NCBI RefSeq assembly: GCF_007421815.1
Contig: NZ_VLNT01000001.1
Location: forward strand, 356,573 to 420,572
DNA from: Aeromicrobium piscarium
Lineage (GTDB): Bacteria; Actinomycetota; Actinomycetes; Propionibacteriales; Nocardioidaceae
Direction of reading: 5' to 3'
Length of the DNA: 64,000 nt
The notes under the pieces are model-generated. The model was not told where the DNA came from. It searched no databases and worked only from the letters and a program-made list of their open reading frames with translations. Below, piece after piece: positions 1 through 64,000 of this stretch (positions are counted from its first letter, which is position 1; every line of letters begins with the position of its first letter). A program made the position numbers and the translations under genes.

Positions 1-144
1 GCTGGCGAGGTATCCCGCACCGCCGGGTGAGGGAGCGTCTCAGCCAGGCCCCGTGCACGAAGGATGTGCCTTGGTGGTCGCTATGACAACCGCAGAGGCA
101 CATCCTGCGTCGCTCCGCGGTGCGCGAACACACGAGAACGAAGG
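1..144. other. Window edge and intergenic region with a hairpin
   Basis: No gene can be supported here. Plus-strand frames 1 and 3 stop at bases 28-30 and 84-86, so the 3' end of a plus-strand gene cut by the window edge is possible but not provable. Bases 61-70 (AGGATGTGCC) and 97-106 (GGCACATCCT) form a perfect 10-bp inverted repeat. An inner, one-mismatch repeat (GGTGGTC / GACAACC) lies within it. The hairpin sits 39 bp beyond the stop of the minus-strand DUF5667 gene and is probably its terminator. Confidence 0.45.
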
Positions 145-1263
145 TCAGCGGCGCAGCCCGAGCACGCCCAGGACGCTCGGCACGAGGCCTTCCTGGCGGT
201 CGTCGCCCAGGACCGCCCCGACGACCGGCGACAGCACGTCACCGACGCTGGAGGGCGGTTTGGCCTCGGGGAGCGCGATGATCGGCAGGCTCTCGATGGG
301 CGGAGCCGTGGTCCGCGGCCGAGGCTGCTCCGAGGAGCCGGTGTCCCCGCCGCTCGGGGAACCCCCGCGGGTGGTGGTGCCGGGCTCGCCGGTGGCATCG
401 GACTGCCGGCCGGGCTCGCCGCCGTCCTCGGTCCCCGCGGCGGGTCCGCCCTCGACGAGAGTGCGCTGAACATCCGAGAGCAGGTCGTCGACGGACTCGG
501 CGACGCGCTCGGTGTCCCCGGTGCACTCGGGACACGCGGTCCCGATGTCGACGCCCAGATCCGCGAGCGTGCGGACCGCGCGCTCGGCGCTGCCCCGATC
601 GGCGGGTGCCAGGCGCTCCAGCAGCGCATTGATCCGCACCGTGGAGTCCTCGGCGAAGGCGGCGACATAGTCCGCATCGGCTGGATCGACCTGACGTCCC
701 GCGGTGCCCAGCAGGAGTGCGGAGCCGCGCTCGGCGCTGTCGGAGAAGGCATCCAGTGCCGAGCTGACCCGTGTGCGTGCGTTCGTGTTGCTCTGCTGGC
801 CGAGGACCTCGGCCTCTCCCAGTCGCGTGCCGGCCTGCGTGAGGTAGAGCCTCCCGAGGCTCTGGTCGTCGCCGGCGAAGGTGCGCTCGACGCGCTCGGT
901 GCCCATCTTGACCGGATACAGGATGTCGCCGGGGACGGCGCTGGCACTGGCGCTCACCGAGCCGACCAGCGCCAAGGTGGCGGCGACGACGGCCCCCGCC
1001 CAGCGGGCCCTGCGTCGTCCAGGGCTGAGGGGCTGGGGCTCGAACACGCGCCGGGGAGGTCCGGCGACCATCGTCTGCCCGGCTGAGGCCAGCAGCTGCT
1101 CGCGCAGACCGTCGCGGAAGACCGGATCGGGGTCCGCGGTGGCGCTGACCTCCACCCGCCGCGCCAGCGCCACGAGCGCGCTGACCTCCGCGTCGTCGGG
1201 GCGACGACGCGATCCCCAGGCATCGGCGAAGGCCTGGGCGGCGCGGCGGTGGCGGAGGAACAC
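145..1263 (-). CDS. DUF5667 domain membrane protein, partner of the adjacent sigma factor gene
   Basis: 372 residues. The N-terminal half (about residues 1-85) is soluble and acidic. One hydrophobic segment follows at about residues 88-112 (WAGAVVAATLALVGSVSASA). The next part resembles DUF5667 (AVPGDILYPVKMGTERVE and a helical region to about residue 220), and the tail (about 260-350) is low-complexity Gly/Pro/Thr. The gene lies 56 bp downstream of an ECF sigma factor gene on the same strand. DUF5667 proteins are often found beside sigma factor genes in actinobacteria, so a role in controlling that sigma factor across the membrane is a fair inference. It does not show a classical zinc anti-sigma HxxxCxxC motif, so anti-sigma activity is unproven. 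Confidence 0.75.
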   Translation of the reverse strand: MFLRHRRAAQAFADAWGSRRRPDDAEVSALVALARRVEVSATADPDPVFRDGLREQLLASAGQTMVAGPPRRVFEPQPLSPGRRRARWAGAVVAATLALVGSVSASASAVPGDILYPVKMGTERVERTFAGDDQSLGRLYLTQAGTRLGEAEVLGQQSNTNARTRVSSALDAFSDSAERGSALLLGTAGRQVDPADADYVAAFAEDSTVRINALLERLAPADRGSAERAVRTLADLGVDIGTACPECTGDTERVAESVDDLLSDVQRTLVEGGPAAGTEDGGEPGRQSDATGEPGTTTRGGSPSGGDTGSSEQPRPRTTAPPIESLPIIALPEAKPPSSVGDVLSPVVGAVLGDDRQEGLVPSVLGVLGLRR

Positions 1264-1319
1264 GTGGCGTGGACCTTTCGGATCGTCTGAAGTGATCTAA
1301 CGACGGGATTCGGCGGAGG

Positions 1320-2015
1320 TTATGGCTCGGGACGCAGCTCCTGGGGCACGTTCTTGGCGAGATTGCGCAGCGCTCGCAACTGAAGCTGCTTGATGGCCCC
1401 CTCGCTTCGGTCGAGCGCCGCGGCGGTCTGGGCGATCGTCATGCCGGACAGGAATCTCATGACGATGCAGTCCCGCTGCTCGGGGGACAGCTCGCTGATC
1501 GCGTGATGGAGAGCATGATCGCCGAGATGCACGAGCGCCTCGTCCTCAGAGCTCTCGGCGGCGGGCCCACGCTCCGGTACGACATCGGAGGTCAGCTCCA
1601 TCCGGACCCGGGCCGACTTGTAGTGGTCGGCGATCAGATTGCGCGCGATGGTGGTGAGCCACGCCCCGAAATCCTTGCCCTGCCAGTTGAACCTGCCGAC
1701 GGCCTTCATCGCCCGGACGAAGGTGTCGCTCGTGAGATCCTCGGCCAGCTGCCGCGAGCCCACGCGGTAGTAGAGGAAGCGGTACACGGTCGTGACGTAG
1801 ATGTCGTAGAGCTGGCCGAAAGCCTCGGCATCCCCGGTCCGCGCGAGCTCGACGAGGGCATGGACGCGTTCGGCGTGGGACTCATCGCGGTCCGGGGGAG
1901 TCCGCGAGGGCTGACCCGTTCCCGTGCGGGTCTGCGCGAGAGCGATCCAGAGTGCGGACACGTCGAAGGGCGGCGCCAGGACGGCGACGCCGATCGGATG
2001 CCTCGCTTCGGTCAC
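1320..2015 (-). CDS. ECF-type RNA polymerase sigma factor, BldN-like
   Basis: 231 residues. Sigma region 2 is seen at about residues 60-125 (DAEAFGQLYDIYVTTVYRF, LTSDTFVRAMKAVGRF, WLTTIARNLIADHYKS). Region 4 is at about residues 165-222 (LSPEQRDCIVMRFLSGMTIA, ALDRSEGAIKQLQLRALRNL). The roughly 50-residue N-terminal extension and the pairing with a DUF5667 membrane protein fit the BldN-like group; the subgroup call is a judgement from motif spacing. The first methionine is used as the start because no better start with a Shine-Dalgarno was obvious, but the true start may be further in. Upstream, between this gene and the HAD gene, lies a perfect palindrome (TGACATC-GCA-GATGTCA, 2051-2067), a possible operator. 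Confidence 0.85.
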   Translation of the reverse strand: MTEARHPIGVAVLAPPFDVSALWIALAQTRTGTGQPSRTPPDRDESHAERVHALVELARTGDAEAFGQLYDIYVTTVYRFLYYRVGSRQLAEDLTSDTFVRAMKAVGRFNWQGKDFGAWLTTIARNLIADHYKSARVRMELTSDVVPERGPAAESSEDEALVHLGDHALHHAISELSPEQRDCIVMRFLSGMTIAQTAAALDRSEGAIKQLQLRALRNLAKNVPQELRPEP

Positions 2016-2050
2016 GTTTTCCCTCCCGCAACTGCCACGACTCTACGGTC

Positions 2051-2067
2051 TGACATCGCAGATGTCA
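2051..2067. promoter_or_regulatory. Perfect 7+7 bp palindrome upstream of the BldN-like sigma gene
   Basis: TGACATC, three bases, GATGTCA. It lies 36 bp before the start of the minus-strand sigma factor gene and overlaps the stop codon of the minus-strand HAD gene. The position suits an operator or a short terminator. No binding protein can be named. Confidence 0.35.
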
Positions 2068-2949
2068 CGAAAACGAGCGGCGATACAGCCGGCGGCCGAG
2101 GGCGACCGTCGTCCACACTGCGAGGACCGCCAGCGCCGCCCTGACACCGGTGAGCGCGAAGCGGCGCCCCACCCGGTAATCGCGGATGAGCCACCCCTGG
2201 CCTCGGGCATGGGCCCGGAGGCGGGCATCGGGGTTCACGGCGCACGGATGGCCGACGAGCTCGAGCATCGGGAGATCGTTGCTGGAATCGGAATAGGCGT
2301 AGCAGCGATCGAGGTCGAGGCCCTCCGCCGCGGCGAGGCCCCGCACGGCGACGGCCTTGCCCTCGCCATGCAGCATCTCCCCGACGAGGCGCCCGGTGTA
2401 GACGCCGTCGACCGACTCGGCCACGGTGCCGAGCGCGCCCGTGAGGCCGAGACGCCGGGCGATCACCTCGGCGATCTCGACCGGGGCGGCGGTGACCAGC
2501 CAGACCCGGTGTCCACGATCGAGGTGCCACTGGGCGATCGCCCGGGTGCCCGGCCAGATCCGCATCGCCATGAACTCGTCGAAGACCTCCTCGCCGATCT
2601 CGCGGAGCTCGTCGACCCGATGCCCGGCGACGAAGGAGAGGGCGGAGGACCGTGCGTCGTCGATGTGATCGCTGCGCTCACCGCCGACATATTGGAACCA
2701 CACCTGCTTCCAGACGGCGGCGGCGATATCGCGGGTGGTGAAGAACTCCCTCCGGTGGAGCCCCCGCGCGAGGTGGAAGATCGAGGCGCCCTGCATGATC
2801 GTGTTGTCGACATCGAAGAAGGCGGCGGTACGCGGGTCGAGTGCGGGGGCGAGGGCCCGTTCCACCTCCGCCGAGGCGGCGGCCGCCTGTCCCGCCAACA
2901 CGGAGCGCGCCTGGAGATTGCGCGGGATCTCGCGGCGGCCCGGTGACAT
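2065..2949 (-). CDS. HAD-IB family hydrolase, SerB1-like
   Basis: 294 residues. HAD motif I is at about residues 43-55 (FFDVDNTIMQGAS), with two Asp as nucleophile and acid/base. A cap region follows, motif II/III contains VWLVTAAPVEIAEVIA, and motif IV is CYAYSDSSNDLPML at about residues 215-228. The C-terminus has a hydrophobic stretch (about 265-285) that may anchor it to the membrane. The family contains phosphoserine phosphatase-like enzymes; mycobacterial Rv0505c (serB1) is the comparable protein, and in M. tuberculosis it also lies near a glutaredoxin-like gene (Rv0508), as here (4534). The substrate is unknown: subgroup IB enzymes act on several phosphomonoesters. Confidence 0.85.
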   Translation of the reverse strand: MSPGRREIPRNLQARSVLAGQAAAASAEVERALAPALDPRTAAFFDVDNTIMQGASIFHLARGLHRREFFTTRDIAAAVWKQVWFQYVGGERSDHIDDARSSALSFVAGHRVDELREIGEEVFDEFMAMRIWPGTRAIAQWHLDRGHRVWLVTAAPVEIAEVIARRLGLTGALGTVAESVDGVYTGRLVGEMLHGEGKAVAVRGLAAAEGLDLDRCYAYSDSSNDLPMLELVGHPCAVNPDARLRAHARGQGWLIRDYRVGRRFALTGVRAALAVLAVWTTVALGRRLYRRSFS

Positions 2950-3001
2950 GCAGCACAGCGTATCGGGCCGACGAAGACCAGTGGTGTGGTTGACTCGACT
3001 C

Positions 3002-4537
3002 GTGCCCGTGAACTTGAGCGACTACCTGCGCGAAGCGGCCCGCGAGACGCCTGACGCGGTCGCCCTCAGTGAGCCTCGAAGCCGTCGTGAGCTCACCTGG
3101 GCGGAGCTCGACGCCTGGGTCGACCGGGTGGCGCAGACCCTCCTCGGACAGGGCCTCGTCGCCGGACATCGCGTGGCCCTGGTGATGACCAACGGCATCG
3201 ACCTGTGCGTGGCCTATCTGGCGGTCCTACGGGGCGGGCTGGTGGCCGTCCCGATCAATCCGCAGGCGCCCGCGCGCGAGATCGGCCGTGTCGTCGCGGA
3301 CTGCCAGCCCAAGGTCATCGTCACCGACGCGGCCGCCGCCGCGCAGGTGCGCCAGGCGGACACCACCGGCGCGCTCATCGCCGTGCATCGGGTCGCGCCC
3401 GAGGCCGGGGAGCTGACCTTCGATGCACTACAGGAGCGGCGATCCGGTCAGGTGCCGATGGCACCGCCCGATGCCGAGTCCCTGGCCGTGGTGCTCTACA
3501 CCTCCGGTGCCTCCGCCCTGCCTCGCGGCGTCCAGCTGACCCATCGAGCCCTGATCGCCAATATCGAGCAGGTCGGGCGCATCGAGCCCCCGGTGATCGG
3601 CCCGGGCGACGTGGTGCTCGGGCTGCTGCCGCTCTTCCACGTCTACGGTCTGAACGCGGTCCTCGGGCAGGCGCTCCGGGAACGGGCCCGGGTGGTGCTG
3701 GTCGAGAGCTTCGATCCCGATGCCGTGCTCCGCCTCATCGCCGACGAGCGGATCACGGTCCTTCCGGTGGCGCCGCCGGTCATCTCGGCCTGGGCGCGAC
3801 ACGAGAACGTACGCGAAGCCCTCGCTGGTGCCCGCGTGGTGCTGTCCGGTGCAGCAGCCCTCGACCCCGACCTCGCGCTGCGCTTCGAGGAGGTGTCCGG
3901 TCATCGGGTCGAGCAGGGCTACGGACTGACGGAGGCGAGCCCCGTCGTCACCACGACGCTCGTCGACATCGAGGCGCCCCGCGAGCCCTACACGGTCGGT
4001 TGGCCGGTGCCCGGCGTCGAGGTGGAGGTCCGCGACTCGCTCGGTCAGCAGGCCGATCCCGGCGACCCGGCGCAGGTGTGGATCCGCGGCGACAATCTCT
4101 TCTCTGGCTACTGGCCCGACGGCGCGGGCGGCCCGGGCGATGACGGCTGGTACGCCACCGGCGATATCGGCATCATCGACGCCCACGGTGCGCTGGCACT
4201 CGTCGACCGGCTGCGGGAGATCGTCATCGTGTCGGGGTTCAACGTGTACCCGACCGAAGTGGAGGAGATCGTGGCCCACACCCAGGGCGTCGCCCAGGTC
4301 GCCGTCGTCGGGATGCCCGATGAGCACACGGGTGAGGCCGTGGTGGCCTTCGTGGTGCCCGAGGAGGAGACCGCCGACGAGCAGGGGCTCATCGAGGCGG
4401 TCGAAGCGGTGTGTCGCGAGAATCTCGCGCGCTTCAAGCGGCCGACTCGTATCGTCGTCGCCGCGGGCCTGCCCCATTCGCCGACCGGCAAGGTGGCCAA
4501 GGGGCGTCTGCGCGAGCTCGCCCGGGAGACGCCGTGA
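3002..4537 (+). CDS. Acyl-CoA synthetase / AMP-dependent ligase
   Basis: 511 residues from GTG 3002, chosen because homology begins at once (NLSDYLREAARETPDAVALS). Domain order is typical of ANL enzymes: ATP-binding P-loop near residue 170 (VLYTSGASALPRGVQLTH), A5 motif GYGLTEASPVV, A7/A8 motifs at WYATGDIGIIDAHG and LREIVIVSGFNVYPTEVEE, and the catalytic Lys near the C-terminus in PTGKVAKGRLRE. The enzyme would activate a carboxylate, probably a fatty acid, to acyl-AMP and then acyl-CoA. The P-loop departs from the usual TSGTTGxPKG (SGASALPRG), which is unusual but retains the Ser/Gly frame. The stop overlaps the GTG of the next gene (GTGA), so the two are probably co-translated. Confidence 0.88.
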   Translation: MPVNLSDYLREAARETPDAVALSEPRSRRELTWAELDAWVDRVAQTLLGQGLVAGHRVALVMTNGIDLCVAYLAVLRGGLVAVPINPQAPAREIGRVVADCQPKVIVTDAAAAAQVRQADTTGALIAVHRVAPEAGELTFDALQERRSGQVPMAPPDAESLAVVLYTSGASALPRGVQLTHRALIANIEQVGRIEPPVIGPGDVVLGLLPLFHVYGLNAVLGQALRERARVVLVESFDPDAVLRLIADERITVLPVAPPVISAWARHENVREALAGARVVLSGAAALDPDLALRFEEVSGHRVEQGYGLTEASPVVTTTLVDIEAPREPYTVGWPVPGVEVEVRDSLGQQADPGDPAQVWIRGDNLFSGYWPDGAGGPGDDGWYATGDIGIIDAHGALALVDRLREIVIVSGFNVYPTEVEEIVAHTQGVAQVAVVGMPDEHTGEAVVAFVVPEEETADEQGLIEAVEAVCRENLARFKRPTRIVVAAGLPHSPTGKVAKGRLRELARETP

Positions 4538-4785
4538 CCGGCGGGGCCGGACCGCGCGTGGTGGTCTACACCCGCGAGGGATGTCATCTGTGCGAGGCCG
4601 CCGAGGCCCAGGTGGCCGCGGTGGTGGCCGAGACGGGCGACGGGTGGGAGCGGATCGACATCGATGCCGACCCCGAGCTCGTGCGGCGCTTCGGCGAGCA
4701 GGTGCCCGTCACCTTCGTCGACGGCCGCCAGCACGACTTCTGGCGCGTCGACCCCGATCGGCTGCGGGCGGCTTTGGCCCGCTGA
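4534..4785 (+). CDS. Glutaredoxin-like thioredoxin-fold protein
   Basis: 83 residues starting at a GTG that overlaps the stop of the acyl-CoA ligase. The active-site CxxC is at residues 18-21 (REGCHLCEAAE), and the cis-Pro loop is in EQVPVTFVDG. It matches the small glutaredoxin-like family of mycobacteria (Rv0508 type). In that group the gene usually sits near hemA and rex, which are absent here. A role as a thiol-disulfide oxidoreductase is expected; the partner protein is unknown. Confidence 0.85.
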   Translation: MTGGAGPRVVVYTREGCHLCEAAEAQVAAVVAETGDGWERIDIDADPELVRRFGEQVPVTFVDGRQHDFWRVDPDRLRAALAR

Positions 4786-4944
4786 CCGTTCAGCCGAGCC
4801 TTCAGTCGGCGGCAAGCGGCGACCTACGCACCTCTCTGCGAGCCAGCGGTGACGAAGCATCGATCGCGGCTCGGTCGACCGACCCCGCGACGCTGTCTAA
4901 GAGGGCAAAGGCCAAGCGTTCGCGTTCGACAGCAGAGGGCACCA

Positions 4945-5643
4945 CTAGCCGAGGTCGATCTCGATCCAGACCTGCTCGGCGCGGCCGACGAGCTGCGCTT
5001 CAGGGGTGTAGAGCGCCGTCGAGGTGAAGAACTTGCGGCCCTCGCGGCGATCGAGCTGTCCCACCGCGTGGTAGCGCTGACCGGCCGCCGGTACCGCGTA
5101 GACCTCCGCCGTCATGGTGCCGAGGAGCATGGGCTGCTGGGAGAAGTCCGCCGCCCACCCCCCGGGGCAGTCGAGGGCCGCCCACGTCACCGGTTCGTCG
5201 ATCGCGCCGTTCTCTCCCGCGAAACCTGCGTGAGCGTCCCAGGGGGCGGCGGTCAGCCCGTCGCCGATCGGGCCGGAGAAGATGCGCAGTCCGTCGCCCT
5301 CGCCGCGCTGCGTTCCGCAGGTGAAGCAGAGATCGAAGGGATGGTGTTCGAATCCGGGATATCCGGCCGCACCGGCCGCGATCTCCTCTGCCGAGGCGAA
5401 GCGCGGCGCGTCCCGCAGGAACCCACCGGGACGGGCATGCCCGACGAGGGCACCGCCGTGGGTGACGAGGCGGACCTCATCGTGGTCGTGCTCGTAGGTG
5501 AGCGGTGTGTCCAGCGGCGGCGGCGTCGTGAGCCGCACCTCCACCGGACCGTCGTGCTCGATGCCCGCGGCGATCACTCCGCTGGCATAGCCTCCGTTGC
5601 CCGAACCGGGGGGACCGTTGAACTGCCGCGCGATCGTCACCAT
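4945..5643 (-). CDS. Hotdog-fold thioesterase-like protein
   Basis: 232 residues. Residues 1-70 form one hotdog-like half (FNGPPGSGNGGYASGVIA, then VEVRLTTPPPLDTPL). A linker carrying FDLCFTCG at about residues 105-112 follows, and then a second half (AALDCPGGWA, MTAEVYAVPAAGQRYHAVGQ, FFTSTALYTPEAQLVGRAEQVWIEI). The double-hotdog layout and the NGGY signature match acyl-CoA thioesterase-like proteins of actinobacteria. The Cys pair (CFTC) is notable and could bind metal. Substrate unknown. The gene follows the photolyase on the same strand but is separated from it by a 113-bp repeat element, so it is probably transcribed separately. Confidence 0.7.
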   Translation of the reverse strand: MVTIARQFNGPPGSGNGGYASGVIAAGIEHDGPVEVRLTTPPPLDTPLTYEHDHDEVRLVTHGGALVGHARPGGFLRDAPRFASAEEIAAGAAGYPGFEHHPFDLCFTCGTQRGEGDGLRIFSGPIGDGLTAAPWDAHAGFAGENGAIDEPVTWAALDCPGGWAADFSQQPMLLGTMTAEVYAVPAAGQRYHAVGQLDRREGRKFFTSTALYTPEAQLVGRAEQVWIEIDLG

Positions 5644-5690
5644 GTCCTCACCGTAACGGTCGGCGGGGGCGCCCGGTCGTCCCCCTTCCG

Positions 5691-5813
5691 GCGGTAGCTG
5701 GTCAACGTCACGCCGGCGATCGGCCGGGACGGAGGTAGAACGTCAACCTCATCGCGCCTCGATAACGTTGCCGATCTACCGCTGCACGAGACGTGAGGTT
5801 GATGGCCTACCGC
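5691..5813. repeat. Four-arm dyad element, family A copy 1
   Basis: Four ~20-bp arms: forward at 5691-5710 and 5732-5751 (consensus GCGGTAGGCCATCAACCTCA), inverted at 5763-5782 and 5794-5813. The last three arms start 31 bp apart. The element lies directly downstream of the photolyase stop and upstream of the thioesterase, both on the minus strand. Copies 2-4 are at 31436, 36903 and 58277. The arms can pair into a long stem, so a terminator or 3'-end processing role is the simplest reading. Confidence 0.75.
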
Positions 5814-5829
5814 TACTGGCGGGCTGCGG

Positions 5830-7188
5830 CTATCGGGTGAGGGCCTCGAAGCGGCGGAGGGCCTCGAAGCGGCGGAGGGCCTCCCGCCGCTCCTCCGCAT
5901 GATCGACCAGGGGAGCGGGATAGTCCTGCGGCGGGTCGGCCATCGTCCACGGCTCGTGCACGGCGGGCGCGGACACGCCGGCCAGCTCGGGCACCCACCG
6001 CCGGATGTAGGCGCCGTCGGGATCGAACTTCTTGCTCTGTGTGACCGGGTTGAAGACCCGGAAGAAGGGCGATGCGTCCGTCCCGCAGCCGGCGACCCAC
6101 TGCCAGCCGTGCTGATTGGACGCGAGATCGGCATCGACCAGGCGGTCCAGGAAGTGCGCCGCGCCATGGGTCCACTCCAGATGGAGGTCCTTGACCAGGA
6201 AGCTCGCGACGATCATGCGGACCCGATTGTGCATCCACCCCTCCGCCAGGAGTTGACGCATCCCGGCGTCGACGATCGGGAAGCCGGTCTCGCCGCGCTT
6301 CCACGCCTCGAGGTCGTCCGCGGGCTCGTCGTACTGGAGATGCTCGAAGCGCCGGTCGTAGTAGCCGAAGGCCGAGTCGGGACGCTGGTGGAGGATATCG
6401 GCGTAGAACTCGCGGAAGGCGAGCTCGCGCCGGTACGCGGCGGCTCCGTCCGAGCCCAGCGGCGCCAGGTCGGCCAGCATCGTTCGCGGGTGGATGCTGC
6501 CCCACTTCAGGTGGACGGACATGCGCGAGGTCGTGTCGAGGCCCGGATGGTCGCGCTCGTCGGCGTAGTCCGTGACGTGGTCCTCGAGCCAGCGGCGCCA
6601 GTGCTCGCGTGCGGCCCGTTCGCCGATGGGAGGCAAGGTCACATCCTCCGGCACCCCGGCCTCGGGGATCCGGTGAGTACGGCCCTCCGGTCTCAGCCAG
6701 GGCACATCGCGTACCGCGGGTGCCGGATCGCGCCAGCCGTGATCGAGCCATCCCTTGTAGAAGGGCGTGAAGACCCGGTAGCCCTCGCCGTCGCCCTTGA
6801 CCACCCGGCCGGGCGAGACGGCATAGGCCGATCCCGTGCGCACCAGCGGCACGTCGAGCGCCTTCTCGACCCTGTCGTCCCGGCTCGTGCCGTAGGGCGT
6901 GAAGGACGCCGACACGTGCACGCTGTCCGCTCCGGCCGCGTGAGCGACACGCGGGACCTCGCGCTCCGGAGGGCCGTGCACGACATGCAGTCCGCCGATG
7001 CGCTCGTCGAACTCGGACAGCAGCCGCGAGAGGTACGCCGTACGCACACCAGCTCCCCGTCCCCACAATCGGTCGTCGAGCACGTAGAGGGGAACCACCC
7101 CGTCCGGACCGGCCGCGACGGCCTCTCGCAACGCCGGCTGGTCTATCAGCCGCAGGTCGCCACGGAACCACATCACGGAGGTCGTCAT
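5830..7188 (-). CDS. phr: Deoxyribodipyrimidine photolyase (cryptochrome/photolyase family)
   Basis: 452 residues from the ATG at 7188, where homology starts (MTTSVMWFRGDLRL). The N-terminal antenna-binding Rossmann domain spans about residues 1-130. The FAD-binding helical domain occupies the C-terminal half, with KWGSIHPRTMLAD, FREFYADILHQRP and the FAD/DNA-lesion motif WVAGCGTDASPFFRVFNP near residue 360. It would repair cyclobutane pyrimidine dimers using blue light. An oddity is the extreme C-terminus: an 18-bp tandem duplication gives RRFEALRRFEAL just before the stop, probably a recent slippage event in a tolerant tail. The gene is divergent from ideR. Confidence 0.93.
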   Translation of the reverse strand: MTTSVMWFRGDLRLIDQPALREAVAAGPDGVVPLYVLDDRLWGRGAGVRTAYLSRLLSEFDERIGGLHVVHGPPEREVPRVAHAAGADSVHVSASFTPYGTSRDDRVEKALDVPLVRTGSAYAVSPGRVVKGDGEGYRVFTPFYKGWLDHGWRDPAPAVRDVPWLRPEGRTHRIPEAGVPEDVTLPPIGERAAREHWRRWLEDHVTDYADERDHPGLDTTSRMSVHLKWGSIHPRTMLADLAPLGSDGAAAYRRELAFREFYADILHQRPDSAFGYYDRRFEHLQYDEPADDLEAWKRGETGFPIVDAGMRQLLAEGWMHNRVRMIVASFLVKDLHLEWTHGAAHFLDRLVDADLASNQHGWQWVAGCGTDASPFFRVFNPVTQSKKFDPDGAYIRRWVPELAGVSAPAVHEPWTMADPPQDYPAPLVDHAEERREALRRFEALRRFEALTR

Positions 7189-7263
7189 CGCTCCATCGTC
7201 GTGCCGGGCCGCTGTGTTCGCACATCGGAACACGCTGTCGGTGGGACGTGGAACAATGGAGGG

Positions 7264-7953
7264 GTGAGCGACCTGATCGATACCACTGAGATGTATCTGC
7301 GCACCATCTTCGAGCTGGAGGAAGAGGGCATCGTGCCGCTGCGTGCCCGGATCGCCGAGCGCCTCCACCAGAGCGGGCCCACGGTGAGTCAGACCGTGGC
7401 CCGGATGGAGCGCGACGGCCTGCTCACCGTCGAGGGCGACCGTCACCTGGAGCTGTCGGAGAAGGGCCGTGCACTCGCCACCCGCGTGATGCGCAAGCAC
7501 CGTCTCGCCGAGCGTCTGCTCACCGATGTGATCGGGCTGGAGATCGAGTACGTCCACGACGAGGCCTGCCGGTGGGAACACGTGATCTCCGAGCAAGTCG
7601 AGCGCCGGCTCATCGACCTGCTCCAGCAGCCCACCGAGTCGCCCTACGGCAACCCGATCCCCGGTCTCGCGGAGCTGGGTCAGGAGGTCGGGGAGGCGGA
7701 CTTCCTCGCGGGTGTGCAGACACTGCCCAAGGCCATCGCCGGATCGTCGGAGCCGACGCGCCTGGTGGTGCGACGCATCGCCGAGGAGTTGCAGAAGGAC
7801 ACCGCGGTGATGTCGGTCCTTCGGCGCGTCGGCGCCCTTCCGGGTAACGACATCCTCGCATCGGCCGGGCACGACGGTGTCGTCGTCGCTCGCCAGGGGG
7901 AGACGGCCGAGATCGACACCGAGGCGGCCCAGCACCTGTTCGTCTCGAACTGA
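7264..7953 (+). CDS. ideR: Iron-dependent transcriptional repressor IdeR (DtxR family)
   Basis: 229 residues from GTG 7264, almost exactly the length of mycobacterial IdeR. The N-terminal winged helix (about 1-73) is followed by the metal-binding dimerisation domain (74-140) and an SH3-like C-terminal domain. Counting from the GTG, the known metal ligands fall in place: Met10, Cys102, Glu105 and His106 for one site, His79, Glu83 and His98 for the other. This supports both the start and a working Fe(II)-sensing repressor. IdeR represses siderophore and iron-uptake genes and activates storage genes. No clear iron box was seen upstream of any gene in this window. Confidence 0.96.
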   Translation: MSDLIDTTEMYLRTIFELEEEGIVPLRARIAERLHQSGPTVSQTVARMERDGLLTVEGDRHLELSEKGRALATRVMRKHRLAERLLTDVIGLEIEYVHDEACRWEHVISEQVERRLIDLLQQPTESPYGNPIPGLAELGQEVGEADFLAGVQTLPKAIAGSSEPTRLVVRRIAEELQKDTAVMSVLRRVGALPGNDILASAGHDGVVVARQGETAEIDTEAAQHLFVSN

Positions 7954-7960
7954 TCGCCCG

Positions 7961-8881
7961 GTGTCCGGTGAGCTCGCCGCGTTCGAGGCTGAACGTGCGC
8001 GGCTCCTCGGGCTCGCGTACCGGCTGACGGGGAGCGTCGTCGATGCCGAGGACGTCCTCCAGGACGCCTGGCTCCGCTATGCCGCCGCTGACGGCATCGA
8101 ACGCCCCGCCGCCTGGCTGACCACCATCGTCACGCGGCTGTGTCTCGACCACCTCGGTGCGGCGAGTCGCCGACGCGAGACCTACGCCGGCACCTGGCTT
8201 CCCGAGCCGATCGTCACCGAGCCGCACGACCCGGCCGATCTGGCCGTCGTCGCCGACGAGGTCCGCTACGCCGGACTCGTCCTGCTCGACCGGCTCCCGG
8301 CGGATCAGCGGGTCGCCTTCGTCCTGCACGATGTCTTCGACATTCCGTTCGCGCAGATCGCCGAGATCCTCGGCACCACGGCGGCGAACGCCCGGCAGCT
8401 GGCGAGTCGGGGACGACGGACGATGGCCGAGGCGCCGCGCGAGTCCCCGGCGGCGGAGCATCGGGCAGCGGTCGAGGGACTGCTGCGGGCGCTGGAGCGC
8501 GGCGACGCCGCGGGGGTCGCGGAGGCCCTGCATTCGGACGTGACCGCCTATGGCGACTCCGGCGGTCTGACCCCCACGGCGGGCCGTCCGGTCGTCGGAC
8601 CCGAGCAGGTAGCGCGCTTCTTCCAGGGACTCGTGCGCCTGTACGGCGACGAGCGACTCGGCGCGATGCGGCTAGTGGAGGTCAACGGCCGGCTGGGACT
8701 CGTCACGCCGGGTACCGACGGCCGCTTCCCGGCCCGGGTGGCCGCCTTCAGCGTGGTCGAGGGGCGGGTGATCGGCACCTACGATGTGGCCCACCCGGAC
8801 AAGCTCCGCGGTGTCAGGCTTGCGGACTGGCATCCCACGGCACCCGACACGCCGAGCCGTCGGAGAAGCCCTGGCCGGTGA
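7961..8881 (+). CDS. ECF41-group sigma factor with C-terminal SnoaL-like domain (SigJ-like)
   Basis: 306 residues from GTG 7961. Sigma region 2 is at about residues 5-75 (AYRLTGSVVDAEDVLQDAWL) and region 4 at about 105-160 (LPADQRVAFVLHDVFDIPFA). A linker carrying the ECF41 signature WLPEPIVTEP follows region 2. The C-terminal ~130 residues form the fused SnoaL-like regulatory domain (YGDSGGLTPTAGRPVVGPEQ, LVEVNGRLGLV). ECF41 factors have no classical anti-sigma; the fused domain tunes activity. The next gene, on the opposite strand, is the usual CMD-family target, and its promoter matches the ECF41 consensus exactly. The two genes overlap tail to tail by 68 bp. The gene starts 7 bp after ideR. 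Confidence 0.93.
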   Translation: MSGELAAFEAERARLLGLAYRLTGSVVDAEDVLQDAWLRYAAADGIERPAAWLTTIVTRLCLDHLGAASRRRETYAGTWLPEPIVTEPHDPADLAVVADEVRYAGLVLLDRLPADQRVAFVLHDVFDIPFAQIAEILGTTAANARQLASRGRRTMAEAPRESPAAEHRAAVEGLLRALERGDAAGVAEALHSDVTAYGDSGGLTPTAGRPVVGPEQVARFFQGLVRLYGDERLGAMRLVEVNGRLGLVTPGTDGRFPARVAAFSVVEGRVIGTYDVAHPDKLRGVRLADWHPTAPDTPSRRRSPGR

Positions 8882-9398
8882 TGCCCAGGGCGTGGTTCAT
8901 GCGCGCACGCTGGTTCTCGTGGGCGATCTGGTAGACGAGGTCCAGCACCCCGCGGTCGCCCAGTCGGTCCCGCAGAGGGGTCAGCAGCTCCGTCGCCTCG
9001 GCGGGCGGCGTGGCCGTCATCGCATCGGAGAGACGGATCACCTGTCGCTCGAGCTCCGTATAGGCCGGCGACGTCTCGAAGTCGTCGATCTCGCGCAGCC
9101 GGACGGTGTCCAGTCCGTCGAGACGTTGCAGCATCGCGCCGAAGTCGACACACCAGGAACAGCCCACGGTCCAGGCCGTGCGGTAGACGGCGAGCTGAAC
9201 GAGGGCGCTCGGGGCAGCGCCGGTCGCGCGTTCGAGGGCAAGCTCGTGGACGAGATTCGTCCACAGCAGTCCGGTGTGCCGCGCCGCCACCGCGAAGGGC
9301 TCGGGGACTTCGCCGAACCGGCGACGAGCGATGCGGTACACGAGCCGGGTGAGCGGGTTCGCCTCCGCCGGCCGAAGAGCGGGGATGGTCGGGGTCAT
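8814..9398 (-). CDS. Carboxymuconolactone decarboxylase (AhpD-like) family protein, ECF41 target
   Basis: 194 residues, an all-helical CMD/AhpD-fold protein. The redox pair CxxC is at about residues 81-84 (TVGCSWCVDFGAM) with downstream acidic and His residues as in AhpD-like peroxidases. Members linked to ECF41 sigma factors are called COE partners (carboxymuconolactone decarboxylase, oxidoreductase or epimerase). A Shine-Dalgarno GAGGAGG precedes the ATG at 9398. The 3' end overlaps the end of the sigma factor gene by 68 bp on the other strand. The likely role is redox or peroxide chemistry, but the substrate is not known for this subgroup. Confidence 0.88.
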   Translation of the reverse strand: MTPTIPALRPAEANPLTRLVYRIARRRFGEVPEPFAVAARHTGLLWTNLVHELALERATGAAPSALVQLAVYRTAWTVGCSWCVDFGAMLQRLDGLDTVRLREIDDFETSPAYTELERQVIRLSDAMTATPPAEATELLTPLRDRLGDRGVLDLVYQIAHENQRARMNHALGITGQGFSDGSACRVPWDASPQA

Positions 9399-9426
9399 GG
9401 TGTCCTCCTCGAGATGTCACCTCCTT

Positions 9427-9453
9427 GACGACACAGCCTGCCCTGATGTGACA
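9427..9453 (-). promoter_or_regulatory. ECF41-type promoter of the CMD-family gene
   Basis: On the minus strand the sequence reads TGTCACA (9453-9447), 16 bases, then CGTC (9430-9427). This is an exact match to the published ECF41 consensus TGTCACA-N16-CGTC. It lies 28 bp before the ATG of the CMD-family gene, whose expected regulator (the ECF41 factor) is the neighbouring gene. Confidence 0.9.
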
Positions 9454-9473
9454 GCCAGGACACGACGGCGCCG

Positions 9474-10763
9474 TCAGCCGAGCCAAGCCAGCGGTGTCGC
9501 GGGCATCCCGCTCGACCCGTCGTCGGCGGGCTTGACCAGGAGGAGCTGATCGACACCCATGCGGTTCTGTTCGAAGGCCAGCGCTCCGCCCGCCAGGTAG
9601 AGCCGCCACACGCGTGCGGTCTCCTCCCCGAGCAGGTCGACGGCCTGAGACCAGCGGCGTTCCAGGTTGTCCGCCCAGAAGGCCACCGTCCGCGGATAGT
9701 GCTCGCGGAGGGCCTGGACATCGCGGATCTCCAGGCCGGCTCCCGCGAAGAGCTCCAGCGTGCGGTGCAGCGGCTTCATATGCATGTCCGGCGCGATGTA
9801 CGTCTCGATGAAGGGGCCTCCGCCGGGATGCTCACCGGTGCGTGACATCTGCTGCACGAGGGCTCGCCCGCGCGGACGCAGATAGCGGTGGATGGCGCCG
9901 GCGAAGTCGACGTACTCCTCGTCTCCGACATGCTCGCCCATCTCGATCGACGAGACCGCGTCGACGCTGCCGGCCTCCAGCGCCAGATCGCGGTAATGGC
10001 GCAGGCTCACGTCCACCCGGTCGCCGATGCCCCGCTCGGCGGCGACCGCCGTGACGTGATCGCGCTGCTCGCTGCTGAGCGTCACTCCGGTCACGGTGAC
10101 CCCGTAGTGCTCGGCGGCGTGCAGTGTCAGCGAGCCCCACCCACAGCCGATGTCCAGCAGACGCATGCCGGGTCGCAGGCCGAGCTTGCGGCACACGAGG
10201 TCGAGCTTCGCGCGCTGAGCTTCGGCCAAGGTCATGCCCTCCGCCGAGAAGTAGGCACACGAGTAGGCCATCGTCTCGTCCATGAGCAGGCGATAGAACT
10301 CATTGGAGATGTCGTAGTGATGGGAGATCGCGGCACGGTCGCGCTCGGCTGAGTGCACCTCGCCGGTCAGTGCCGACTCGGCCGCCGGGGGAGCGGGGCG
10401 AGGGCCGATCGCCCCGAGGCGCAGGGCGAGGACGGCGGCGCGTGCGACGGTACCGGGACGGACGCGGAGCCGCGCCGCGCGTGGATCCCGGGCGCGAGCT
10501 TCGTCGACGGCCGACCACACGTGGCGGAGGGCGTCGGCGAGCTCCATCCCCTCGACGTCCAGCTCACCGGTGACGTAGGCGCGCGCCGCCCCCAGCTCGC
10601 CGGGCCGGTAGAGCAGATGTCGTACGGCCCGGCGGGAATGGAGCACCACGAGCGGCGCGTCCGCGGGGCCGTGCTCCTGGCCGTTCCAGAGCCGGATCCG
10701 TAGGGGCGCCTCGAAGCCGAGGGCGTCGCTGAGCAGTCGGTACACGCGGGAGGCGGAGGACAC
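9474..10763 (-). CDS. Cyclopropane-fatty-acyl-phospholipid synthase family methyltransferase
   Basis: 429 residues from GTG 10763. The N-terminal part (about 1-120) carries the lipid-associated region typical of CFA synthases. The SAM-binding methyltransferase domain begins near residue 195 with motif I LLDIGCGWGSLTLHAAEHYG, and HYDISNEFYRLLMDETMAYS at about residues 148-167 is a family hallmark. YSCAYF, SIEMGEHVG and FVETYI-like segments follow. The enzyme would transfer a methylene or methyl group from SAM to an unsaturated acyl chain of a phospholipid at the membrane. It is longer than mycolic acid cyclopropane synthases (~290 residues), so a phospholipid CFA synthase or UfaA1-like role is more likely than mycolate modification. 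Confidence 0.88.
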   Translation of the reverse strand: MSSASRVYRLLSDALGFEAPLRIRLWNGQEHGPADAPLVVLHSRRAVRHLLYRPGELGAARAYVTGELDVEGMELADALRHVWSAVDEARARDPRAARLRVRPGTVARAAVLALRLGAIGPRPAPPAAESALTGEVHSAERDRAAISHHYDISNEFYRLLMDETMAYSCAYFSAEGMTLAEAQRAKLDLVCRKLGLRPGMRLLDIGCGWGSLTLHAAEHYGVTVTGVTLSSEQRDHVTAVAAERGIGDRVDVSLRHYRDLALEAGSVDAVSSIEMGEHVGDEEYVDFAGAIHRYLRPRGRALVQQMSRTGEHPGGGPFIETYIAPDMHMKPLHRTLELFAGAGLEIRDVQALREHYPRTVAFWADNLERRWSQAVDLLGEETARVWRLYLAGGALAFEQNRMGVDQLLLVKPADDGSSGMPATPLAWLG

Positions 10764-10828
10764 CCGTCCATCGTCGGGGCAGAGCGTTCTCTTCGCATCT
10801 CCTCAGCTTCGCCTGGCATGCTGTCGTC

Positions 10829-11326
10829 ATGGCTTTGCGTCCTCGCCTGCTCGGATGGTTCCACCGCACCGGCAGCGAGGTATTGGGCTGGACGCTGGTA
10901 GTGCTGGGACTCTTCATGCTCGTCCTACCCGGTCCGGGACTGCTCGGGCTCGTCGCCGGCGTGGCGTTGCTCGCCCGGCACTATCACTGGGCCCGCCGTT
11001 CCTTGGAGCCGCTGCACGCCAGGGCCATCGAGGCGGCCCGGTACGGGGTGGCCACCTGGCCGCGGATCATCCTCAGCGCGCTCGGTGCGGCCTGCGTGTT
11101 CGCGGTGGGGGTCGTGTGGTGGTCCGACATCCTCATCCCGGAGTTCTCGGTCTTCGGGCTCGAGTTCGGTCCGCGACTGCCCGCAGGGGGTCCGGTGACG
11201 GCCATCGGCATGTTCCTCTCAGCCGCGATCGCCTGGTTCCTGCTGGGCTACAGCGTGTGGAAGTACCGTTACGCGGTGGCCAGGATCGCGAGCAGGTCCC
11301 GCTCCGCCGAGGACGTCACCGACTGA
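10829..11326 (+). CDS. TIGR02611-type PGPGW membrane protein
   Basis: 165 residues with about four membrane segments (roughly residues 17-50, with the motif LPGPGLLGL between two hydrophobic halves, then 78-95 and 130-148). The PGPGxxxL motif and the length match the actinobacterial TIGR02611/putative transmembrane PGPGW family, whose function is unknown. It is divergent from the CFA synthase gene. Its 3' end overlaps the end of the topoisomerase gene by 58 bp on the other strand. Confidence 0.8.
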   Translation: MALRPRLLGWFHRTGSEVLGWTLVVLGLFMLVLPGPGLLGLVAGVALLARHYHWARRSLEPLHARAIEAARYGVATWPRIILSALGAACVFAVGVVWWSDILIPEFSVFGLEFGPRLPAGGPVTAIGMFLSAAIAWFLLGYSVWKYRYAVARIASRSRSAEDVTD

Positions 11327-12261
11327 CCCGGCACGGGGATCCGGTGGCGCGGATCGAGCGTGACGCCCTGCTCGAACAGGTCGACGATCCGCGGATCCAC
11401 ATAGGAGGACTTCGCGATGGCCGGCGTGTTGCCCAGATGCTCGGCCACCTCGCGCATGGCCGCCGGCGCCGCGCGTCGCCGGGACGTGGCCGTGGACGTG
11501 TCGGCATGGGCCAGTGAGAGGGCGGCGATGACGGTGCCTCGCCAGGTACGGAAGTCCTTCGCGGAGAAGTCCCCGCGCAGGACCTGCTTGATGTAGTCGT
11601 TGACGTGCTCGGCATTGAGATCGTGCCAACCGGAGCCGTCCCGCCATGCCAGCAGCTCCTCGCCGCCGCTGCGGCGCCGCAGCATGGGCAGGAGCGCGTC
11701 GGTGATGAGCGGATCGCTGACGGTGACATTGACCTCCTGCCCGGACTTCGCGGCATAGTCGAAGACGAGGCCGTCGGGCGAGGCGTGGACGTGCTCCTTG
11801 CGCACGGTGGTCAGGCCGAACGATCCGTTCTCGTCGGCGTAGCGGTCGGAGCCGACGCGGAACATGCCGAGGTCGAGCAGCGCGAAGACGGCGGCCTGCG
11901 CCTTCTGCAGTCCTTCGGCCTCGCGAAGCTGGCGACGGACGACGCGTCGCCGACGCAGCAGCGCCTCGGCGAAGTCGAGCATCCCCGCGAACTTCTCCCG
12001 GTCGCGATGCTCACACCACGTCGGGTGATAGAGGTACTGCCGGCGCCCGGCATCGTCGGTCCCGGTGGCTTGGAGGTGTCCGTTCTCGACGGGGCAGATC
12101 CACACCTCGCTCCAGGCCGGTGGTATGACCAGCTTCTTGCACCGCTCGACGTCGATCCCCGCGAGCGCCCGTCCGTTCTCGTCGAGGTAGCGGAAGCCCC
12201 GGCCCTGACGGACCCGTGTCCACCCCGGCATGGACGCCGAGACCCGACGCAGCCGGGTCAT
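11269..12261 (-). CDS. DNA topoisomerase IB (poxvirus-like type)
   Basis: 330 residues from the ATG at 12261 (MTRLRRVSASMPGWTRV), chosen because it begins 1 bp after the stop of the upstream acyltransferase gene and homology starts there. The family hallmarks are present: GIDVERCKKLVIPPAWSEVW near residue 36, ARTWRGT-like RTWRGT near residue 243, and the catalytic Tyr in KSSYVDPRIVDLF near residue 295. It relaxes supercoils through a 3'-phosphotyrosyl intermediate. Bacterial poxvirus-like type IB enzymes are accessory and scattered among actinobacteria. Probable operon with the acyltransferase. Confidence 0.9.
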   Translation of the reverse strand: MTRLRRVSASMPGWTRVRQGRGFRYLDENGRALAGIDVERCKKLVIPPAWSEVWICPVENGHLQATGTDDAGRRQYLYHPTWCEHRDREKFAGMLDFAEALLRRRRVVRRQLREAEGLQKAQAAVFALLDLGMFRVGSDRYADENGSFGLTTVRKEHVHASPDGLVFDYAAKSGQEVNVTVSDPLITDALLPMLRRRSGGEELLAWRDGSGWHDLNAEHVNDYIKQVLRGDFSAKDFRTWRGTVIAALSLAHADTSTATSRRRAAPAAMREVAEHLGNTPAIAKSSYVDPRIVDLFEQGVTLDPRHRIPVPGQSVTSSAERDLLAILATA

Positions 12262-12262
12262 C

Positions 12263-13351
12263 TCAGCGATCCCTCGACGCGGGGACGAGAGAGCGGAGCT
12301 GATGCTCGACGGCACGGCGTAGCCGGCCGCTGAAGGGCACGTCGACGCATCGGTAGAGGAGATAGGCCGCGAGGAACACCACGGCGACGGCGGCGAGCAT
12401 GGCCGGCCACGCGGCCCAGTCGTGGCGATGGAGCACCTCGATGACGTACCAGCCCAGACGCTCGTGGATGAGGTAGAGCGGATAGGTCAGGGCCCCGGCC
12501 GTGGTCAGCCACCCCCAGCGGACGTATTGCAGCCGCGTGCACGAGAAGGCCCAGATCATGACCACGCCGAGCAGCAGGATCACCGCGATGATCCCGCCCC
12601 TGGCGGTGATGTCGTCCGTTCGCGTCATGAATGCCGCGTACGGGCCGTTGCTCTGGTAGGCCATGAAGGCGAGATTGAAGCCGAGCGCCAGGGTCGTGTC
12701 TGGCCGGAACCGGCCGTCGAGGTGGACGAGGTAGAGCACCATGCCGATCGCGAAGAGCGGTGCGTAGTGCGGCATGAGGATCTCGGCGAGGACGTCTCCG
12801 CCGTTCTGCTGGGCGAGCGCGCCGAGGACCGGCCAGATCAGGACGAAGGCGAGGATCCGGTGCCGGGTGATGCCGATGAGCATGAACAGGGCGATCAGCA
12901 CGTAGAACTTGAGCTCCATGTAGAGCGTCCAGTAGATGCCGTCGATATTCTCCGCCCCGAAGGCGGAGTGCACCATCGTGAAGTTGAGCGCCCAGTCGTC
13001 CCATCCCAGATCCTCCGCCGGATCGGCGGGGAAGGAGGGACGGAGCGCGAAGACGATGAGGCCGGCGATGAGGACGGCGGCCCAGTACGTCGGGAACAGC
13101 CGGCCCACCCGTGAGCCGATGTAGTTCGGCAGATCTCGTCCCCAGGCGGTCATGAGGATGACGAAACCGCTGATCATGAAGAACAGGTAGACGCCGACGG
13201 CGGCATAGGTCGTGACGTGGGCGAACCACCCGAAGTCCTCGACCTGGCTCGGGTAGCGGCCCGTGTAGTGATAGAGGATGACCCCGATCGCGGCGGCGAT
13301 TCTCAGTCCGTCAAGCAGTCTCAGCCGTGGAGCCGGGGTCGTCGTACTCAC
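12263..13351 (-). CDS. Acyltransferase family 3 (OafA/YrhL-like) membrane protein
   Basis: 362 residues with about ten membrane segments. The acyltransferase-3 hallmarks are at the N-terminus: LDGLRIAAAIGVILYHY (with the conserved RxxA and His) and FFMISGFVILMTAWGRD near residue 58. Such proteins transfer acetyl or other acyl groups from the cytoplasm to surface polysaccharides or glycans. The acceptor cannot be told from the sequence. The upstream side faces the guanidine riboswitch and SMR gene, which are transcribed in the other direction. Confidence 0.88.
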   Translation of the reverse strand: MSTTTPAPRLRLLDGLRIAAAIGVILYHYTGRYPSQVEDFGWFAHVTTYAAVGVYLFFMISGFVILMTAWGRDLPNYIGSRVGRLFPTYWAAVLIAGLIVFALRPSFPADPAEDLGWDDWALNFTMVHSAFGAENIDGIYWTLYMELKFYVLIALFMLIGITRHRILAFVLIWPVLGALAQQNGGDVLAEILMPHYAPLFAIGMVLYLVHLDGRFRPDTTLALGFNLAFMAYQSNGPYAAFMTRTDDITARGGIIAVILLLGVVMIWAFSCTRLQYVRWGWLTTAGALTYPLYLIHERLGWYVIEVLHRHDWAAWPAMLAAVAVVFLAAYLLYRCVDVPFSGRLRRAVEHQLRSLVPASRDR

Positions 13352-13449
13352 GATCCGACCCTACGGTCAGCGCCAAGACCGGGCTCGCTGAACGCGAGGC
13401 GACCGCGTGGGCCGCGTGTGCCATCCTGGAATCAGGACCTTCCCGGTCC

Positions 13450-13490
13450 CCGGACGAGGAGAGCCGTACCCGGAGTGCGACAAGACGGCC
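13450..13490 (+). ncRNA. Guanidine-III (ykkC-III) riboswitch
   Basis: The blocks CCGGACGAGG (13450-13459), GCCGTACCCGG (13463-13473) and GACAAGACGGC (13479-13489) match the conserved core of the class III guanidine riboswitch in sequence and order. Spacing is one base longer in one loop than the Thermobifida fusca example as I recall it. The ribosome-binding site (GAGGGAG, 13494-13500) follows within a few bases, so ligand binding probably frees it for translation. The gene controlled is the SMR exporter at 13503. Confidence 0.9.
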
Positions 13491-13502
13491 ATCGAGGGAG
13501 TG

Positions 13503-13823
13503 ATGGTCGTGTCGTGGCTGATTCTCGTGGTGTCCGGTGTCTTCGAGGCCGTCTGGGCGACGGCGCTCGGCAGGTCCGAGGGGTTCACCCGCCTGGTTCC
13601 CACGGTGGTCTTCGGCGTCTCGGTCGTGATCAGCATGGGCGGCCTGGCCTGGGCGATGCGTGATCTGCCGACGGGCACCGCGTACGCGGTCTGGGTCGGA
13701 GTCGGCGCGAGCCTGACCGTGATCTATGCGATGGCGACCGGCGTCGAGCCGGTGTCGTTGGCCAAGATCCTGCTGCTGCTCGGCCTCGTGGGCTGCATCA
13801 TCGGGCTCAAGCTCGTGCAGTGA
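13503..13823 (+). CDS. sugE: Small multidrug resistance family guanidinium exporter (SugE/Gdx)
   Basis: 106 residues with four membrane helices, the full length of the family. The conserved Glu is in helix 1 (SGVFEAVWATALGRSEGF), and the segment after it (RSEGFTRLVPTV) is typical of the SugE/Gdx branch rather than the polyaromatic drug exporters. The WAMRDLPTGTAYAVWVGVGA segment is the usual helix 3 region. A guanidine-III riboswitch ends 13 bp upstream, strong support for guanidinium as substrate. ATG 13503 is taken as start; GTG 13500 is an alternative. It should work as an antiparallel dimer exchanging protons for guanidinium. Confidence 0.93.
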   Translation: MVVSWLILVVSGVFEAVWATALGRSEGFTRLVPTVVFGVSVVISMGGLAWAMRDLPTGTAYAVWVGVGASLTVIYAMATGVEPVSLAKILLLLGLVGCIIGLKLVQ

Positions 13824-13890
13824 GCACCGCCGGTGGGCGTGGTCGACGTCATCCTCATCGCGCTTGGCGGGAGGGGCGTCGCGGCGTATG

Positions 13891-13923
13891 GTTGACAAAG
13901 GTCAATTATTGATCTTGATCAAC
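13891..13923. promoter_or_regulatory. Two adjacent operator palindromes, probable MarR sites
   Basis: Two perfect inverted repeats lie side by side: TTGAC-AAAG-GTCAA (13892-13905) and TTGATC-TT-GATCAA (13909-13922). The pair also forms a larger, imperfect palindrome. This AT-rich patch is unlike its GC-rich surroundings. It ends 19 bp before the MFS gene, whose operon ends with a MarR repressor, so autoregulation of the efflux operon is likely. Confidence 0.75.
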
Positions 13924-13941
13924 TACTGAAAAGAGTGTGCT

Positions 13942-15588
13942 TTGGCTGAGTCGACGGCGCCATCGATGACGCATCGTGAAGTCCTGCGGGCCCTGTCCGG
14001 TCTGCTCATGGGAATGTTCGTGTCGATCCTCGCGGGGACGGTGGTCTCCACCTCATTGCCGCTGATCATCGCGGACCTCGGGGGATCCCAATCGTCGTAC
14101 ACCTGGGTGGTGACGGCGACGATGCTGGCGATGGCCGTGTCGACCCCGGTCTGGGGCAAGCTCGCCGACATCTTCAACCGCAAGCTGCTGATCCAGCTCG
14201 CGCTGACGATCTTCGTGCTCGGCTCGGCGGCGGCCGGCTTCTCGCACAGCACCGACTTCCTCATCGGGGCGCGCGTCGTCCAGGGACTGGGGGCCGGCGG
14301 CCTCGCCGCGTTGAGCCAGATCATCCTGGCCGACATCATCTCCCCGCGGGAGCGCGGTCGTTATGCGGGCCTGTTCGGGGCCGTCATGGCGGTCGGCTCG
14401 GTCGGCGGCCCGCTGCTCGGCGGCGTCATCACCGATGCCATCGGCTGGCGGTGGAACTTCTTCGTGGCGATGCCGGTCGCGATCGCCGCACTGATCATGC
14501 TGCAGCTGACGCTGCATCTGCCGAAGCACGACCGCCCCAAGCCGAAGATCGACTACCTCGGCGCCGTGTTCATCACCGCCGGCATCTCGATGCTGCTCAT
14601 CTGGGTGAGCTTGGTCGACCACAACTTCGCCTGGGCGTCGGTCGAGACCGCCTGGATGGTGGGCGGCTCGGTGCTGCTGCTCGTGCTGGCCGTGGTCACC
14701 GAGCTGCGCGTGGCCAACCCGCTCGTGCCGATGACGATGTTCCGCAATCGCACGTTCACCCTCACGGTGATCGCCAGCCTGGCGGTCGGGGTCCTGATGT
14801 TCGGCACGGCCGTCTTCCTGGCCCAGTACATGCAGCTCGCGCGTGGCGCGACGCCGACCGAGTCCGGGCTCCTCACGATCCCGATGATGGTGGGTCTGTT
14901 CACTGCGTCGACGGTCTTCGGCCAGGTCATCACCCGCACCGGCCGCTGGAAGCCGGTCATGGTCACCGGTGCCGTCACCGCGATCGTCGGCTCGGTCATG
15001 CTGGGTCGCCTCGACGGGGACTCGCCGATGTGGTTCGTCTCCCTCGCGATGCTGGTGCTCGGAGCAGGCCTGGGCATGCTCATGCAGAACCTCGTCCTCG
15101 TGGTCCAGAACTCGATCGCCGTGGAGAACCTCGGCGTCGCGACGAGCGCGGTGACCTTCTTCCGCACGATCGGTGGCACGGCGGGAGTGTCCGTGCTCGG
15201 ATCGGTGCTCGCGCTGCAGGTCAAGGACCGCATCGCCGAAGGCCTCGCCACCCTCGATCCGGAGCAGCAGGCGCAGGCCGCGCAGGCGCTCGGCGGCGGC
15301 ACCGTGCCCAAGATCGCCGACCTCCCACCCTCGATCGCGAGCGTCGTGGAGCACGCCTACGGATCGGCGATCGGGCACGTCTTCCTGCTCACCGTGCCGC
15401 TCGCGCTCGTGGCGCTCATCGCGATCGCGCTGCTGCCCAAGCAGGATCTCGGCACGTTGACGGCGGTCCAGGCCCGCGCGCAGGCCGAAGAGGTCGCCGC
15501 AGACATGGCGGGTATCGAAGGACCGCAGAAGACCGAGGAGCGCCGGGTGGACGACGATGAGGCGTCGCCCGCGACAATGAGGTCGTGA
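13942..15588 (+). CDS. MFS drug efflux transporter, DHA2 (EmrB/QacA) family, 14 TM
   Basis: 548 residues with about 14 membrane helices. Motif A is in VWGKLADIFNRKLL (about residues 71-84) and motif C in GAVMAVGSVGGPLLGGVITD (about 149-168). TTG 13942 is given as the start; ATG 13966 (MTHREVLRAL) is equally possible. It would export drugs or other amphiphiles using the proton gradient. The stop overlaps the GTG start of a MarR repressor gene, and two palindromic operators precede the gene. The cytoplasmic tail after the last helix is acidic. Confidence 0.92.
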   Translation: MAESTAPSMTHREVLRALSGLLMGMFVSILAGTVVSTSLPLIIADLGGSQSSYTWVVTATMLAMAVSTPVWGKLADIFNRKLLIQLALTIFVLGSAAAGFSHSTDFLIGARVVQGLGAGGLAALSQIILADIISPRERGRYAGLFGAVMAVGSVGGPLLGGVITDAIGWRWNFFVAMPVAIAALIMLQLTLHLPKHDRPKPKIDYLGAVFITAGISMLLIWVSLVDHNFAWASVETAWMVGGSVLLLVLAVVTELRVANPLVPMTMFRNRTFTLTVIASLAVGVLMFGTAVFLAQYMQLARGATPTESGLLTIPMMVGLFTASTVFGQVITRTGRWKPVMVTGAVTAIVGSVMLGRLDGDSPMWFVSLAMLVLGAGLGMLMQNLVLVVQNSIAVENLGVATSAVTFFRTIGGTAGVSVLGSVLALQVKDRIAEGLATLDPEQQAQAAQALGGGTVPKIADLPPSIASVVEHAYGSAIGHVFLLTVPLALVALIAIALLPKQDLGTLTAVQARAQAEEVAADMAGIEGPQKTEERRVDDDEASPATMRS

Positions 15589-16085
15589 ACATGCCGACGC
15601 CCGATCCGCTCGCCCAAGCCGACCCGCGGGTCGCCGAAGCGGTCGTGGCGGTCGAGGACGCCATGAGCGCCCTGGGTAGCCGCGTCCGGATCATCCTGCG
15701 CGACGCCGCGGGCCAGGTCGACGAGAATCTGCAGCCCTTCGGGCTGCGGATCCTGCGGATGCTGGAGCGCCACGGCGCGCAGTCGGCCGGTCAGCTCTCC
15801 GAGTGCCTCGAGGTCGACCCCAGCTCGACGAGCCGGCAGGTCCGCCAGCTCGTCGACCTGCGGCTCGTGGAGGTGACGGCCTCGGCATCGGACCGCCGGT
15901 CGCGCATCGTCGCGCTCACCGACTACGGCCACGAGCGGCTCGCGGCCATCGGGCCGTCGAGCCGGATCCTCATGCAGCGCGCGTTGAGCGAGTGGGATCT
16001 CGACGACCTGCAGCAGTTCGCGGCGTATCTCGAGCATCTCACCGATGCGACGGTGCCCCTTCCGCCCGCCGGCGAGCGGAACTGA
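15585..16085 (+). CDS. MarR family transcriptional regulator
   Basis: 166 residues. A winged helix-turn-helix spans about residues 55-115 (HGAQSAGQLSECLEVDPSST as recognition region, SDRRSRIVALTDYG as the wing), with dimerisation helices at both ends. The GTG at 15585 overlaps the stop of the MFS pump (GTGA), so the two are translationally coupled. The twin TTGAC/TTGATC palindromes upstream of the pump are the obvious operator. Expected to lift repression when it binds a pump substrate. Confidence 0.92.
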   Translation: MNMPTPDPLAQADPRVAEAVVAVEDAMSALGSRVRIILRDAAGQVDENLQPFGLRILRMLERHGAQSAGQLSECLEVDPSSTSRQVRQLVDLRLVEVTASASDRRSRIVALTDYGHERLAAIGPSSRILMQRALSEWDLDDLQQFAAYLEHLTDATVPLPPAGERN

Positions 16086-16103
16086 CCCGGCCTGGGTGAT
16101 GCG

Positions 16104-16562
16104 TCAGCCCGGTTCGACGATGTCGCTCACGACCACCTCGATCGACGAGGCCGTGAAATCAGGATCATCGCCGAGCATCTCCTTCACGCAGGACAGCGTT
16201 TCCTGGCGTGCCCGGTCGGCGGTCTCCAGCAGCTCATCGCCGTAGCGACCGGTGATCGTCAGGATCACCGCCACGAGACGATCGTCGACCACCTCTAGCT
16301 CCACTCCCTCGGGGCGCAGGGCGGAGCGCTCCATATGCCGGCGAAGGACCGCGATCAGGACGCGTCCCGCGACGAGGACCCGCGAGAAGCGGGGGCCGTG
16401 CGCGGGCGACCCGTCGGCGCTGAAGGCGATCATCGGCGCCGACGGGCGGACGATGCGGCGGACCCGTCGCATGATGTCGTCCGACAGGGTGAACCAGCCC
16501 TCCGGCGTCGGCTCCTCGCGGGCAGCCCGGATGGCGGCGCTGGTCTGGTCGCCGGGATTCAT
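16104..16562 (-). CDS. Asp23-like domain protein, last gene of the sigma factor operon
   Basis: 152 residues. The N-terminal third (GWFTLSDDIMRRVRRIVR) is followed by a region rich in Ser/Pro. The C-terminal half has the alternating strand-helix pattern of Asp23/Gls24 proteins (GVELEVVDDRLVAVILTITG, then a helix and SSIEVVVSDIV). The Asp23 assignment is by pattern and context, not strong identity. The ATG overlaps the stop of the ECF sigma gene (ATGA). Together they are divergent from the main Asp23 operon at 17240. It may report on or restrain the sigma factor, but this is speculation. Confidence 0.6.
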   Translation of the reverse strand: MNPGDQTSAAIRAAREEPTPEGWFTLSDDIMRRVRRIVRPSAPMIAFSADGSPAHGPRFSRVLVAGRVLIAVLRRHMERSALRPEGVELEVVDDRLVAVILTITGRYGDELLETADRARQETLSCVKEMLGDDPDFTASSIEVVVSDIVEPG

Positions 16563-17096
16563 CGCCAGGCCTCCATCCTGTCGGCGACGTGACGTCGCGC
16601 GCGGTACAACTGGCCCCGTACGGCGTCCGGGCTCATCGAGAGCGCCTCGGCGAGCTCGTCGTAACTGAGCTCCTCGATCTCCCGCAGCACCCAGACCGCC
16701 CGTTGTCGCCACGGCAGTGAGGTCAGCGTCGTCTGCAGTGCGGCGAGGAGGTCGTGCTCCAGGACCACCCGAGAAGGGTCGGCCAGTGCGTCAACGGTAC
16801 GCCCCGCCAGGATCTCGTCGTCGGTGGGCGTCGGACGCCGGCGTCGTCGGATATCGGCCGCGCGCCGGTGGGTCAAGCTGAACAGCCAGGTGCGGAGCGC
16901 ACGAAAGTCCCTGGAAAGACTCGATGTTCTTCCACGCGGAGATGAAGGCGTCCTGAACCGCCTCGCCCGCGTCGTCGTCATCGGCCAGCATTCGCCGCGC
17001 GAAGCGGAACATGCTCGGGCCGTGCCGATCCACGATCGCCGCGAAAGCCGCGTCATCGCCGAGGACGGCGGCACGTACCAGACTGGCATCGTCCAC
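16559..17096 (-). pseudogene. ECF sigma factor gene with a one-base frameshift
   Basis: Two overlapping frames together make one normal ECF sigma factor. From GTG 17096, region 2 is read in one frame (DDASLVRAAVLGDDAAFAAI, then AVQDAFISAWKNIESFQ). Region 4 continues in another (DFRALRTWLFSLTHRRAADI, SLPWRQRAVWVLREIEELSY, ALSMSPDAVRGQLYRARRHV). Removing one C from the CCC at 16909-16911 (plus strand) restores a protein of about 179 residues. As written, translation stops at 16791 after about 100 residues, without region 4. Whether this is a sequencing error or a true mutation is unknown. The intact form would control the Asp23-type envelope operons on both sides. Confidence 0.8.
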
Positions 17097-17140
17097 ATTC
17101 CGATCGTCTCCCCGCGAGGTGGGAAGCGCTCGTCGAAGAA

Positions 17141-17156
17141 TGTGATGCGCATCACG
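17141..17156. promoter_or_regulatory. CRP/GlxR-like palindrome between the sigma and Asp23 operons
   Basis: TGTGATGCGCATCACG contains a perfect 14-bp palindrome (GTGATGCGCATCAC). It matches TGTGA-N6-TCACA at nine of ten fixed positions, the motif of actinobacterial CRP/GlxR regulators. It lies in the divergent promoter region, 45 bp from the sigma gene start and 84 bp before the Asp23 gene. Regulation by cAMP is therefore possible. A resident adenylyl cyclase gene is 3 kb away. Confidence 0.5.
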
Positions 17157-17239
17157 TCGTCTGTCGCGTGAGGAATACCCGCCTCGGACCGACTCACCTG
17201 ATGTCAACCCATCGACCATTTGCACAGAAGGGGCACATC

Positions 17240-17680
17240 ATGGCTGAGAAGACCACGACGGATGTGGAGAAGCGTGGCAGCACCGGAGCTCTGGTGACGG
17301 AGCTGGGACGGACGACGATCGCGGACTCGGTCGTCTCCAAGATCGCGGGGATCGCCGCGCGAGAGGTCGCCGGCGTACACGACCTAGGTGGCGGTGCCGC
17401 TCGCACGGTCAGCGCCATTCGCGAGCGAATCCCCGGCGCGTCGGTGGATCGTTCGCAGGGCGTGGCAGTGGAGGTCGGCGAGCGGCAGACCGCGGTCGAC
17501 ATCGATCTCGTCGCCGACTACGGCGTCTCCATCGCCGACCTCGCGGCGGCGGTGCGTCGCAATGTCATCACGGCGGTCGAGCGGATGACGGGTCTGGAGG
17601 TCACGGAGGTCAACCTGACGGTCCACGATGTCTTCCTCGACGAGCCCGACGAGCGAGACGATGACCGACACGTCGAGTGA
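17240..17680 (+). CDS. Asp23/Gls24 family envelope stress protein
   Basis: 146 residues from the ATG at 17240, with GAAGGGG as ribosome-binding site. The whole protein is an Asp23 domain: VTELGRTTIADSVVSKIAGI, ARTVSAIRERIPG, VAVEVGERQTAVDIDLVADY and a C-terminal strand VTEVNLTVHDVFL. In Firmicutes Asp23 is tethered to the membrane by AmaP and helps with envelope stress. Here it opens an operon of six genes (17240-19655), all overlapping or closely spaced, with DUF2273 and AmaP-like members. It is divergent from an ECF sigma operon. Confidence 0.9.
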   Translation: MAEKTTTDVEKRGSTGALVTELGRTTIADSVVSKIAGIAAREVAGVHDLGGGAARTVSAIRERIPGASVDRSQGVAVEVGERQTAVDIDLVADYGVSIADLAAAVRRNVITAVERMTGLEVTEVNLTVHDVFLDEPDERDDDRHVE

Positions 17681-17954
17681 CCCCAGCGCGGAGACGATCG
17701 CCGAGGCCGTCCAGGCCATCGACGGCGTTCACAGCCTGCACGGAGGGCTCTTCGGGGAGGTGGCGACCTATCTCCCCGGAGGCCGCGTCTCGGGCGTCCG
17801 GATCGGCGACGACGGCGTCGACGTCCACATCGTCGTGAGGACGGGACGGCCCGTGCTGCCCGTCGCGGAGGCGGTCCGCGCCGCCGTCGAGGCGATCACC
17901 GTCGGACCGACCCATGTGACGGTCGAGGACCTCGCCGACGTCACCGGCGACTGA
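17661..17954 (+). CDS. Small Asp23-like protein
   Basis: 97 residues from ATG 17661, overlapping the previous gene by 20 bp. It has a compact alpha/beta pattern: AEAVQAIDGVHSLHGGLFG, YLPGGRVSGVRIGDDGVDVH, VVRTGRPVLPVAEAVRAAVE and VTVEDLADV. This is the core of an Asp23 domain without the usual N-terminal helix. Proteins of this size follow Asp23 genes in many actinobacteria. Position suggests a subunit of the same envelope-associated complex. Confidence 0.75.
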   Translation: MTDTSSDPSAETIAEAVQAIDGVHSLHGGLFGEVATYLPGGRVSGVRIGDDGVDVHIVVRTGRPVLPVAEAVRAAVEAITVGPTHVTVEDLADVTGD

Positions 17955-17985
17955 CCCCGCGAACTATCGGAGCGAAGGACAGATC

Positions 17986-18165
17986 ATGAACAGTTCGACT
18001 GCCGGCCTCATCGCCGGACTGCTGATCGCGATAGCGATCACGACCGGGGGATTCCTCGGATTCCTGCTAGCGATCGTGCTCGGCGGTGGAGGCCTGCTCA
18101 TCGGGCGCCAGCTCGCCGGGGAGATCGATCTCGGCGACGTCTTCGCGGGTCGTCGCCGTGAGTGA
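17986..18165 (+). CDS. DUF2273-like small membrane protein
   Basis: 59 residues, ATG 17986 with AGCGAAGGAC upstream. One long hydrophobic hairpin covers residues 7-40 (AGLLIAIAITTGGFLGFLLA, then IVLGGGGLLIGRQL), with a short basic tail ending RRRE. Small proteins of this design (DUF2273, AmaF-like) are fixed members of Asp23/AmaP operons. The 3' end overlaps the next gene by 8 bp. It probably helps hold the Asp23 proteins at the membrane. Confidence 0.8.
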   Translation: MNSSTAGLIAGLLIAIAITTGGFLGFLLAIVLGGGGLLIGRQLAGEIDLGDVFAGRRRE

Positions 18166-18547
18166 CCTGCTGTATACCGCCGCCGACGCCCCCGGCACCG
18201 GCGCCGATCGCCCACCCGAGGACCGTGGCGACCTGCACGTGCACGATCGGGTCGTCGAGAAGATCGTCCGGCGGAGCGCCCTCGAGGTTCGCGGTTCGGT
18301 CGCCGGGCACTCCGGCCTCGCCGTGGTCGGGACCGACTACCCGTCGGTCCGGGTCGATCTTCGAGCGGGGCACGCGTGGATCAGTGTCGACATCGCCGCC
18401 GGCTGGCCCGCGCCCGTCGAGCAGATCGCCGAGAGGGTGCGCGACCGGGTGCGGCAGCGGACCGAGGAACTGTCCGGCGTCACCGTCCAACGGGTCGACG
18501 TCACGGTTCATGTCGTCGAGTCGTCGTCCCCGAGGAGGGTGCAATGA
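18158..18547 (+). CDS. Asp23/Gls24 family protein
   Basis: 129 residues from GTG 18158, which lies inside the end of the DUF2273-like gene. After a flexible N-terminus (to about residue 28) comes an Asp23 domain: VVEKIVRRSALEVRG, VRVDLRAGHAWISVDIAAGW, VRDRVRQRTEELSGVTVQ and the final strand VDVTVHVVE. It is the third Asp23-type soluble protein of the operon. Its stop overlaps the next start (ATGA), so the genes are translationally coupled. Confidence 0.85.
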   Translation: MSDLLYTAADAPGTGADRPPEDRGDLHVHDRVVEKIVRRSALEVRGSVAGHSGLAVVGTDYPSVRVDLRAGHAWISVDIAAGWPAPVEQIAERVRDRVRQRTEELSGVTVQRVDVTVHVVESSSPRRVQ

Positions 18548-19065
18548 GCAGCTCCCTGGTGCCGACGGCCCGTCCGTCGGCGACACGCGTCGTGGCCTTC
18601 TATGCGTTGCTGGGCATCGCGCTGGGTGTCGTGGCCGTGCGCGACCTCGCGGTGGCGCAGGGATGGGCCGCGGGGAAGCCCTGGTACGAGAGCGCGATCG
18701 AGGGGCTCGACGGTCTTTCGGCCAGCGCCGCGGCGACGGCCGTGGGCGTCGTCATCGGCGTGATCGGAGTGGTGGCGCTGATCGGCGCGCTGCTGCCGGC
18801 GCGCCGCACCCATGATCGCACCGAGGCGACTCCGGGCCTGTGGGTCAGCCGCCCCGCGATCGCCACGCTGGCCGAACACGCTGCCGAGCGCACGCCGGGG
18901 GTGTACGAGGCGTCGGCGGCTGTGCGCCGTCGGCGCGTGATGGTGCGGGTCGCCGATTCCGAACCGGAGACCGCCCAGCGGGTCGAGGACTCGGTGAAGC
19001 GGGCCCTCGACGGTCTGACCGACCGACGGATCGTCGTCAGACGACGGGAGGTGAAGGTCCCATGA
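18544..19065 (+). CDS. DUF6286-type membrane protein of the Asp23 operon
   Basis: 173 residues. Two membrane segments (about residues 14-35, VVAFYALLGIALGVVAVRDL, and 62-83, AVGVVIGVIGVVALIGALLP) flank a short outside loop. The cytoplasmic C-terminal domain (about 95-173) has the Asp23-like pattern (AIATLAEHAAERTPGVYEAS, VMVRVADSE, VKRALDGL). The layout fits actinobacterial DUF6286 proteins that accompany Asp23 genes. It overlaps both neighbours by 4 bp. A membrane anchor for the Asp23 proteins is the likely role. Confidence 0.75.
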   Translation: MSSSLVPTARPSATRVVAFYALLGIALGVVAVRDLAVAQGWAAGKPWYESAIEGLDGLSASAAATAVGVVIGVIGVVALIGALLPARRTHDRTEATPGLWVSRPAIATLAEHAAERTPGVYEASAAVRRRRVMVRVADSEPETAQRVEDSVKRALDGLTDRRIVVRRREVKVP

Positions 19066-19655
19066 GGCGGAAGGGACGTGTGACGGACCGCCTGCTCGCG
19101 GTCCTCCTGGGAGCGCTCACCACAGCCGCTGGGGCGGCGGTGGCGTTGTGGGGCCTCGATGCCGTGCCCCGCTGGCCGTCGACACTGGATCTCTCGCAGA
19201 TCGACGATGCGGTCGTCGACACCGAATGGTGGCCCTGGGCATGGGCTGGCATCGGTGTGCTGCTCGCCCTGCTGGCGCTGACGTGGCTCCTGCGTCGTGC
19301 GCGCCCGGTGTCGCGTCCGCCGGCGCTCTCGCGTGCCAGCACCGACGCGGGAGCGGTGAGGGTGGATCTGGACTCGGTCGCCGCGACGGTCGCGCGCAGG
19401 CTCGAGGACATGGCCCCCATCAGCGCGGCTCGCGGCAAGGGTGTGGACGCGCGCGGCATCTTCCGGGTCGAGGTGCGCGCGGCGATCGACGAGATCTCCG
19501 ACGGACCGGCGATCGCCCGGGCGATCGAACGCACGCAGCACGAGCTGGACGAATCCTTCGGCGACGGCCGGGCCGTGTGCCAGCTCATGGTGTCCGCGCC
19601 GAGTCGCTGGCAGGCCCTCCGGCGGCGCGGAGGCACGACGCCGCGGGTGCACTGA
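19062..19655 (+). CDS. AmaP-like membrane anchor of Asp23 proteins
   Basis: 197 residues. Two membrane segments (about residues 10-30, LLAVLLGALTTAAGAAVALW, and 53-75, WWPWAWAGIGVLLALLALTW) enclose a loop of about 20 residues. The cytoplasmic C-terminal region (105-180) follows the Asp23-like strand-helix order (VRVDLDSVAATVARRLEDMA, GIFRVEVRAAIDE, RAIERTQHELDESFGD). AmaP in staphylococci has the same plan and tethers Asp23. It is the last gene of the operon; a strong hairpin starts 2 bp after its stop. Confidence 0.75.
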   Translation: MRRKGRVTDRLLAVLLGALTTAAGAAVALWGLDAVPRWPSTLDLSQIDDAVVDTEWWPWAWAGIGVLLALLALTWLLRRARPVSRPPALSRASTDAGAVRVDLDSVAATVARRLEDMAPISAARGKGVDARGIFRVEVRAAIDEISDGPAIARAIERTQHELDESFGDGRAVCQLMVSAPSRWQALRRRGGTTPRVH

Positions 19656-19656
19656 C

Positions 19657-19698
19657 GATCTGGTGGGGCAGCGGTCACAGGCCGGGCCCCACCAGATC
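19657..19698. terminator. Bidirectional terminator hairpin after the Asp23 operon
   Basis: GATCTGGTGGGGC (19657-19669) and GCCCCACCAGATC (19686-19698) form a perfect 13-bp stem with a 16-base loop. It lies between the convergent ends of the AmaP-like gene (19655) and the cNMP-binding gene (19701). No T-run follows, as is common in high-GC actinobacteria. Confidence 0.8.
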
Positions 19699-19700
19699 GG

Positions 19701-20102
19701 TCAGCCCTCGATGCGGTGCTTCGCGGCGTCGCGCAGCGCCTCCGCGAAGGCGGGATTGTGCGCGGCCAGCTGCTCGAACGCCTCGGCGGTGAAGTGCAGC
19801 GCCTGGACATCCGTGGTGGTGACCACCGTCGCGCTCCGCAGGCGGCCGGTCACCAGGGCGATCTCGCCGACGACATCGCCGGGCTGCAAGGTGGCGACGA
19901 CGCCTCCGTCCTTGCGGATCTCCACGGAGCCGTCGAGCAGGATGTAGGCCTTGTCGGCGGGCTGGTGTTCGAAGATCATCGCCCAGTTTGCGGGGATGTG
20001 GACGGTCTGACCCGTGCTCGCCAACGCCTTGATGGTGGCGTCGTCGAAGTCGGTGAGACGCTGCAACGCCGAGACGACGTCGGCATCGGACTTTCGTGCC
20101 AT
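19701..20102 (-). CDS. Stand-alone cyclic nucleotide-binding domain protein
   Basis: 133 residues from ATG 20102. It is a single cNMP-binding beta-roll: ILLDGSVEIRKDGG, LQPGDVVGEIALVTGRLRSA (phosphate-binding cassette with the Glu and Arg needed for cAMP contact) and VQALHFTAEAFEQL. The helix-turn-helix of CRP-type regulators is absent, so it cannot bind DNA by itself. It is divergent from an adenylyl cyclase gene 61-112 bp away, depending on the start, and a cAMP-responsive effector of that cyclase is a natural inference. Its partner is unknown. Confidence 0.88.
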   Translation of the reverse strand: MARKSDADVVSALQRLTDFDDATIKALASTGQTVHIPANWAMIFEHQPADKAYILLDGSVEIRKDGGVVATLQPGDVVGEIALVTGRLRSATVVTTTDVQALHFTAEAFEQLAAHNPAFAEALRDAAKHRIEG

Positions 20103-20163
20103 GCTGGTTCCTTTCGGTGCGTTGAGCCCCACCGTAGGCCAGTTCCTGCTTTGATGTGGAGCG

Positions 20164-21741
20164 ATGCGTCGAAGTTCAGACGTTCATCTGATGACCGCAC
20201 AAGGAGCAACGGACATGGGACGCGCGGAGTCACGCATGTTCGGGTCGCGCCTCCTCGGTCCGCCGGACCAGTCGACGCGCCGGCTGCGGGTCCGGGTCCA
20301 ACTGCTGCTGAGCATCCTCCTGGTCGGGACCCATCTCGTCGGCGTCGGCATCGTGGTGATGCTGTCGACCGTCGTGATCCCGGCTCCGCCCCCGAATCGC
20401 GCGATGTGGATCGCGCTGGCGATCGCCGTGCCGGTCTATGTCGCCGTCGCGATCGCCGTGGGTCTGGGGTGGGGCACGGCGAGGGCACTGTCGGCCTTGC
20501 AGTGGGCGCTGCGAGGCGAGGACCCCACGCCGCGCGTGCTCCGGCGATCGCTGCGGGTCCCGGTCGCCTTGACCACGACCCAGGCCCTGCTCTGGCTCGG
20601 CGGCGTCGTGCTGTTCACGCTCCTGGCGGTGATCATCCAACCTGATCGGGCGCTCATCACGGGATTCACCGTGGCGATCACGATGGTGATCGTCTCGGCC
20701 ATCGCCTTCCTGTTGAGTGAGTTCGCGTTGCGCCCGGTCGCGGCGCGCGCGCTGGCGGCGGGCGCTGCCCCGCAGGCACGTCTCGGGGTCGGGGCCCGGA
20801 TGCTGTTCTTCTGGACCCTCGGCACCGGGGTGCCGGTCGCGGGGCTGCTCACGGTGGCGTTGCTGTCGTTCATGCTCGACGACATCGACCTGCGGCTCAT
20901 GGCGGTCACGACCCTCGTCATCGCCACGGTGGTGCTGGTGTTCGGCTTCTTCGTCACCTGGCTCAACGCGCGGGCGGTCACCGCTCCCGTGCGCACGGTC
21001 CGCGACGCCATGCGCGACGTGCAGTCCGGGCGTCTGGACGTCGAGGTCCCGGTCTACGACGGCACCGAGCTGGGCGCGCTGCAGGTCGGTTTCAACGAGA
21101 TGGCGACCGGGCTGCGCGAGCGCGAACGGCTCCGCGATGTCTTCGGCCGTCAGGTCGGTCGCGATGTCGCCGAGGCCGCACTGGCCGATATCGAGCTGGG
21201 TGGCCAGTCCCGTGAGGCCACGGTGCTGTTCGTCGACCTGACCGGATCGACCGGCTTCGCCACCGACCGGGACCCTGCCGAGGTGGTCGACGTCCTCAAC
21301 CGGTTCTTCGGGGTGGTCGTCCAGGAGGTCGACGCCCACGAGGGCCTCGTCAACAAGTTCATGGGGGATGCGGTCCTGGCGGTCTTCGGTGCTCCCGCCG
21401 AGCGGGAGGACCATGCGGCCCTCGCGTTGGCCGCGGCTCGGTCGATGGCGCTGCGACTGCCGCGCGAGATGTCCGAGATCGATTTCGGGATCGGTGTCGC
21501 CACCGGCCGTGTCGTCGCCGGATATGTCGGGCACGAGTCGCGCTTCGAGTACACGGTCATCGGCGATGCGGTGAACGCCGCGTCCCGGATCACCGACCTG
21601 GCCAAGCGGGTCGAGGGCCGGGCGCTGGCCGATGCGGCCAGTGTCGAGGCCGCCGGCGCCGAGCGCGAGTGGGTCGAGCACGAGACCGTCACCCTGCGCG
21701 GCAGGACCACACCCTCGCACCTCTTCGCACTCGCGGAGTGA
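20164..21741 (+). CDS. Membrane class III adenylyl cyclase with HAMP domain
   Basis: Up to 525 residues; ATG 20215 (MGRAESRMFGSRLLG) is a likelier start than GTG/ATG codons further up. Six membrane segments are followed by a HAMP domain (about 275-325, WLNARAVTAPVRTVRDAMRD) and a class III cyclase domain. Catalytic landmarks are visible: metal Asp in VLFVDLTGSTGFA, substrate Lys and metal Asp in NKFMGDAVLAVFGAP, and the transition-state pair in VIGDAVNAASRITDLA. The design matches the M. tuberculosis Rv1318c-Rv1320c/Rv3645 group, which makes cAMP in response to membrane signals. It is divergent from the cNMP-binding gene. Confidence 0.93.
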   Translation: MRRSSDVHLMTAQGATDMGRAESRMFGSRLLGPPDQSTRRLRVRVQLLLSILLVGTHLVGVGIVVMLSTVVIPAPPPNRAMWIALAIAVPVYVAVAIAVGLGWGTARALSALQWALRGEDPTPRVLRRSLRVPVALTTTQALLWLGGVVLFTLLAVIIQPDRALITGFTVAITMVIVSAIAFLLSEFALRPVAARALAAGAAPQARLGVGARMLFFWTLGTGVPVAGLLTVALLSFMLDDIDLRLMAVTTLVIATVVLVFGFFVTWLNARAVTAPVRTVRDAMRDVQSGRLDVEVPVYDGTELGALQVGFNEMATGLRERERLRDVFGRQVGRDVAEAALADIELGGQSREATVLFVDLTGSTGFATDRDPAEVVDVLNRFFGVVVQEVDAHEGLVNKFMGDAVLAVFGAPAEREDHAALALAAARSMALRLPREMSEIDFGIGVATGRVVAGYVGHESRFEYTVIGDAVNAASRITDLAKRVEGRALADAASVEAAGAEREWVEHETVTLRGRTTPSHLFALAE

Positions 21742-21781
21742 CCGGCTCGTCTTGCATCTCGCTCTGCGGAGTGCGTGTGGG

Positions 21782-21850
21782 GGATCGGCCCGCGAGTGGT
21801 GCGCATTCGGCCCGGAAACGCCGATCCGAGGGCGAATTCGCACCACTCGC
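21782..21850. repeat. Interleaved inverted repeats downstream of the cyclase
   Basis: Arms GCGAGTGGTGCGCATTCG (21792-21809) and CGAATTCGCACCACTCGC (21833-21850) pair over 18 bp with one mismatch. A second pair, GGATCGGC (21782-21789) and GCCGATCC (21820-21827), is interleaved with the first, so the two cannot nest and would form a pseudoknot-like fold or compete. It lies 41 bp after the cyclase stop. Confidence 0.6.
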
Positions 21851-21965
21851 AGTGCTCCGCGCAGGAAGGTACACCCTGAACACTCGCGACAGCGACCGGT
21901 GATGTCACATGCTCTAGACTAGAGAGCGAAAGCAGGGGCAGGTCTCCCTGTTCGAATCTCATCAA

Positions 21966-21994
21966 GGGCCCGGCGGTCGTCACCGCTCGGGCCC
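21966..21994 (+). terminator. Terminator-like hairpin
   Basis: GGGCCCGGCGGT, a 4-base loop, then ACCGCTCGGGCCC: a 12-bp stem with one bulged base, very GC-rich. It lies upstream of the tRNA gene's 3' end and could end plus-strand transcription of the cyclase region or of a small RNA. Confidence 0.6.
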
Positions 21995-22105
21995 CTGGTC
22001 TTCTCCGGCCGCTGGTATGACGTCACCATTGCGCACCGGCCGGAAACACTGTCTGACCAGGCGTTTCGTCGGATGCAACCTGTTGCACGCACCCATGCGC
22101 CGTTG

Positions 22106-22178
22106 TGCCCCAGGCAGGATTCGAACCTGCGACACCCGCTTTAGGAGAGCGGTGCTCTATCCCCTGAGCTACTGAGGC
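22106..22178 (-). tRNA. tRNA-Arg (anticodon CCT)
   Basis: 73 bases on the minus strand. The acceptor stem GCCTCAG/CTGGGGC pairs over 7 bp (one G-U), followed by discriminator A. The D arm contains TAGCTCAGGGGA. The anticodon stem CCGCT/AGCGG holds the loop CTCCTAA with anticodon CCT, reading AGG. The T arm is GCAGGTTCGAATCCTGC. CCA is not encoded. Confidence 0.96.
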
Positions 22179-22247
22179 GACGCGAACATCTTCCCACGAC
22201 GGGCCGCCACCCTGAAGTCCGGCGTCGACAGTGGCACACTCGGGTGC

Positions 22248-23177
22248 GTGCTTCGCCGGATCATCGTGCTGCTCGTCCTGTGCGCATCGATGGTGGCGTG
22301 CGCGCGCGAGCCCGCTCCGGCGCCCCCGCCACCGCCCGCTCCCACCTGGAACGCCGGGCCGGAGGGAGCGTGCGAGGTGCCCGAGACCGGCGCCTCCGCG
22401 CACACGCTCGACATCGACGGCGAGAAGCGGCGCTTTGCGGTGGACGTCCCCGACGGGTTCAACGGCGAGCGTCTCCCCGTGGTCTTCGTCACGCACGGCC
22501 GCGGGGGCGAGGCGACCGCCGCGATGGCCTACACCGGGTTCCCCGAGTACGGGCAGCAGTACGGCTTCATCGTCGTCGCCCCGCAGGCCGAGGGGAGACC
22601 TGCTCTCTGGGACTTCTCCACCGGACCGGAGGTCGCGGGCTCGGACTTCGCCTTCATCGCCGCCCTGCGTGAGCATGTCGTCGAGAGCTGGTGCGGCGAC
22701 GACGAGCAGGTCTTCATGACCGGCTTCTCCAATGGCTCGGCGATGACCTTCGCCGCGGCCTGTCTCCCGAGCCTGCGGTTCAAGGCCTTCGGGGCCGTCG
22801 CCGCTCCCGGCTACGTGCCCGAACGCTGCGACAGCGCACCTCCCGCCTCGATCATCTACGCCCACGGCACCGCCGATCCCGTGGTGCCCTTCGTCGGCGG
22901 GGAGACGGTCATCCAGTGGGTCGAGCCCGCCACCCAGGTGATGAACGCCTGGGCACTGCACGACGGGTGCGCGCACGTCGAACGCGAACAGATCGCCGAG
23001 GACGTCCAGGTCACCCGCTGGGATGTCTGCCGCGACGAGAGCAGACTCGTGTTCTACGTGATCGACGGCGAAGGGCACCACTGGCCCGGGGGTCCGTCGC
23101 TGCCCGGGCTCGGCGCCAGCACCCGCTCGATCAACATCACAGCCCTCATGACCGAGTTCTTCGGTCTGTCCGACTGA
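22248..23177 (+). CDS. Lipoprotein esterase, PHB depolymerase family (LpqC-like)
   Basis: 309 residues from GTG 22248. A lipoprotein signal peptide (LRRIIVLLVLCASMVACARE) places the mature protein on the outer face of the membrane, with lipidated Cys at about residue 18, followed by a Pro-rich spacer. The alpha/beta hydrolase domain contains the oxyanion region VVFVTHGRGGEATAAMAYTG, the nucleophile Ser in FMTGFSNGSAMTF, the Asp in YAHGTADPVVPF and the His in DGEGHHWPGG. The family includes polyhydroxybutyrate depolymerases, feruloyl esterases and mycobacterial LpqC. The substrate is probably an extracellular ester. Confidence 0.88.
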   Translation: MLRRIIVLLVLCASMVACAREPAPAPPPPPAPTWNAGPEGACEVPETGASAHTLDIDGEKRRFAVDVPDGFNGERLPVVFVTHGRGGEATAAMAYTGFPEYGQQYGFIVVAPQAEGRPALWDFSTGPEVAGSDFAFIAALREHVVESWCGDDEQVFMTGFSNGSAMTFAAACLPSLRFKAFGAVAAPGYVPERCDSAPPASIIYAHGTADPVVPFVGGETVIQWVEPATQVMNAWALHDGCAHVEREQIAEDVQVTRWDVCRDESRLVFYVIDGEGHHWPGGPSLPGLGASTRSINITALMTEFFGLSD

Positions 23178-23191
23178 GCCGGTAGGCGACA

Positions 23192-23977
23192 ATGGGTGAC
23201 ATGGACAAACCGATCGAGAACTGGCTGACCGACATGGACGGCGTCCTCGTGCACGAGGAACGCGCCATCGACGGTGCGTCGGAGTTCATCCGTGCCCTCC
23301 GAGATAGCGGTCGCAAGTTCATCGTGCTGACCAACAACTCGATCTACACGCCGCGAGACCTGCGCGCCCGGCTTCGCACGAGCGGCATCGACGTGCCGGA
23401 GGGCGCCATCTGGACGAGTGCCCTCGCCACGGCGAAGTTCCTCAGCGAGCAGCGCGAGAACGGCACCGCCTACGTCATCGGCGAATCCGGTTTGACGCAG
23501 GCGCTCTACGATGCCGGGTACACCATGACCTCCCGCGACCCCGAGTACGTCGTCCTCGGAGAGACCCGCACCTACTCCTTCGAGGCGATTACCCGGGCCA
23601 TCCAGCTGATCGTCGGCGGCGCCCGCTTCATCGCCACCAATCCCGACACCACCGGGCCCTCGCCGACCGGACCGCTGCCGGCCACCGGCTCCGTCGCGGC
23701 GCTCATCACCCGCGCCACCGGGATCGAGCCCTACTTCGTCGGCAAGCCCAATCCACTGATGATGCGCAGCGCCCTCAACCAGATCCAGGCCCACTCGGAG
23801 ACCACAGTCATGATCGGCGACCGGATGGACACCGACGTGCTCTCCGGGCTGGAAGCCGGCCTGCGCACCATCTTGGTGATGACCGGCTCCACGCGACGTG
23901 AGGAGATCGAACGGTTCCCGTACCGTCCCAGCCGCGTCGTCGACTCGATCGCCGACGTCGTCGACCTGGTGGGGTGA
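23192..23977 (+). CDS. HAD-IIA family sugar phosphatase, NagD-like
   Basis: 261 residues. Motif I is at residues 13-18 (WLTDMDGVLVHE), followed by FIVLTNNSIYTPRDLRAR (motif II), the C2 cap with FEAITRAIQLIVGGARFIAT, and the motif III/IV pair FVGKPNPLMM and VMIGDRMDTDVLSGLEAG. These are the usual NagD/AraL marks. It dephosphorylates small phosphometabolites, with the exact substrate unknown. The next gene begins 4 bp after its stop, so they form an operon. ATG 23192 and ATG 23201 are both possible starts. Confidence 0.9.
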   Translation: MGDMDKPIENWLTDMDGVLVHEERAIDGASEFIRALRDSGRKFIVLTNNSIYTPRDLRARLRTSGIDVPEGAIWTSALATAKFLSEQRENGTAYVIGESGLTQALYDAGYTMTSRDPEYVVLGETRTYSFEAITRAIQLIVGGARFIATNPDTTGPSPTGPLPATGSVAALITRATGIEPYFVGKPNPLMMRSALNQIQAHSETTVMIGDRMDTDVLSGLEAGLRTILVMTGSTRREEIERFPYRPSRVVDSIADVVDLVG

Positions 23978-23981
23978 GGCC

Positions 23982-24878
23982 GTGCGCGTCTTCCTGACCG
24001 GTGCCAACGGCGTCATGGGTCTGGCCACCGTCGACGCCCTGGTCGAGGCCGGGCACGATGTCATCGGTCTGGTGCGCAGCCCCGGAGCCGCCGAGATCGT
24101 CGAGCGCCACGGCGGACAGGCGTGGTACGGCGATGTGTTCGACCCGACCGCGTTGCGCGCGGGGATGGACGGCTGCGATGTCGTGGTCAACTTCGCGACA
24201 CGCATCCCGATCGGCGCGACCGCCTACCGCCCCGGTTCGCTGACGGCTGTCAACCGCCTGCGGCGCGAAGGCGCGGCGACCGTGGCCGAGATGGCGCGCG
24301 AGCTTCGAGTCGAACGGTTCGTGCAGCAGAGCCTCAGCTTCATCTACCAAGGGCGCGGCGACGAGTGGATCGACGAGTTCTCGCCGGTGGACGTCACCTG
24401 GGTCACCGAGGCCCTCGTCATCGCCGAGGATCACGCCCGGTCGATCGAGGAGACCGGCGGCGTGTCGGTGCGCTTGCGCTACGGGCTCATCGTCGGCGAC
24501 GACCGAAACACGCGCTACGTGCTGAGCCGGGCCCGCCGCGGCAAGCCCTTCGCCCTCGGGGATCCCGACGGATGGATGCACGTCATCCATCCCGACGACA
24601 TCGGCACCTCGGTGGTCGCCGCGCTCGGGGCACCCGCCGGGGCCTACAACGTCGGTGCGGAGCCGTTGCGCCGCCGGACTTACGCGGATCTGATCGCCCG
24701 CGCCGCCGGACGCGAGCACGGCGACTTCCTCGCTCCCTGGATCGTCGAGCTCGGCGGTGACAAGATGGAGATGCTGACTCGGTCGCACCGCGTCAGCTCA
24801 GCACTCTTCACCGAACGCACCGGGTGGCGTCCACGCCACCGCGAACTCACCGAGGACTGGTTTCCCGCTCGTGACTGA
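23982..24878 (+). CDS. NAD-dependent epimerase/dehydratase family protein
   Basis: 298 residues from GTG 23982, where the Rossmann fold begins (VFLTGANGVMGLATVDAL, the GxxGxxG NAD(P) motif). Further on are DVVVNFATRIPIG, RFVQQSLSFIYQGRGDEW (the Ser and Tyr region of extended SDRs, with the Tyr followed by a weak K position) and the C-terminal substrate part with WMHVIHPDDIGTSVVAAL and a distal GWRPRHRELTEDW tail. The lack of a clean YxxxK motif suggests an atypical SDR (NmrA/reductase-like) rather than a sugar epimerase. Co-transcribed with the NagD-like gene. Confidence 0.8.
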   Translation: MRVFLTGANGVMGLATVDALVEAGHDVIGLVRSPGAAEIVERHGGQAWYGDVFDPTALRAGMDGCDVVVNFATRIPIGATAYRPGSLTAVNRLRREGAATVAEMARELRVERFVQQSLSFIYQGRGDEWIDEFSPVDVTWVTEALVIAEDHARSIEETGGVSVRLRYGLIVGDDRNTRYVLSRARRGKPFALGDPDGWMHVIHPDDIGTSVVAALGAPAGAYNVGAEPLRRRTYADLIARAAGREHGDFLAPWIVELGGDKMEMLTRSHRVSSALFTERTGWRPRHRELTEDWFPARD

Positions 24879-25041
24879 CGAGACCGCGTCACAACGCCAG
24901 CAACGGCTGCGCCGCGCCGCCGAGCTGCTGGGCGACCTGATGCCCGAGACGACGAGCGACGAACGTGACCCGGGAGGCGACGACACCCGATCGCGCGAAC
25001 GCGATCTGCTGCGCGACCGCCCCCCGCATCACGGAGGCTGA
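24871..25041 (+). CDS. Small conserved actinobacterial protein
   Basis: 56 residues from a GTG that overlaps the 3' end of the epimerase gene by 8 bp. It begins with an amphipathic basic helix (QRQQRLRRAAELLGDLMPE), followed by an acidic disordered tail (TTSDERDPGGDD) and a short basic helix (RSRERDLLRDRPP). Small proteins with the pattern LxGDxxPxTTxDERD occur in many mycolic-acid actinobacteria, with no known function. Its overlap with the epimerase gene argues that it is translated. Confidence 0.65.
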   Translation: MTDETASQRQQRLRRAAELLGDLMPETTSDERDPGGDDTRSRERDLLRDRPPHHGG

Positions 25042-25047
25042 CCGCGC

Positions 25048-25479
25048 TTACGGCCGGTCGGCGGGCGGAGTGTCGGGCGTGCGCTCGAAGTCGCCTCCGG
25101 CGAGGGCGTCGCGGATCTCGCGCAGCAGCAGGATGTCCTCGGTCGGGCCCTCGGGCTCGGGCTCTTCGCCGCGCTGTAGACGCTCCAGCAGCCGCTTCGA
25201 GGGCACGACGAAGATGAAGTAGACCACGGCGGCGGTGATGATGAACGTGATCACCGCGTTGATGAAGCCGCCGACGTTGATGAAGGTGTTCGGGTTGTCA
25301 CCGAGGACCCGGAAGCCGAAGCCCTCGGCGTCGGCCCCGCCGAGCGAGGCGATGAGCGGGTCGATGAACGACGAGGTGAAGGCCGCGACCAGCGCGGTGA
25401 AGGCTGTGCCGACGACCACCGCGACCGCGAGGTCGACGATATTGCCGCGGAACAGGAAGTCCTTGAAACCCTTAAGCAT
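25048..25479 (-). CDS. mscL: Large-conductance mechanosensitive channel MscL
   Basis: 143 residues. The N-terminal helix and TM1 carry the MscL signature (MLKGFKDFLFRGNIVDLAVA and VVVGTAFTALVAAF), TM2 is at about residues 70-95 (FINAVITFIITAAVVYFIFV), and a cytoplasmic helical tail follows. The pentameric channel opens on membrane tension to release solutes during hypo-osmotic shock. It ends 7 bp from the small gene on the other strand. In mycobacteria mscL also lies near the SAF and FmdB-type genes seen just upstream here. Confidence 0.97.
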   Translation of the reverse strand: MLKGFKDFLFRGNIVDLAVAVVVGTAFTALVAAFTSSFIDPLIASLGGADAEGFGFRVLGDNPNTFINVGGFINAVITFIITAAVVYFIFVVPSKRLLERLQRGEEPEPEGPTEDILLLREIRDALAGGDFERTPDTPPADRP

Positions 25480-25547
25480 GTCTGCGTTACCCCCTGGTGG
25501 AGAAAGCCATCAGGTGAACTGTATGCCCCAGCGCAGTGATGGACCAG

Positions 25548-26117
25548 TCATTCGAGGGAGTGGACGAGGGTGAGCCTGCCCACGAGGGCGGCGCGGGCGA
25601 TCGCGGCGGCGGCCTCCGGAGCCGCCTGGATGCCGACGGCGGTTCCGGCGTCCCCTTCCTCGATGAGGAGGACGGAGGCGGCCGTGGCGAGGGTCAGCTC
25701 GTCGTCGTCGGCTCCGTCGGCGATCGCGAGGACGTCGACGCGATCACCGGGGCGCACCAGCGCCGCCACCTCCGGCTCGACGACCACGCTCGCGAGCACC
25801 GTGCCCTCGTCCAGGGACCGGGGATCGATCACCCGGCGATCGGTGAACGGCTCGCCCGCCCGCATCGGTCCGGCGACCTGGCGTCCGGCGATCTCCTCGG
25901 CGGGATGAGCCACGGCCGCGTCATCGGGAACCTCGATGACGCGGATGTCGTCGGCAGCCAGTCGGTGGCCGCTCGGCAGATCGTGTGCCGCGACCTCGAC
26001 ACGCGTGGTGGCGGGGGACTCCGTGAGCGCCGCGAGCGCGAAGAGGACCGCCAGCCCGGTGAGGACAGCACACAACGAGCGGCGGTGGTCGGCGATCAGA
26101 CGTGACAGGCGCTCCAT
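25548..26117 (-). CDS. SAF-domain protein, CpaB/RcpC-like
   Basis: 189 residues. One membrane anchor is at residues 13-33 (SLCAVLTGLAVLFALAALTE). The SAF domain is at about residues 38-100 (VEVAAHDLPSGHRLAADDIR, GRQVAGPMRAGEPFTDRRVI). The remainder, with VEPEVAALVRPGDRVDVLAI, matches the periplasmic part of Flp pilus assembly protein CpaB/RcpC. No other pilus gene is nearby. In mycolic-acid actinobacteria a SAF protein in this position beside mscL is conserved without pili, so its true role is unknown. Confidence 0.82.
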   Translation of the reverse strand: MERLSRLIADHRRSLCAVLTGLAVLFALAALTESPATTRVEVAAHDLPSGHRLAADDIRVIEVPDDAAVAHPAEEIAGRQVAGPMRAGEPFTDRRVIDPRSLDEGTVLASVVVEPEVAALVRPGDRVDVLAIADGADDDELTLATAASVLLIEEGDAGTAVGIQAAPEAAAAIARAALVGRLTLVHSLE

Positions 26118-26184
26118 GCCGCGACACTAGGGCGAGGAGGTGGATCTGTCCCCGCTCGTCCACAGGGTCTTCGCGACCCGTGAC

Positions 26185-26523
26185 TCAGCTGCTGGTCGAG
26201 GCGGTACCGCTCGAGGACGATGTGGAGGACGAGGTGGTCGAGGAGCTGCCCGAGGTGGAGGACGACGATCCCGACGAGTCGCCGGAGGAGGACGCGCTCG
26301 AGGACGAGCTGTTCGACGACGAGCCGTTCGAGGAGGATGACGATCCCGAACGGCTGTCGTTGCGGTAGAAGCCGGAGCCCTTGAAGACCACGCCGACGGC
26401 ACCGAACACCTTGCGCAGGCGGCCCTGGCACGCCGGGCACTCGGTGAGCGCGTTGTCGGAGAAGCTCTGGCGGATCTCCAGGCCCTCCCCGCAGTCGGTG
26501 CACTGGTACTGGTACATGGGCAC
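26185..26523 (-). CDS. FmdB-family zinc-ribbon protein with Ser-rich tail, Ruc-like
   Basis: 112 residues from GTG 26523 (reads MPMYQYQCTDCGEGLEI). The zinc ribbon has two CxxC pairs (CTDC and CPAC). The linker GAVGVVFKGSGFYRNDSR is strongly conserved in the family. The last ~50 residues are almost pure Ser with Gly, Asn and Thr, clearly disordered. M. tuberculosis Rv0991c (Ruc), a redox-regulated chaperone activated when its zinc cysteines are oxidised, has the same ribbon and a disordered tail, so the same function is plausible. The tail composition here is unusually Ser-biased. Confidence 0.85.
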   Translation of the reverse strand: MPMYQYQCTDCGEGLEIRQSFSDNALTECPACQGRLRKVFGAVGVVFKGSGFYRNDSRSGSSSSSNGSSSNSSSSSASSSGDSSGSSSSTSGSSSTTSSSTSSSSGTASTSS

Positions 26524-26593
26524 GGTAGGTTCTCTCCCCACGGTAGAAATGCTGCCATCTGAGGGTACAGTGGCGTCCTAGCGAACCACGAAC

Positions 26594-27994
26594 GTGGGAC
26601 GTGACGATCTGTCGACCGAGGACTTCACCGCCGTGACCGAATGGCTGCTGCTGGCCGCCTCCCTGTTGCTCATGATCGGCTGCGGCGTGTTCGTCGCCGC
26701 GGAGTTCTCCTTCGTCACCGTCGACCGCGCGACCGTCGATCGGCGTGCCGCGGCAGGGGAGCGCGGTGCGACGGGAACCCGCAAGGCGCTGACGACCCTG
26801 TCCACTCAGCTCAGCGGCGCGCAACTGGGCATCACGATCACCAACCTCGCCATCGGCTACTTGGCGGAGCCGGCGATCGGCCGGCTGCTGCACGACCCGC
26901 TCTCCGCCCTCGGCCTGTCCGGCGGGGGTCTGCGGGCCGCCGGCTATGGCTTCGCCCTCGCGCTCAGCACGATCGTCACGATGCTCGTCGGCGAGCTCAT
27001 CCCGAAGAACTTCGCCCTCTCCTTGCCGTACCGCACCGCGGTCTTGACCCAGCTGCCGCAACGGTGGTTCACCCGGGCGATGGGCTGGCCGATCCGCGGC
27101 CTCAATCAGATGGCGAACAACACCCTGCGCTGGCTCGGCGTGGAGCCGCAGGAGGAACTGCGTTCGGCTCGGTCGCCGATCGAGCTGCGATCGCTCGTCC
27201 TGCGATCGGCCGATCACGGGGCCATCGACGACGAGACGGCCGACCTGGTCGCTCGCAGCATCGCCTTCGGCGACCGCACCGCCGCGGATGTCCGCACGCC
27301 CCGCGTACGGGTCCGCTTCCTGAACGAGCACGACACGGCCCTGGATCTCATCGAGGCGGCGCGGCAGACCGGGCACTCGCGCTTCCCGGTCATCGGCACG
27401 TCCCCGGACGACATCGTCGGCATCGCGCACATCAAGCAGGCGGTCGCCGTGCCGGTCGACCGCCGTCGTTCGGTCCGGGTCGAGGAGATCGCCGACCCGC
27501 CCACGACCGTGCCGGACTCGATTGAGCTCGATCCGCTGCTGTCGCTCCTGCGCGAAGAGGGTCACCAGATGGCGATCGTGCTCGACGAGTACGGCGGCAC
27601 CGACGGGGTGGTGACGCTGGAGGATCTCGTGGAGGAGATCGTCGGCGACATCGCCGACGAGCACGACCGGCTCTCAGCGCACAGCCGCCACCGTCGCGAC
27701 GGCACGTGGTCGCTGTCGGGTCTGCTGAGGCCCGACGAGGTCTTCGAGCGCACCGAGATCGCGCTCCCTGAGAGCGAGGACTACGAGACGATCGCGGGGC
27801 TGATCCTCGAACGGCTGGGTCGCCTCGCCGAACGCGGCGACCAGATCGTGCTGGAGCTCACCCAGACTCCGGACAGCGACGAGGAGTCGCTCGTCCCGCT
27901 GCTCGTCACGTTGACCGTCGAGCGGATCGAGGGACGCCGGATCGACCGCGTGTCGATGACCGTCGAGGAATCGATCGGCGGTGGCGAGCAGTGA
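26594..27994 (+). CDS. CNNM/CorC-type transporter (DUF21 and CBS domains)
   Basis: 466 residues from GTG 26594; GTG 26633 (VTEWLLLAAS) is an equally good start. The DUF21 membrane domain covers about residues 15-200 (AAEFSFVTVDRATVDRRAAA, SGAQLGITITNLAIGYLAEP, TMLVGELIPKNFALSLP). A CBS pair follows (about 225-350, with GHSRFPVIGTSPDDIVGIAH and EYGGTDGVVTLEDLVEEIVG), then a CorC-HlyC C-terminal domain (LLRPDEVFERTEIALPES). Family members transport Mg or act as hemolysin-like proteins. It is translationally coupled with a second CNNM gene, as in the mycobacterial Rv1842c-Rv1841c pair. Confidence 0.92.
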   Translation: MGRDDLSTEDFTAVTEWLLLAASLLLMIGCGVFVAAEFSFVTVDRATVDRRAAAGERGATGTRKALTTLSTQLSGAQLGITITNLAIGYLAEPAIGRLLHDPLSALGLSGGGLRAAGYGFALALSTIVTMLVGELIPKNFALSLPYRTAVLTQLPQRWFTRAMGWPIRGLNQMANNTLRWLGVEPQEELRSARSPIELRSLVLRSADHGAIDDETADLVARSIAFGDRTAADVRTPRVRVRFLNEHDTALDLIEAARQTGHSRFPVIGTSPDDIVGIAHIKQAVAVPVDRRRSVRVEEIADPPTTVPDSIELDPLLSLLREEGHQMAIVLDEYGGTDGVVTLEDLVEEIVGDIADEHDRLSAHSRHRRDGTWSLSGLLRPDEVFERTEIALPESEDYETIAGLILERLGRLAERGDQIVLELTQTPDSDEESLVPLLVTLTVERIEGRRIDRVSMTVEESIGGGEQ

Positions 27995-29043
27995 ACAACT
28001 GGTTCGCGATCGGCTTGACCTTCGTGCTGCTCGGGCTCAACGCCCTGTTCGTGGCCTCGGAGTTCGCGCTCATCTCCGCGCGGCGTACGCAGCTCGAGCC
28101 GCTCGCGCAGTCCGGCCGGCGCTCCGCGCGGCTCGCGCTCAAGGCGATGGAGAATGTCACGCTGGCGATGGCCGCGGCACAGCTCGGCATCACGATGTGC
28201 TCGCTGGGGCTCGGAGCGATCAGCGAACCGGCGATCGCCCACCTGCTCGAACCCGCTTTCGAGCTGCTGGACGTGCCACCCTCCCTCGTGCACCCGATCT
28301 CCTTCGCGATCGCGCTCACGCTGGTGGTGTTCCTCCACGTGGTCTACGGCGAGATGGTCCCCAAGAACCTGGCCCTCGCGGCTCCCGACCGCGCCTCGCT
28401 CGTGCTCGGCCCGTTCATGCTCGGGGTCATCGCGGTGCTCAAGCCGCTCGTCATCGCCCTGAACGCCATCGCCAACAGCGCGGTCCGGATCGTCGGCATC
28501 GAGCCCAAGGACGAGGTGGCCTCGACCTTCACGCACGACGAGGTCGCCGGTCTCGTCGAGGAGTCGCGTCGTGAGGGACTGCTCGACGAGGACGAGTACG
28601 ACCTCGTCACCGGAGCGCTCGACTTCCACGACGCGACGGTCGCGCGCGTGCTCATGCCGCGCGACACGCTCGTGACGATCGGCCGGGAGGCGACACCGGC
28701 CGATGTGGAGATCGCCTGCGCGCGAACGGGCTTCTCGCGGTTCCCCGTCGTGGACGACGACGGGGAGCTGGTCGGCTACCTGCACATCAAGGACGTGCTG
28801 GAGACCGATGACGCCATCCGGACCGCCCCCATCGCCGACAAGTGGGTGCGCCCGCTGGCCACGGTGGGGTCGACTGTGGGCCTGCTGGATGCGCTGCGCA
28901 CGATGCAGGCGCGAGGCTCGCACATGGCCCGGGTGGCGGACCAGGGATCCGGCACAGTGCTCGGCGTGGTCATGCTCGAGGACGTGCTCGAGGAGCTCGT
29001 CGGCGAGATCCGCGATGCCGGACGTCAGGGAAGCCGGCCGTGA
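27991..29043 (+). CDS. Second CNNM/CorC-type transporter
   Basis: 350 residues, starting at a GTG that overlaps the previous stop. It has the DUF21 domain (ASEFALISARRTQLEPLAQS, AAQLGITMCSLGLGAISEPA, VVYGEMVPKNLALAAPDRAS) and a CBS pair (about 205-335, RVLMPRDTLVTIGREATPAD, GFSRFPVVDDDGELVGYLHI, VVMLEDVLEELVGEI). It lacks the C-terminal CorC-HlyC domain of its neighbour. The two probably work as a heteromeric transporter. Its stop overlaps the next gene's start. Confidence 0.92.
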   Translation: MNNWFAIGLTFVLLGLNALFVASEFALISARRTQLEPLAQSGRRSARLALKAMENVTLAMAAAQLGITMCSLGLGAISEPAIAHLLEPAFELLDVPPSLVHPISFAIALTLVVFLHVVYGEMVPKNLALAAPDRASLVLGPFMLGVIAVLKPLVIALNAIANSAVRIVGIEPKDEVASTFTHDEVAGLVEESRREGLLDEDEYDLVTGALDFHDATVARVLMPRDTLVTIGREATPADVEIACARTGFSRFPVVDDDGELVGYLHIKDVLETDDAIRTAPIADKWVRPLATVGSTVGLLDALRTMQARGSHMARVADQGSGTVLGVVMLEDVLEELVGEIRDAGRQGSRP

Positions 29044-29522
29044 ACGACGCCCGCGCGATCGGTCTCGCCTCGGTCGGCGACGCCGAGGTGATCGCCCGTC
29101 TGCAGGTCGATTTCGCCGTCGAGTTCGACACCCCGACGCCGACCTATGAGCAGCTGCTCCCGCGTTTTCGGGCCCTGCTGGGCCATCCGTCGGCCTTCGT
29201 CCTGCTGTCCGGGCCGCCGGCCGATCCCACGGGCTATGCAGTGGTGACGCTGCGGCCCACCGTCTATTGCGAGGGCCCGCTGGCCGTGCTCGACGAGCTC
29301 TACGTCGTCCCTGCGCTGCGCGGCGGCGGCATCGGCACGTCGCTGCTGCAACGCGCCGTCGACGAGGTGATCGCCCGCGGCGGTGGCGAGATGCACATCA
29401 ATGTCGACGAGATCGATGTCGACGCCCGTCGCTTCTACGAGCGGCACGGGTTCGTCAACATCGAGCCGGGCACCGACTACCGGATGCTGTGCTACCTGCG
29501 CGAGCTCGACGATCGCTCCTGA
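29040..29522 (+). CDS. GNAT family N-acetyltransferase
   Basis: 160 residues from GTG 29040, overlapping the CNNM stop (GTGA). The GNAT core is clear: motif A in LDELYVVPALRGGGIGTSLL (acetyl-CoA pyrophosphate-binding loop RGGGIG) and motif B with INVDEIDVDARRFYERHGFV (catalytic Tyr region and the FYxxxGF signature). The substrate cannot be inferred. It closes the operon; a terminator hairpin follows within 10 bp. Confidence 0.88.
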   Translation: MNDARAIGLASVGDAEVIARLQVDFAVEFDTPTPTYEQLLPRFRALLGHPSAFVLLSGPPADPTGYAVVTLRPTVYCEGPLAVLDELYVVPALRGGGIGTSLLQRAVDEVIARGGGEMHINVDEIDVDARRFYERHGFVNIEPGTDYRMLCYLRELDDRS

Positions 29523-29527
29523 CAGAC

Positions 29528-29564
29528 GAGAACCCGACCCGAAGGGAGTGATCGGGTCGGGCTC
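29528..29564 (+). terminator. Terminator hairpin after the CNNM-GNAT operon
   Basis: CCCGACCCGA (29533-29542) pairs perfectly with TCGGGTCGGG (29552-29561) around a 9-base loop, extended by GAG/CTC across a two-base bulge. It begins just after the GNAT stop codon. Confidence 0.8.
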
Positions 29565-29856
29565 TCTCACGCCGCGCGGGCGCGGGGTCCGGCCGGGAGG
29601 GAGGGAAATCGGTGCCGTACCCACTGTGCCCAACGACACGTCCGTGGCGAGGTTATGGCCGCCTCGGCACTTTCCGGACGAGGTGACTGATCGTGATGCT
29701 TCGTGGTCGCGATGGCGACCCGAAAGCATCGACATCGGTCCGCGGTCGGCGAGAAGTCGATGCTGTGCGGCTGCCATGACGACCACGAGGCATCATCATC
29801 GGTCCGCGACGCCGGGCGGGGCGAGGACGGCTGTGGCGGCTCCCTAGAATCGAGGG
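29565..29856. other. Gene-free leader region before guaA
   Basis: The region from the GNAT stop (29522) to guaA (29857) is 334 bases, and no gene is supported in it. Besides the terminator at 29528-29564 it contains a diverged 64-bp tandem duplication of a hairpin (29695-29822) that ends about 35 bp before the guaA start. The guaA promoter must lie in this stretch; no clear -35/-10 pair could be picked out. Confidence 0.5.
29695..29822. repeat. Tandem hairpin duplication upstream of guaA
   Basis: Two units about 64 bp long follow each other. Each begins with a hairpin opened by GATGCT and closed by GCATC (29695-29730 and 29759-29794), then a shared block CATCGGTCCGCG (29733-29744 and 29797-29808). 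The outer arms GATGCTTCGTGGTCG (29695-29709) and CGACCACGAGGCATC (29780-29794) also pair over 15 bp with one mismatch. The element could be part of the guaA leader RNA or a repeat element. Confidence 0.55.
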
Positions 29857-31422
29857 GTGAGCCCAGATCATGACCTCGTCCTCGTCGTCGACTTCGGCGC
29901 TCAGTACGCCCAGCTCATCGCCCGACGGGTGCGGGAGGCCAAGGTGTACTCCGAGGTCGTCCCCCATACGATGCCGGCCGAGGAGATGCTCGCCAAGGAG
30001 CCGAAGGCGATCATCCTGTCCGGCGGACCCTCGTCGGTCTACGAGCCCGGTGCGCCCGCGCTGGCGCCGGGTCTCGTCGATGCCGGGATTCCCGTCTTCG
30101 GCATCTGCTACGGCTTCATGGCCATGGCCCAGGCTCTCGGCGGCGAGGTCGCCAAGACCGGCCAGCGCGAGTACGGCCGCACCCGGGTGTCCGTGAGGGA
30201 GCCGGGCACCCTCCTCGAGGGGCTGCCCGAGGAGCTCGTGTCGTGGATGTCGCACGGCGACGAGGTGGTCGAGGCGCCCGAGGGGTTCACCGTCAACGCC
30301 ACGTCGTCGCGCGCCACCGTCGCGGCCTTCGAGGATGTCGGCCGTGGTCTCGCGGGGGTGCAGTGGCATCCCGAGGTGCTGCATTCCGAGCACGGCCAGC
30401 GGGTCATGGAACGGTTCCTCCTCGAGATCGCCGGTTGCCGGCAGACGTGGACGAGTGTCAACATCGTCGACGAGCAGGTCGAGCGGATCCGTGAGCAGGT
30501 CGGCGACGCGCGGGTCATCTGCGCTCTCTCCGGAGGCGTCGACTCGGCGGTCGCCGGGGCTCTGGTCCAGCGCGCCATCGGCGACCAGCTCACCTGCGTG
30601 TTCGTCGACCACGGACTGCTCCGCGAGGGGGAGGCCGAGCAGGTCGAGCAGGACTTCGTCGCGTCGACCGGGGTCACGCTCAAGGTCGTCGACGCCGTCG
30701 ACCGCTTCCTCGGGCACCTCGACGGTGTCTCCGACCCGGAGGAGAAGCGCAAGATCATCGGCCGCGAGTTCATCCGCGTCTTCGAGCAGGCCGAGCGCGA
30801 GGTCGTCGAGGCGGCACCGGAGGGCCAGCCGGTCCGGTTCCTCGTGCAGGGCACCCTGTATCCCGATGTCGTCGAGTCCGGCGGCGGCGAGGGCGCGGCG
30901 AATATCAAGAGTCACCACAATGTCGGTGGGCTTCCCGAGGATCTCGAGTTCGGTCTGATCGAGCCGCTGCGGACGCTCTTCAAGGATGAGGTCCGCGAAG
31001 TGGGCCGCCAGCTCGGGCTGCCCGCGGGCATCGTCGAACGGCACCCGTTCCCCGGCCCCGGCCTTGCGATCCGCATCGTCGGCTCGGTCGACGCCGATCG
31101 CCTGCGCATCCTGCGCGCCGCGGACAAGATCGTGCGCGAGGAGACCACCAGGGCCGGTCTCGACGCCGAGATCTGGCAGTTCCCGGTGGTGCTGCTGGCC
31201 GATGTGCACTCGGTCGGCGTCCAGGGCGACGGCCGCACCTACGGTCACCCGATCGTGCTGCGCCCCGTCACCAGCGAGGACGCCATGACGGCCGACTGGG
31301 GACGGCTCCCGTACGACGTCCTGGAGCGGATGTCCACGCGCATCACCAACGAGGTCGACGAGGTGAACCGCGTCGTCCTCGACGTCACCAGCAAGCCCCC
31401 GGGCACCATCGAGTGGGAGTGA
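29857..31422 (+). CDS. guaA: GMP synthase (glutamine-hydrolysing)
   Basis: 521 residues, full family length. The N-terminal class I glutamine amidotransferase has the nucleophile Cys in [12 protein letters not shown] and the His/Glu pair in [13 protein letters not shown]. The ATP pyrophosphatase domain carries the P-loop [14 protein letters not shown] near residue 225. The C-terminal dimerisation domain ends with KPPGTIEWE. It converts XMP to GMP in the cytoplasm. GTG 29857 is the start; a weak GAGG lies upstream. A 113-bp-class repeat element follows the stop. Confidence 0.97.
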
Positions 31423-31435
31423 CCCTCGCGTCGTG

Positions 31436-31518
31436 GTGGTAGGCCATCAACCCTTCCGCGCTCGGTGGCGGTAGACCGTCAACCTCATCCGTAGCCCATA
31501 ACGTTGATGGCCTACCTC
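31436..31518. repeat. Dyad element, family A copy 2 (three arms)
   Basis: Arms at 31436-31455 and 31468-31487 (forward, GTGGTAGGCCATCAACCCTT and GCGGTAGACCGTCAACCTCA) and 31499-31518 (inverted). Arms start 31-32 bp apart as in the other copies; the fourth arm is missing. It follows the guaA stop by 13 bp and precedes the GDPD gene. Confidence 0.75.
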
Positions 31519-31569
31519 CAGCGGAGGGGCGTTGCCGCGGGATCATGTCCGTTCCGTAGCGTGGGGGCC

Positions 31570-32622
31570 GTGAGCGCGCCGATCGTCATCGCGCACCGAG
31601 GGGTTCCCGGTGCGCGACTGGAGCACACCGCCGAGTCCTATCAGCTCGCCATCGAGCAGGGAGCGGACTACATCGAACCCGATCTCGTGATGAGCCGGGA
31701 CGGCGTGCTCGTCGTCCGTCACGAGAACGAGCTCTCCTCGACGACGGATGTCGCCGACCGCGCGATCTTCGCCGACCGGAGGACCACGAAGGATGTCGAC
31801 GGCGTGGCGGTCACCGGCTGGTTCAGCGAGGACTTCACACTCGAGGAACTCAGGTCACTGTGCACCCGCGAGCGGATCCCGGACGTGCGTCCGGGCAACC
31901 TCGGCCTGGCGGGGACGATCCTCACCTTCGAGCAGGTCATCGACATCGCCGAGGCCGAGAACGCGCGTCGCGGGCCCGGGGAGCCGCGCCTCGGCATCTA
32001 CCCGGAGACCAAGCACCCGACGTACTTCAACGCGCTCGGATACGACATCACCGACCTGCTGTTGTCGACGCTACGAGGCCGCGATCTCGACACCGAGCGA
32101 CCCCGGTTCCCCGTCATCATCCAGTCTATGGAGCCGGGCAATCTGCGCTGGCTGCGCTCGCGGACCTCGCTGCCGCTCATCCAGCTCCTCGAACACGGCG
32201 GCGCCCCGTACGACCATGTGCTCGCGGGAGACTCCCGGGACTACGCCTTCCTCGCCTCCGCTGCCGGTCTCGCCTTCATTGCGGAGTACGCCGACGGAGT
32301 CGGAGCCCACAAGAGCCTGGTGATCGCGCGTGACGCCGAGGATCGGCTCGCGGCGCCGACGGCGCTCGTCGGCGACGCCCACGATCTCGGTCTGGCCGTG
32401 CACGTATGGACCCTCCGCGACGAGAACCACTTCCTGCCCGCCGACCTGAGGAACGGCCAGGGCCCCGCCGATCATGGCGATGCCCTGGCCGAGTACCTCG
32501 CGTTCTACGACGCGGGCGTCGATGGCGTCTTCAGCGACTCCACCGCCCGTGCGATCACTGCACGGGACCGCTGGGAGCGTCGGTCCCCGTCTGCCACGGG
32601 GTCGCCGGCTCCTGGGGCATGA
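31570..32622 (+). CDS. Glycerophosphodiester phosphodiesterase
   Basis: 350 residues from GTG 31570, chosen because the homology starts there (SAPIVIAHRGVPGARLEHTA) and the upstream reading frame runs into a repeat element. Catalytic marks of the TIM-barrel GDPD family are present: HRG near the start, the metal-binding EPDLVMSRDGVLVVRHE, the loop YPETKHPTYF and the C-terminal HVWTLRDENHFLP. No signal peptide is seen, so it acts in the cytoplasm. It hydrolyses glycerophosphodiesters to glycerol-3-phosphate and an alcohol. Its end overlaps the PspC gene on the other strand by 68 bp. Confidence 0.92.
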   Translation: MSAPIVIAHRGVPGARLEHTAESYQLAIEQGADYIEPDLVMSRDGVLVVRHENELSSTTDVADRAIFADRRTTKDVDGVAVTGWFSEDFTLEELRSLCTRERIPDVRPGNLGLAGTILTFEQVIDIAEAENARRGPGEPRLGIYPETKHPTYFNALGYDITDLLLSTLRGRDLDTERPRFPVIIQSMEPGNLRWLRSRTSLPLIQLLEHGGAPYDHVLAGDSRDYAFLASAAGLAFIAEYADGVGAHKSLVIARDAEDRLAAPTALVGDAHDLGLAVHVWTLRDENHFLPADLRNGQGPADHGDALAEYLAFYDAGVDGVFSDSTARAITARDRWERRSPSATGSPAPGA

Positions 32623-32794
32623 TCACCCAGGCCACGATGTAGGCCACGACGCTCACCGGCAGCGTCACGAGGACCGCGACGAGAGCCACCAGCCGCACGA
32701 GCGTCGCGTCCCACCCGAAGTAGGCGGCGATGCCGCCGCAGACGCCCCCGAGCCACTTGTCCTGGGTCGAGCGGGTGAGCTTCTTGGCGGTCAT
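32555..32794 (-). CDS. Small PspC domain protein
   Basis: 79 residues from ATG 32794. Almost the whole protein is a PspC domain: WLGGVCGGIAAYFGWDATLV at about residues 14-33, then one membrane helix (VRLVALVAVLVTLPVSVVAY). PspC proteins sense or stabilise the membrane under envelope stress. The start overlaps the stop of the next upstream gene (ATGA). It is the last of three minus-strand genes facing a two-component system that has its own PspC domain. Confidence 0.9.
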   Translation of the reverse strand: MTAKKLTRSTQDKWLGGVCGGIAAYFGWDATLVRLVALVAVLVTLPVSVVAYIVAWVIMPQEPATPWQTGTDAPSGPVQ

Positions 32795-32976
32795 GTTCTC
32801 CTCCTGAAGGTCAGGGCTACGCCGATCAGGCCGATCACGATGAGGGCGATCGGTCCGGCGAGCCGCAGTTGAGCGCCGGTCATGACGTCGTACTCGAGTG
32901 CTGTCCATCCTGCCGCGACGAGCAAGAACAGCACGCCGAACACGAAGGGTGTCACCCGGAAGGGATGGATGTTCAT
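32791..32976 (-). CDS. Small two-helix membrane protein of the PspC cluster
   Basis: 61 residues with two membrane segments (about residues 9-26, VTPFVFGVLFLLVAAGWTAL, and 37-55, LRLAGPIALIVIGLIGVALT) and a short basic C-terminus (FRRRT). It overlaps both neighbours by 4 bp. The pattern resembles the small membrane region found in LiaF/DUF5668-type proteins, but no family can be assigned with confidence. Context ties it to the PspC envelope-stress module. Confidence 0.7.
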   Translation of the reverse strand: MNIHPFRVTPFVFGVLFLLVAAGWTALEYDVMTGAQLRLAGPIALIVIGLIGVALTFRRRT

Positions 32977-34322
32977 CGTCGGATCACCTCGATAGCTCCG
33001 GCCGAACTGTTGATGGATAGGTGGAAGACATCCGACCCGGGGTCGCCGTAGTCGAGATGCGGGCTCCAGCCGTCGGCGGTACGCTCGAAGACCTTCACCT
33101 GGCCCGCCCAGCGGATGGCGGCATCGACATGGACGTCGAGATCGCGGGGTACGACGACCCGCACCAGGCCGAGCCCGTGGTCGATCTCCACGGACTCCCC
33201 AGCGAGATCGCCCGGGACCGGGACATCGGTGAGGTCATAGGTCACCTGGCCGGCGCCGGTGTCGATCGCGCGGGTGGCCTGGCCGACCGATGTCGGGGTG
33301 AAGGTGAAGTCGCCGGCACGAGCATTCGGCAGCGCGGACGTCGCCGCGAGGACGACGCACAACACGAGACCGACCGGGACGAGGAGTCCGGCATTGCCGA
33401 TCTTGCTGCCCACGAGCAGGCCCACAGCGGTGAGGACCAGGCCGGTGAGCGCGTAGACCTCGGGAACGACATTCGCGACCTGCTCGGACCAGAGCCACAG
33501 GCCACCCCAGGCGAGCAGGATGAGCGAGACGGTGCCGAGGAACAGAGCCGGCGACCAGGGAGTCCGCGGAGGCCCTGGGGGCGGGGGAGGACCGTGCATG
33601 AGGGGAGGCCCGGACGTGGGCGGCTGTGCGCCATCGTCCTCGTCGTCCGAAGCGATGCCGTCATCGCCCGACTCGTCGGCCGCCTTCTCGGTCGAGCCAC
33701 CGGCGGGGGTTGGCCCGAGTGTCGTGGTGACGGAGTCATGTCCGGCCGGAGACGGGGTCGCGGCGAACGGCGGTGAGCCTGGACTCGGCGGGCCGTACGG
33801 GACCCCCGGAGCCGGTGGACCGTACGGAGTCCCCGGGGGCGGCGAGGCCTGGGTGCCGCGCCGGTGCCGTCCTGAGACGAACCAGTAGACCAGGGCGATG
33901 GGGACGGCGACCCAGAACAGCACCCAGAGCGTCACCCAGGCCCAGCCGCCGAGTCCCCAGGCGCTGTCGCCGAGGATCGCGGCGATGGCGATCGCCCCCG
34001 CGATCGCCAGGCCCACCATCCGGACCTGCTTCTCGTTCTCGCCGAGGCCGAACATCTCGCCCAACACGCTGCGGTCCTTGCCCTCCTCCGGCATGAGAAG
34101 CCAGCACGCCCCGTAGAGCACGAGGCCGGACAGCCCGACGAGGGTGAGCACGACGAAGCCGACGCGCACGATCACCGGATCGATGCCGAGCCAGCGGGCG
34201 ATGCCGGTGGAGACACCGGCGATCATCCGATCCGAGCGCGGTCGGCGTGCGTTCTCGAAGTCCTGGAGTCGGCGTGGCGGCGAGGACGCGTCCCGCGGCG
34301 TCGATGTGTCCTGATCGTTCAT
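32973..34322 (-). CDS. PspC domain protein with LiaF-like C-terminus
   Basis: 449 residues from ATG 34322. An N-terminal PspC domain (about residues 22-85, RMIAGVSTGIARWLGIDPVI, VRVGFVVLTLVGLSGLVLYG) is followed by two more membrane helices, a long Pro/Gly-rich disordered segment (about 150-260), four further helices, and a beta-rich C-terminal domain (about 350-449, ending HLSINSSAGAIEVIRR) resembling the toast-rack or LiaF C-terminal fold. It starts the minus-strand PspC operon, divergent from the sensor kinase at 34455. It likely passes membrane-stress signals to that kinase. Confidence 0.85.
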   Translation of the reverse strand: MNDQDTSTPRDASSPPRRLQDFENARRPRSDRMIAGVSTGIARWLGIDPVIVRVGFVVLTLVGLSGLVLYGACWLLMPEEGKDRSVLGEMFGLGENEKQVRMVGLAIAGAIAIAAILGDSAWGLGGWAWVTLWVLFWVAVPIALVYWFVSGRHRRGTQASPPPGTPYGPPAPGVPYGPPSPGSPPFAATPSPAGHDSVTTTLGPTPAGGSTEKAADESGDDGIASDDEDDGAQPPTSGPPLMHGPPPPPGPPRTPWSPALFLGTVSLILLAWGGLWLWSEQVANVVPEVYALTGLVLTAVGLLVGSKIGNAGLLVPVGLVLCVVLAATSALPNARAGDFTFTPTSVGQATRAIDTGAGQVTYDLTDVPVPGDLAGESVEIDHGLGLVRVVVPRDLDVHVDAAIRWAGQVKVFERTADGWSPHLDYGDPGSDVFHLSINSSAGAIEVIRR

Positions 34323-34454
34323 GTCTCCATCGTGGCCGTCCGGCGCTCCGCCGACCATCGGGTGTTTCCCTGATTCCTCCCGGTGTCGTGTCAGGGCGAT
34401 GCCGGGGTCGTCCCTGGTGGCGCGCTCACGCGGCCGCGTGTGAGGCTTGGTGCC

Positions 34455-35699
34455 GTGACCACCTCCGCCGCCCCGCCGCATCCCCGAGCGACGCGGCCCG
34501 TCGACCGGCGGATCGTGGGAGGCGTCGCGGCCGGGTTGTCCGACCACCTGAACGTGCCGGTGCTGTGGATCCGGATCGGGTTCGTGGTTGCGACGTGGTT
34601 CAACGCCGCCGGGATCATCGGCTATCTGCTGCTCTGGCGCTTCCTGCCGCTGTCCTCACCCGACGACACCCCCGGCATCGCCTCAGCCACACGGGCCGGC
34701 ATGCGAGGTGCGGAACGGACCTCCGCCCGCGAGATCGCCCAGACGGTCGCGATCGGCGCGGTGGGGCTGGGTGTCTTCGCGCTGATCTCGATTCTCGGCG
34801 GCGGTGTGTCCTCCCGCCTGCTGATCCCGGTGCTCGCCGGCGCCCTGGGCGTCGCCCTGATCTGGCGCCAGCTCGACGACGCCACCTGGAGCTCCTGGCT
34901 GCGACAGACCCGAGGTGCCGGCTACTGGGCGCGTATCGCCGCCGGCCTCGGCCTCGTCGGGCTCGCCGCCGTCTATGTCATCTCCGAAGGCCGGGGCTGG
35001 AACGCCACCCTCGATCTCGTCGCCGCCGCGGTGGTGGCGGTCTTGGGCATCGGACTCATCCTCGGACCGTGGATCGGGAGCCTCTGGCACGATCTGGAGA
35101 GCGAGCGGCGCGAACGGATCCGCTCCCAGGAGCGCGCGGACATGGCCGCGCACCTGCACGACTCGGTGCTCCAGACCCTCGCGCTGCTGCAGAAGAACGC
35201 GGCCGACCCTCGTACGGTCGCCACGCTGGCGCGGCGGCAGGAACGTGAGCTGCGGACCTGGCTGTACGGCGATGAGATGCCCGGTGACGGCACGGCGGTG
35301 CACTCGTTGCGCACCGAGGCGGAGGACGTCGAGACCTCGCATCGCGTGGCGGTCGAGCTGGTGGCGGTCGGCGATCACCCGCTGTCGGCGGACGCGGTCG
35401 CGCTCGTCCGTGCCGCTCGCGAGGCGATGGTCAACGCCGCCAAGCACGCCGGTTCCGAGCGCGTCGACGTCTACGCCGAGTTCGCCGCCGACCGTGGCGA
35501 GGTCTTCGTGCGCGATCGCGGAGTGGGCTTCGATCCCGACGGAGTCGCCGACGACCGGCAGGGCATCCGCGGATCGATCGTGGAACGGATGCGTCGCCAC
35601 GGCGGCGAGGCGACGGTCAAGAGCACACCGGGGGAGGGCACGGAGATCGTGCTGACGATGCCGTGGGACGATCCGGCCGAGGAGGACGAGGATGGATGA
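34455..35699 (+). CDS. PspC-domain sensor histidine kinase
   Basis: 414 residues from GTG 34455. It begins with a PspC domain (about residues 13-75, RRIVGGVAAGLSDHLNVPVL, WIRIGFVVATWFNAAGIIGY), followed by four more membrane helices, then the kinase core. The phosphoacceptor His is in AAHLHDSVLQTLALLQ near residue 233, and the ATPase domain ends with VFVRDRGVGFDPDGVADDRQ and STPGEGTEIVLTMPW. The His box differs from standard HisKA_3 in sequence but not in position. It overlaps the start of the response regulator. The PspC domain fused to the kinase suggests direct membrane-stress sensing. Confidence 0.9.
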   Translation: MTTSAAPPHPRATRPVDRRIVGGVAAGLSDHLNVPVLWIRIGFVVATWFNAAGIIGYLLLWRFLPLSSPDDTPGIASATRAGMRGAERTSAREIAQTVAIGAVGLGVFALISILGGGVSSRLLIPVLAGALGVALIWRQLDDATWSSWLRQTRGAGYWARIAAGLGLVGLAAVYVISEGRGWNATLDLVAAAVVAVLGIGLILGPWIGSLWHDLESERRERIRSQERADMAAHLHDSVLQTLALLQKNAADPRTVATLARRQERELRTWLYGDEMPGDGTAVHSLRTEAEDVETSHRVAVELVAVGDHPLSADAVALVRAAREAMVNAAKHAGSERVDVYAEFAADRGEVFVRDRGVGFDPDGVADDRQGIRGSIVERMRRHGGEATVKSTPGEGTEIVLTMPWDDPAEEDEDG

Positions 35700-36333
35700 G
35701 TTGCGAGTCGTGGTCGTCGATGACCACGCGATGTTCCGGTCCGGCGTGCGCGCCGAGCTCGAACGCGTGGGAGCGGGACGGGTCCGCGTGGTCGCGGAGG
35801 CCGAGGACGTCCCCTCGGCGGTGCGGGTCATCGCCGACCATCGTCCGGACGTCGTGCTGCTCGACGTCCACATGCCCGGCGGGGGAGGCCCGGAGGTCAT
35901 CGCCCAGGCGCCCGGCGCCACGTATCTCGCGCTGTCGGTGAGCGACGCGGCGGAGGACGTGATCGGTGTCATCCGGGCGGGAGCGCGCGGCTATGTCACC
36001 AAGAACATCGCCGCGGACGAGCTGGTGGACGGCATTGAGAGGGTCGCGGCGGGGGACGCGGTGTTCTCGCCGCGGCTGGCCGGTTTCGTCCTGGACGCCT
36101 TCGCCGGCACGATCGCCGTGGCCCATGTCGACGAGGATCTGGACCGGCTCACCGAGCGCGAGCGGGAGGTCATGCGCCTCATCGCGCGCGGCTATGCCTA
36201 CAAGGAAGTGGCCAAGGAGCTGTTCATCTCGATCAAGACGGTTGAGACCCATGTCTCCAATGTGCTGCGCAAGCTTCAGCTCTCCAGCCGCCACGAGCTC
36301 ACTCGCTGGGCCAGCGACCGCCGCCTCATCTGA
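35692..36333 (+). CDS. LuxR/NarL-family response regulator
   Basis: 213 residues. The receiver domain has the acidic pocket VVVVDDHAMF, the phosphoacceptor Asp in VVLLDVHMPGGG (near residue 60) and the conserved Lys in GYVTKNIAADEL. The LuxR-type helix-turn-helix is at about residues 150-205 (LTEREREVMRLIARGYAYKE, SIKTVETHVSNVLRKLQLSS). It overlaps the kinase gene by 8 bp. Expected targets are the PspC genes across the divergent promoter, by analogy with other PspC two-component modules. Confidence 0.94.
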   Translation: MDELRVVVVDDHAMFRSGVRAELERVGAGRVRVVAEAEDVPSAVRVIADHRPDVVLLDVHMPGGGGPEVIAQAPGATYLALSVSDAAEDVIGVIRAGARGYVTKNIAADELVDGIERVAAGDAVFSPRLAGFVLDAFAGTIAVAHVDEDLDRLTEREREVMRLIARGYAYKEVAKELFISIKTVETHVSNVLRKLQLSSRHELTRWASDRRLI

Positions 36334-36365
36334 CCTGAAGGCTCGTCCGCGCGGCTGGAGGAGGG

Positions 36366-36478
36366 GCGGTGAGTTACGCACCTCTCGTTTCCCAGGGCGG
36401 TGGGTTGCGCACCTCTCACCGACCTCGAGAGGTGCGTAACCCACCGCCCCGGGTGGGCAGGGGTGCGTAACCCACCGC
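36366..36478. repeat. Four-arm dyad element, family D
   Basis: Four 21-bp arms: forward at 36366-36386 and 36397-36417 (GCGGTGGGTTGCGCACCTCTC in the second), inverted at 36427-36447 and 36458-36478. Start-to-start distances are 31, 30 and 31 bp. The geometry equals family A but the arm sequence is unrelated. It follows the response regulator stop by 32 bp. A fragment TACGCACCTCTC at 4825-4836 resembles one arm. Confidence 0.75.
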
Positions 36479-36551
36479 TCGAGTTCGGCGCGTGATTCTG
36501 CTGTCGGCAGAAGACGCGAAGGCAGGCGACAGGCCCGGCCTACGATGAAGC

Positions 36552-36878
36552 ATGCCGGAAACTCCATCGTCCCCCGATCATGCGGCGGTGCGCGAGCCGC
36601 TCTGGCGCGAGGCGCTCGGCGCGCGGTTGCGTGACGAACGTCGACGTCGCGACGAGACCCTCGGCGATGTCGCCCGGCGCGCGGGCATCTCGCTGCAGTA
36701 TCTGTCCGAGATCGAACGCGGGATCAAGGAGCCGTCGAGCGAGATGATCGCGGCGGTGGCCGGGGCGCTGGACCTGACGCTGCTCGATCTCACCGTCGAG
36801 GTCTCCCGGCAGCTGAGCGCTCCCGCGGCGGGCACGCCGCGCGGCGCCCACCGTGGTGCCTTCGCCCTGGCCGCCTAG
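36552..36878 (+). CDS. XRE-family regulator of the ClgR/PopR type
   Basis: 108 residues. The helix-turn-helix spans about residues 20-78 (LGARLRDERRRRDETLGDVA, ISLQYLSEIERGIKEPSSEM, AAVAGALDLTLLDLTVEV). The phrase YLSEIERGxKEPSSE is the hallmark of ClgR and PopR, the actinobacterial activators of clp protease genes. It is convergent with a clpP pair, which makes that its probable target. ClgR and PopR are themselves degraded by Clp proteases via a C-terminal Ala-Ala; this protein ends FALAA, consistent with the same control. Confidence 0.88.
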   Translation: MPETPSSPDHAAVREPLWREALGARLRDERRRRDETLGDVARRAGISLQYLSEIERGIKEPSSEMIAAVAGALDLTLLDLTVEVSRQLSAPAAGTPRGAHRGAFALAA

Positions 36879-36902
36879 CGACCGATGCGCGCCCAGCCGG
36901 GG

Positions 36903-37016
36903 GCGGTGGGTTGTCAACGTCTCCCTCCCCGGTGGAGGTAGCTGATCAACATCATCGGGGCTCGATAACGTTGATCAGCTACCGCCACCAGCGAGGAAAG
37001 GTTGACCAGCTACCGC
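36903..37016. repeat. Four-arm dyad element, family A copy 3
   Basis: Forward arms at 36903-36922 and 36935-36954, inverted arms at 36966-36985 and 36997-37016. Arms start 32, 31 and 31 bp apart. In this copy the arm core has changed to GGTAGCTGATCAAC and the facing inverted arm carries the matching change (GTTGATCAGCTACC), so base pairing is kept. It lies between the convergent ends of the ClgR-like gene and clpP. Confidence 0.78.
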
Positions 37017-37053
37017 TACCGGAACCTGCCCGGGGCGCTCCGCGGCAGCGCCG

Positions 37054-37647
37054 TCAGCCGTCCCGTTCCGCGAGCACGGCGTCGATGAGTCCGTAGTCGC
37101 GGGCGGCCTCGGCAGTGAAGACCCGGTCGCGGTCGGTGTCGGCGCGCAGCGTCGCGACATCCTGGCCGGTGTGCCGAGAGAGGATCCCCTCGATGTCCGT
37201 GCGGATCCGCACCACCTCGTCGGCCTGCAGGATCAGGTCGGGGATAGGGCCGCGTCCCTGCGCCGCCGGCTGATGCAGCACGATCCGCGCGTGGGGCAGA
37301 GCGGCCCGTGCCCCCGGGGCCCCGGCGGCCAGCAGCACCGCACCGACGGAGATCGCCTGGCCGACGCAGGTCGTGGCGACGCGGGGCCGCACGTACCGCA
37401 TGGTGTCCTGGATCGCGAGCATCGCGCTCGGATCGCCGCCCTCGCAGTTGATATAGAGCTGGATGTCGCGGCTGGGATCGTCCGCCTCGAGATGCAGCAG
37501 TTGGGCGACGAGGGCGTTCGCCACCCCGGCGTCGATCGCGGTGCCCAGATAGACGACCCGCTCGGTGAGCAGGTGGGAGTAGACGTCCATGATCCGCTCG
37601 CCGCGCGGGTTCTGGGTGATGACATTCGGGATCGGGTAACTGCTCAT
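37054..37647 (-). CDS. clpP: ATP-dependent Clp protease proteolytic subunit (second of a pair)
   Basis: 197 residues. The catalytic triad is complete: Ser in CVGQAISVGAVLLAAG, His in LPHARIVLHQPAAQ, Asp in DTDRDRVFTAEAA. The usual NSPGG oxyanion strand reads YINCEGGDPSAMLAIQDTMR here, a small departure (Cys-Glu for Ser-Pro). It overlaps the upstream clpP by 4 bp (ATGA), so the two are made together and presumably form a mixed tetradecamer. The pair resembles the accessory clpP3/clpP4 operon of Streptomyces more than the housekeeping clpP1P2, as tig and clpX are absent. Confidence 0.92.
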   Translation of the reverse strand: MSSYPIPNVITQNPRGERIMDVYSHLLTERVVYLGTAIDAGVANALVAQLLHLEADDPSRDIQLYINCEGGDPSAMLAIQDTMRYVRPRVATTCVGQAISVGAVLLAAGAPGARAALPHARIVLHQPAAQGRGPIPDLILQADEVVRIRTDIEGILSRHTGQDVATLRADTDRDRVFTAEAARDYGLIDAVLAERDG

Positions 37648-38264
37648 CGTCTCGCTCCCGCTGCCAGGCCCAGCGGCTGCGGCTGCGTCGGAGAGATCGC
37701 GTCGAAGCTGCCCGCGATCTCATCGACGAAGCCGTAGTCGAGTGCCTCTTGGGCCGAGTACCAGCGGTCACGCAGGGAGTCGTTGAACACGCGCTCGATC
37801 GGTTGTCCGGTGTCCTGGGCGATCAGTCCGAGCACCGTGTCGCGGGTATGACGCAGGTCCTCGGCCTGGAGCTCCAGGTCGACGGCGGTGCCCGAGATAC
37901 CCGCTGAGCCCTGGTGCATCAAGATGCGCGAGTGGGGAAGAGCCCGCCGTTTGCCGCGGCTTCCGGCCGACAGCAGGAACTGCCCGGCGCTGCACGCCAT
38001 CCCCAGTACCAAGGTCGACACGTCGCAGGGGACCATCCGCATGACATCGCGGATCGCGAGCATCGCCGGGACCGAGCCGCCGGGGGAATGGATCCACAGA
38101 GCGATGTCCGCTCCCGGCCTCTCGGCGGCCAGGGTGATGAACTGGGTGGCGAGGAGGGTTCCGTTGTCGTCGTCGAGTTGCCCGTCCAGCACCAGTACGC
38201 GCTGCTGGTACAGCTCCCGGCGCGTGCTCTCGCCGAACAATCGAGGGTTCGTCTCATCGGTCAT
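37644..38264 (-). CDS. clpP: ATP-dependent Clp protease proteolytic subunit (first of a pair)
   Basis: 206 residues. Triad: Ser in GMACSAGQFLLSAG, His in LPHSRILMHQGSAG, Asp in SLRDRWYSAQEALDYGF. The oxyanion strand is WIHSPGGSVPAMLAIRD. An N-terminal extension before QRVLVLDGQLDDD carries no signal peptide. It is transcribed first of the pair. Upstream of the start (38265-38340) there are short inverted repeats such as CGGAA...TTCCG, which could serve as the regulator's site. Probably regulated by the ClgR/PopR-like protein at 36552. Confidence 0.92.
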   Translation of the reverse strand: MTDETNPRLFGESTRRELYQQRVLVLDGQLDDDNGTLLATQFITLAAERPGADIALWIHSPGGSVPAMLAIRDVMRMVPCDVSTLVLGMACSAGQFLLSAGSRGKRRALPHSRILMHQGSAGISGTAVDLELQAEDLRHTRDTVLGLIAQDTGQPIERVFNDSLRDRWYSAQEALDYGFVDEIAGSFDAISPTQPQPLGLAAGARR

Positions 38265-38348
38265 GTCTTCACTGTGAGTCCCTCAGACGGCGGAACGAAG
38301 CCCCTTCCGCCCTCGGCGGAGCCTTCCACCCTCAGCAGAACGAACCCA

Positions 38349-38389
38349 GAACCGGTTGAGTGTGGGGGCACCCCACACTCAACGGGTTC
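38349..38389. terminator. Strong hairpin between gntR and clpP
   Basis: GTTGAGTGTGGGG (38355-38367) and CCCCACACTCAAC (38371-38383) pair perfectly over 13 bp with a 3-base loop, extended by GAACC/GGTTC (38349-38353 and 38385-38389) past one mismatch. It starts 6 bp from the GntR stop codon and most likely ends that minus-strand transcript, upstream of the clpP promoter. Confidence 0.8.
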
Positions 38390-38395
38390 GCGGAG

Positions 38396-38743
38396 TCACC
38401 AGACGCTCTCGAAGAGGGTGACGGCCTCGGCACGACCCATGCCGCGGCTCTGCGCGGACTTGGCGAAGGCGATGGCCGCGTTGCGGGTGTCGTCGTGGGT
38501 CAGCGTGGTGCTGGCGATGAAGGACCCTCGACGTCCCTCGGTGCGGATCACGCCCATCGCCTCGAGCTCGCGATAGGCGCGAGCCACTGTGTTGACCGCG
38601 AGCCCCAGCGTCTCCGCCAATGCCCGGACCGTGGGGAGCCGTTCACCCTCCGGCAGTTCGCCCGAGGCGGCGGCCTCGGCGATCCGCTGACGCAGCTGCT
38701 CGAACGGCGGAGCCGTCGCGTCGGAGTCGATCGTCCATTCCAT
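38396..38743 (-). CDS. GntR family transcriptional regulator (YtrA-like)
   Basis: 115 residues from ATG 38743. The winged helix is at about residues 10-75 (APPFEQLRQRIAEAAASGEL, LPTVRALAETLGLAVNTVAR, YRELEAMGVIRTEGRRGSFI). The C-terminal ~40 residues (THDDTRNAAIAFAKSAQSRG, EAVTLFESVW) form the short helical domain of the YtrA subfamily, which lacks a large ligand domain. YtrA-type regulators usually control a nearby ABC transporter, but none lies next to this gene. It is divergent from pcrA, with 127 bp between. Confidence 0.9.
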   Translation of the reverse strand: MEWTIDSDATAPPFEQLRQRIAEAAASGELPEGERLPTVRALAETLGLAVNTVARAYRELEAMGVIRTEGRRGSFIASTTLTHDDTRNAAIAFAKSAQSRGMGRAEAVTLFESVW

Positions 38744-38870
38744 GCCTCCATTGTGCTGCGTCGGTGGTAATGACGCCGACCACCTCCCGGAATGATCGCT
38801 CTGGTTCGAGAGGGCCACTCGCCCGTGCCGCTCGGGCGCGGAAGCGTCGGCGCGAGCCACTAGTCTGGGG

Positions 38871-41207
38871 GTGATGACTCTGCCGTTCCCCGTGCCCTCC
38901 TCGCCGGCCTCCGAGCGCGCCCCGCGTGTGGCCACCTCGGACCGCCTCGTCGAGGGGCTCAACGATGCCCAGCGCGAGGCCGTGACCCATACGGGCGGGC
39001 CCCTGCTCGTGGTGGCGGGTGCCGGATCGGGCAAGACCCGGGTGCTGACCCGGCGCATCGCCTGGTTGATCTCGGCGCGCGGCGCCCATCCGGGGTCGAT
39101 CCTGGCCATCACGTTCACCAACAAGGCCGCCGCGGAGATGCGCGAGCGGGTGGCCGAGCTCGTGGGCGGCCGGGCCCGGATGATGTGGGTCTCCACCTTC
39201 CACTCCGCCTGCGTGCGCATCCTGCGCCGCGAGGCGGACAAGTTCGGGTTCACGTCCTCCTTCACGATCTACGACGCGGCCGATGCGCGCCGGCTCATGA
39301 CCCTCGTGTGCCGCGATCTCGACCTCGATCCCAAGAAGGTCAATCCGCGCGCGGTGCTCAACCACGTGTCGAACCTCAAGAACGAGCTGGTCGACCACGA
39401 GGCCGCGTCGAGCCGGGCGCAGACGCCCACCGAGCAGCAGTACGCCGAGTGCTATGCGCTCTACCAGCAGCGGCTGCGCGCGGCCAATGCGATGGACTTC
39501 GACGACCTCATCATGAACACCGTCCACCTGTTCCAGGGTTGGCCGGATGTCCGGGAGACCTATCGGCGTCGATTCCGCCACGTGCTCGTCGACGAGTACC
39601 AGGACACCAACCACGCGCAGTACGCGCTCATCCGCGAGCTGTGCGATGCGGAGTCCGATCTCATGGTGGTCGGCGACTCCGATCAGTCGATCTACGCCTT
39701 CCGCGGCGCCAATATCCGCAACATCCTTGAATTCGAGTCCGACTTCCCGGATGCGCACACCGTGCTGCTGGAGCAGAACTACCGCTCCACGCAGACCATC
39801 CTGACCGCCGCCAATGCCGTCATCAGCCGCAACGACGACCGCAAGGACAAGAAGCTCTGGTCCGCCGAGGGCGACGGCGACCAGGTCGTCGGCTATGTCG
39901 CCGACGACGAACGCGACGAGGCCCAGTTCATCGCCGACGAGATCGACCGACTCACCGACGACGGTGCGGCGCAACCCAAGGATGTCGCGGTCTTCTACCG
40001 CACCAACGCTCAATCGCGTGTCTTCGAGGAAGTGTTCATCCGGGTCGGCCTGCCCTATCGCGTGGTGGGCGGCGTGCGGTTCTACGAGCGCAAGGAGGTC
40101 AAGGACGCTCTCGCCTATGTGCGAGCCCTGGTCAACCCGCGGGACGATGTCTCGCTGCGCCGGATCCTCAACGAGCCCAAGCGCGGTATCGGCGATCGCG
40201 CGGAGAGCGCCCTGGATCGTTTCGCCCAGCGGCGGCAGGTCAGCTTCTGGGAGGCGATGCACCGCGCCGACGAGGTCGAGGAGCTCGCCACGCGGTCGCG
40301 CACCGCGGTTCGACAGTTCGCCGAGGTGATGGGCGGGCTCAAACAGCTCGCCGACTCCGGGGCGCCCGCCGATGCCGTGATCGAGGCTGCGCTCACGCGC
40401 ACGGGCTATCTCACCGTCCTGGAGGAGAGCCGCGACCCGCAGGACGAGACCCGGGTGGAGAACCTCGCCGAGCTCGTCGCGGTGGCCCGGGAGTTCGTCG
40501 CCGGAGCGGCGACCTTGGCCGATGATGCCGAGACCGCCCCCGAGGATGTCGACGCCGGGGATCTGACGCCCGGCTCCCTTGCCGCGTTCCTGGAGCAGAT
40601 CGCCCTCGTGGCCGATGCCGACGCGATTCCCGACGACGGCGAGGGGGTCGTGACCCTCATGACGCTCCACACCGCCAAGGGGCTGGAATTCCCCGTCGTC
40701 TTCCTCACCGGGCTCGAGGACGGCGTCTTCCCGCACATGCGGTCGATGGGCGATGCCAAGGAGCTCCAGGAGGAGCGCCGACTCGCCTATGTCGGCATCA
40801 CTCGGGCCCAGAAACGGCTCTATCTGACGCGGGCGTCGGTGCGGTCCGCCTGGGGCGCGCCTGCCTACAACCCGCCTTCGCGGTTCCTCGAGGAGGTGCC
40901 CGATCACGTCATGGACTGGCGGCGCCTCGGCTCGCCGGCCACGCAGTGGACACCCAGCACACCCTCGGCATCCGCTCGGCGCGAGAGCGGCTCGTTCCGC
41001 TCGGCGAATGTCGCGGCGCGTTCCAAGCGGGCCACCCGCGACATCGTCGCGCTCGAACCCGGCGACCGGGTCACCCACGACACCTTCGGGCTCGGCACGG
41101 TCGTCGCGCTCGACGGCTCGGGGCAGAACTCGGTCGCGAGCGTGGACTTCGGCTCCCAGGGGGTCAAGCGGCTGCTGCTGCGGTACGCACCGCTCGACAA
41201 GCTCTGA
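38871..41207 (+). CDS. pcrA: ATP-dependent DNA helicase PcrA/UvrD1
   Basis: 778 residues; GTG 38871 or ATG 38874 both serve as start. SF1A motifs are complete: motif Q in LNDAQREAVTHTGGPLLVV, Walker A VAGAGSGKTRVLTRRIAWL, motif Ia ITFTNKAAAEMRERV, Walker B LVDEYQDTNHAQY, motif III VVGDSDQSIYAFRGAN, motif IV YRSTQTILTAAN, motif V VTLMTLHTAKGLEFPVVFL and motif VI EERRLAYVGITRAQKRLYL. The C-terminal Tudor-like domain (LEPGDRVTHDTFGLGTVVAL) binds RNA polymerase in this family. It works in nucleotide excision repair and replication restart. Confidence 0.96.
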   Translation: MMTLPFPVPSSPASERAPRVATSDRLVEGLNDAQREAVTHTGGPLLVVAGAGSGKTRVLTRRIAWLISARGAHPGSILAITFTNKAAAEMRERVAELVGGRARMMWVSTFHSACVRILRREADKFGFTSSFTIYDAADARRLMTLVCRDLDLDPKKVNPRAVLNHVSNLKNELVDHEAASSRAQTPTEQQYAECYALYQQRLRAANAMDFDDLIMNTVHLFQGWPDVRETYRRRFRHVLVDEYQDTNHAQYALIRELCDAESDLMVVGDSDQSIYAFRGANIRNILEFESDFPDAHTVLLEQNYRSTQTILTAANAVISRNDDRKDKKLWSAEGDGDQVVGYVADDERDEAQFIADEIDRLTDDGAAQPKDVAVFYRTNAQSRVFEEVFIRVGLPYRVVGGVRFYERKEVKDALAYVRALVNPRDDVSLRRILNEPKRGIGDRAESALDRFAQRRQVSFWEAMHRADEVEELATRSRTAVRQFAEVMGGLKQLADSGAPADAVIEAALTRTGYLTVLEESRDPQDETRVENLAELVAVAREFVAGAATLADDAETAPEDVDAGDLTPGSLAAFLEQIALVADADAIPDDGEGVVTLMTLHTAKGLEFPVVFLTGLEDGVFPHMRSMGDAKELQEERRLAYVGITRAQKRLYLTRASVRSAWGAPAYNPPSRFLEEVPDHVMDWRRLGSPATQWTPSTPSASARRESGSFRSANVAARSKRATRDIVALEPGDRVTHDTFGLGTVVALDGSGQNSVASVDFGSQGVKRLLLRYAPLDKL

Positions 41208-41233
41208 CTATGACAGTGCCCACATGCCGGTCC

Positions 41234-41281
41234 GATCGGGCCCGATCGTGGAACAGATGATCTCGATGCCACGTTGGCATC
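41234..41281. promoter_or_regulatory. Two palindromes upstream of the MFS gene
   Basis: GATCGGGCCCGATC (41234-41247) is a perfect 14-bp palindrome. GATGCC-ACGTT-GGCATC (41265-41281) is a perfect 6-bp inverted repeat 13 bp before the ATG. One may end pcrA transcription; the second, over the ribosome-binding region, could be an operator. No regulator gene is adjacent. Confidence 0.4.
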
Positions 41282-41294
41282 TTGCGTGACCACG

Positions 41295-42473
41295 ATGACT
41301 CAGACCCGGCGCCCGACCCATCTCGGTCTCGCGATCATCGCGCTCGCCCTGGGCGGGTTCGCCATCGGCACGACCGAGTTCGTGACGATGGGGCTGCTCG
41401 CCGACATCTCCGAGAGCATCGATCGATCGATCCCGACGACGGGCCACATCATCACCGCCTATGCCTTCGGCGTCGTGGTCGGCGCGCCGCTGATCGTGTC
41501 GCTCGGGGCCAAACTGCCCAAGAGGGAGCTCGCGATCGGACTGGTCGTGGCGCTCGCCTTCGGCAATGCGCTCACCGCGCTGGCCTCGGGCTATCTGCCC
41601 GTCCTCGCTGCACGGTTCATCGCGGGCCTGCCGCACGGCGCGTACTTCGGTGTGGCCTCACTGCTGGCCGCCTCGATGGTGCCGGCTTCGATGAAGGGCC
41701 GGGCGGTGAGCCGCGTCATGATGGGCCTATCGGCCGGCACGGTCGCGGGGGTCCCGTTGAGCGCCTGGCTCGGTCTGCACGTCGGCTGGCGGTCCGCCTA
41801 TGTGTTCGTGGTGGTCGTCTCGCTGCTCACCGCCGTGCTGATCTGGCTCTTCGTCGAGCGCGTTCCCGGCACGCCCGAGGCCACCATCCGGCGTGAGCTG
41901 GCGGCGCTCAAGCGACCGCAGGTGCTCCTCGCGGTCGCGGCGGGCATGATCGGCTTCGGCGGGATCTTCGCGATGTACTCGTATATCGCCCCGATCGTCA
42001 CCGATGTCGCCGATCTGTCGCGGACCACGATCCCGTGGTTCCTGTTCGCCTTCGGCATCGGCTCGGTCGTCGGCACGTGGCTGGCGGGGGTGCTCGCGGA
42101 CTGGGACAACGTGCGTCAGATCGTCGGCGGCTTCGCCGTGAGTGTCGCCGTGCTGGTCGGCTTCTATGCCGTCATGGACCGGCCGTTCTTCACGATGATC
42201 GGAGTCTTCGCGATCGGTGCCCTCGGCAGCATCGTCGCGGTGGGACTCCAGATTCGTCTCATGCACGCGGCGGGAGACGCGCAGATGCTCGGTGCTGCGC
42301 TGAACCACTCCTCGCTCAATGTCGCCAATGGGCTCGGCGCGTGGCTCGGTGGCATCGTCATCGCGGCGGGCTACGGCTACCGTGCGCCGAGCCTGGTGGG
42401 CGCCGGTCTGGCGGCGGGCGGCCTCGTCGTGGTCCTCATCGCCGTCGCCCTCGAACGCCGCACCCGCCCCTGA
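41295..42473 (+). CDS. MFS transporter, DHA1 family (AraJ/Cmx-like)
   Basis: 392 residues from ATG 41295; GTG 41286 is an alternative. Twelve membrane helices are expected. Start features LGLAIIALALGGFAIGTTEF (the GTTEFxxMG motif of the AraJ/PbuE/Cmx branch), motif A in LGAKLPKRELAIGLV and a motif C-like SRVMMGLSAGTVAGVPLSAW are visible. The GTTEF motif is typical of arabinose efflux and chloramphenicol exporters. Substrate unknown. The stop codon forms the first bases of a family B repeat element. Confidence 0.92.
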   Translation: MTQTRRPTHLGLAIIALALGGFAIGTTEFVTMGLLADISESIDRSIPTTGHIITAYAFGVVVGAPLIVSLGAKLPKRELAIGLVVALAFGNALTALASGYLPVLAARFIAGLPHGAYFGVASLLAASMVPASMKGRAVSRVMMGLSAGTVAGVPLSAWLGLHVGWRSAYVFVVVVSLLTAVLIWLFVERVPGTPEATIRRELAALKRPQVLLAVAAGMIGFGGIFAMYSYIAPIVTDVADLSRTTIPWFLFAFGIGSVVGTWLAGVLADWDNVRQIVGGFAVSVAVLVGFYAVMDRPFFTMIGVFAIGALGSIVAVGLQIRLMHAAGDAQMLGAALNHSSLNVANGLGAWLGGIVIAAGYGYRAPSLVGAGLAAGGLVVVLIAVALERRTRP

Positions 42474-42546
42474 CCCTCCGGGTCCGACTTTTGCCGGGTT
42501 CTGGCCCTCGACACGCCGGCGCGAAGGGCCAGAACCCGGCAAAAGT
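42472..42546. repeat. Family B dyad element, copy 1
   Basis: It starts within the MFS stop codon (TGACCCTCCGGGTCC). The 22-bp arm ACTTTTGCCGGGTTCTGGCC (and two more bases, 42487-42508) pairs perfectly with 42525-42546 around a 16-base loop. It lies between the convergent ends of the MFS gene and cysA. Copies 2 and 3 are at 48654 and 49745. The likely role is bidirectional termination. Confidence 0.78.
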
Positions 42547-42562
42547 TGCGCCCCAGAGGGGC

Positions 42563-43531
42563 TCACGTCGCGATGGACTGGGCGCCGACGGAGGGACGCA
42601 GCCAGACGTGGTCACCCTGGTGGAGGTCCAGGGCGGTCGCCTCGCTGCGCGTCACGGTCACCTGGACCGGCTCGGTGTAGCGCGGATCGGTCGGCGTGAC
42701 CTCCAGCCGGATCTCGAAGCCGATCCGCGTCCACCGCGTGATCGGGCCGTCGACGACCGCCGCCTGCTCCAGCCGCGAGATCTCGATATCGTGCGGGCGG
42801 ATCAGCTTGTCGCCGAGGGTCGTGACGGGGCCGAGGAAGCTCAGCACGAACTCGCTCGCCGGCTTGTCGTAGAGATCATCGGGCGTGCCGACCTGCTCGA
42901 TCTGACCGTCGTTGATCACCACGATGCTGTCGGCGACCTCCAGGGCCTCCTCCTGATCGTGGGTCACGAAAACGGTCGTCACGTGCACCTCGTCGTGCAG
43001 CCGCCGCAGCCAGTCGCGCAGCTCCTTGCGCACCTTGGCGTCGAGCGCGCCGAAGGGCTCGTCGAGCAGCAGCACGCTCGGCTCGATCGCCAGCGCTCGG
43101 GCGAGGGCCATGCGTTGACGCTGGCCGCCCGACAGCTGCGCCGGAAGCCGGTGCGCGAACTGCTCGAGGTGGACGAGCTCCAGCAGTTCGTCCACCCGGC
43201 GCTTGATCTCGGCCTTGGGACGTTTGCGGATCTCCAGCCCGAAGGCCACGTTCTTGGCCACCGTCATGTGCTTGAAGGCCGCGTAGTGCTGGAACACGAA
43301 CCCCACATTGCGCCGCTGGGCGGGCACACGGGTGGTGTCCTGTCCCTCGATCTCGACCGTGCCGCTGTCGGACGTCTCCAGCCCCGCGATGATGCGCAAC
43401 AGGGTCGACTTGCCGCCGCCGCTCGGACCGAGGAGAGCGGTCAGCCCGCCGCTCGGAATCGTCAGGTCGATATCGCGCAGCGCGACGAAGTCGCCGAAGT
43501 TCTTGTTGACGCCACTGATCTCGATGCCCAT
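42563..43531 (-). CDS. cysA: Sulfate ABC transporter ATP-binding protein CysA
   Basis: 322 residues from ATG 43531. Walker [20 protein letters not shown], signature [18 protein letters not shown], Walker [16 protein letters not shown] and the switch His in [16 protein letters not shown] are all present. The C-terminal ~80 residues form the TOBE-like regulatory domain of sulfate transporters ([10 protein letters not shown]). It powers uptake of sulfate or thiosulfate through CysT and CysW. Last gene of a four-gene operon read right to left, overlapping cysW by one base (TGATG). Confidence 0.96.
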
Positions 43532-44361
43532 CAGGCCTTCTTCTCCTTGGGTCGCAGGATCGTGACGATCACCAGGGCCGCCACGGCGATGAGGGTGAGC
43601 AGGAAGCTCGTCGCATAGGCTGCGCCGCGCTCGAACTCCAGGTACTTGTCCTCCACGACGAGGGTCGCGGTCTGGGTCTGCTGGGTGATATTGCCCGAGA
43701 CGATCTTGACCGCGCCGAACTCGCCGAGCGAGCGGGCCAGGCTGAGCACGACGCCGTACACGAGCGCCCACCGGATCGAGGGGAGCGTGATGCGCCGGAA
43801 GGTCTGCCAGCCGCCGGCGCCGAGCGACCGCGCCGCCTGCTCCTGCTCGGTGCCGACTTCCTGCAGGACCGGCACGACCTCGCGGATGACCAGCGGCAGG
43901 CTCACGAAGGCGGTCGCCATGATGATGCCGGGAACCGAGAAGATGACCTGGAAGTCGATCGCCCCGAGCACGGGAGCGAAGGCGCCGTCGCGAGGACCGT
44001 AGGCGAGTAGGAGCGCCAGGCCGATGACGACGGGGGAGACCGACAGCGGCAGGTCCAGCAGGGAGTTGAGTACTCCCTTGCCGGGGAACTCGTAGCGGAC
44101 CAGCAGCAACGACATGCCGACGCCGAAGACGGTGTTGATGACCACGGCCCAGAAGGCGACGACCACCGTCATCTGCAGGGCGAAGATCACGACCGGGTCC
44201 CGCAGCGCCGCGACCAGATGGTTGCCGTCGCTGAAGGTGTGGATCACCACCAGCGAGACCGGCCACACCACGAGGAAGAACAGATAGGCCAGTACGATCA
44301 CCCGGCGCACATAGGTCGCCCGGGTACGTCGTGGCCGGCGCACGGTGGAGAGCTCAGTCAC
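43531..44361 (-). CDS. cysW: Sulfate ABC transporter permease CysW
   Basis: 276 residues with six membrane segments. The EAA cytoplasmic loop reads [20 protein letters not shown] near residue 180. Conserved CysW features [20 protein letters not shown] and [20 protein letters not shown] are visible. It forms the channel with CysT. Its start overlaps the cysT stop by 8 bp and its stop overlaps the cysA start. Confidence 0.95.
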
Positions 44362-45202
44362 GACGGGCCACCCGCCTCGAGATCAGATTGAGCGTCACGA
44401 TCGCCGCGAGCGCCACGCCGAGCAGGATGACGGCGACCGCCGAGGCGGCGGCCGGATTGTCGTTCTCGATATAGGTGAAGATCCGCACGGAGGCGACCTC
44501 GGACTCGAAGGGCAGATTGCCCGAGAGCAGCACGAGCGAGCCGTACTCGCTGATCCCGCGGGCGAAGGAGAGCGTCGCCCCGGCGGCGATGGCGGGGGTC
44601 AGGCTCGGCAGGATGATGCGCCGCCACGTCGTGAAGGTGCTGGCGCCGAGCGAGGCGGCGGCCTCCTCCACCTCGGGCTCCAGCTCCATCAGCACCGGCT
44701 GCACGGCCCGCACCACGAAGGGCAGCGTCACGAACAGCAACGCCAGGAACACCGAGTGGGAGGTGTTGGAGACGTCGATCCCGAGCGGGCTCGCCGGTCC
44801 GTAGAGGCTCAGCAGCACCAGGCCCGCGACGATGGTGGGCAGCGCGAAGGGGATGTCGATGATGATCTCGAGGACCCGCTTGCCGGGGAAGTCGTCGCGC
44901 ACCAGGACCCAGGCGATGAGTGTGCCCATGACCACGTTCAGCGCCGTCACCAGCAGGGCCTGGCGCACGGTGAGCCAGATGGCTGCCGCCGTCTGGGAAC
45001 TGCCGAGGGTCTCGGCGAAGACGCCCCAGCCGCCACCGGCGGCCTGGAAGGCGATGAGGGCGAGCGGGATCAGCACCAGGATGCTGAACCACGTGACGCC
45101 GATTCCCAGACCGATCGCCGCAGGCCGGTCGAGGGTGGACGACGCCCGGCCGCGACGACGCGTGCGCGCCGTCGCGGCCGGGTCGAGCTGTTCGATCGTC
45201 AC
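44354..45202 (-). CDS. cysT: Sulfate ABC transporter permease CysT
   Basis: 282 residues with six membrane segments after a basic N-terminus. The EAA loop reads EEAAASLGASTFTTWRRIIL near residue 190, and LSFARGISEYGSLVLLSGNL and VLVRDDFPGKRVLEIIIDIP are typical CysT segments. It pairs with CysW. Overlaps the binding protein gene by 4 bp and cysW by 8 bp. Confidence 0.95.
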   Translation of the reverse strand: MTIEQLDPAATARTRRRGRASSTLDRPAAIGLGIGVTWFSILVLIPLALIAFQAAGGGWGVFAETLGSSQTAAAIWLTVRQALLVTALNVVMGTLIAWVLVRDDFPGKRVLEIIIDIPFALPTIVAGLVLLSLYGPASPLGIDVSNTSHSVFLALLFVTLPFVVRAVQPVLMELEPEVEEAAASLGASTFTTWRRIILPSLTPAIAAGATLSFARGISEYGSLVLLSGNLPFESEVASVRIFTYIENDNPAAASAVAVILLGVALAAIVTLNLISRRVARRD

Positions 45203-46242
45203 GAGTTCAGTCCCGCGGCGGTCTGGAGCCGGGTGATGATGCCCTCGCTCTCGTCGAAGAAGGTGCTGTTGACCTCGTCCCAGCCGCCGAGGTCGTCGTC
45301 GATGGTGAAGAGTGTCGCGACGTCCGGGAACGGGTCCTGCGGATCCATCGCGCCCTCGACCTCGCCGACCTCGACGCCGTCGACCGAGCGGAGCGGGCGG
45401 AAGCCCTTGTTCACGTATTCGGTCTGTCCCTCGGGCGCGAGCACGAAGTCCAGGAAGGCTTCCGCCTTGGGGTCCGCATCGGTGAGGACGGCCGCCGGAT
45501 TCTCGATGAGCAGCGTGTCCTCAGGCACGACGTACTCGATCGGCTCGCCGTTCTGCCGCGCGAGGATGGCCTCGTTCTCATAGGAGATGAGGACATCGCC
45601 GGTGCCGCTCTGGAAGGCTTGCGTCGCGTCGCGTCCGCTACCCGGGAATGCCTGCACGTTCTCGAGCACGTCGGCCAGGAAGGCCTCCGCCTCCTCCTGC
45701 GAGCCGCCCTGGCCCACGATGTGCAACCACGCGCCGAGGATGTTCCAGCGCGCGGCTCCCGACGATCCGGGATTGGGCGTCACGATGCCGATATCGTCGC
45801 GGGCGAGGTCGTCCCAGCCCTGGATGTTCTTCGGATTGCCCTCGCGCACCGCCAGCACCACCACCGAGTCGGTCACGATGCCCTTGTTCGGTCCGTCGTC
45901 CCACGACTCGTCGACGAGGCCGGCATCGACCAGTCGGGTGACATCGGGGGTGACGGAGAAGTGCACGTAGTCGGCGTCCAGTCCGCTCGCGACGGCACGG
46001 CTCTGATCGCCGGAGGCGCCGTACGACTCCTTCCAGCTGACACCGGCACCCTCGTCGGTCTCCGCGAAGGCCGCTTGCGCGGCGTTGTTGCCGGCCTTCG
46101 GCACCGCGAACCCGACCAACGAGAGCGACGTGGCATCGGCATCGGCGCTGCCGCCGGCTCCCGAAGGCGCGCATGCGGCTGTCGCGATCAGCGAGGCGAG
46201 GGCCGCTGCAGCCGCCAACCGGCGACGGTACCGAGAAGTCAT
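45199..46242 (-). CDS. Sulfate-binding lipoprotein (Sbp/SubI-like)
   Basis: 347 residues. A lipoprotein signal peptide (RRLAAAAALASLIATAACAP, Cys at about residue 24) tethers it to the outer membrane face. The mature part is a two-lobed binding protein: LVGFAVPKAGNNAAQAAFAE, WKESYGASGDQSRAVASGLD and the conserved NPKNIQGWDDL and TPNPGSSGAARWNILGAW sulfate-site segments, then SGTGDVLISYENEA. First gene of the operon, so its promoter must lie in 46243-46435, together with that of the divergent isocitrate dehydrogenase gene. Confidence 0.94.
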   Translation of the reverse strand: MTSRYRRRLAAAAALASLIATAACAPSGAGGSADADATSLSLVGFAVPKAGNNAAQAAFAETDEGAGVSWKESYGASGDQSRAVASGLDADYVHFSVTPDVTRLVDAGLVDESWDDGPNKGIVTDSVVVLAVREGNPKNIQGWDDLARDDIGIVTPNPGSSGAARWNILGAWLHIVGQGGSQEEAEAFLADVLENVQAFPGSGRDATQAFQSGTGDVLISYENEAILARQNGEPIEYVVPEDTLLIENPAAVLTDADPKAEAFLDFVLAPEGQTEYVNKGFRPLRSVDGVEVGEVEGAMDPQDPFPDVATLFTIDDDLGGWDEVNSTFFDESEGIITRLQTAAGLNS

Positions 46243-46435
46243 CGAGGTGCCTTTCTGGGCTTTCGGAGATCCTGACGAGCCCTCACGTTAGGGGCCTGGC
46301 GTACTTCTGAGACGCGTGTCCGCCCTATGGACAGCGTTCTCACCGCCGCCGGATTCTGGTACAGACATCCGCTCTCGGCGCGTTCAGGAGCACGCCAGCG
46401 ACGGTCGCGGCCTCGATGCGCGGTAGGTTGGGGCC

Positions 46436-48652
<2,217 letters not shown>

Positions 48653-48653
48653 G

Positions 48654-48722
48654 GACCCTCCGGGTCCAACTTTTGCCGGGTTGTGGCCCTTTTCCGTCGC
48701 GGAGAAGGGCCACAACCCGGCA
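48654..48722. repeat. Family B dyad element, copy 2
   Basis: The 36-bp unit GACCCTCCGGGTCCAACTTT... runs 48654-48689. Within it TGCCGGGTTGTGGCCCTT (48674-48691) pairs with AAGGGCCACAACCCGGCA (48705-48722), extended to a 22-bp near-perfect stem over a 5-base loop. It follows icd and precedes the DUF559 gene. The same unit occurs inverted after that gene (49777-49812, 35 of 36 bases identical). Confidence 0.78.
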
Positions 48723-48819
48723 TTTCTCTGTCGTCCACAGGGATCATCTCGAGAGATGAGCATCCACAATCGTTCCACGGGGTCTGGTCGACGCGTCGGA
48801 CGCGGGCGACTCTCGAAGG

Positions 48820-49776
48820 ATGGAACTCCCTGTAGAACTGGCTGGCCGTCCCTTCACCCGCGCTGAGGCGCTTGCCGCCGGGCTCACACCGAAACAGATG
48901 AGATCGTCACGACTGCGCCGGTTGCTGCGCGGTGTGTACGTCAGCGCTGACCTCGTCCTCACCGTGTTGGTCTGGGCGCGCGCGGCGCTACTCGCCGCGC
49001 CGTCTGGAGCCGTGATCTCCCACCACACGGCGCTCGCTCTCTGGGGACTCGATGTGCCATCGGACGGCCGAATCCATGTCTCGACGCGTACCGGTTGGGA
49101 CAGCGAACATCCCCGGATCGCCAGCCACCGGCGACTCGCGTCGATCGCGGTGCGAGAGCGACACGGGCTCCTGATCACAAGCCCGGAACGGACCTTCGTC
49201 GACCTTGCGACCAAGCTCAGCTGGCCGTGGCTCGTCGTCGTCGGCGACTGGCTCATCGAACAGAGGCTCACCACGCTCCAGAGGCTCGTCGAATACGCCG
49301 AAGAGCGACATCTCAGCGGAGTGCGAAAAGCTCGCCGGACGTTGCGCTGGGTGCGCGAAGGGGCGGAATCGCCGCGAGAATCCTGGGTACGTCTGCTTCT
49401 CGCGATGGCACGGCTGCCCGAGCCGGAAAGTCAGGTACGGGTCTTCGGCGCCGATGGCATCTTCGTTGCCCGAGTCGACTTGGCATATCGCGCCTGGAGA
49501 GTCGCCGTCGAGTACGACGGTTACTGGCACGAACGATCCGCCCGGCAGCGCGAACACGATCGGGACCGCCGCGAGCGGCTCGAACGTCTTGGCTGGACCG
49601 TGGTCGTGATCTACGACGGCGACCTTCGGGATCCTCGGAGCATTCCATGGAGGGTCTTCCATGCGCTACGAGATCAGGGGTACCTCGGCTCGGCTCCGGT
49701 CATGTCCGTCATGTGGGATCGCTGGTTCTCGCCGAACAATCTTCGCCGGGTTGTGGCCCCTTCTGCAGCCGCCTGA
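48820..49776 (+). CDS. DUF559 nuclease-like protein with AbiEi-like N-terminus
   Basis: 318 residues. The N-terminal part (PFTRAEALAAGLTPKQMRSS, LLRGVYVSAD) looks like the winged helix of AbiEi-type proteins. The C-terminal part (about 205-285) resembles DUF559/Vsr-like nucleases: FGADGIFVARVDLAYRAWRV, VEYDGYWHERSARQREHD and ERLGWTVVVIYDGDLRDP. Such genes are multicopy and variable in actinobacteria and of unknown function. It is bracketed by 36-bp inverted repeats, and its last 12 codons read into the second repeat. That suggests either insertion as a unit or read-in of a terminator. Confidence 0.8.
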   Translation: MELPVELAGRPFTRAEALAAGLTPKQMRSSRLRRLLRGVYVSADLVLTVLVWARAALLAAPSGAVISHHTALALWGLDVPSDGRIHVSTRTGWDSEHPRIASHRRLASIAVRERHGLLITSPERTFVDLATKLSWPWLVVVGDWLIEQRLTTLQRLVEYAEERHLSGVRKARRTLRWVREGAESPRESWVRLLLAMARLPEPESQVRVFGADGIFVARVDLAYRAWRVAVEYDGYWHERSARQREHDRDRRERLERLGWTVVVIYDGDLRDPRSIPWRVFHALRDQGYLGSAPVMSVMWDRWFSPNNLRRVVAPSAAA

Positions 49777-49812
49777 GGGCCACAAGCCGGCAAAAGTTGG
49801 ACCCGGAGGGTC
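49745..49812. repeat. Family B dyad element, copy 3
   Basis: GCCGGGTTGTGGCCC (49745-49759) and GGGCCACAAGCCGGC (49777-49791) form a 15-bp stem with one mismatch around a 17-base loop that contains the DUF559 stop codon. The unit continues to the stop codon of the minus-strand MFS gene (49811-49813). Positions 49777-49812 are the inverted copy of 48654-48689. Confidence 0.78.
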
Positions 49813-51277
49813 AGCGGGGGCGGGGGAAGAACTGGACGATGAGGAGACCGAGGAGGAAGGCCGCGGCGGGGACGAGGAGGGCCTGGCTCATCGCGGTGGA
49901 GAAGGGCTCGGCGGCCTCGGGAGGCAGCGCGGTGGGACCCGCCCCCTCGCTGCCCGCACTGGCGGCCTGGGGGAGATGGGCCGCGAGACGGCTCGAGATG
50001 GCGGCCGCGATCGCGGCGCTGCCCAGCACCGCGCCGATCTGGCGGGTCGCGTTGTAGACCCCGGACCCGGCGCCCGCTGACACCATCGGCAGTCGGCGGG
50101 TCGCGGTCGCGGCGAGCGGCGACCACAGGAAGGCATTGCCGAAGCCCACGAGAGCGGTGGCGATGAGGATCAGCCAGACCGGGCTATCGGGAGTCACCGT
50201 CTGACTCATGAACAGGATCGACCCGCCGGAGACGCCGAACCCGATCGAGGCCAGCAGCCGCGGCGCGACACGATCGGTCCAACGGCCGACGATCGGCGCC
50301 ATCGCGGCCGTGACGACGGCCATGGGGATCAGCAGCATCCCCGACTCGGTCGGGGACCAGCCGCGAGCCGTCTGGGCCCACAACATGAACGGAAATGACA
50401 TCGCGGTGACCGAGAAGGACACCATCGAGATCGCCGCATTGGAGACCGAGAAGTTCCGCTCGCGGAACAGCTGCAACGGGACGAGCGGCTCACGACGGAC
50501 CCGCGACTGCCACCACAGGAAGATCGCGCCGACCACCAGGCCGAGGGCGATGAGAGCCGGGACCGAGACGATGCCGGTGATCTGGCCCCAGTCGTAGCGT
50601 TCGCCCTCCTGGATGCCGAAGACGATGAGGAACATCGCGGCGGCACTGAGCACGACGCCCACCCAGTCGAAGGAGCGCGCATGGGTCTCCAGCCGCGGCA
50701 CCAGTCTCCAGGCCAGGGCGAAGCCGATGATCCCCACCGGCACGTTGACGAAGAAGATCCACTCCCATCCCGCCGAGTCGACCAGGACACCGCCCAGCAC
50801 GGGGCCCACGAGCGTGGCGACGCCGGCCGTGGCACCCCACAGCGCCATCGCGCGGCCGCGGCTCTCCGGGGGGAACGTGCGGGTGATGACCGCCATGGTC
50901 TGCGGGGTCATCATCGAGGCGCCGAGCCCCTGGAAGACCCGTGCGACGATCAGCATCTCGATCGTGGTGGTGACCGCACACCACAGCGATGCCAGCGTGA
51001 ACAGTGCCAGACCGACCAGATACACGTTCTTCGGGCCGACGCGATCGCCGAGCCGGCCGGTGATCAGGAGGGGCACGGCGTAGGCGAGCAGATAGGCGCT
51101 CGTGACCCAGATGACCGTGTTGTAGTCGGTCTGCAGCGCCGAGCGGATCGCGGGGGTCGCGACCGAGACGATCGTGGTGTCGACCAGGATCATGAAGAAG
51201 CCGATCACCATGGCCCACAGCGCCGGCCAAGGGTTGGCGGGGGTTGTGGTGGTGTCGGGGGACGAGGAGTCGGTCAC
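49811..51277 (-). CDS. MFS drug efflux transporter, DHA2 (EmrB/QacA) family
   Basis: 488 residues with about 14 membrane helices. Start MTDSSSPDTT precedes helix 1 (ALWAMVIGFFMILVDTTIVS, the conserved D-T-T-I-V). Motif A is LITGRLGDRVGPKNVYLVGL, and motif C is ATAGVATLVGPVLGGVLVD. It likely expels drugs or lipids. No regulator gene is attached. It is in tandem with the signal peptidase locus but separated by 52 bp. Confidence 0.92.
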   Translation of the reverse strand: MTDSSSPDTTTTPANPWPALWAMVIGFFMILVDTTIVSVATPAIRSALQTDYNTVIWVTSAYLLAYAVPLLITGRLGDRVGPKNVYLVGLALFTLASLWCAVTTTIEMLIVARVFQGLGASMMTPQTMAVITRTFPPESRGRAMALWGATAGVATLVGPVLGGVLVDSAGWEWIFFVNVPVGIIGFALAWRLVPRLETHARSFDWVGVVLSAAAMFLIVFGIQEGERYDWGQITGIVSVPALIALGLVVGAIFLWWQSRVRREPLVPLQLFRERNFSVSNAAISMVSFSVTAMSFPFMLWAQTARGWSPTESGMLLIPMAVVTAAMAPIVGRWTDRVAPRLLASIGFGVSGGSILFMSQTVTPDSPVWLILIATALVGFGNAFLWSPLAATATRRLPMVSAGAGSGVYNATRQIGAVLGSAAIAAAISSRLAAHLPQAASAGSEGAGPTALPPEAAEPFSTAMSQALLVPAAAFLLGLLIVQFFPRPR

Positions 51278-51329
51278 AGGCCGAGTCTGCCACCGACCAC
51301 GGACGTTCTGGTCGTCGCGCCCGGGACGC

Positions 51330-51937
51330 TCATGGAGCGGCGACGAGCGAGGCCGGATTGGGTACGGAGCCGAAGCGACCCAGAGGCAGGATCCTGAAGT
51401 TGAGTTTCGCCTCGATGGCGTCGGCCGCGAAGAACCCGTAGAAGCGAGAGTCCTCCGAGGCGCCCCAGTTGTCGCCGACCAGCCAGTACTCGTCCTCGGG
51501 CACGACGAACTCGCCCGTGCCGCCTTCCCTGCCCTCGACTGTGCAGCACACCCCGCCTCCCGGCTGGTCGTCCCACTCCGGGTTCGCCACGCGGTAGGCG
51601 ACCGATTCCCCCTCCGGTCGCACGGTCACGACCGGCACCTGAGCGGTCGACTCCACGGTCACCGTGTCTCGGGGATCCCGATGACGCGCTTGACGATCGC
51701 GACATCCTCGGGCGTGCGGGTCTCCACGAGGTCGAAGCGCTCGATGCTGGACCGGTTCCAGAACTGCGCCTGCAAACGGTCGCCGTGGGTGAGGGTCGGA
51801 TTCATGCTGGTGCCCTTCACCTGCACCGAGAAGGCGGGCGCGGCCACGACACCGACGGCCAGCAGGAAGAACCCGATGAGCGCAGTGATGCCCAGGACGC
51901 GGATGGCGGCGATGCCGCGTTCATGGGAAGAAGGCAT
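51330..51937 (-). pseudogene. lepB: Signal peptidase I gene split by a one-base deletion
   Basis: Two frames make one signal peptidase. The first (51937-51659) has the membrane anchor (IRVLGITALIGFFLLAVGVV), the catalytic Ser in VKGTSMNPTLTHGD and the catalytic Lys in VAIVKRVIGIP, then stops at once. The second (from GTG 51662, ending 51330) continues with VTVEST and holds boxes D/E (DEYWLVGDNWGASEDSRFYG). One missing base near 51662-51668 explains the break; restored, the protein has about 202 residues. The two frames overlap as GTGA, so split translation is conceivable. The gene is divergent from the DUF6230/DUF6114 export cluster and may be its dedicated peptidase. Confidence 0.85.
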
Positions 51938-52124
51938 GGGGTCCTCGGGGTTCGTCGGGCGGCACCACTGTAGTCGGGGTGGGGTAAATCACGATTCCAG
52001 TGGACTGCAACTCCGAGTTATGCCTACACTCAGACCGTCGCCTCGTGATCTGGGTCACTGAGGGAGTAGCCGGTAGGGCGACACCATCGCTCGTTGAGGG
52101 ACGAGTGGTCAGAGGGAGACATAG

Positions 52125-52723
52125 ATGAAGACAGAGGGAATGGGTCGCGCGCGCCTCGGGCGGTTCGCGGCCATCACGGTGCCGGCCACGCTTGCGAGCG
52201 TCGGTCTGGGATCGCGATCGTGCAGGGCATGGTCGCGGCCACGATCTCATCGGCCGGCGGTTTCGATCTGGACACAAGCCTGAGCGCCGATGCGCTCAAG
52301 GTCCGTCCGGGGCAGACGCAGGTCGGCGATGCCGATACCGGCAAGGAGACGATCTTCGCCGAGACCGAGAACGCGCGAGCTGACGGCCTGACGGTCAAGA
52401 GCCCGACGGTGAACCTGCCGCTCGTGCAGGGCGTCCACCTGGAGATCGCATCGACGGACAGCAATATCGGCCTCGGCAATGTCGCGCTGAATGCCGCCAC
52501 GTTGCGCACGCCGAACGGCGCCAGCCTGAACAACGTCACCCTGGGCCAGGCGCAGTCGCGGTCCGGCTTCTCGGACACGAGTCAGGCCTCAGGCTATGAC
52601 GCGACCGGCTTCTCCCTGGTGAGCGGCGAGTCGACGTTGAACAACATCTCGGCGAAGGCCTATGCGGTCACGCTCGGTGGCCTGTCGCTCAACAACCTGT
52701 CGCTGTCGGTCAAGCGCAGCTGA
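52125..52723 (+). pseudogene. DUF6230-like exported protein gene with a one-base deletion
   Basis: ATG 52125 has a good ribosome-binding site (GAGGGAG). The first 29 codons encode the family N-terminus (GRARLGRFAAITVPATLASV). At the G-run 52208-52210 one G appears to be missing. The rest is read in another frame (IAIVQGMVAATISSAGGFDL, then DSNIGLGNVALNAATLR, SLNNISAKAYAVTLGGLSLN). Restored length is about 199 residues: one N-terminal membrane segment or signal followed by a beta-rich exported domain. The body was matched to DUF6230 by its N-terminus and by the DUF6114 gene that follows. First gene of the cluster. Confidence 0.7.
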
Positions 52724-52785
52724 CGATCGCTGGTGGCGTGGCGGGCTCCGGCCCGCCACGCCGTCGACGGCAAAGGGAGACGACG

Positions 52786-53241
52786 ATGTCCACATCGCAG
52801 AAGCCGAATCCGCTCGTCCGGGCGTGGCGCGGGGCGACCCGGCTGCGCCGCACGCGTCCGTTCTGGGGCAGCCTGCTGCTGCTGGCCGGAGCCTATTTCG
52901 TGGCCAACCCGCTCTTCGGCGGGGACTGGGCCTTCTATGTGCACGTGGGGGTACGGGGTGTGACACCGCTGCTGCTCGCCGGCGGCATGGCCGCCGCGGC
53001 CCTGGTCGCCCTGTGCGTCCCGGCCCAGCGCCACTTCCCGGCGATCGTGGCGTCGATGCTGTCGGTGGCCTCGCTGCCCCTGGCGAATCTCGGCGGCTGG
53101 ATCATCGGCATGATGCTCGGCATCATCGGCTCGGGCCTGATCTTCGCCTGGACCCCCTACAGCGAGAAGCAGCTCGCGAAGTTCGCCGCTCGTGACGAGC
53201 GTCGCGGCCGGCGCCGAGCGCTCCGCACGAGCGCCGTCTGA
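52786..53241 (+). CDS. DUF6114 membrane protein (first copy)
   Basis: 151 residues from ATG 52786 (AAAGGGAGA upstream). It has about four membrane segments: 22-45 (TRPFWGSLLLLAGAYFVANP), 60-80, 88-108 and 112-130. The opening motif RRTRPFWG is repeated exactly in the second copy at 54062, a strong sign of common ancestry. DUF6114 genes typically follow DUF6230 genes in streptomycetes. Function unknown; a role in placing or anchoring the exported DUF6230 partner is inferred. Confidence 0.85.
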   Translation: MSTSQKPNPLVRAWRGATRLRRTRPFWGSLLLLAGAYFVANPLFGGDWAFYVHVGVRGVTPLLLAGGMAAAALVALCVPAQRHFPAIVASMLSVASLPLANLGGWIIGMMLGIIGSGLIFAWTPYSEKQLAKFAARDERRGRRRALRTSAV

Positions 53242-53309
53242 ATCACACGGAAGTACGGCGCGCTCACCCGGGCTTGAGGGAGCCCGAGCGCGCTGGGAGG
53301 GAGTACTCG

Positions 53310-54062
53310 ATGTCTCGTCGTGCACGACGCGGCCAGCGCACCGCGGGCTGGTCCGAGCGGCTGGCGCAGCGCCTGTCCGATCACCGGAGCCTGATGATCG
53401 CCGATGCGGTGAGCGTCCGCCGTGGCACGCGATGGCGTGCGCTGCCACTCGCGACGGCGGCCATGACCGCTCTGGCGGTGATGTTCGCCCTGGTGGCGCA
53501 GAACGTGCTGGCGGTGAACTTCACGTCGGCCAATACGCCGCATCAGGTCTACACCGACCGGATCAACGGCACCGATGCCGCGGCCTATCTGAAGGCCCAG
53601 CAGCTGAACAACGGTCAGGAGGCGCTGGCGCAGTTCGGCTTCAACCAGGCCACGCTCAACGGCCTGTGCCTCGTCGCGCAGCAGGAGATCGGCGGCATCG
53701 GCAATGTCTCGATGATGATCATCGCCGGGGAGAAGGTCGACGGGACGGTGGACGGCAGCGATCAGATCTCTGCCGACCAGCTGTTCTTCGCCTCGAAGGA
53801 CCTGACCGGGCAGGGCGACCAGATCGCCAAGCTGACCCTGGGCCAGTCCGCGGACACCCTGGGTATGGGCTCGTATCAGGGCGACTGGCTCGACGGAGGC
53901 GCTCCTGGGGCCTTCGGATTGCAGGCCAAGACCATGAACATCTCGCATCTGGACGGAGAGTCCTATGGCATCGATCTGCAGGGACAGATCAACCTGCCGA
54001 AGCTGAGGATCAAGGTCCTCCCCGGCGCCAAGGACCAGTCCGATTGCGCGGCGCAGTACTGA
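53310..54062 (+). CDS. DUF6230-like exported protein
   Basis: 250 residues from ATG 53310 (GGGAGGGAG upstream). A ~50-residue basic cytoplasmic part precedes one membrane segment (about 55-75, PLATAAMTALAVMFALVAQN), with no clear signal peptidase site. The remaining exported domain is beta-rich: FNQATLNGLCLVAQQEIGGI, the repeated LxxGQ/AKxLxLG strands, and a terminal block DLQGQINLPKLRIKVLPGAK ending in a single Cys. The pattern ATxNGxCL...LPxLRIxVxPG is shared with the third family member at 55475. The stop overlaps the next DUF6114 gene (TGATG). Confidence 0.85.
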   Translation: MSRRARRGQRTAGWSERLAQRLSDHRSLMIADAVSVRRGTRWRALPLATAAMTALAVMFALVAQNVLAVNFTSANTPHQVYTDRINGTDAAAYLKAQQLNNGQEALAQFGFNQATLNGLCLVAQQEIGGIGNVSMMIIAGEKVDGTVDGSDQISADQLFFASKDLTGQGDQIAKLTLGQSADTLGMGSYQGDWLDGGAPGAFGLQAKTMNISHLDGESYGIDLQGQINLPKLRIKVLPGAKDQSDCAAQY

Positions 54063-54559
54063 TGGCGCTCTCGACCGCCCCGGTCGCCGAGGACGGCGGC
54101 CGGGTGTGCCGCGGCTGGCGCTGGTTCACCGCCTTCCGCCGGACGCGCCCGTTCTGGGGTGGCCTGTGGCTGCTGCTCGGCGGATACGTGGTGATCGACT
54201 TCGCCTCCTCGTCGATCGGCTTCGCCGTGCAGGGCGGATGGAGCGCGTCCTCGGGGTACATCCTCGGCGGCGCGATGGTCCTGTTCGGGCTCGTCGCCTG
54301 GTTCACTCCGCACTACTCGGGCCTGGTCGGCCTGCTCGGCGTGCTGACGGCGCTGGCGGCCTTCGTGGGAAGCAATCTCGGAGGATTCCTCATCGGGACG
54401 CTGCTGGGCATCGTCGGCGGCTCGATGGTGTGGGCGTGGGGCGAGAAGAAGCCCCGGGCCCGTGGTCGTCGCGCCCGGTCGCCCGAGGATGAGGAGCGCC
54501 CGGTGCCGACCACTTCGACGACCGGGGAGGTGGCCGATGACGACCGCCCCGACGCCTAG
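54062..54559 (+). CDS. DUF6114 membrane protein (second copy)
   Basis: 165 residues. After a short N-terminus comes RRTRPFWGGLWLLLGGYVVI (the same opening motif as the first copy) and about four membrane segments in all (to about residue 130, FLIGTLLGIVGGSMVWAWGE). The C-terminal tail is basic then acidic and disordered. It overlaps the DUF6230 gene before it by one base (TGATG) and the secreted-protein gene after it by 23 bp, so all are translated together. Confidence 0.85.
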   Translation: MALSTAPVAEDGGRVCRGWRWFTAFRRTRPFWGGLWLLLGGYVVIDFASSSIGFAVQGGWSASSGYILGGAMVLFGLVAWFTPHYSGLVGLLGVLTALAAFVGSNLGGFLIGTLLGIVGGSMVWAWGEKKPRARGRRARSPEDEERPVPTTSTTGEVADDDRPDA

Positions 54560-55478
54560 CCGCCCCGTCCAGCGAGTCGTCGTCCTCGGGGCTCTCCTCG
54601 CCCTCGTGATCGGGCTGGTGACCTGGGTCGCGGGCGATGCCGACCGTGCCGAGGCGAACAGCCAGAGCAACGCCTACCAGCCCTTCACCTGCAGCCAGCC
54701 GGGGAACGCCAATCCGCAGCAGCGGCGTCAGGCGGTCCCGCTGAAGTCCACCAGCGGCAACGGATTCGAGAACCGCAACAGTGGGACGCGGATGTTCCCG
54801 TGCCTGTCCGGCGTGCAGTGGCACATGACCGCGGGCAATCCGACCACCAGCAACACCGGGGCGATCGTCGCGGACGTCAAGGGCATCAACACGCAGAACG
54901 CCCAGACCTACTACCTGGCCGCCGACGGCAGCAGGAGCCTGTACCAGCTCGCCTTCCGCGACCTCACCTTCCGTTCGAATGTCGCACAGCACGGAGCGCC
55001 GGTCCTGTCCGCCAGCTCCCAGACCGCGCCGGATCCCAAGCCGGCGGCGGGCCACACGCTGGCGATCAAGCCCGACGGCCCGATGACGGTCGGGGGACCG
55101 GGCGTGCGCACCGAGCTCCTCGCCACGGGCGACAGCTGGTTCGCCTTGCCCTGGAGTCAGATCACGGCGATGAGCTTCCTGGCCAATGTGGTGGGCAAGG
55201 GCGCCATCTGCACGGCGGGTTCGAGCGGCGATGTCTGCCGAATCCGGTTGCAGACACTCGCCGGCGGCGGATCGGGGTTGCTGGGCCAGCTGATCGCCGC
55301 CATCGTCTCGAGTCTCGCGCAGGGCGGGGACTTCAGCATCATCGCGTTGGACCTGAAGTTCGACTACCTGTGGACCCACGACATGGACGCGTCGCGCGAC
55401 CCCTACGTGCATCCGCCCGGTGGCGCGAACCCGCTGAACTCGATCCAGCTGCCCAACACGACGATCACGGTGCAATGA
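54537..55478 (+). CDS. Secreted protein of unknown family in the DUF6230 cluster
   Basis: 313 residues from ATG 54537. One membrane segment or signal peptide (about residues 13-36, RVVVLGALLALVIGLVTWVA, then GDADRAEANS) is followed by a large exported domain. It contains four Cys (in FTCSQPG, FPCLSG, AICTAGSSG and DVCRIR) that could make two disulfides, a hydrophobic helical stretch (GLLGQLIAAIVSSL) and a His-Asp pair near the C-terminus (YLWTHDMDASRDPYVHPPGG). No known family was recognised. It is coupled to its neighbours on both sides (overlap 23 bp before, 4 bp after). Confidence 0.8.
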   Translation: MTTAPTPSRPVQRVVVLGALLALVIGLVTWVAGDADRAEANSQSNAYQPFTCSQPGNANPQQRRQAVPLKSTSGNGFENRNSGTRMFPCLSGVQWHMTAGNPTTSNTGAIVADVKGINTQNAQTYYLAADGSRSLYQLAFRDLTFRSNVAQHGAPVLSASSQTAPDPKPAAGHTLAIKPDGPMTVGGPGVRTELLATGDSWFALPWSQITAMSFLANVVGKGAICTAGSSGDVCRIRLQTLAGGGSGLLGQLIAAIVSSLAQGGDFSIIALDLKFDYLWTHDMDASRDPYVHPPGGANPLNSIQLPNTTITVQ

Positions 55479-56224
55479 CGGACGCGACCTACGGAACCCG
55501 ATGGGGTCGCGCGTCGATCGCGGTGGCGATCGGCGTGGGCCTGCTGGCGACGCTGCTGACCGCGATGCGCACGGAGCTGATCAGTGCCTTCGACTCCACG
55601 ATCACGATCAACAACGGCAACGCGACCTTCGCCTCCTCGCGCATCTACGCGGCGGACGCAGGCTTCGGCACCGCGGTCGTGGGACGCCAGGACGGAACCA
55701 CGCAACCGGTGCTGCGCGCCGGGTTCGCGAGCGCGACGATGAACGGCTTCTGTCTGACGAAGACCGAGTCGCTGCCGCTCCTCGGCGAGGTCACCTTCCA
55801 TCTGCAGTCCGGAGACGGCAAGGCGGGCACCTCGGAGATCAGCGCGCGGTCCGCGGCCTTCGACATCACCTATCTGAGGGCGGCGTCCAGTCCGGGAATC
55901 GATTTGAAGGGGTCCACCCAGATCGGTCTCGCGACGACCGACCTGACGACGTCTCCCGGGGCGGCGCCCTTCGACGCCAACCCCTTCGAGGTGCCCAAGA
56001 CCTTCGACCCGCGCTGGTACAACAGCTCACGCAACGGTGGGCACAACAACGGCCAGGGGTACACCGCGATCGACGCCACGACCGCGGATCTCAACATGGT
56101 CTACGGCGATATCTGGCAGGCGCAGATCGAGGGTGACATCGTGCTGCCCGATCTGCGTATCCGCGTCGTCCCGGGCAAGGTCTCCTGCCGCGAGCTCGCC
56201 GAGGGCGGCGAGTTCCCCCGCTGA
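55475..56224 (+). CDS. DUF6230-like exported protein (third member)
   Basis: 249 residues, ATG 55475 overlapping the previous stop (ATGA). One N-terminal membrane segment (about 10-30, ASIAVAIGVGLLATLLTAMR) is followed by a beta-rich exported domain: NGNATFASSRIYAADAGFGT, ATMNGFCLTKTESLPLLGEV, FHLQSGDGKAGTSEISARSA, and the final block GDIVLPDLRIRVVPGKVSCR. The ATMNGFCL and LPDLRIRVVPG motifs align with the second member at 53310. It has no following DUF6114 gene. Last gene of the cluster. Confidence 0.85.
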   Translation: MTDATYGTRWGRASIAVAIGVGLLATLLTAMRTELISAFDSTITINNGNATFASSRIYAADAGFGTAVVGRQDGTTQPVLRAGFASATMNGFCLTKTESLPLLGEVTFHLQSGDGKAGTSEISARSAAFDITYLRAASSPGIDLKGSTQIGLATTDLTTSPGAAPFDANPFEVPKTFDPRWYNSSRNGGHNNGQGYTAIDATTADLNMVYGDIWQAQIEGDIVLPDLRIRVVPGKVSCRELAEGGEFPR

Positions 56225-56243
56225 TCCCGTTGAGCCTTCGGGG

Positions 56244-57347
56244 TTAGCGGACCAGCTCGTAGCCGACGAGATCGTCGAAGCTGCCGTCGCCGAGGGGCTC
56301 GGCAGCGCGCTGGGTGCCGAAGGCGGTGAAGTTCGCCGCCCGGACGACCGCATTGCTGGGGCCGTTGCTCGCGGCCGCGTAGAGGGTGAGGCGGCGGCGG
56401 TCGAGGCCGTCGGGAGAGAAGGCGTGCTCGATGGCCGCGCGCACGGCGGCGATCGTGAGACCGCGCCCTCGGGCCGATGGATGCGTCCAGTAGCCGATCT
56501 CGCCGGATCCCTCGTCGACCCCGCGCAACCCCATGACGGCGACGGTGCCGAGCAGCTCATCGGTCTTCGGGTCGCAGAAGATCCAGGTCTCCTTGCCGCC
56601 GGTCGCGGCCTGCCAGACCGAGTCGGCACGATACTCCGCTGCCTGCGCGATGCCGTAGGGACGCGGCAGTCCGGCCAGGTAGAGGCGGGTCAGCGGATCA
56701 TTGCAGGCCTCGACGATCCGCTCCAGATCACGCTCCTCCAGCGGACGCAGCCGAAGAGCCGCGGTCTCGATCAGCGACGACCGCCACCGGGTCCGCGGTG
56801 TCGGAGCATCGCCGAAGCGGATCGAGGCCGTCCACGCGTCGTGTACCCGCCCGTTCTCGTACAGCAGCCCCGGTGTCGTCCCGTGCAGGGTGAAGCCGCA
56901 GGCGTGGGCGACGCGGAGCGAGGCCTCGTTGCCCACCTGCGCGCGCCAATGGACGACCTCTTTGCCGCCCTCGGCGAAGGCGTACTGCACGGCGAGATCG
57001 ACCGCAGCCTTCATCACGCCGCGACCGCGGGCTTTGGGATGCAGGACGAAGCCGATATCGGTGACCGGGCCGGCGCCGCGGATGTCGACATTGCCGGCGA
57101 ACCGGCCGTCGACCTCGATCGCCCAGGACAGGGACTGGGCGGTGTCCCATCCGGCCGGGATGATCCGCCCGACGAACTCCTCGGCGTCGCCGCGCTGGTA
57201 GGGCACGGGGATTCCGGTCCAGCGCTGCGTCGCGGGGTCGGTCGCCATCTCGTAGACGGGCTCGATGTCATCGGGCTTGTGCGCCCGGAGTGTCACGAAG
57301 CCGTCGGTCAGGACGGGAACGCCGAGCGGGAAGGGCAGCCCCGTCAT
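56244..57347 (-). CDS. Tandem GNAT acetyltransferase (RimJ/RimL type, two domains)
   Basis: 367 residues from ATG 57347. Two complete GNAT domains lie in one chain. The first (about 1-185) has VLTDGFVTLRAHKPDDIEPV and the CoA loop FVLHPKARGRGVMKAAVDLA. The second (about 190-367) has ALRLRPLEERDLERIVEACN and YWTHPSARGRGLTIAAVRAA. Both belong to the RimJ/RimL type that acetylates protein N-termini or small molecules. Both CoA loops look intact, so both halves may be active. It lies 34 bp after pheA on the same strand. Confidence 0.9.
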   Translation of the reverse strand: MTGLPFPLGVPVLTDGFVTLRAHKPDDIEPVYEMATDPATQRWTGIPVPYQRGDAEEFVGRIIPAGWDTAQSLSWAIEVDGRFAGNVDIRGAGPVTDIGFVLHPKARGRGVMKAAVDLAVQYAFAEGGKEVVHWRAQVGNEASLRVAHACGFTLHGTTPGLLYENGRVHDAWTASIRFGDAPTPRTRWRSSLIETAALRLRPLEERDLERIVEACNDPLTRLYLAGLPRPYGIAQAAEYRADSVWQAATGGKETWIFCDPKTDELLGTVAVMGLRGVDEGSGEIGYWTHPSARGRGLTIAAVRAAIEHAFSPDGLDRRRLTLYAAASNGPSNAVVRAANFTAFGTQRAAEPLGDGSFDDLVGYELVR

Positions 57348-57381
57348 CGTCGTCGCCCCGCCTCGGTCCGGTTCGGTGCGC

Positions 57382-58227
57382 TCACGAGGTGGCCGCGCGG
57401 AAGGGATCGGCCGGGTAGACGCCCATGATCTTGACCTCGGTGGTGAAGAACCGCAGTTCCTCCAGCGCGCGCGCCAGGCCGGGCTCCTCGGGATGACCCT
57501 CCACCTCGGCCAGGAACTGGGTGGCGATGAACTCCCCACCCACCATGTAGCTCTCCAGCTTGGTCATGTTGACGCCGTTCGTCGCGAACCCGCCGAGGGC
57601 CTTGTACAGGGCTGCGGGAAGGTTGCGGACGTTGAACATGAACGTCGTCACGACCGGCCCGTTGCCCGGCGCGGTGCGTACCGGCTCGGGAGAGAGCACG
57701 ACGAAGCGAGTGGTGTTGTGCGCCTCGTCCTCGACATCCTCGGCGAGGATGCGCAGGTCGTAGATCTCGGCGGCGAGCGGCGGCGCAAGCGCGGCCTGGG
57801 TGATGTCGGCGGCCTCGTGGATCTCGCGCGCGGCGCCCGCGGTGTCACCCGCGATCACCGGGGTCCACCCGTGCATGCGGATGATCTTGCGGCACTGACC
57901 CAGCGCATGCACGTGGCTGTGCACGGTCTTGATGGAGTCCAGGGCGGCGCCGGGGGGCGCCATCAGAGCGAACTGGATGCGCAGGAAGTGCTCGGCGATG
58001 ATGTGCAGCGACGTGGTGGGCAGGAAATGGTGGATGTCGGCGACCCGGCCGGCGAGCGAGTTGTCGATCGGGATCATCGCGAGATCGGCGCCATCGGACT
58101 CGACCAGCGCGAAGGCATCCTCGAAGGAGGCGCAGGCGATGGCCTCGGCGTCGGGGTAGTTCTCCTTGATCACCAGGTGCGAATTGGCCCCCGGCTCGCC
58201 TTGATAGGCGATGCGTACGCTGCTCAC
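57382..58227 (-). CDS. pheA: Prephenate dehydratase PheA
   Basis: 281 residues. The catalytic domain holds RIAYQGEPGANSHLVI at the start, SFEDAFALVESDGADLAMIP, NSLAGRVADIHHFL and, near residue 165, DIRILAEDVEDEAHNTTRFV (Thr-Arg-Phe of the active site). The regulatory ACT domain follows (NVRNLPAALYKALGGFATNG, VNMTKLESYMVGGEFIATQF), where phenylalanine binds. It makes phenylpyruvate from prephenate. No chorismate mutase domain is fused. Confidence 0.95.
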   Translation of the reverse strand: MSSVRIAYQGEPGANSHLVIKENYPDAEAIACASFEDAFALVESDGADLAMIPIDNSLAGRVADIHHFLPTTSLHIIAEHFLRIQFALMAPPGAALDSIKTVHSHVHALGQCRKIIRMHGWTPVIAGDTAGAAREIHEAADITQAALAPPLAAEIYDLRILAEDVEDEAHNTTRFVVLSPEPVRTAPGNGPVVTTFMFNVRNLPAALYKALGGFATNGVNMTKLESYMVGGEFIATQFLAEVEGHPEEPGLARALEELRFFTTEVKIMGVYPADPFRAATS

Positions 58228-58276
58228 CGTCCTAGGTTCTCACGGGCCGCCCGCGCGTCGGCCTCGCCATCGAGCG

Positions 58277-58389
58277 GCGGCGCCTGGTCAACCTCACGGA
58301 TGCGTCAGCGGTAGGCCATCAACCTCATGACGGGTCCGTGAGGTTGATGGCCTACCGCTGCCACCGAGGTGAGGTTGATGGCCTACCGC
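58277..58389. repeat. Four-arm dyad element, family A copy 4
   Basis: Forward arms at 58277-58296 and 58308-58327 (GCGGTAGGCCATCAACCTCA in the second), inverted arms at 58339-58358 and 58370-58389 (both TGAGGTTGATGGCCTACCGC). All start-to-start distances are exactly 31 bp. It lies after galK and before pheA, both on the minus strand. The best-preserved copy. Confidence 0.8.
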
Positions 58390-58409
58390 CACGGGCGGGG
58401 AGGGTGTCG

Positions 58410-59519
58410 TCAGGTGCGCCGCGAGGCGCCGTCGACCGGGGAGGCGGTGAAGACCTGCGGCGGCTTCCAGTCGCGACGCGTGTACTGCGCCTCGACCCGT
58501 GAGCGGAGGTTCTCGACCTCGCCGGAGGGCAGCAGGGCGATGGCGCTGCCACCGAACCCGCCTCCGGTCATTCGGGCACCGAGCGCGCCGGCCTCGATCG
58601 CCTCCTCCACGGCCACGTCGAGCTCGGGGCAGCTCACCTCGAAGTCATCGCGCAGGGACTCGTGGGAGGACGAGAGCATCGCGCCCAGCTGCTTCCACTC
58701 ACCGGACCCGAGGGCCTTGACCGTGCCCCGCACGCGCGCGCTCTCGGTCACCACGTGCCGGGTGCGGCGCTTGAGCGTGTCGTCGTCGAGCCGCAGCACC
58801 GCATCGACCTGGGCGCGCGCGAGAGCGCTGAGGCCGAGCTGACTCGCGGCCTCGTCGCACTCGCGACGGCGGGCGGCATACTCGCCCGAGGCGAGCGCGT
58901 GGGTGATGCCGGTGTCGATCACCGCCAGCACCAGCCCGTGATCGGACCACGGCGCCGGGACCGAGGCGAGCGCCGGGGCGTCGTCATCGGCGAAGTCGAT
59001 GTGCAGGGCGTGGCCGGCCTCGCCGCAGAGCACCGCCAGCTGATCCATCAGGCCGACCGGCGCGCCGACGAAGTCGCTCTCGGCGCGCTGACCGATCCGG
59101 GCGAGATCGAGCCGGGAGAGCCCCGTGCCGGCGAAGTCGTCGAGGGCCGTCGCCAGCCCGCAGGTGAGGGCCGCGGACGACGAGAGGCCAGCGCCCGTCG
59201 GGAGCGTCGACTCGATGACGATGTCCGCCCCCGGCACCGGTACCTCCGCCTCGCGGGTGGCCCAGACGGCCGCGGCCGTGTAGAGCGCCCAGTCGTCGAC
59301 CTCGCCGGGAGCGATATCGACCCCGAACGAGGCTTTGCGCCCGCCGCTCCAGACGTTCACAGCGCCGTCATCGCGCATCCGGACCTTGATCAGCAGGCCC
59401 CGATCGATCGCGATCGGCAGCACCGCGCCGCCGTTGTAATCCAGGTGCTCCCCGATGAGGTTCACCCGGCCCGGGACCGTCCACTCGCGTACCTCGTTCA
59501 CGGTCCCGAGCCTACGCAT
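58410..59519 (-). CDS. galK: Galactokinase
   Basis: 369 residues from the first start; GTG 59501 ([20 protein letters not shown]) is an alternative and would shorten it by 6. GHMP-kinase motifs are visible: [15 protein letters not shown] (motif 1, galactose signature), [20 protein letters not shown] (ATP-binding motif 2) and [17 protein letters not shown] (motif 3), plus [14 protein letters not shown]. It phosphorylates galactose for the Leloir pathway. No galE or galT gene is adjacent. A family A repeat follows it. Confidence 0.94.
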
Positions 59520-59551
59520 GGGTGCTCGGGGACTGCTGGCAGAATGCCCTC

Positions 59552-60565
59552 ATGCCCGCAGATCGCCAGCCCCGCGTGCTGTCCGGTGCCCAGCCGACAG
59601 CCGACTCGTACCATCTCGGCAACTACATCGGGGCGTTCAAGCAGTGGGTGGCGCTGCAGGACGAGTTCGAGGCGTTCTACTTCATCCCCGACATGCATGC
59701 GATCACCGTCGAGTACGACCCGGCCGCGCTGCGCGAGCGGACCTACATCGCGGCGGCGCAGCTCATCGCCGCCGGGGTGGACCCCGAGCGCAGCGTGATC
59801 TTCGTGCAGAGCCAGGTGCCCGAGCACGCGCAGCTCGCCTGGGTGCTCCAGTGCATCACCGGATTCGGCGAGGCGAGCCGGATGACGCAGTTCAAGGACA
59901 AGAGCAGCAAGACCGGTGCCGACTCGGCGAGTGTCGGACTGTTCACCTATCCGACGCTGATGGCCGCCGATATCCTCATATACCAGGCCGACCGGGTGCC
60001 GGTGGGCGAGGACCAGCGCCAGCACATCGAGCTCACCCGCAATCTCGCGCAGCGCTTCAACCACCGCTTCGGTGAGACCTTCACGGTGCCCGAGCCGCAC
60101 ATCGTCAAGGACATCGCGAAGATCTACGACCTCCAGGATCCGACCGGCAAGATGAGCAAGTCGTTCTCGGGTCCGAACGGTGTGGTCAACATGCTCGACG
60201 ACCCGAAGACGGCCGCCAAGAAGATCCGCTCGGCGGTGACGGACTCCGGCAGCGAGATCCGCTTCGATCCCGAGAACAAGCCCGGGGTGTCCAACCTGCT
60301 CACCATCTTCTCCGCGCTGACCGGCCGCCCCGTCGACGCGATCGTGACGGAGTTCGACGGCCAACAGTACGGGCACCTCAAGGTCGCGCTGGCCGAGATC
60401 GTGGGCGACCTCGTCCGCGACTTCGGCGCGCGCACCCGAGCGCTGCTGGACGATCGAGCCGAGCTGGACGCGCTCCTCGCCCGCGGCGCGGAACGCGCTC
60501 GTGCGGTCGCCTCTCCGACCCTCGAGCTCGTCTACGAGCGATCGGGATTCGTCAAGGTCCGCTGA
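59552..60565 (+). CDS. trpS: Tryptophanyl-tRNA synthetase
   Basis: 337 residues from ATG 59552. Class Ic synthetase marks are clear: the HIGH-equivalent [49 protein letters not shown] [36 protein letters not shown] and KMSKS in [14 protein letters not shown]. It charges tRNA-Trp. Divergent from galK. Its stop overlaps the next gene's start (TGATG). Confidence 0.97.
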
Positions 60566-61074
60566 TGCCGACGATCGGTGTGGCGATCCCCGTTCCCGAG
60601 CCCTTCGGAGGGCACCTGCGGGCCAAGCGGCTCTCCTACGGCGACTCCATGGCCGAGACGGTGCCCACGCACGTGACCCTCGTGCCGCCGACCGAGATCG
60701 GCCACGACGACATCGCGGCCGTCGAGCAGGCGCTGGCGGAGGTGGCGGCGATCGTTCCGGCCTTCCGGATGACGCTCCAGGGCACGGGCACCTTCCGCCC
60801 GATCTCGCCGGTGGTGTTCGTGGCGGTGTCCGAGGGCATCTCGGTCACCGAGCTGCTCGAACGAGCCATCCGGGAGGCGGTCGAGCTCCCGGCGGCTTCC
60901 TTCCCCTTCCACCCGCATGTGACGGTGGCGCACCATCTGGACGAGGGCAGCCTCGATCGCGCCTTCGAGGATCTCGCGGAGTTCCGCTGTTCCTTCGATG
61001 TCGAGCACGTGACGCTGTACTGTCACGAGGCGGCCGACGGATGGGTGCCGCAGCGCCACTTCGCCCTGGCCTGA
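60565..61074 (+). CDS. 2'-5' RNA ligase family protein (2H phosphoesterase)
   Basis: 169 residues. Two HxT motifs define the 2H superfamily: THVTLVPPTEI near residue 36 and HPHVTVAHHL near residue 120. The fold is a single LigT/CPDase-like domain. The biological substrate in actinobacteria is not known (RNA cyclic phosphate or a nucleotide). It is translationally coupled to trpS through TGATG, an arrangement conserved in many actinobacteria, so a link to tRNA metabolism is possible. Confidence 0.9.
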   Translation: MPTIGVAIPVPEPFGGHLRAKRLSYGDSMAETVPTHVTLVPPTEIGHDDIAAVEQALAEVAAIVPAFRMTLQGTGTFRPISPVVFVAVSEGISVTELLERAIREAVELPAASFPFHPHVTVAHHLDEGSLDRAFEDLAEFRCSFDVEHVTLYCHEAADGWVPQRHFALA

Positions 61075-61086
61075 CGGCGATGCCCT

Positions 61087-61962
61087 TCAGCCGAGCTTGC
61101 GCAGCAGGAGGTCGCGGAAGGTGCGGGCGGCCAGCGGCAGCGAGCTGACATCGCGGTGGGCCACCGCCACCTCGCGGGCCAGGGGCGGTTCGACGATCCA
61201 GGACCGAGCGAGATCGGTACGGCTGGACAGGACGATCTCGGGTACCACGGCGTGGCCGAGGCCGGCCTCGACGAACCGCAGCACCGCCCCCATCTCGCCC
61301 CCCTCGACCGCGAACCGTGGCTCGAACCCCGCCCGGTTGCAGGCCCGGACGGTGACATCGCGCAGGTCGTAGCCCTCGCGGAACATCACCAGGGGCAGAT
61401 CGTTCAGGTCGGTCACCGCGACCTCCTCGCCCAGCCAGGCGTCGCGGGGGCTCGCGAGCACGAGCCGCTCACGGAAGACCAGGTGCGTCTCGATATCCGG
61501 GGAGCTCACGGCGAGCGGCACGATCAGCACGGCGATGTCGAGGCGCCCGGCGAGCAGATGATCGGTCAGCACCCGCGAGCCGGCCTCCTGGACCTCCAAC
61601 TCGATATCGGGATAGGTGAGGCGGAACTCGCGCAGGACATCGGGCAGGAGGCCGTCGATCATCGAGGGGGTCGCGCCGAGGCGCACGCGCCCGCGGCGCA
61701 GCTGGGCGATCTCGTGCACGGCACGTTCGGCATTCGCGACATCGATGACGATCCGTCGAGCATGGGGGAGCAGGGTCTCGCCGGCGCTCGTCAGCTCGGC
61801 GCCGTGACGGGTGCGGGTGAACAGGGCGGTGCCGAGGGAGTTCTCCAGCGCGCGCACCTGCTTGGACAGGGTGGGCTGGGAGACGCCCACGACGTCCGCG
61901 GCCCGAGTGAAGTGGCGCGCCTCGGCGACGGCGAGGAAGTAGGCCAACTGCTGCACCTGCAT
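61087..61962 (-). CDS. LysR family transcriptional regulator
   Basis: 291 residues. The N-terminal winged helix is MQVQQLAYFLAVAEARHFTR, VVGVSQPTLSKQVRALENSL and FTRTRHGAELTSAGETLLPH. The effector domain covers about 90-291 (RLGATPSMIDGLLPDVLREF, GRLDIAVLIVPLAVSSPDIE). A single Cys sits in it, so an OxyR-like disulfide switch is not supported. It is divergent from the succinate dehydrogenase operon, 88 bp apart, and may control it. Confidence 0.93.
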   Translation of the reverse strand: MQVQQLAYFLAVAEARHFTRAADVVGVSQPTLSKQVRALENSLGTALFTRTRHGAELTSAGETLLPHARRIVIDVANAERAVHEIAQLRRGRVRLGATPSMIDGLLPDVLREFRLTYPDIELEVQEAGSRVLTDHLLAGRLDIAVLIVPLAVSSPDIETHLVFRERLVLASPRDAWLGEEVAVTDLNDLPLVMFREGYDLRDVTVRACNRAGFEPRFAVEGGEMGAVLRFVEAGLGHAVVPEIVLSSRTDLARSWIVEPPLAREVAVAHRDVSSLPLAARTFRDLLLRKLG

Positions 61963-62007
61963 GGGGTCCAGTGTGCCATGCCCATCGTCTATGAAAGTCG
62001 GCCTCAG

Positions 62008-62045
62008 TTGGACTTAGCGTGAATCGTCGCGTTGGTCTTAGTGTG
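62008..62045 (+). promoter_or_regulatory. Direct repeat in the sdh promoter region
   Basis: TTGGACTTAGCGTG (62008-62021) and TTGGTCTTAGTGTG (62032-62045) match at 12 of 14 positions and are 24 bp apart start to start. They end 5 bp before the sdhC start, in the divergent space shared with the LysR gene. Binding sites for a regulator, possibly that LysR protein, or duplicated promoter elements. Confidence 0.4.
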
Positions 62046-62050
62046 TCCTC

Positions 62051-62773
62051 GTGGCCAGTACCCAATTGACGAAGAAGCGCGTCCCGGCCTCACGGTCGAC
62101 GGTCGCGATGAAGTACGCCATGGCGGTATCGGGGCTCATCATGGTGGGCTACCTGATTCTGCACATGTACGGCAACCTCAAGGTGTTCGGAGGTCAGGAG
62201 GCGTTCGACACCTACGCCCACCACCTGCGCACCTTCGGCGAGCCGATGCTCCCCTACGAGGGACTGCTGTGGATCGTGCGCGTCGCGCTCCTCGCCTCGG
62301 TGCTCGTCCACGCGTGGGCCGCGATCACCCTGTGGCGCCGCAACAAGAAGGCCGCCGGGTACAGCGGGGGCAAGCGCTATCACTCCTCCAAGGGAGCCAC
62401 CGGCGTCCAGCGCTCGTACGCGTCGTTCACCCTGCGCTGGGGCGGCGTCATCATCCTGGTGTTCATCGTCTACCACCTGCTGCACCTGACGGCCAATGTC
62501 ATCAGCCCCGGCGGCGCGTCCGACAGCCCCTACCAGCGGACCGTGAACGGTTTCGAGATCTGGTGGGTCGTGCTGTCCTACACGATCGCCGTGCTCGCCG
62601 TCGGCTTCCACCTGTGGCACGGCATCTGGAGCGCGCTGACGACGCTCGGCCAGAACTACAGCAAGACGCGCCTGGCCTCACGGCTGACACCGCTCGCCTG
62701 GTTCGTGTCGGCCGTCATCACCATCGGATTCCTGCTTCCCCCGTGGGCGATCCTGCTCGGGATCACCGGCTGA
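62051..62773 (+). CDS. sdhC: Succinate dehydrogenase cytochrome b subunit
   Basis: 240 residues from GTG 62051. Five membrane helices carry the heme-binding His pattern of the single-subunit type: [29 protein letters not shown] [27 protein letters not shown] and [20 protein letters not shown]. Diheme Sdh of this kind matches mycobacterial Sdh1 (Rv0247c-Rv0249c). It anchors the flavoprotein and iron-sulfur subunits and reduces quinone. Followed 13 bp later by sdhA. Confidence 0.94.
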
Positions 62774-62786
62774 AGGGCTACTGCAC

Positions 62787-64000
<1,214 letters not shown>

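Follow-up and report, generated by a model that had tools for sequence, protein, structure and literature searches.

Behind genes of the Aeromicrobium genome studied here we find at least 92 multi-arm arrays of one short word, called family A, with the arms mostly spaced to the exact base pair. With a probability of about 0.46 we read these arrays as phased duplex-DNA sites for a putative protein, which at gene ends perhaps acts as a transcription roadblock. The starting point was a preliminary description of four copies in the window, by which we mean the whole 64-kb stretch of DNA that was analysed. The window's own genome (G000) has 3,756,209 bases in 46 contigs, and Aeromicrobium sp. PE09-221 (G031) is its sister species.

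In the window the word GGTAGN4TCAAC with at most one mismatch gave 16 matches against 0.90 expected from shuffles, and 14 of the 16 lie inside the four copies (Table 1), all of which were found where the preliminary description had placed them. K-mer enrichment restricted to the window did not reveal the family. In the whole genome the exact word occurs 224 times (113 + 111) and a reversed control pattern 8 times (3 + 5), so the further copies that the four-copy proposal depended on do exist. Arrays were taken from 75 fetched stretches of this genome, 531,960 bases in all, with contigs C34-C46 covered in part, hence the lower bound on their number; we estimate the family at about 100 arrays in 3.76 Mb. 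Chaining all arms within 110 bp of each other resulted in 100 clusters with 326 arms, from which 8 single-arm clusters were set aside. One isolated strong arm, at C24:12587, lies within a gene as called by our own simple gene caller.

The conserved arm is longer than the 20 bp first described, about 26 bp (ggYRGC-GGTAG-NNNN-TCAAC-CTCAT), and a weight matrix over these 26 positions, with a score of at least 10, found 324 arms in the fetched stretches against 7 in the reversed sequence. The two half-words are separated by four bases in 200 exact arms of these stretches and never by 1-3 or 5-8, which removes the five-base spacer that had also been allowed. The arm is a near-palindrome with its centre at position 7. 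Among the middles of 314 arms CCA is seen 95 times (49 expected) and its reverse complement TGG 68 times (19 expected); TCG (15, 40.2 expected), TGA (7, 24.3 expected) and CCG (18, 38.5 expected) are underrepresented, and the middle words are far from independent.

Table 1. Positions of the family A arms in the window, copies of family B and two riboswitch matches (N4, the four-base spacer of the arm)
Feature	Position	Strand	Remark
Copy 1, arm 1 (outer)	5693..5706	+	N4 CTGG
Copy 1, arm 2 (inner)	5734..5747	+	N4 AACG; 41 bp from arm 1, i.e. 31 plus one turn
Copy 1, arm 3 (inner)	5767..5780	-	N4 ATCG; one core mismatch
Copy 1, arm 4 (outer)	5798..5811	-	N4 GCCA
Copy 2, arm 1	31438..31451	+	N4 GCCA
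Copy 2, arm 2	31470..31483	+	N4 ACCG
Copy 2, arm 3	31503..31516	-	N4 GCCA
Copy 3, arm 1	36905..36918	+	GGTGG variant; array flanked by two convergent genes
Copy 3, arm 2	36937..36950	+	N4 CTGA
Copy 3, arm 3	36970..36983	-	N4 CTGA; pairs with arm 2
Copy 3, arm 4	37001..37014	-	N4 CTGG
Copy 4, arm 1	58279..58292	+	Weak (GGCGCCTGGTCAAC)
Copy 4, arm 2	58310..58323	+	N4 GCCA
Copy 4, arm 3	58343..58356	-	N4 GCCA
Copy 4, arm 4	58374..58387	-	N4 GCCA
Family B, window copy	29687-29803	+	Degenerate; 5' of the gene starting at 29857
Family B, further copies	G000 C13:7633-7732, C34:193560-193658, others		
Guanidine-III riboswitch	13430-13493	+	55 bits
Guanidine-II match	17804-17854	+	Below threshold, 26.1 of 32 bits; 4.3 kb past guanidine-III

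Three arms per array are most common (51 of the 92), followed by four (31); two and five arms are found in 4 arrays each, and six and seven arms once each. With the direction of the arms written as > and <, the most frequent orders are ><< (26), >>< (24) and >><< (21), and additional arms lie on the stop side 27 times and on the distal side 16 times. Convergent neighbours are exactly 33 bp apart in 87 of 94 cases and same-direction neighbours keep a step of exactly 31 bp in 113 of 129, and thus the spacing pattern seen in the four copies is conserved genome-wide. The steps of 31 or 32 bp originally reported hold for same-direction and outer arms, as does the single 41-bp step of copy 1, whereas the facing arms are set at 33 bp; in bp, the window copies read 41/33/31 (copy 1), 32/33 (copy 2), 32/33/31 (copy 3) and 31/33/31 (copy 4). 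A convergent pair at 32-34 bp is present in 91 of 92 arrays, the exception being C1:289276 with 65 bp, and divergent neighbouring arms were met in 3 cases.

Steps that depart from these norms number 23, of which 15 do so by 1 or 2 bp and the rest by +10 (three times), +11, +4, -3, -6 and +32. Five same-direction steps exceed 31 bp by more than 2, and four of them are longer by 10 or 11, which is one helical turn; counting the clearly longer steps of either kind, four of six have one added turn of the helix. Inner arms mostly end in CTCAT, GTTAT or CCCAT and outer arms in CTTTC, CCTTC, CTCAC or CTCTC, a difference that subunits at different places of a complex might require.

The fetched DNA contains 558 genes (90% coding) according to our gene caller, and 89 of 91 arrays adjoin a gene 3' end, which extends to the whole family the placement just after gene ends noted for the four copies. 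Genes were found on both sides of 91 of the 92 arrays, with 57 of the gaps tandem, 32 convergent and 2 divergent; among all 266 gaps of 60 bases or more in this DNA, those with arrays included, 147 are tandem, 60 convergent and 59 divergent. The median distance is 11.5-15.5 nt behind the stop and about 65 nt to the next start, and of the 15 tandem gaps that leave 150 or more free nt, 14 have their array no further than 66 nt from the stop. For 10 of the 91 arrays the overlap with a called gene exceeds 10 nt, which may be an artefact of the caller or real. In the window, copy 1 follows the stop of its right-hand neighbour, a minus-strand gene, at a distance of 12 nt, and copy 2 starts 9 nt past the stop codon of the gene with its end at 31422.

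A position behind stop codons is what an RNA hairpin, as terminator or as an mRNA-protecting 3' end, would also give. The window copies do fold well as RNA (z -3.89, -5.50, -7.51 and -11.04), as expected of an inverted pair, and a hairpin explains for free that > comes before < in nearly all arrays. When the partners of facing arms were re-dealt, 19.69 paired columns over all 26 compared with 19.61 (p 0.31), i.e. there was no excess of pairing; nested outer arms behaved likewise (19.92 against 20.14, n 25), and the mean folding energy of the dyads was -29.42 against -29.10 for re-dealt arms, with 15 of 40 shuffles equally stable. Dyads in which both facing arms have G at position 14, a combination that would pair, number one where 8.4 are expected, so it is avoided, and the > and < arms are unequal in number in 66 of 92 arrays; both speak against a hairpin. 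The re-dealing method is sensitive enough to detect agreement between facing arms in a second repeat, family B (42 dyads), where columns 5 and 9 show more agreement than any of the 1000 shuffles and column 8 has p 0.03, the overall pairing count having p 0.07.

A small excess is confined to the N4 columns, and it is here that the hairpin finds some support. Facing arms share an identical N4 in 18 of 93 dyads against 7.3 expected, and the pairable cells of these columns amount to 0.605 against 0.556 expected (p 0.03). The change in the arm core of copy 3 that was said to keep pairing is real, in that both facing arms have CTGA, yet such dyads are a minority and it is not a rule. Identical N4 is also found in same-direction neighbours (17 of 129 against 10.8 expected, p 0.03); this excess cannot be pairing, and local duplication or palindrome correction is therefore a possible source of both.

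No U tract was detected behind the last arm: at eight positions outside the outermost arms of 87 arrays, both strands taken together, U is found 9-28 times of 174. Rfam gave no window array reaching the gathering score, with sub-threshold matches to miRNA hairpins at copies 3 and 4 and at family B. As for other hairpins in the same gaps, stems of at least 8 bp outside the array are found in 3 of 50 tandem gaps with an array and 9 of 109 without (at least 40 free nt), and in convergent gaps of the same kind they are commoner beside an array (5 of 13) than where there is none (2 of 31; p 0.017). U-tailed hairpins outside the array were seen in 0 of 57 tandem gaps against 5 of 89 control gaps without an array, a weak hint in favour of the hairpin, as the arrays might stand in for such terminators. 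Since other hairpins are not rarer in array gaps, and U-tailed ones are rare either way, there is no clear sign that an array replaces a terminator. With the re-dealing tests null and other hairpins coexisting with the arrays, we judge an intrinsic terminator or RNA stem unlikely, and the hairpin in either of its two roles seems to us improbable. The preliminary description had held a protein lattice to be as possible as an RNA stem; its lattice fits the spacing and its doubt about a simple terminator stands, while the stem fails on covariation.

Family B consists mostly of two 36-bp dyads 64 bp apart (>28<36>28<) with the arm GATGATGATGCGTTGYGGYYGC, and exact dyads number 13 in G000, 8 in PE09-221, 1 in the Aeromicrobium genome G030 and 0 in the other 46 genomes. 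Like family A it mostly has four arms and nearly the same species distribution, with its dyads repeated at 64 bp; unlike family A it has the sequence GATGATGATGCGTTGYGG, the order > < > < and covariation of facing columns 5, 8 and 9. At one gene 3' end common to both species (G000:C1:215742 and G031:C49:34433), family A is found in G000 and family B in G031.

The distribution of family A is narrow. The count of exact arms covered 148 genomes of the order, with the window's own as one of them, and PE09-221 is the only other genome enriched (27 + 29 against 6 + 4); in none of the remaining genomes of the order is the count more than 2 above that of the control. Within the genus exact arms are thus enriched in 2 of 49 genomes, the other 47 being at control level. 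A scan for exact dyads in 84,980 species genomes returned only PE09-221, with a strict pattern and with the window's own genome possibly outside the scan. No neighbouring arms were met in the sequence sampled from G036 (194 kb), from G029 (160 kb) and from G030 (34 kb). The outgroup G036 has a repeat of its own with TAGGTGGTCGAGTAG and TATCGAGACCAC (C37, C2; L239-L248), whose 11-mers occur in up to 6 of 101 sampled intergenic gaps and whose GGTGG recalls the flank of family A.

Of 38 loci in PE09-221 fetched by exact arms, 27 are at the same gene ends as arrays in G000, judged by eye, and 24 array pairs in 22 loci could be aligned; the rest have no or partial counterparts among the fetched G000 stretches. 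On two whole contigs of PE09-221 it was possible to place 12 multi-arm arrays of G000, and 11 of the places, all but that of window copy 3, could be classified. Six of these have a family A array, some of them weak, two are cleanly empty with gaps of 19-20 nt (one of the two being where window copy 1 would lie), one has a short 61-nt gap and no array, one holds family B instead, and one, that of window copy 2, has unrelated sequence. As some loci of the sister species are without an array, no single array is essential. The place of copy 4 has an array in PE09-221 as well, and a matrix scan of 18 loci in other Aeromicrobium found none in any of the 18, only two isolated weak arms; the gap is short in 10 further Aeromicrobium. 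The simplest account is that family A was gained on the branch leading to the two species. The comparison of the clpP locus also met a second clpP pair, which most relatives lack. Next to clpP, in the gap that contains copy 3 in the window, the genome G023 has a near-perfect palindrome of more than 200 bp by eye (L125, about 1240-1480), which may be what is left of an insertion sequence or an artefact of the assembly.

The conservation set comprised the 24 orthologous array pairs with 55 arms, 7 of them largely deleted in PE09-221, and 21 exact arms were left out because the loci had been selected by exact arms. Identity between the two species reaches 0.877 for the core, against 0.639 for N4, 0.60 for the linkers and 0.796 outside. 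Only consensus bases of G000 were counted in the core, so that a neutral core would reach about 0.80-0.82 by a rough reckoning, and on the same reckoning the difference between core and N4 is mostly ascertainment. Once this is allowed for, the evidence for selection on the arms since the species split is weak.

Such a history is compatible with a non-autonomous mobile repeat, REP/BIME- or MITE-like, in which the arms would be transposase sites, spread by a burst in the common ancestor of the two species that landed behind genes without harm. The restriction to two genomes, the arrays at the same gene ends in both, the empty sites in relatives and at some sister-species loci, the nearly equal distribution of a second family and the weak sign of selection on the arms all go with it. 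What a transposed unit should leave behind is less evident: in 87 arrays we found no MITE or insertion-sequence termini and no target-site duplications, shared k-mers of 4, 5 and 6 being as in shuffles, and base preferences in the flanks fade at about position -13, with no sequence conserved beyond the arms. A MITE was thus rejected for want of ends and duplications. Paralogue linkers are near random, with identity 0.375 for centre linkers and 0.362 for direct ones where composition gives 0.316 and 0.349, while arms and steps are kept, and the arrays are therefore hardly recent copies of one master. The variable number of arms and the pinning of wide-gap arrays to the stop codon also speak against mobility, as does the lack of a RAYT transposase (Y1_Tnp, PF01797), which was found in 0 of 49 Aeromicrobium genomes, with the control positive in 5 of 14. 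Some REP families have no known transposase gene, and the absence of RAYT alone does not exclude the REP type. With regard to carriage, copy 3 was unmatched in plasmids, copy 4 was unmatched in phages, and the exact dyad was absent from viral contigs. Taken with its evidence on both sides, the mobile repeat appears rather unlikely to us.

Family A does resemble the GTAG-tagged, RAYT-associated REP/BIME repeats in being extragenic (apart from the called-gene overlaps given above), high in copy and lineage-specific, mostly behind genes, with about 100 copies of inverted regular units and GGTAG at the outer end of each arm. Unlike them, its arm has no palindrome after GTAG and its spacing is fixed to the base pair, that of REP being variable. 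In the portions available of PMC2817692 and PMC3733652, the REP/BIME unit is an imperfect palindrome in which complementary changes are kept. Membership was rejected on conservation of the palindrome, where covariation and energy are null and N4 alone has a small excess, and on the transposase.

A second known system with a similar word is the stoperators of cluster A mycobacteriophages, for which the available part of PMC5712189 gives the consensus GGTGG(C/A)TGTCAAG. Their repressor is a two-domain monomer when bound and halts transcription elongation (PMC9283540, in part), and the sites lie predominantly in one direction relative to transcription (PMC6550527, in part). As far as these partial sources go, both have a two-part, asymmetric word whose middle is loosely defined (GGTGG-MTG-TCAAG in the phages, GGTAG-NNNN-TCAAC here) in many intergenic copies, and they differ in that family A is chromosomal and forms phased arrays with arms in both orientations, nearly all arrays holding a convergent pair. 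The Trixie phage repressor is a member of phrog_357, with matches to PDB 7r6r/7tz1; phrog_357 gave no match at E<=0.1 in G000 or PE09-221 and weak matches in 6 of 49 genomes, the best being 3.5e-5 in G025. We rejected membership of the stoperators, with the repressor absent from both species, the arms facing both ways and the sites arrayed; by analogy an array may still work like one. Helically phased operators are also known from the NrdR boxes, which stand an integer number of turns apart, are bound cooperatively and lie in the promoters of a few genes. Family A shares the integer-turn spacing and, on the protein reading, would share cooperative binding; it differs in that its roughly 100 arrays sit behind genes.

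The reading of the arrays as phased protein sites would work as follows. Each arm would be a duplex-DNA site for one unit of a sequence-specific DNA-binding protein, and one unit is probably a dimer, because GGTAGNYSRTCAACC reads as a near-palindrome about S. In most arrays three or four units would occupy the same face of the helix in contact with one another, forming a compact complex between the gene and its neighbour. This complex may be a roadblock or insulator that stops read-through of RNA polymerase into the next gene, which is the least certain step and, drawn from position and analogy only, our best guess for the use of the arrays; it would act beside ordinary terminators and not instead of them. 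For the protein sites speak the exact genome-wide spacing with its added helical turns, the lack of selection for pairing over all columns in facing or nested arms along with the rare G14/G14, the differing ends of inner and outer arms, the placement at gene 3' ends and near the stop in wide tandem gaps, the near-random paralogue linkers between arms and steps that are kept, and the hairpins elsewhere in the gap, which are not rarer where an array is present. Against them stand the strong hairpins of single arrays, the nearly constant order of > before <, the N4 identity of facing arms, the sister-species loci that have no array and the weak hint from the U-tailed hairpins.

We found no partner protein among the genes beside the two divergent-gap arrays and the seven-arm and six-arm arrays; by eye these look ordinary, being metabolic, transport or glycosyltransferase-like, and no regulator stood out. 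A protein of this kind could also serve to organise the nucleoid or be linked to division, for which the sites of SlmA, Noc and MatP are models, with the ground behind genes as the least harmful place. The estimated size of the family in this genome and its phased multi-site design would suit such a role. Even where gaps are wide, however, the arrays stay within a few nt of the stop, and 47 other genomes of the genus are at control level, where a core function would be conserved unless its sequence changes fast; we consider this role quite improbable. We further speculate that this is a bacterial form of termination by protein roadblock: a DNA-binding protein specific to the lineage would build a phased block of several subunits on the duplex behind about 100 genes and insulate neighbouring transcription units, as a genome-wide stoperator system that belongs to the bacterium instead of a phage, a proposal that in this complete form we regard as unlikely.

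Interspersed repeats behind bacterial genes are usually taken for RNA hairpins or for relics of REP transposition. Family A, with its roughly 100 members, fails the tests for both as far as they were run and keeps its spacing to the base pair, and in the open-access literature no paper on such arrays or on Aeromicrobium repeats was found among the matches listed. If the family is mobile after all, it would be a repeat family without the expected transposase. It is young within the genus, so its origin can be traced by comparing filled and empty sites. If the protein block at gene ends is true, it would be a form of transcription punctuation in a bacterial chromosome, and to our knowledge none of this kind is known from bacterial chromosomes.
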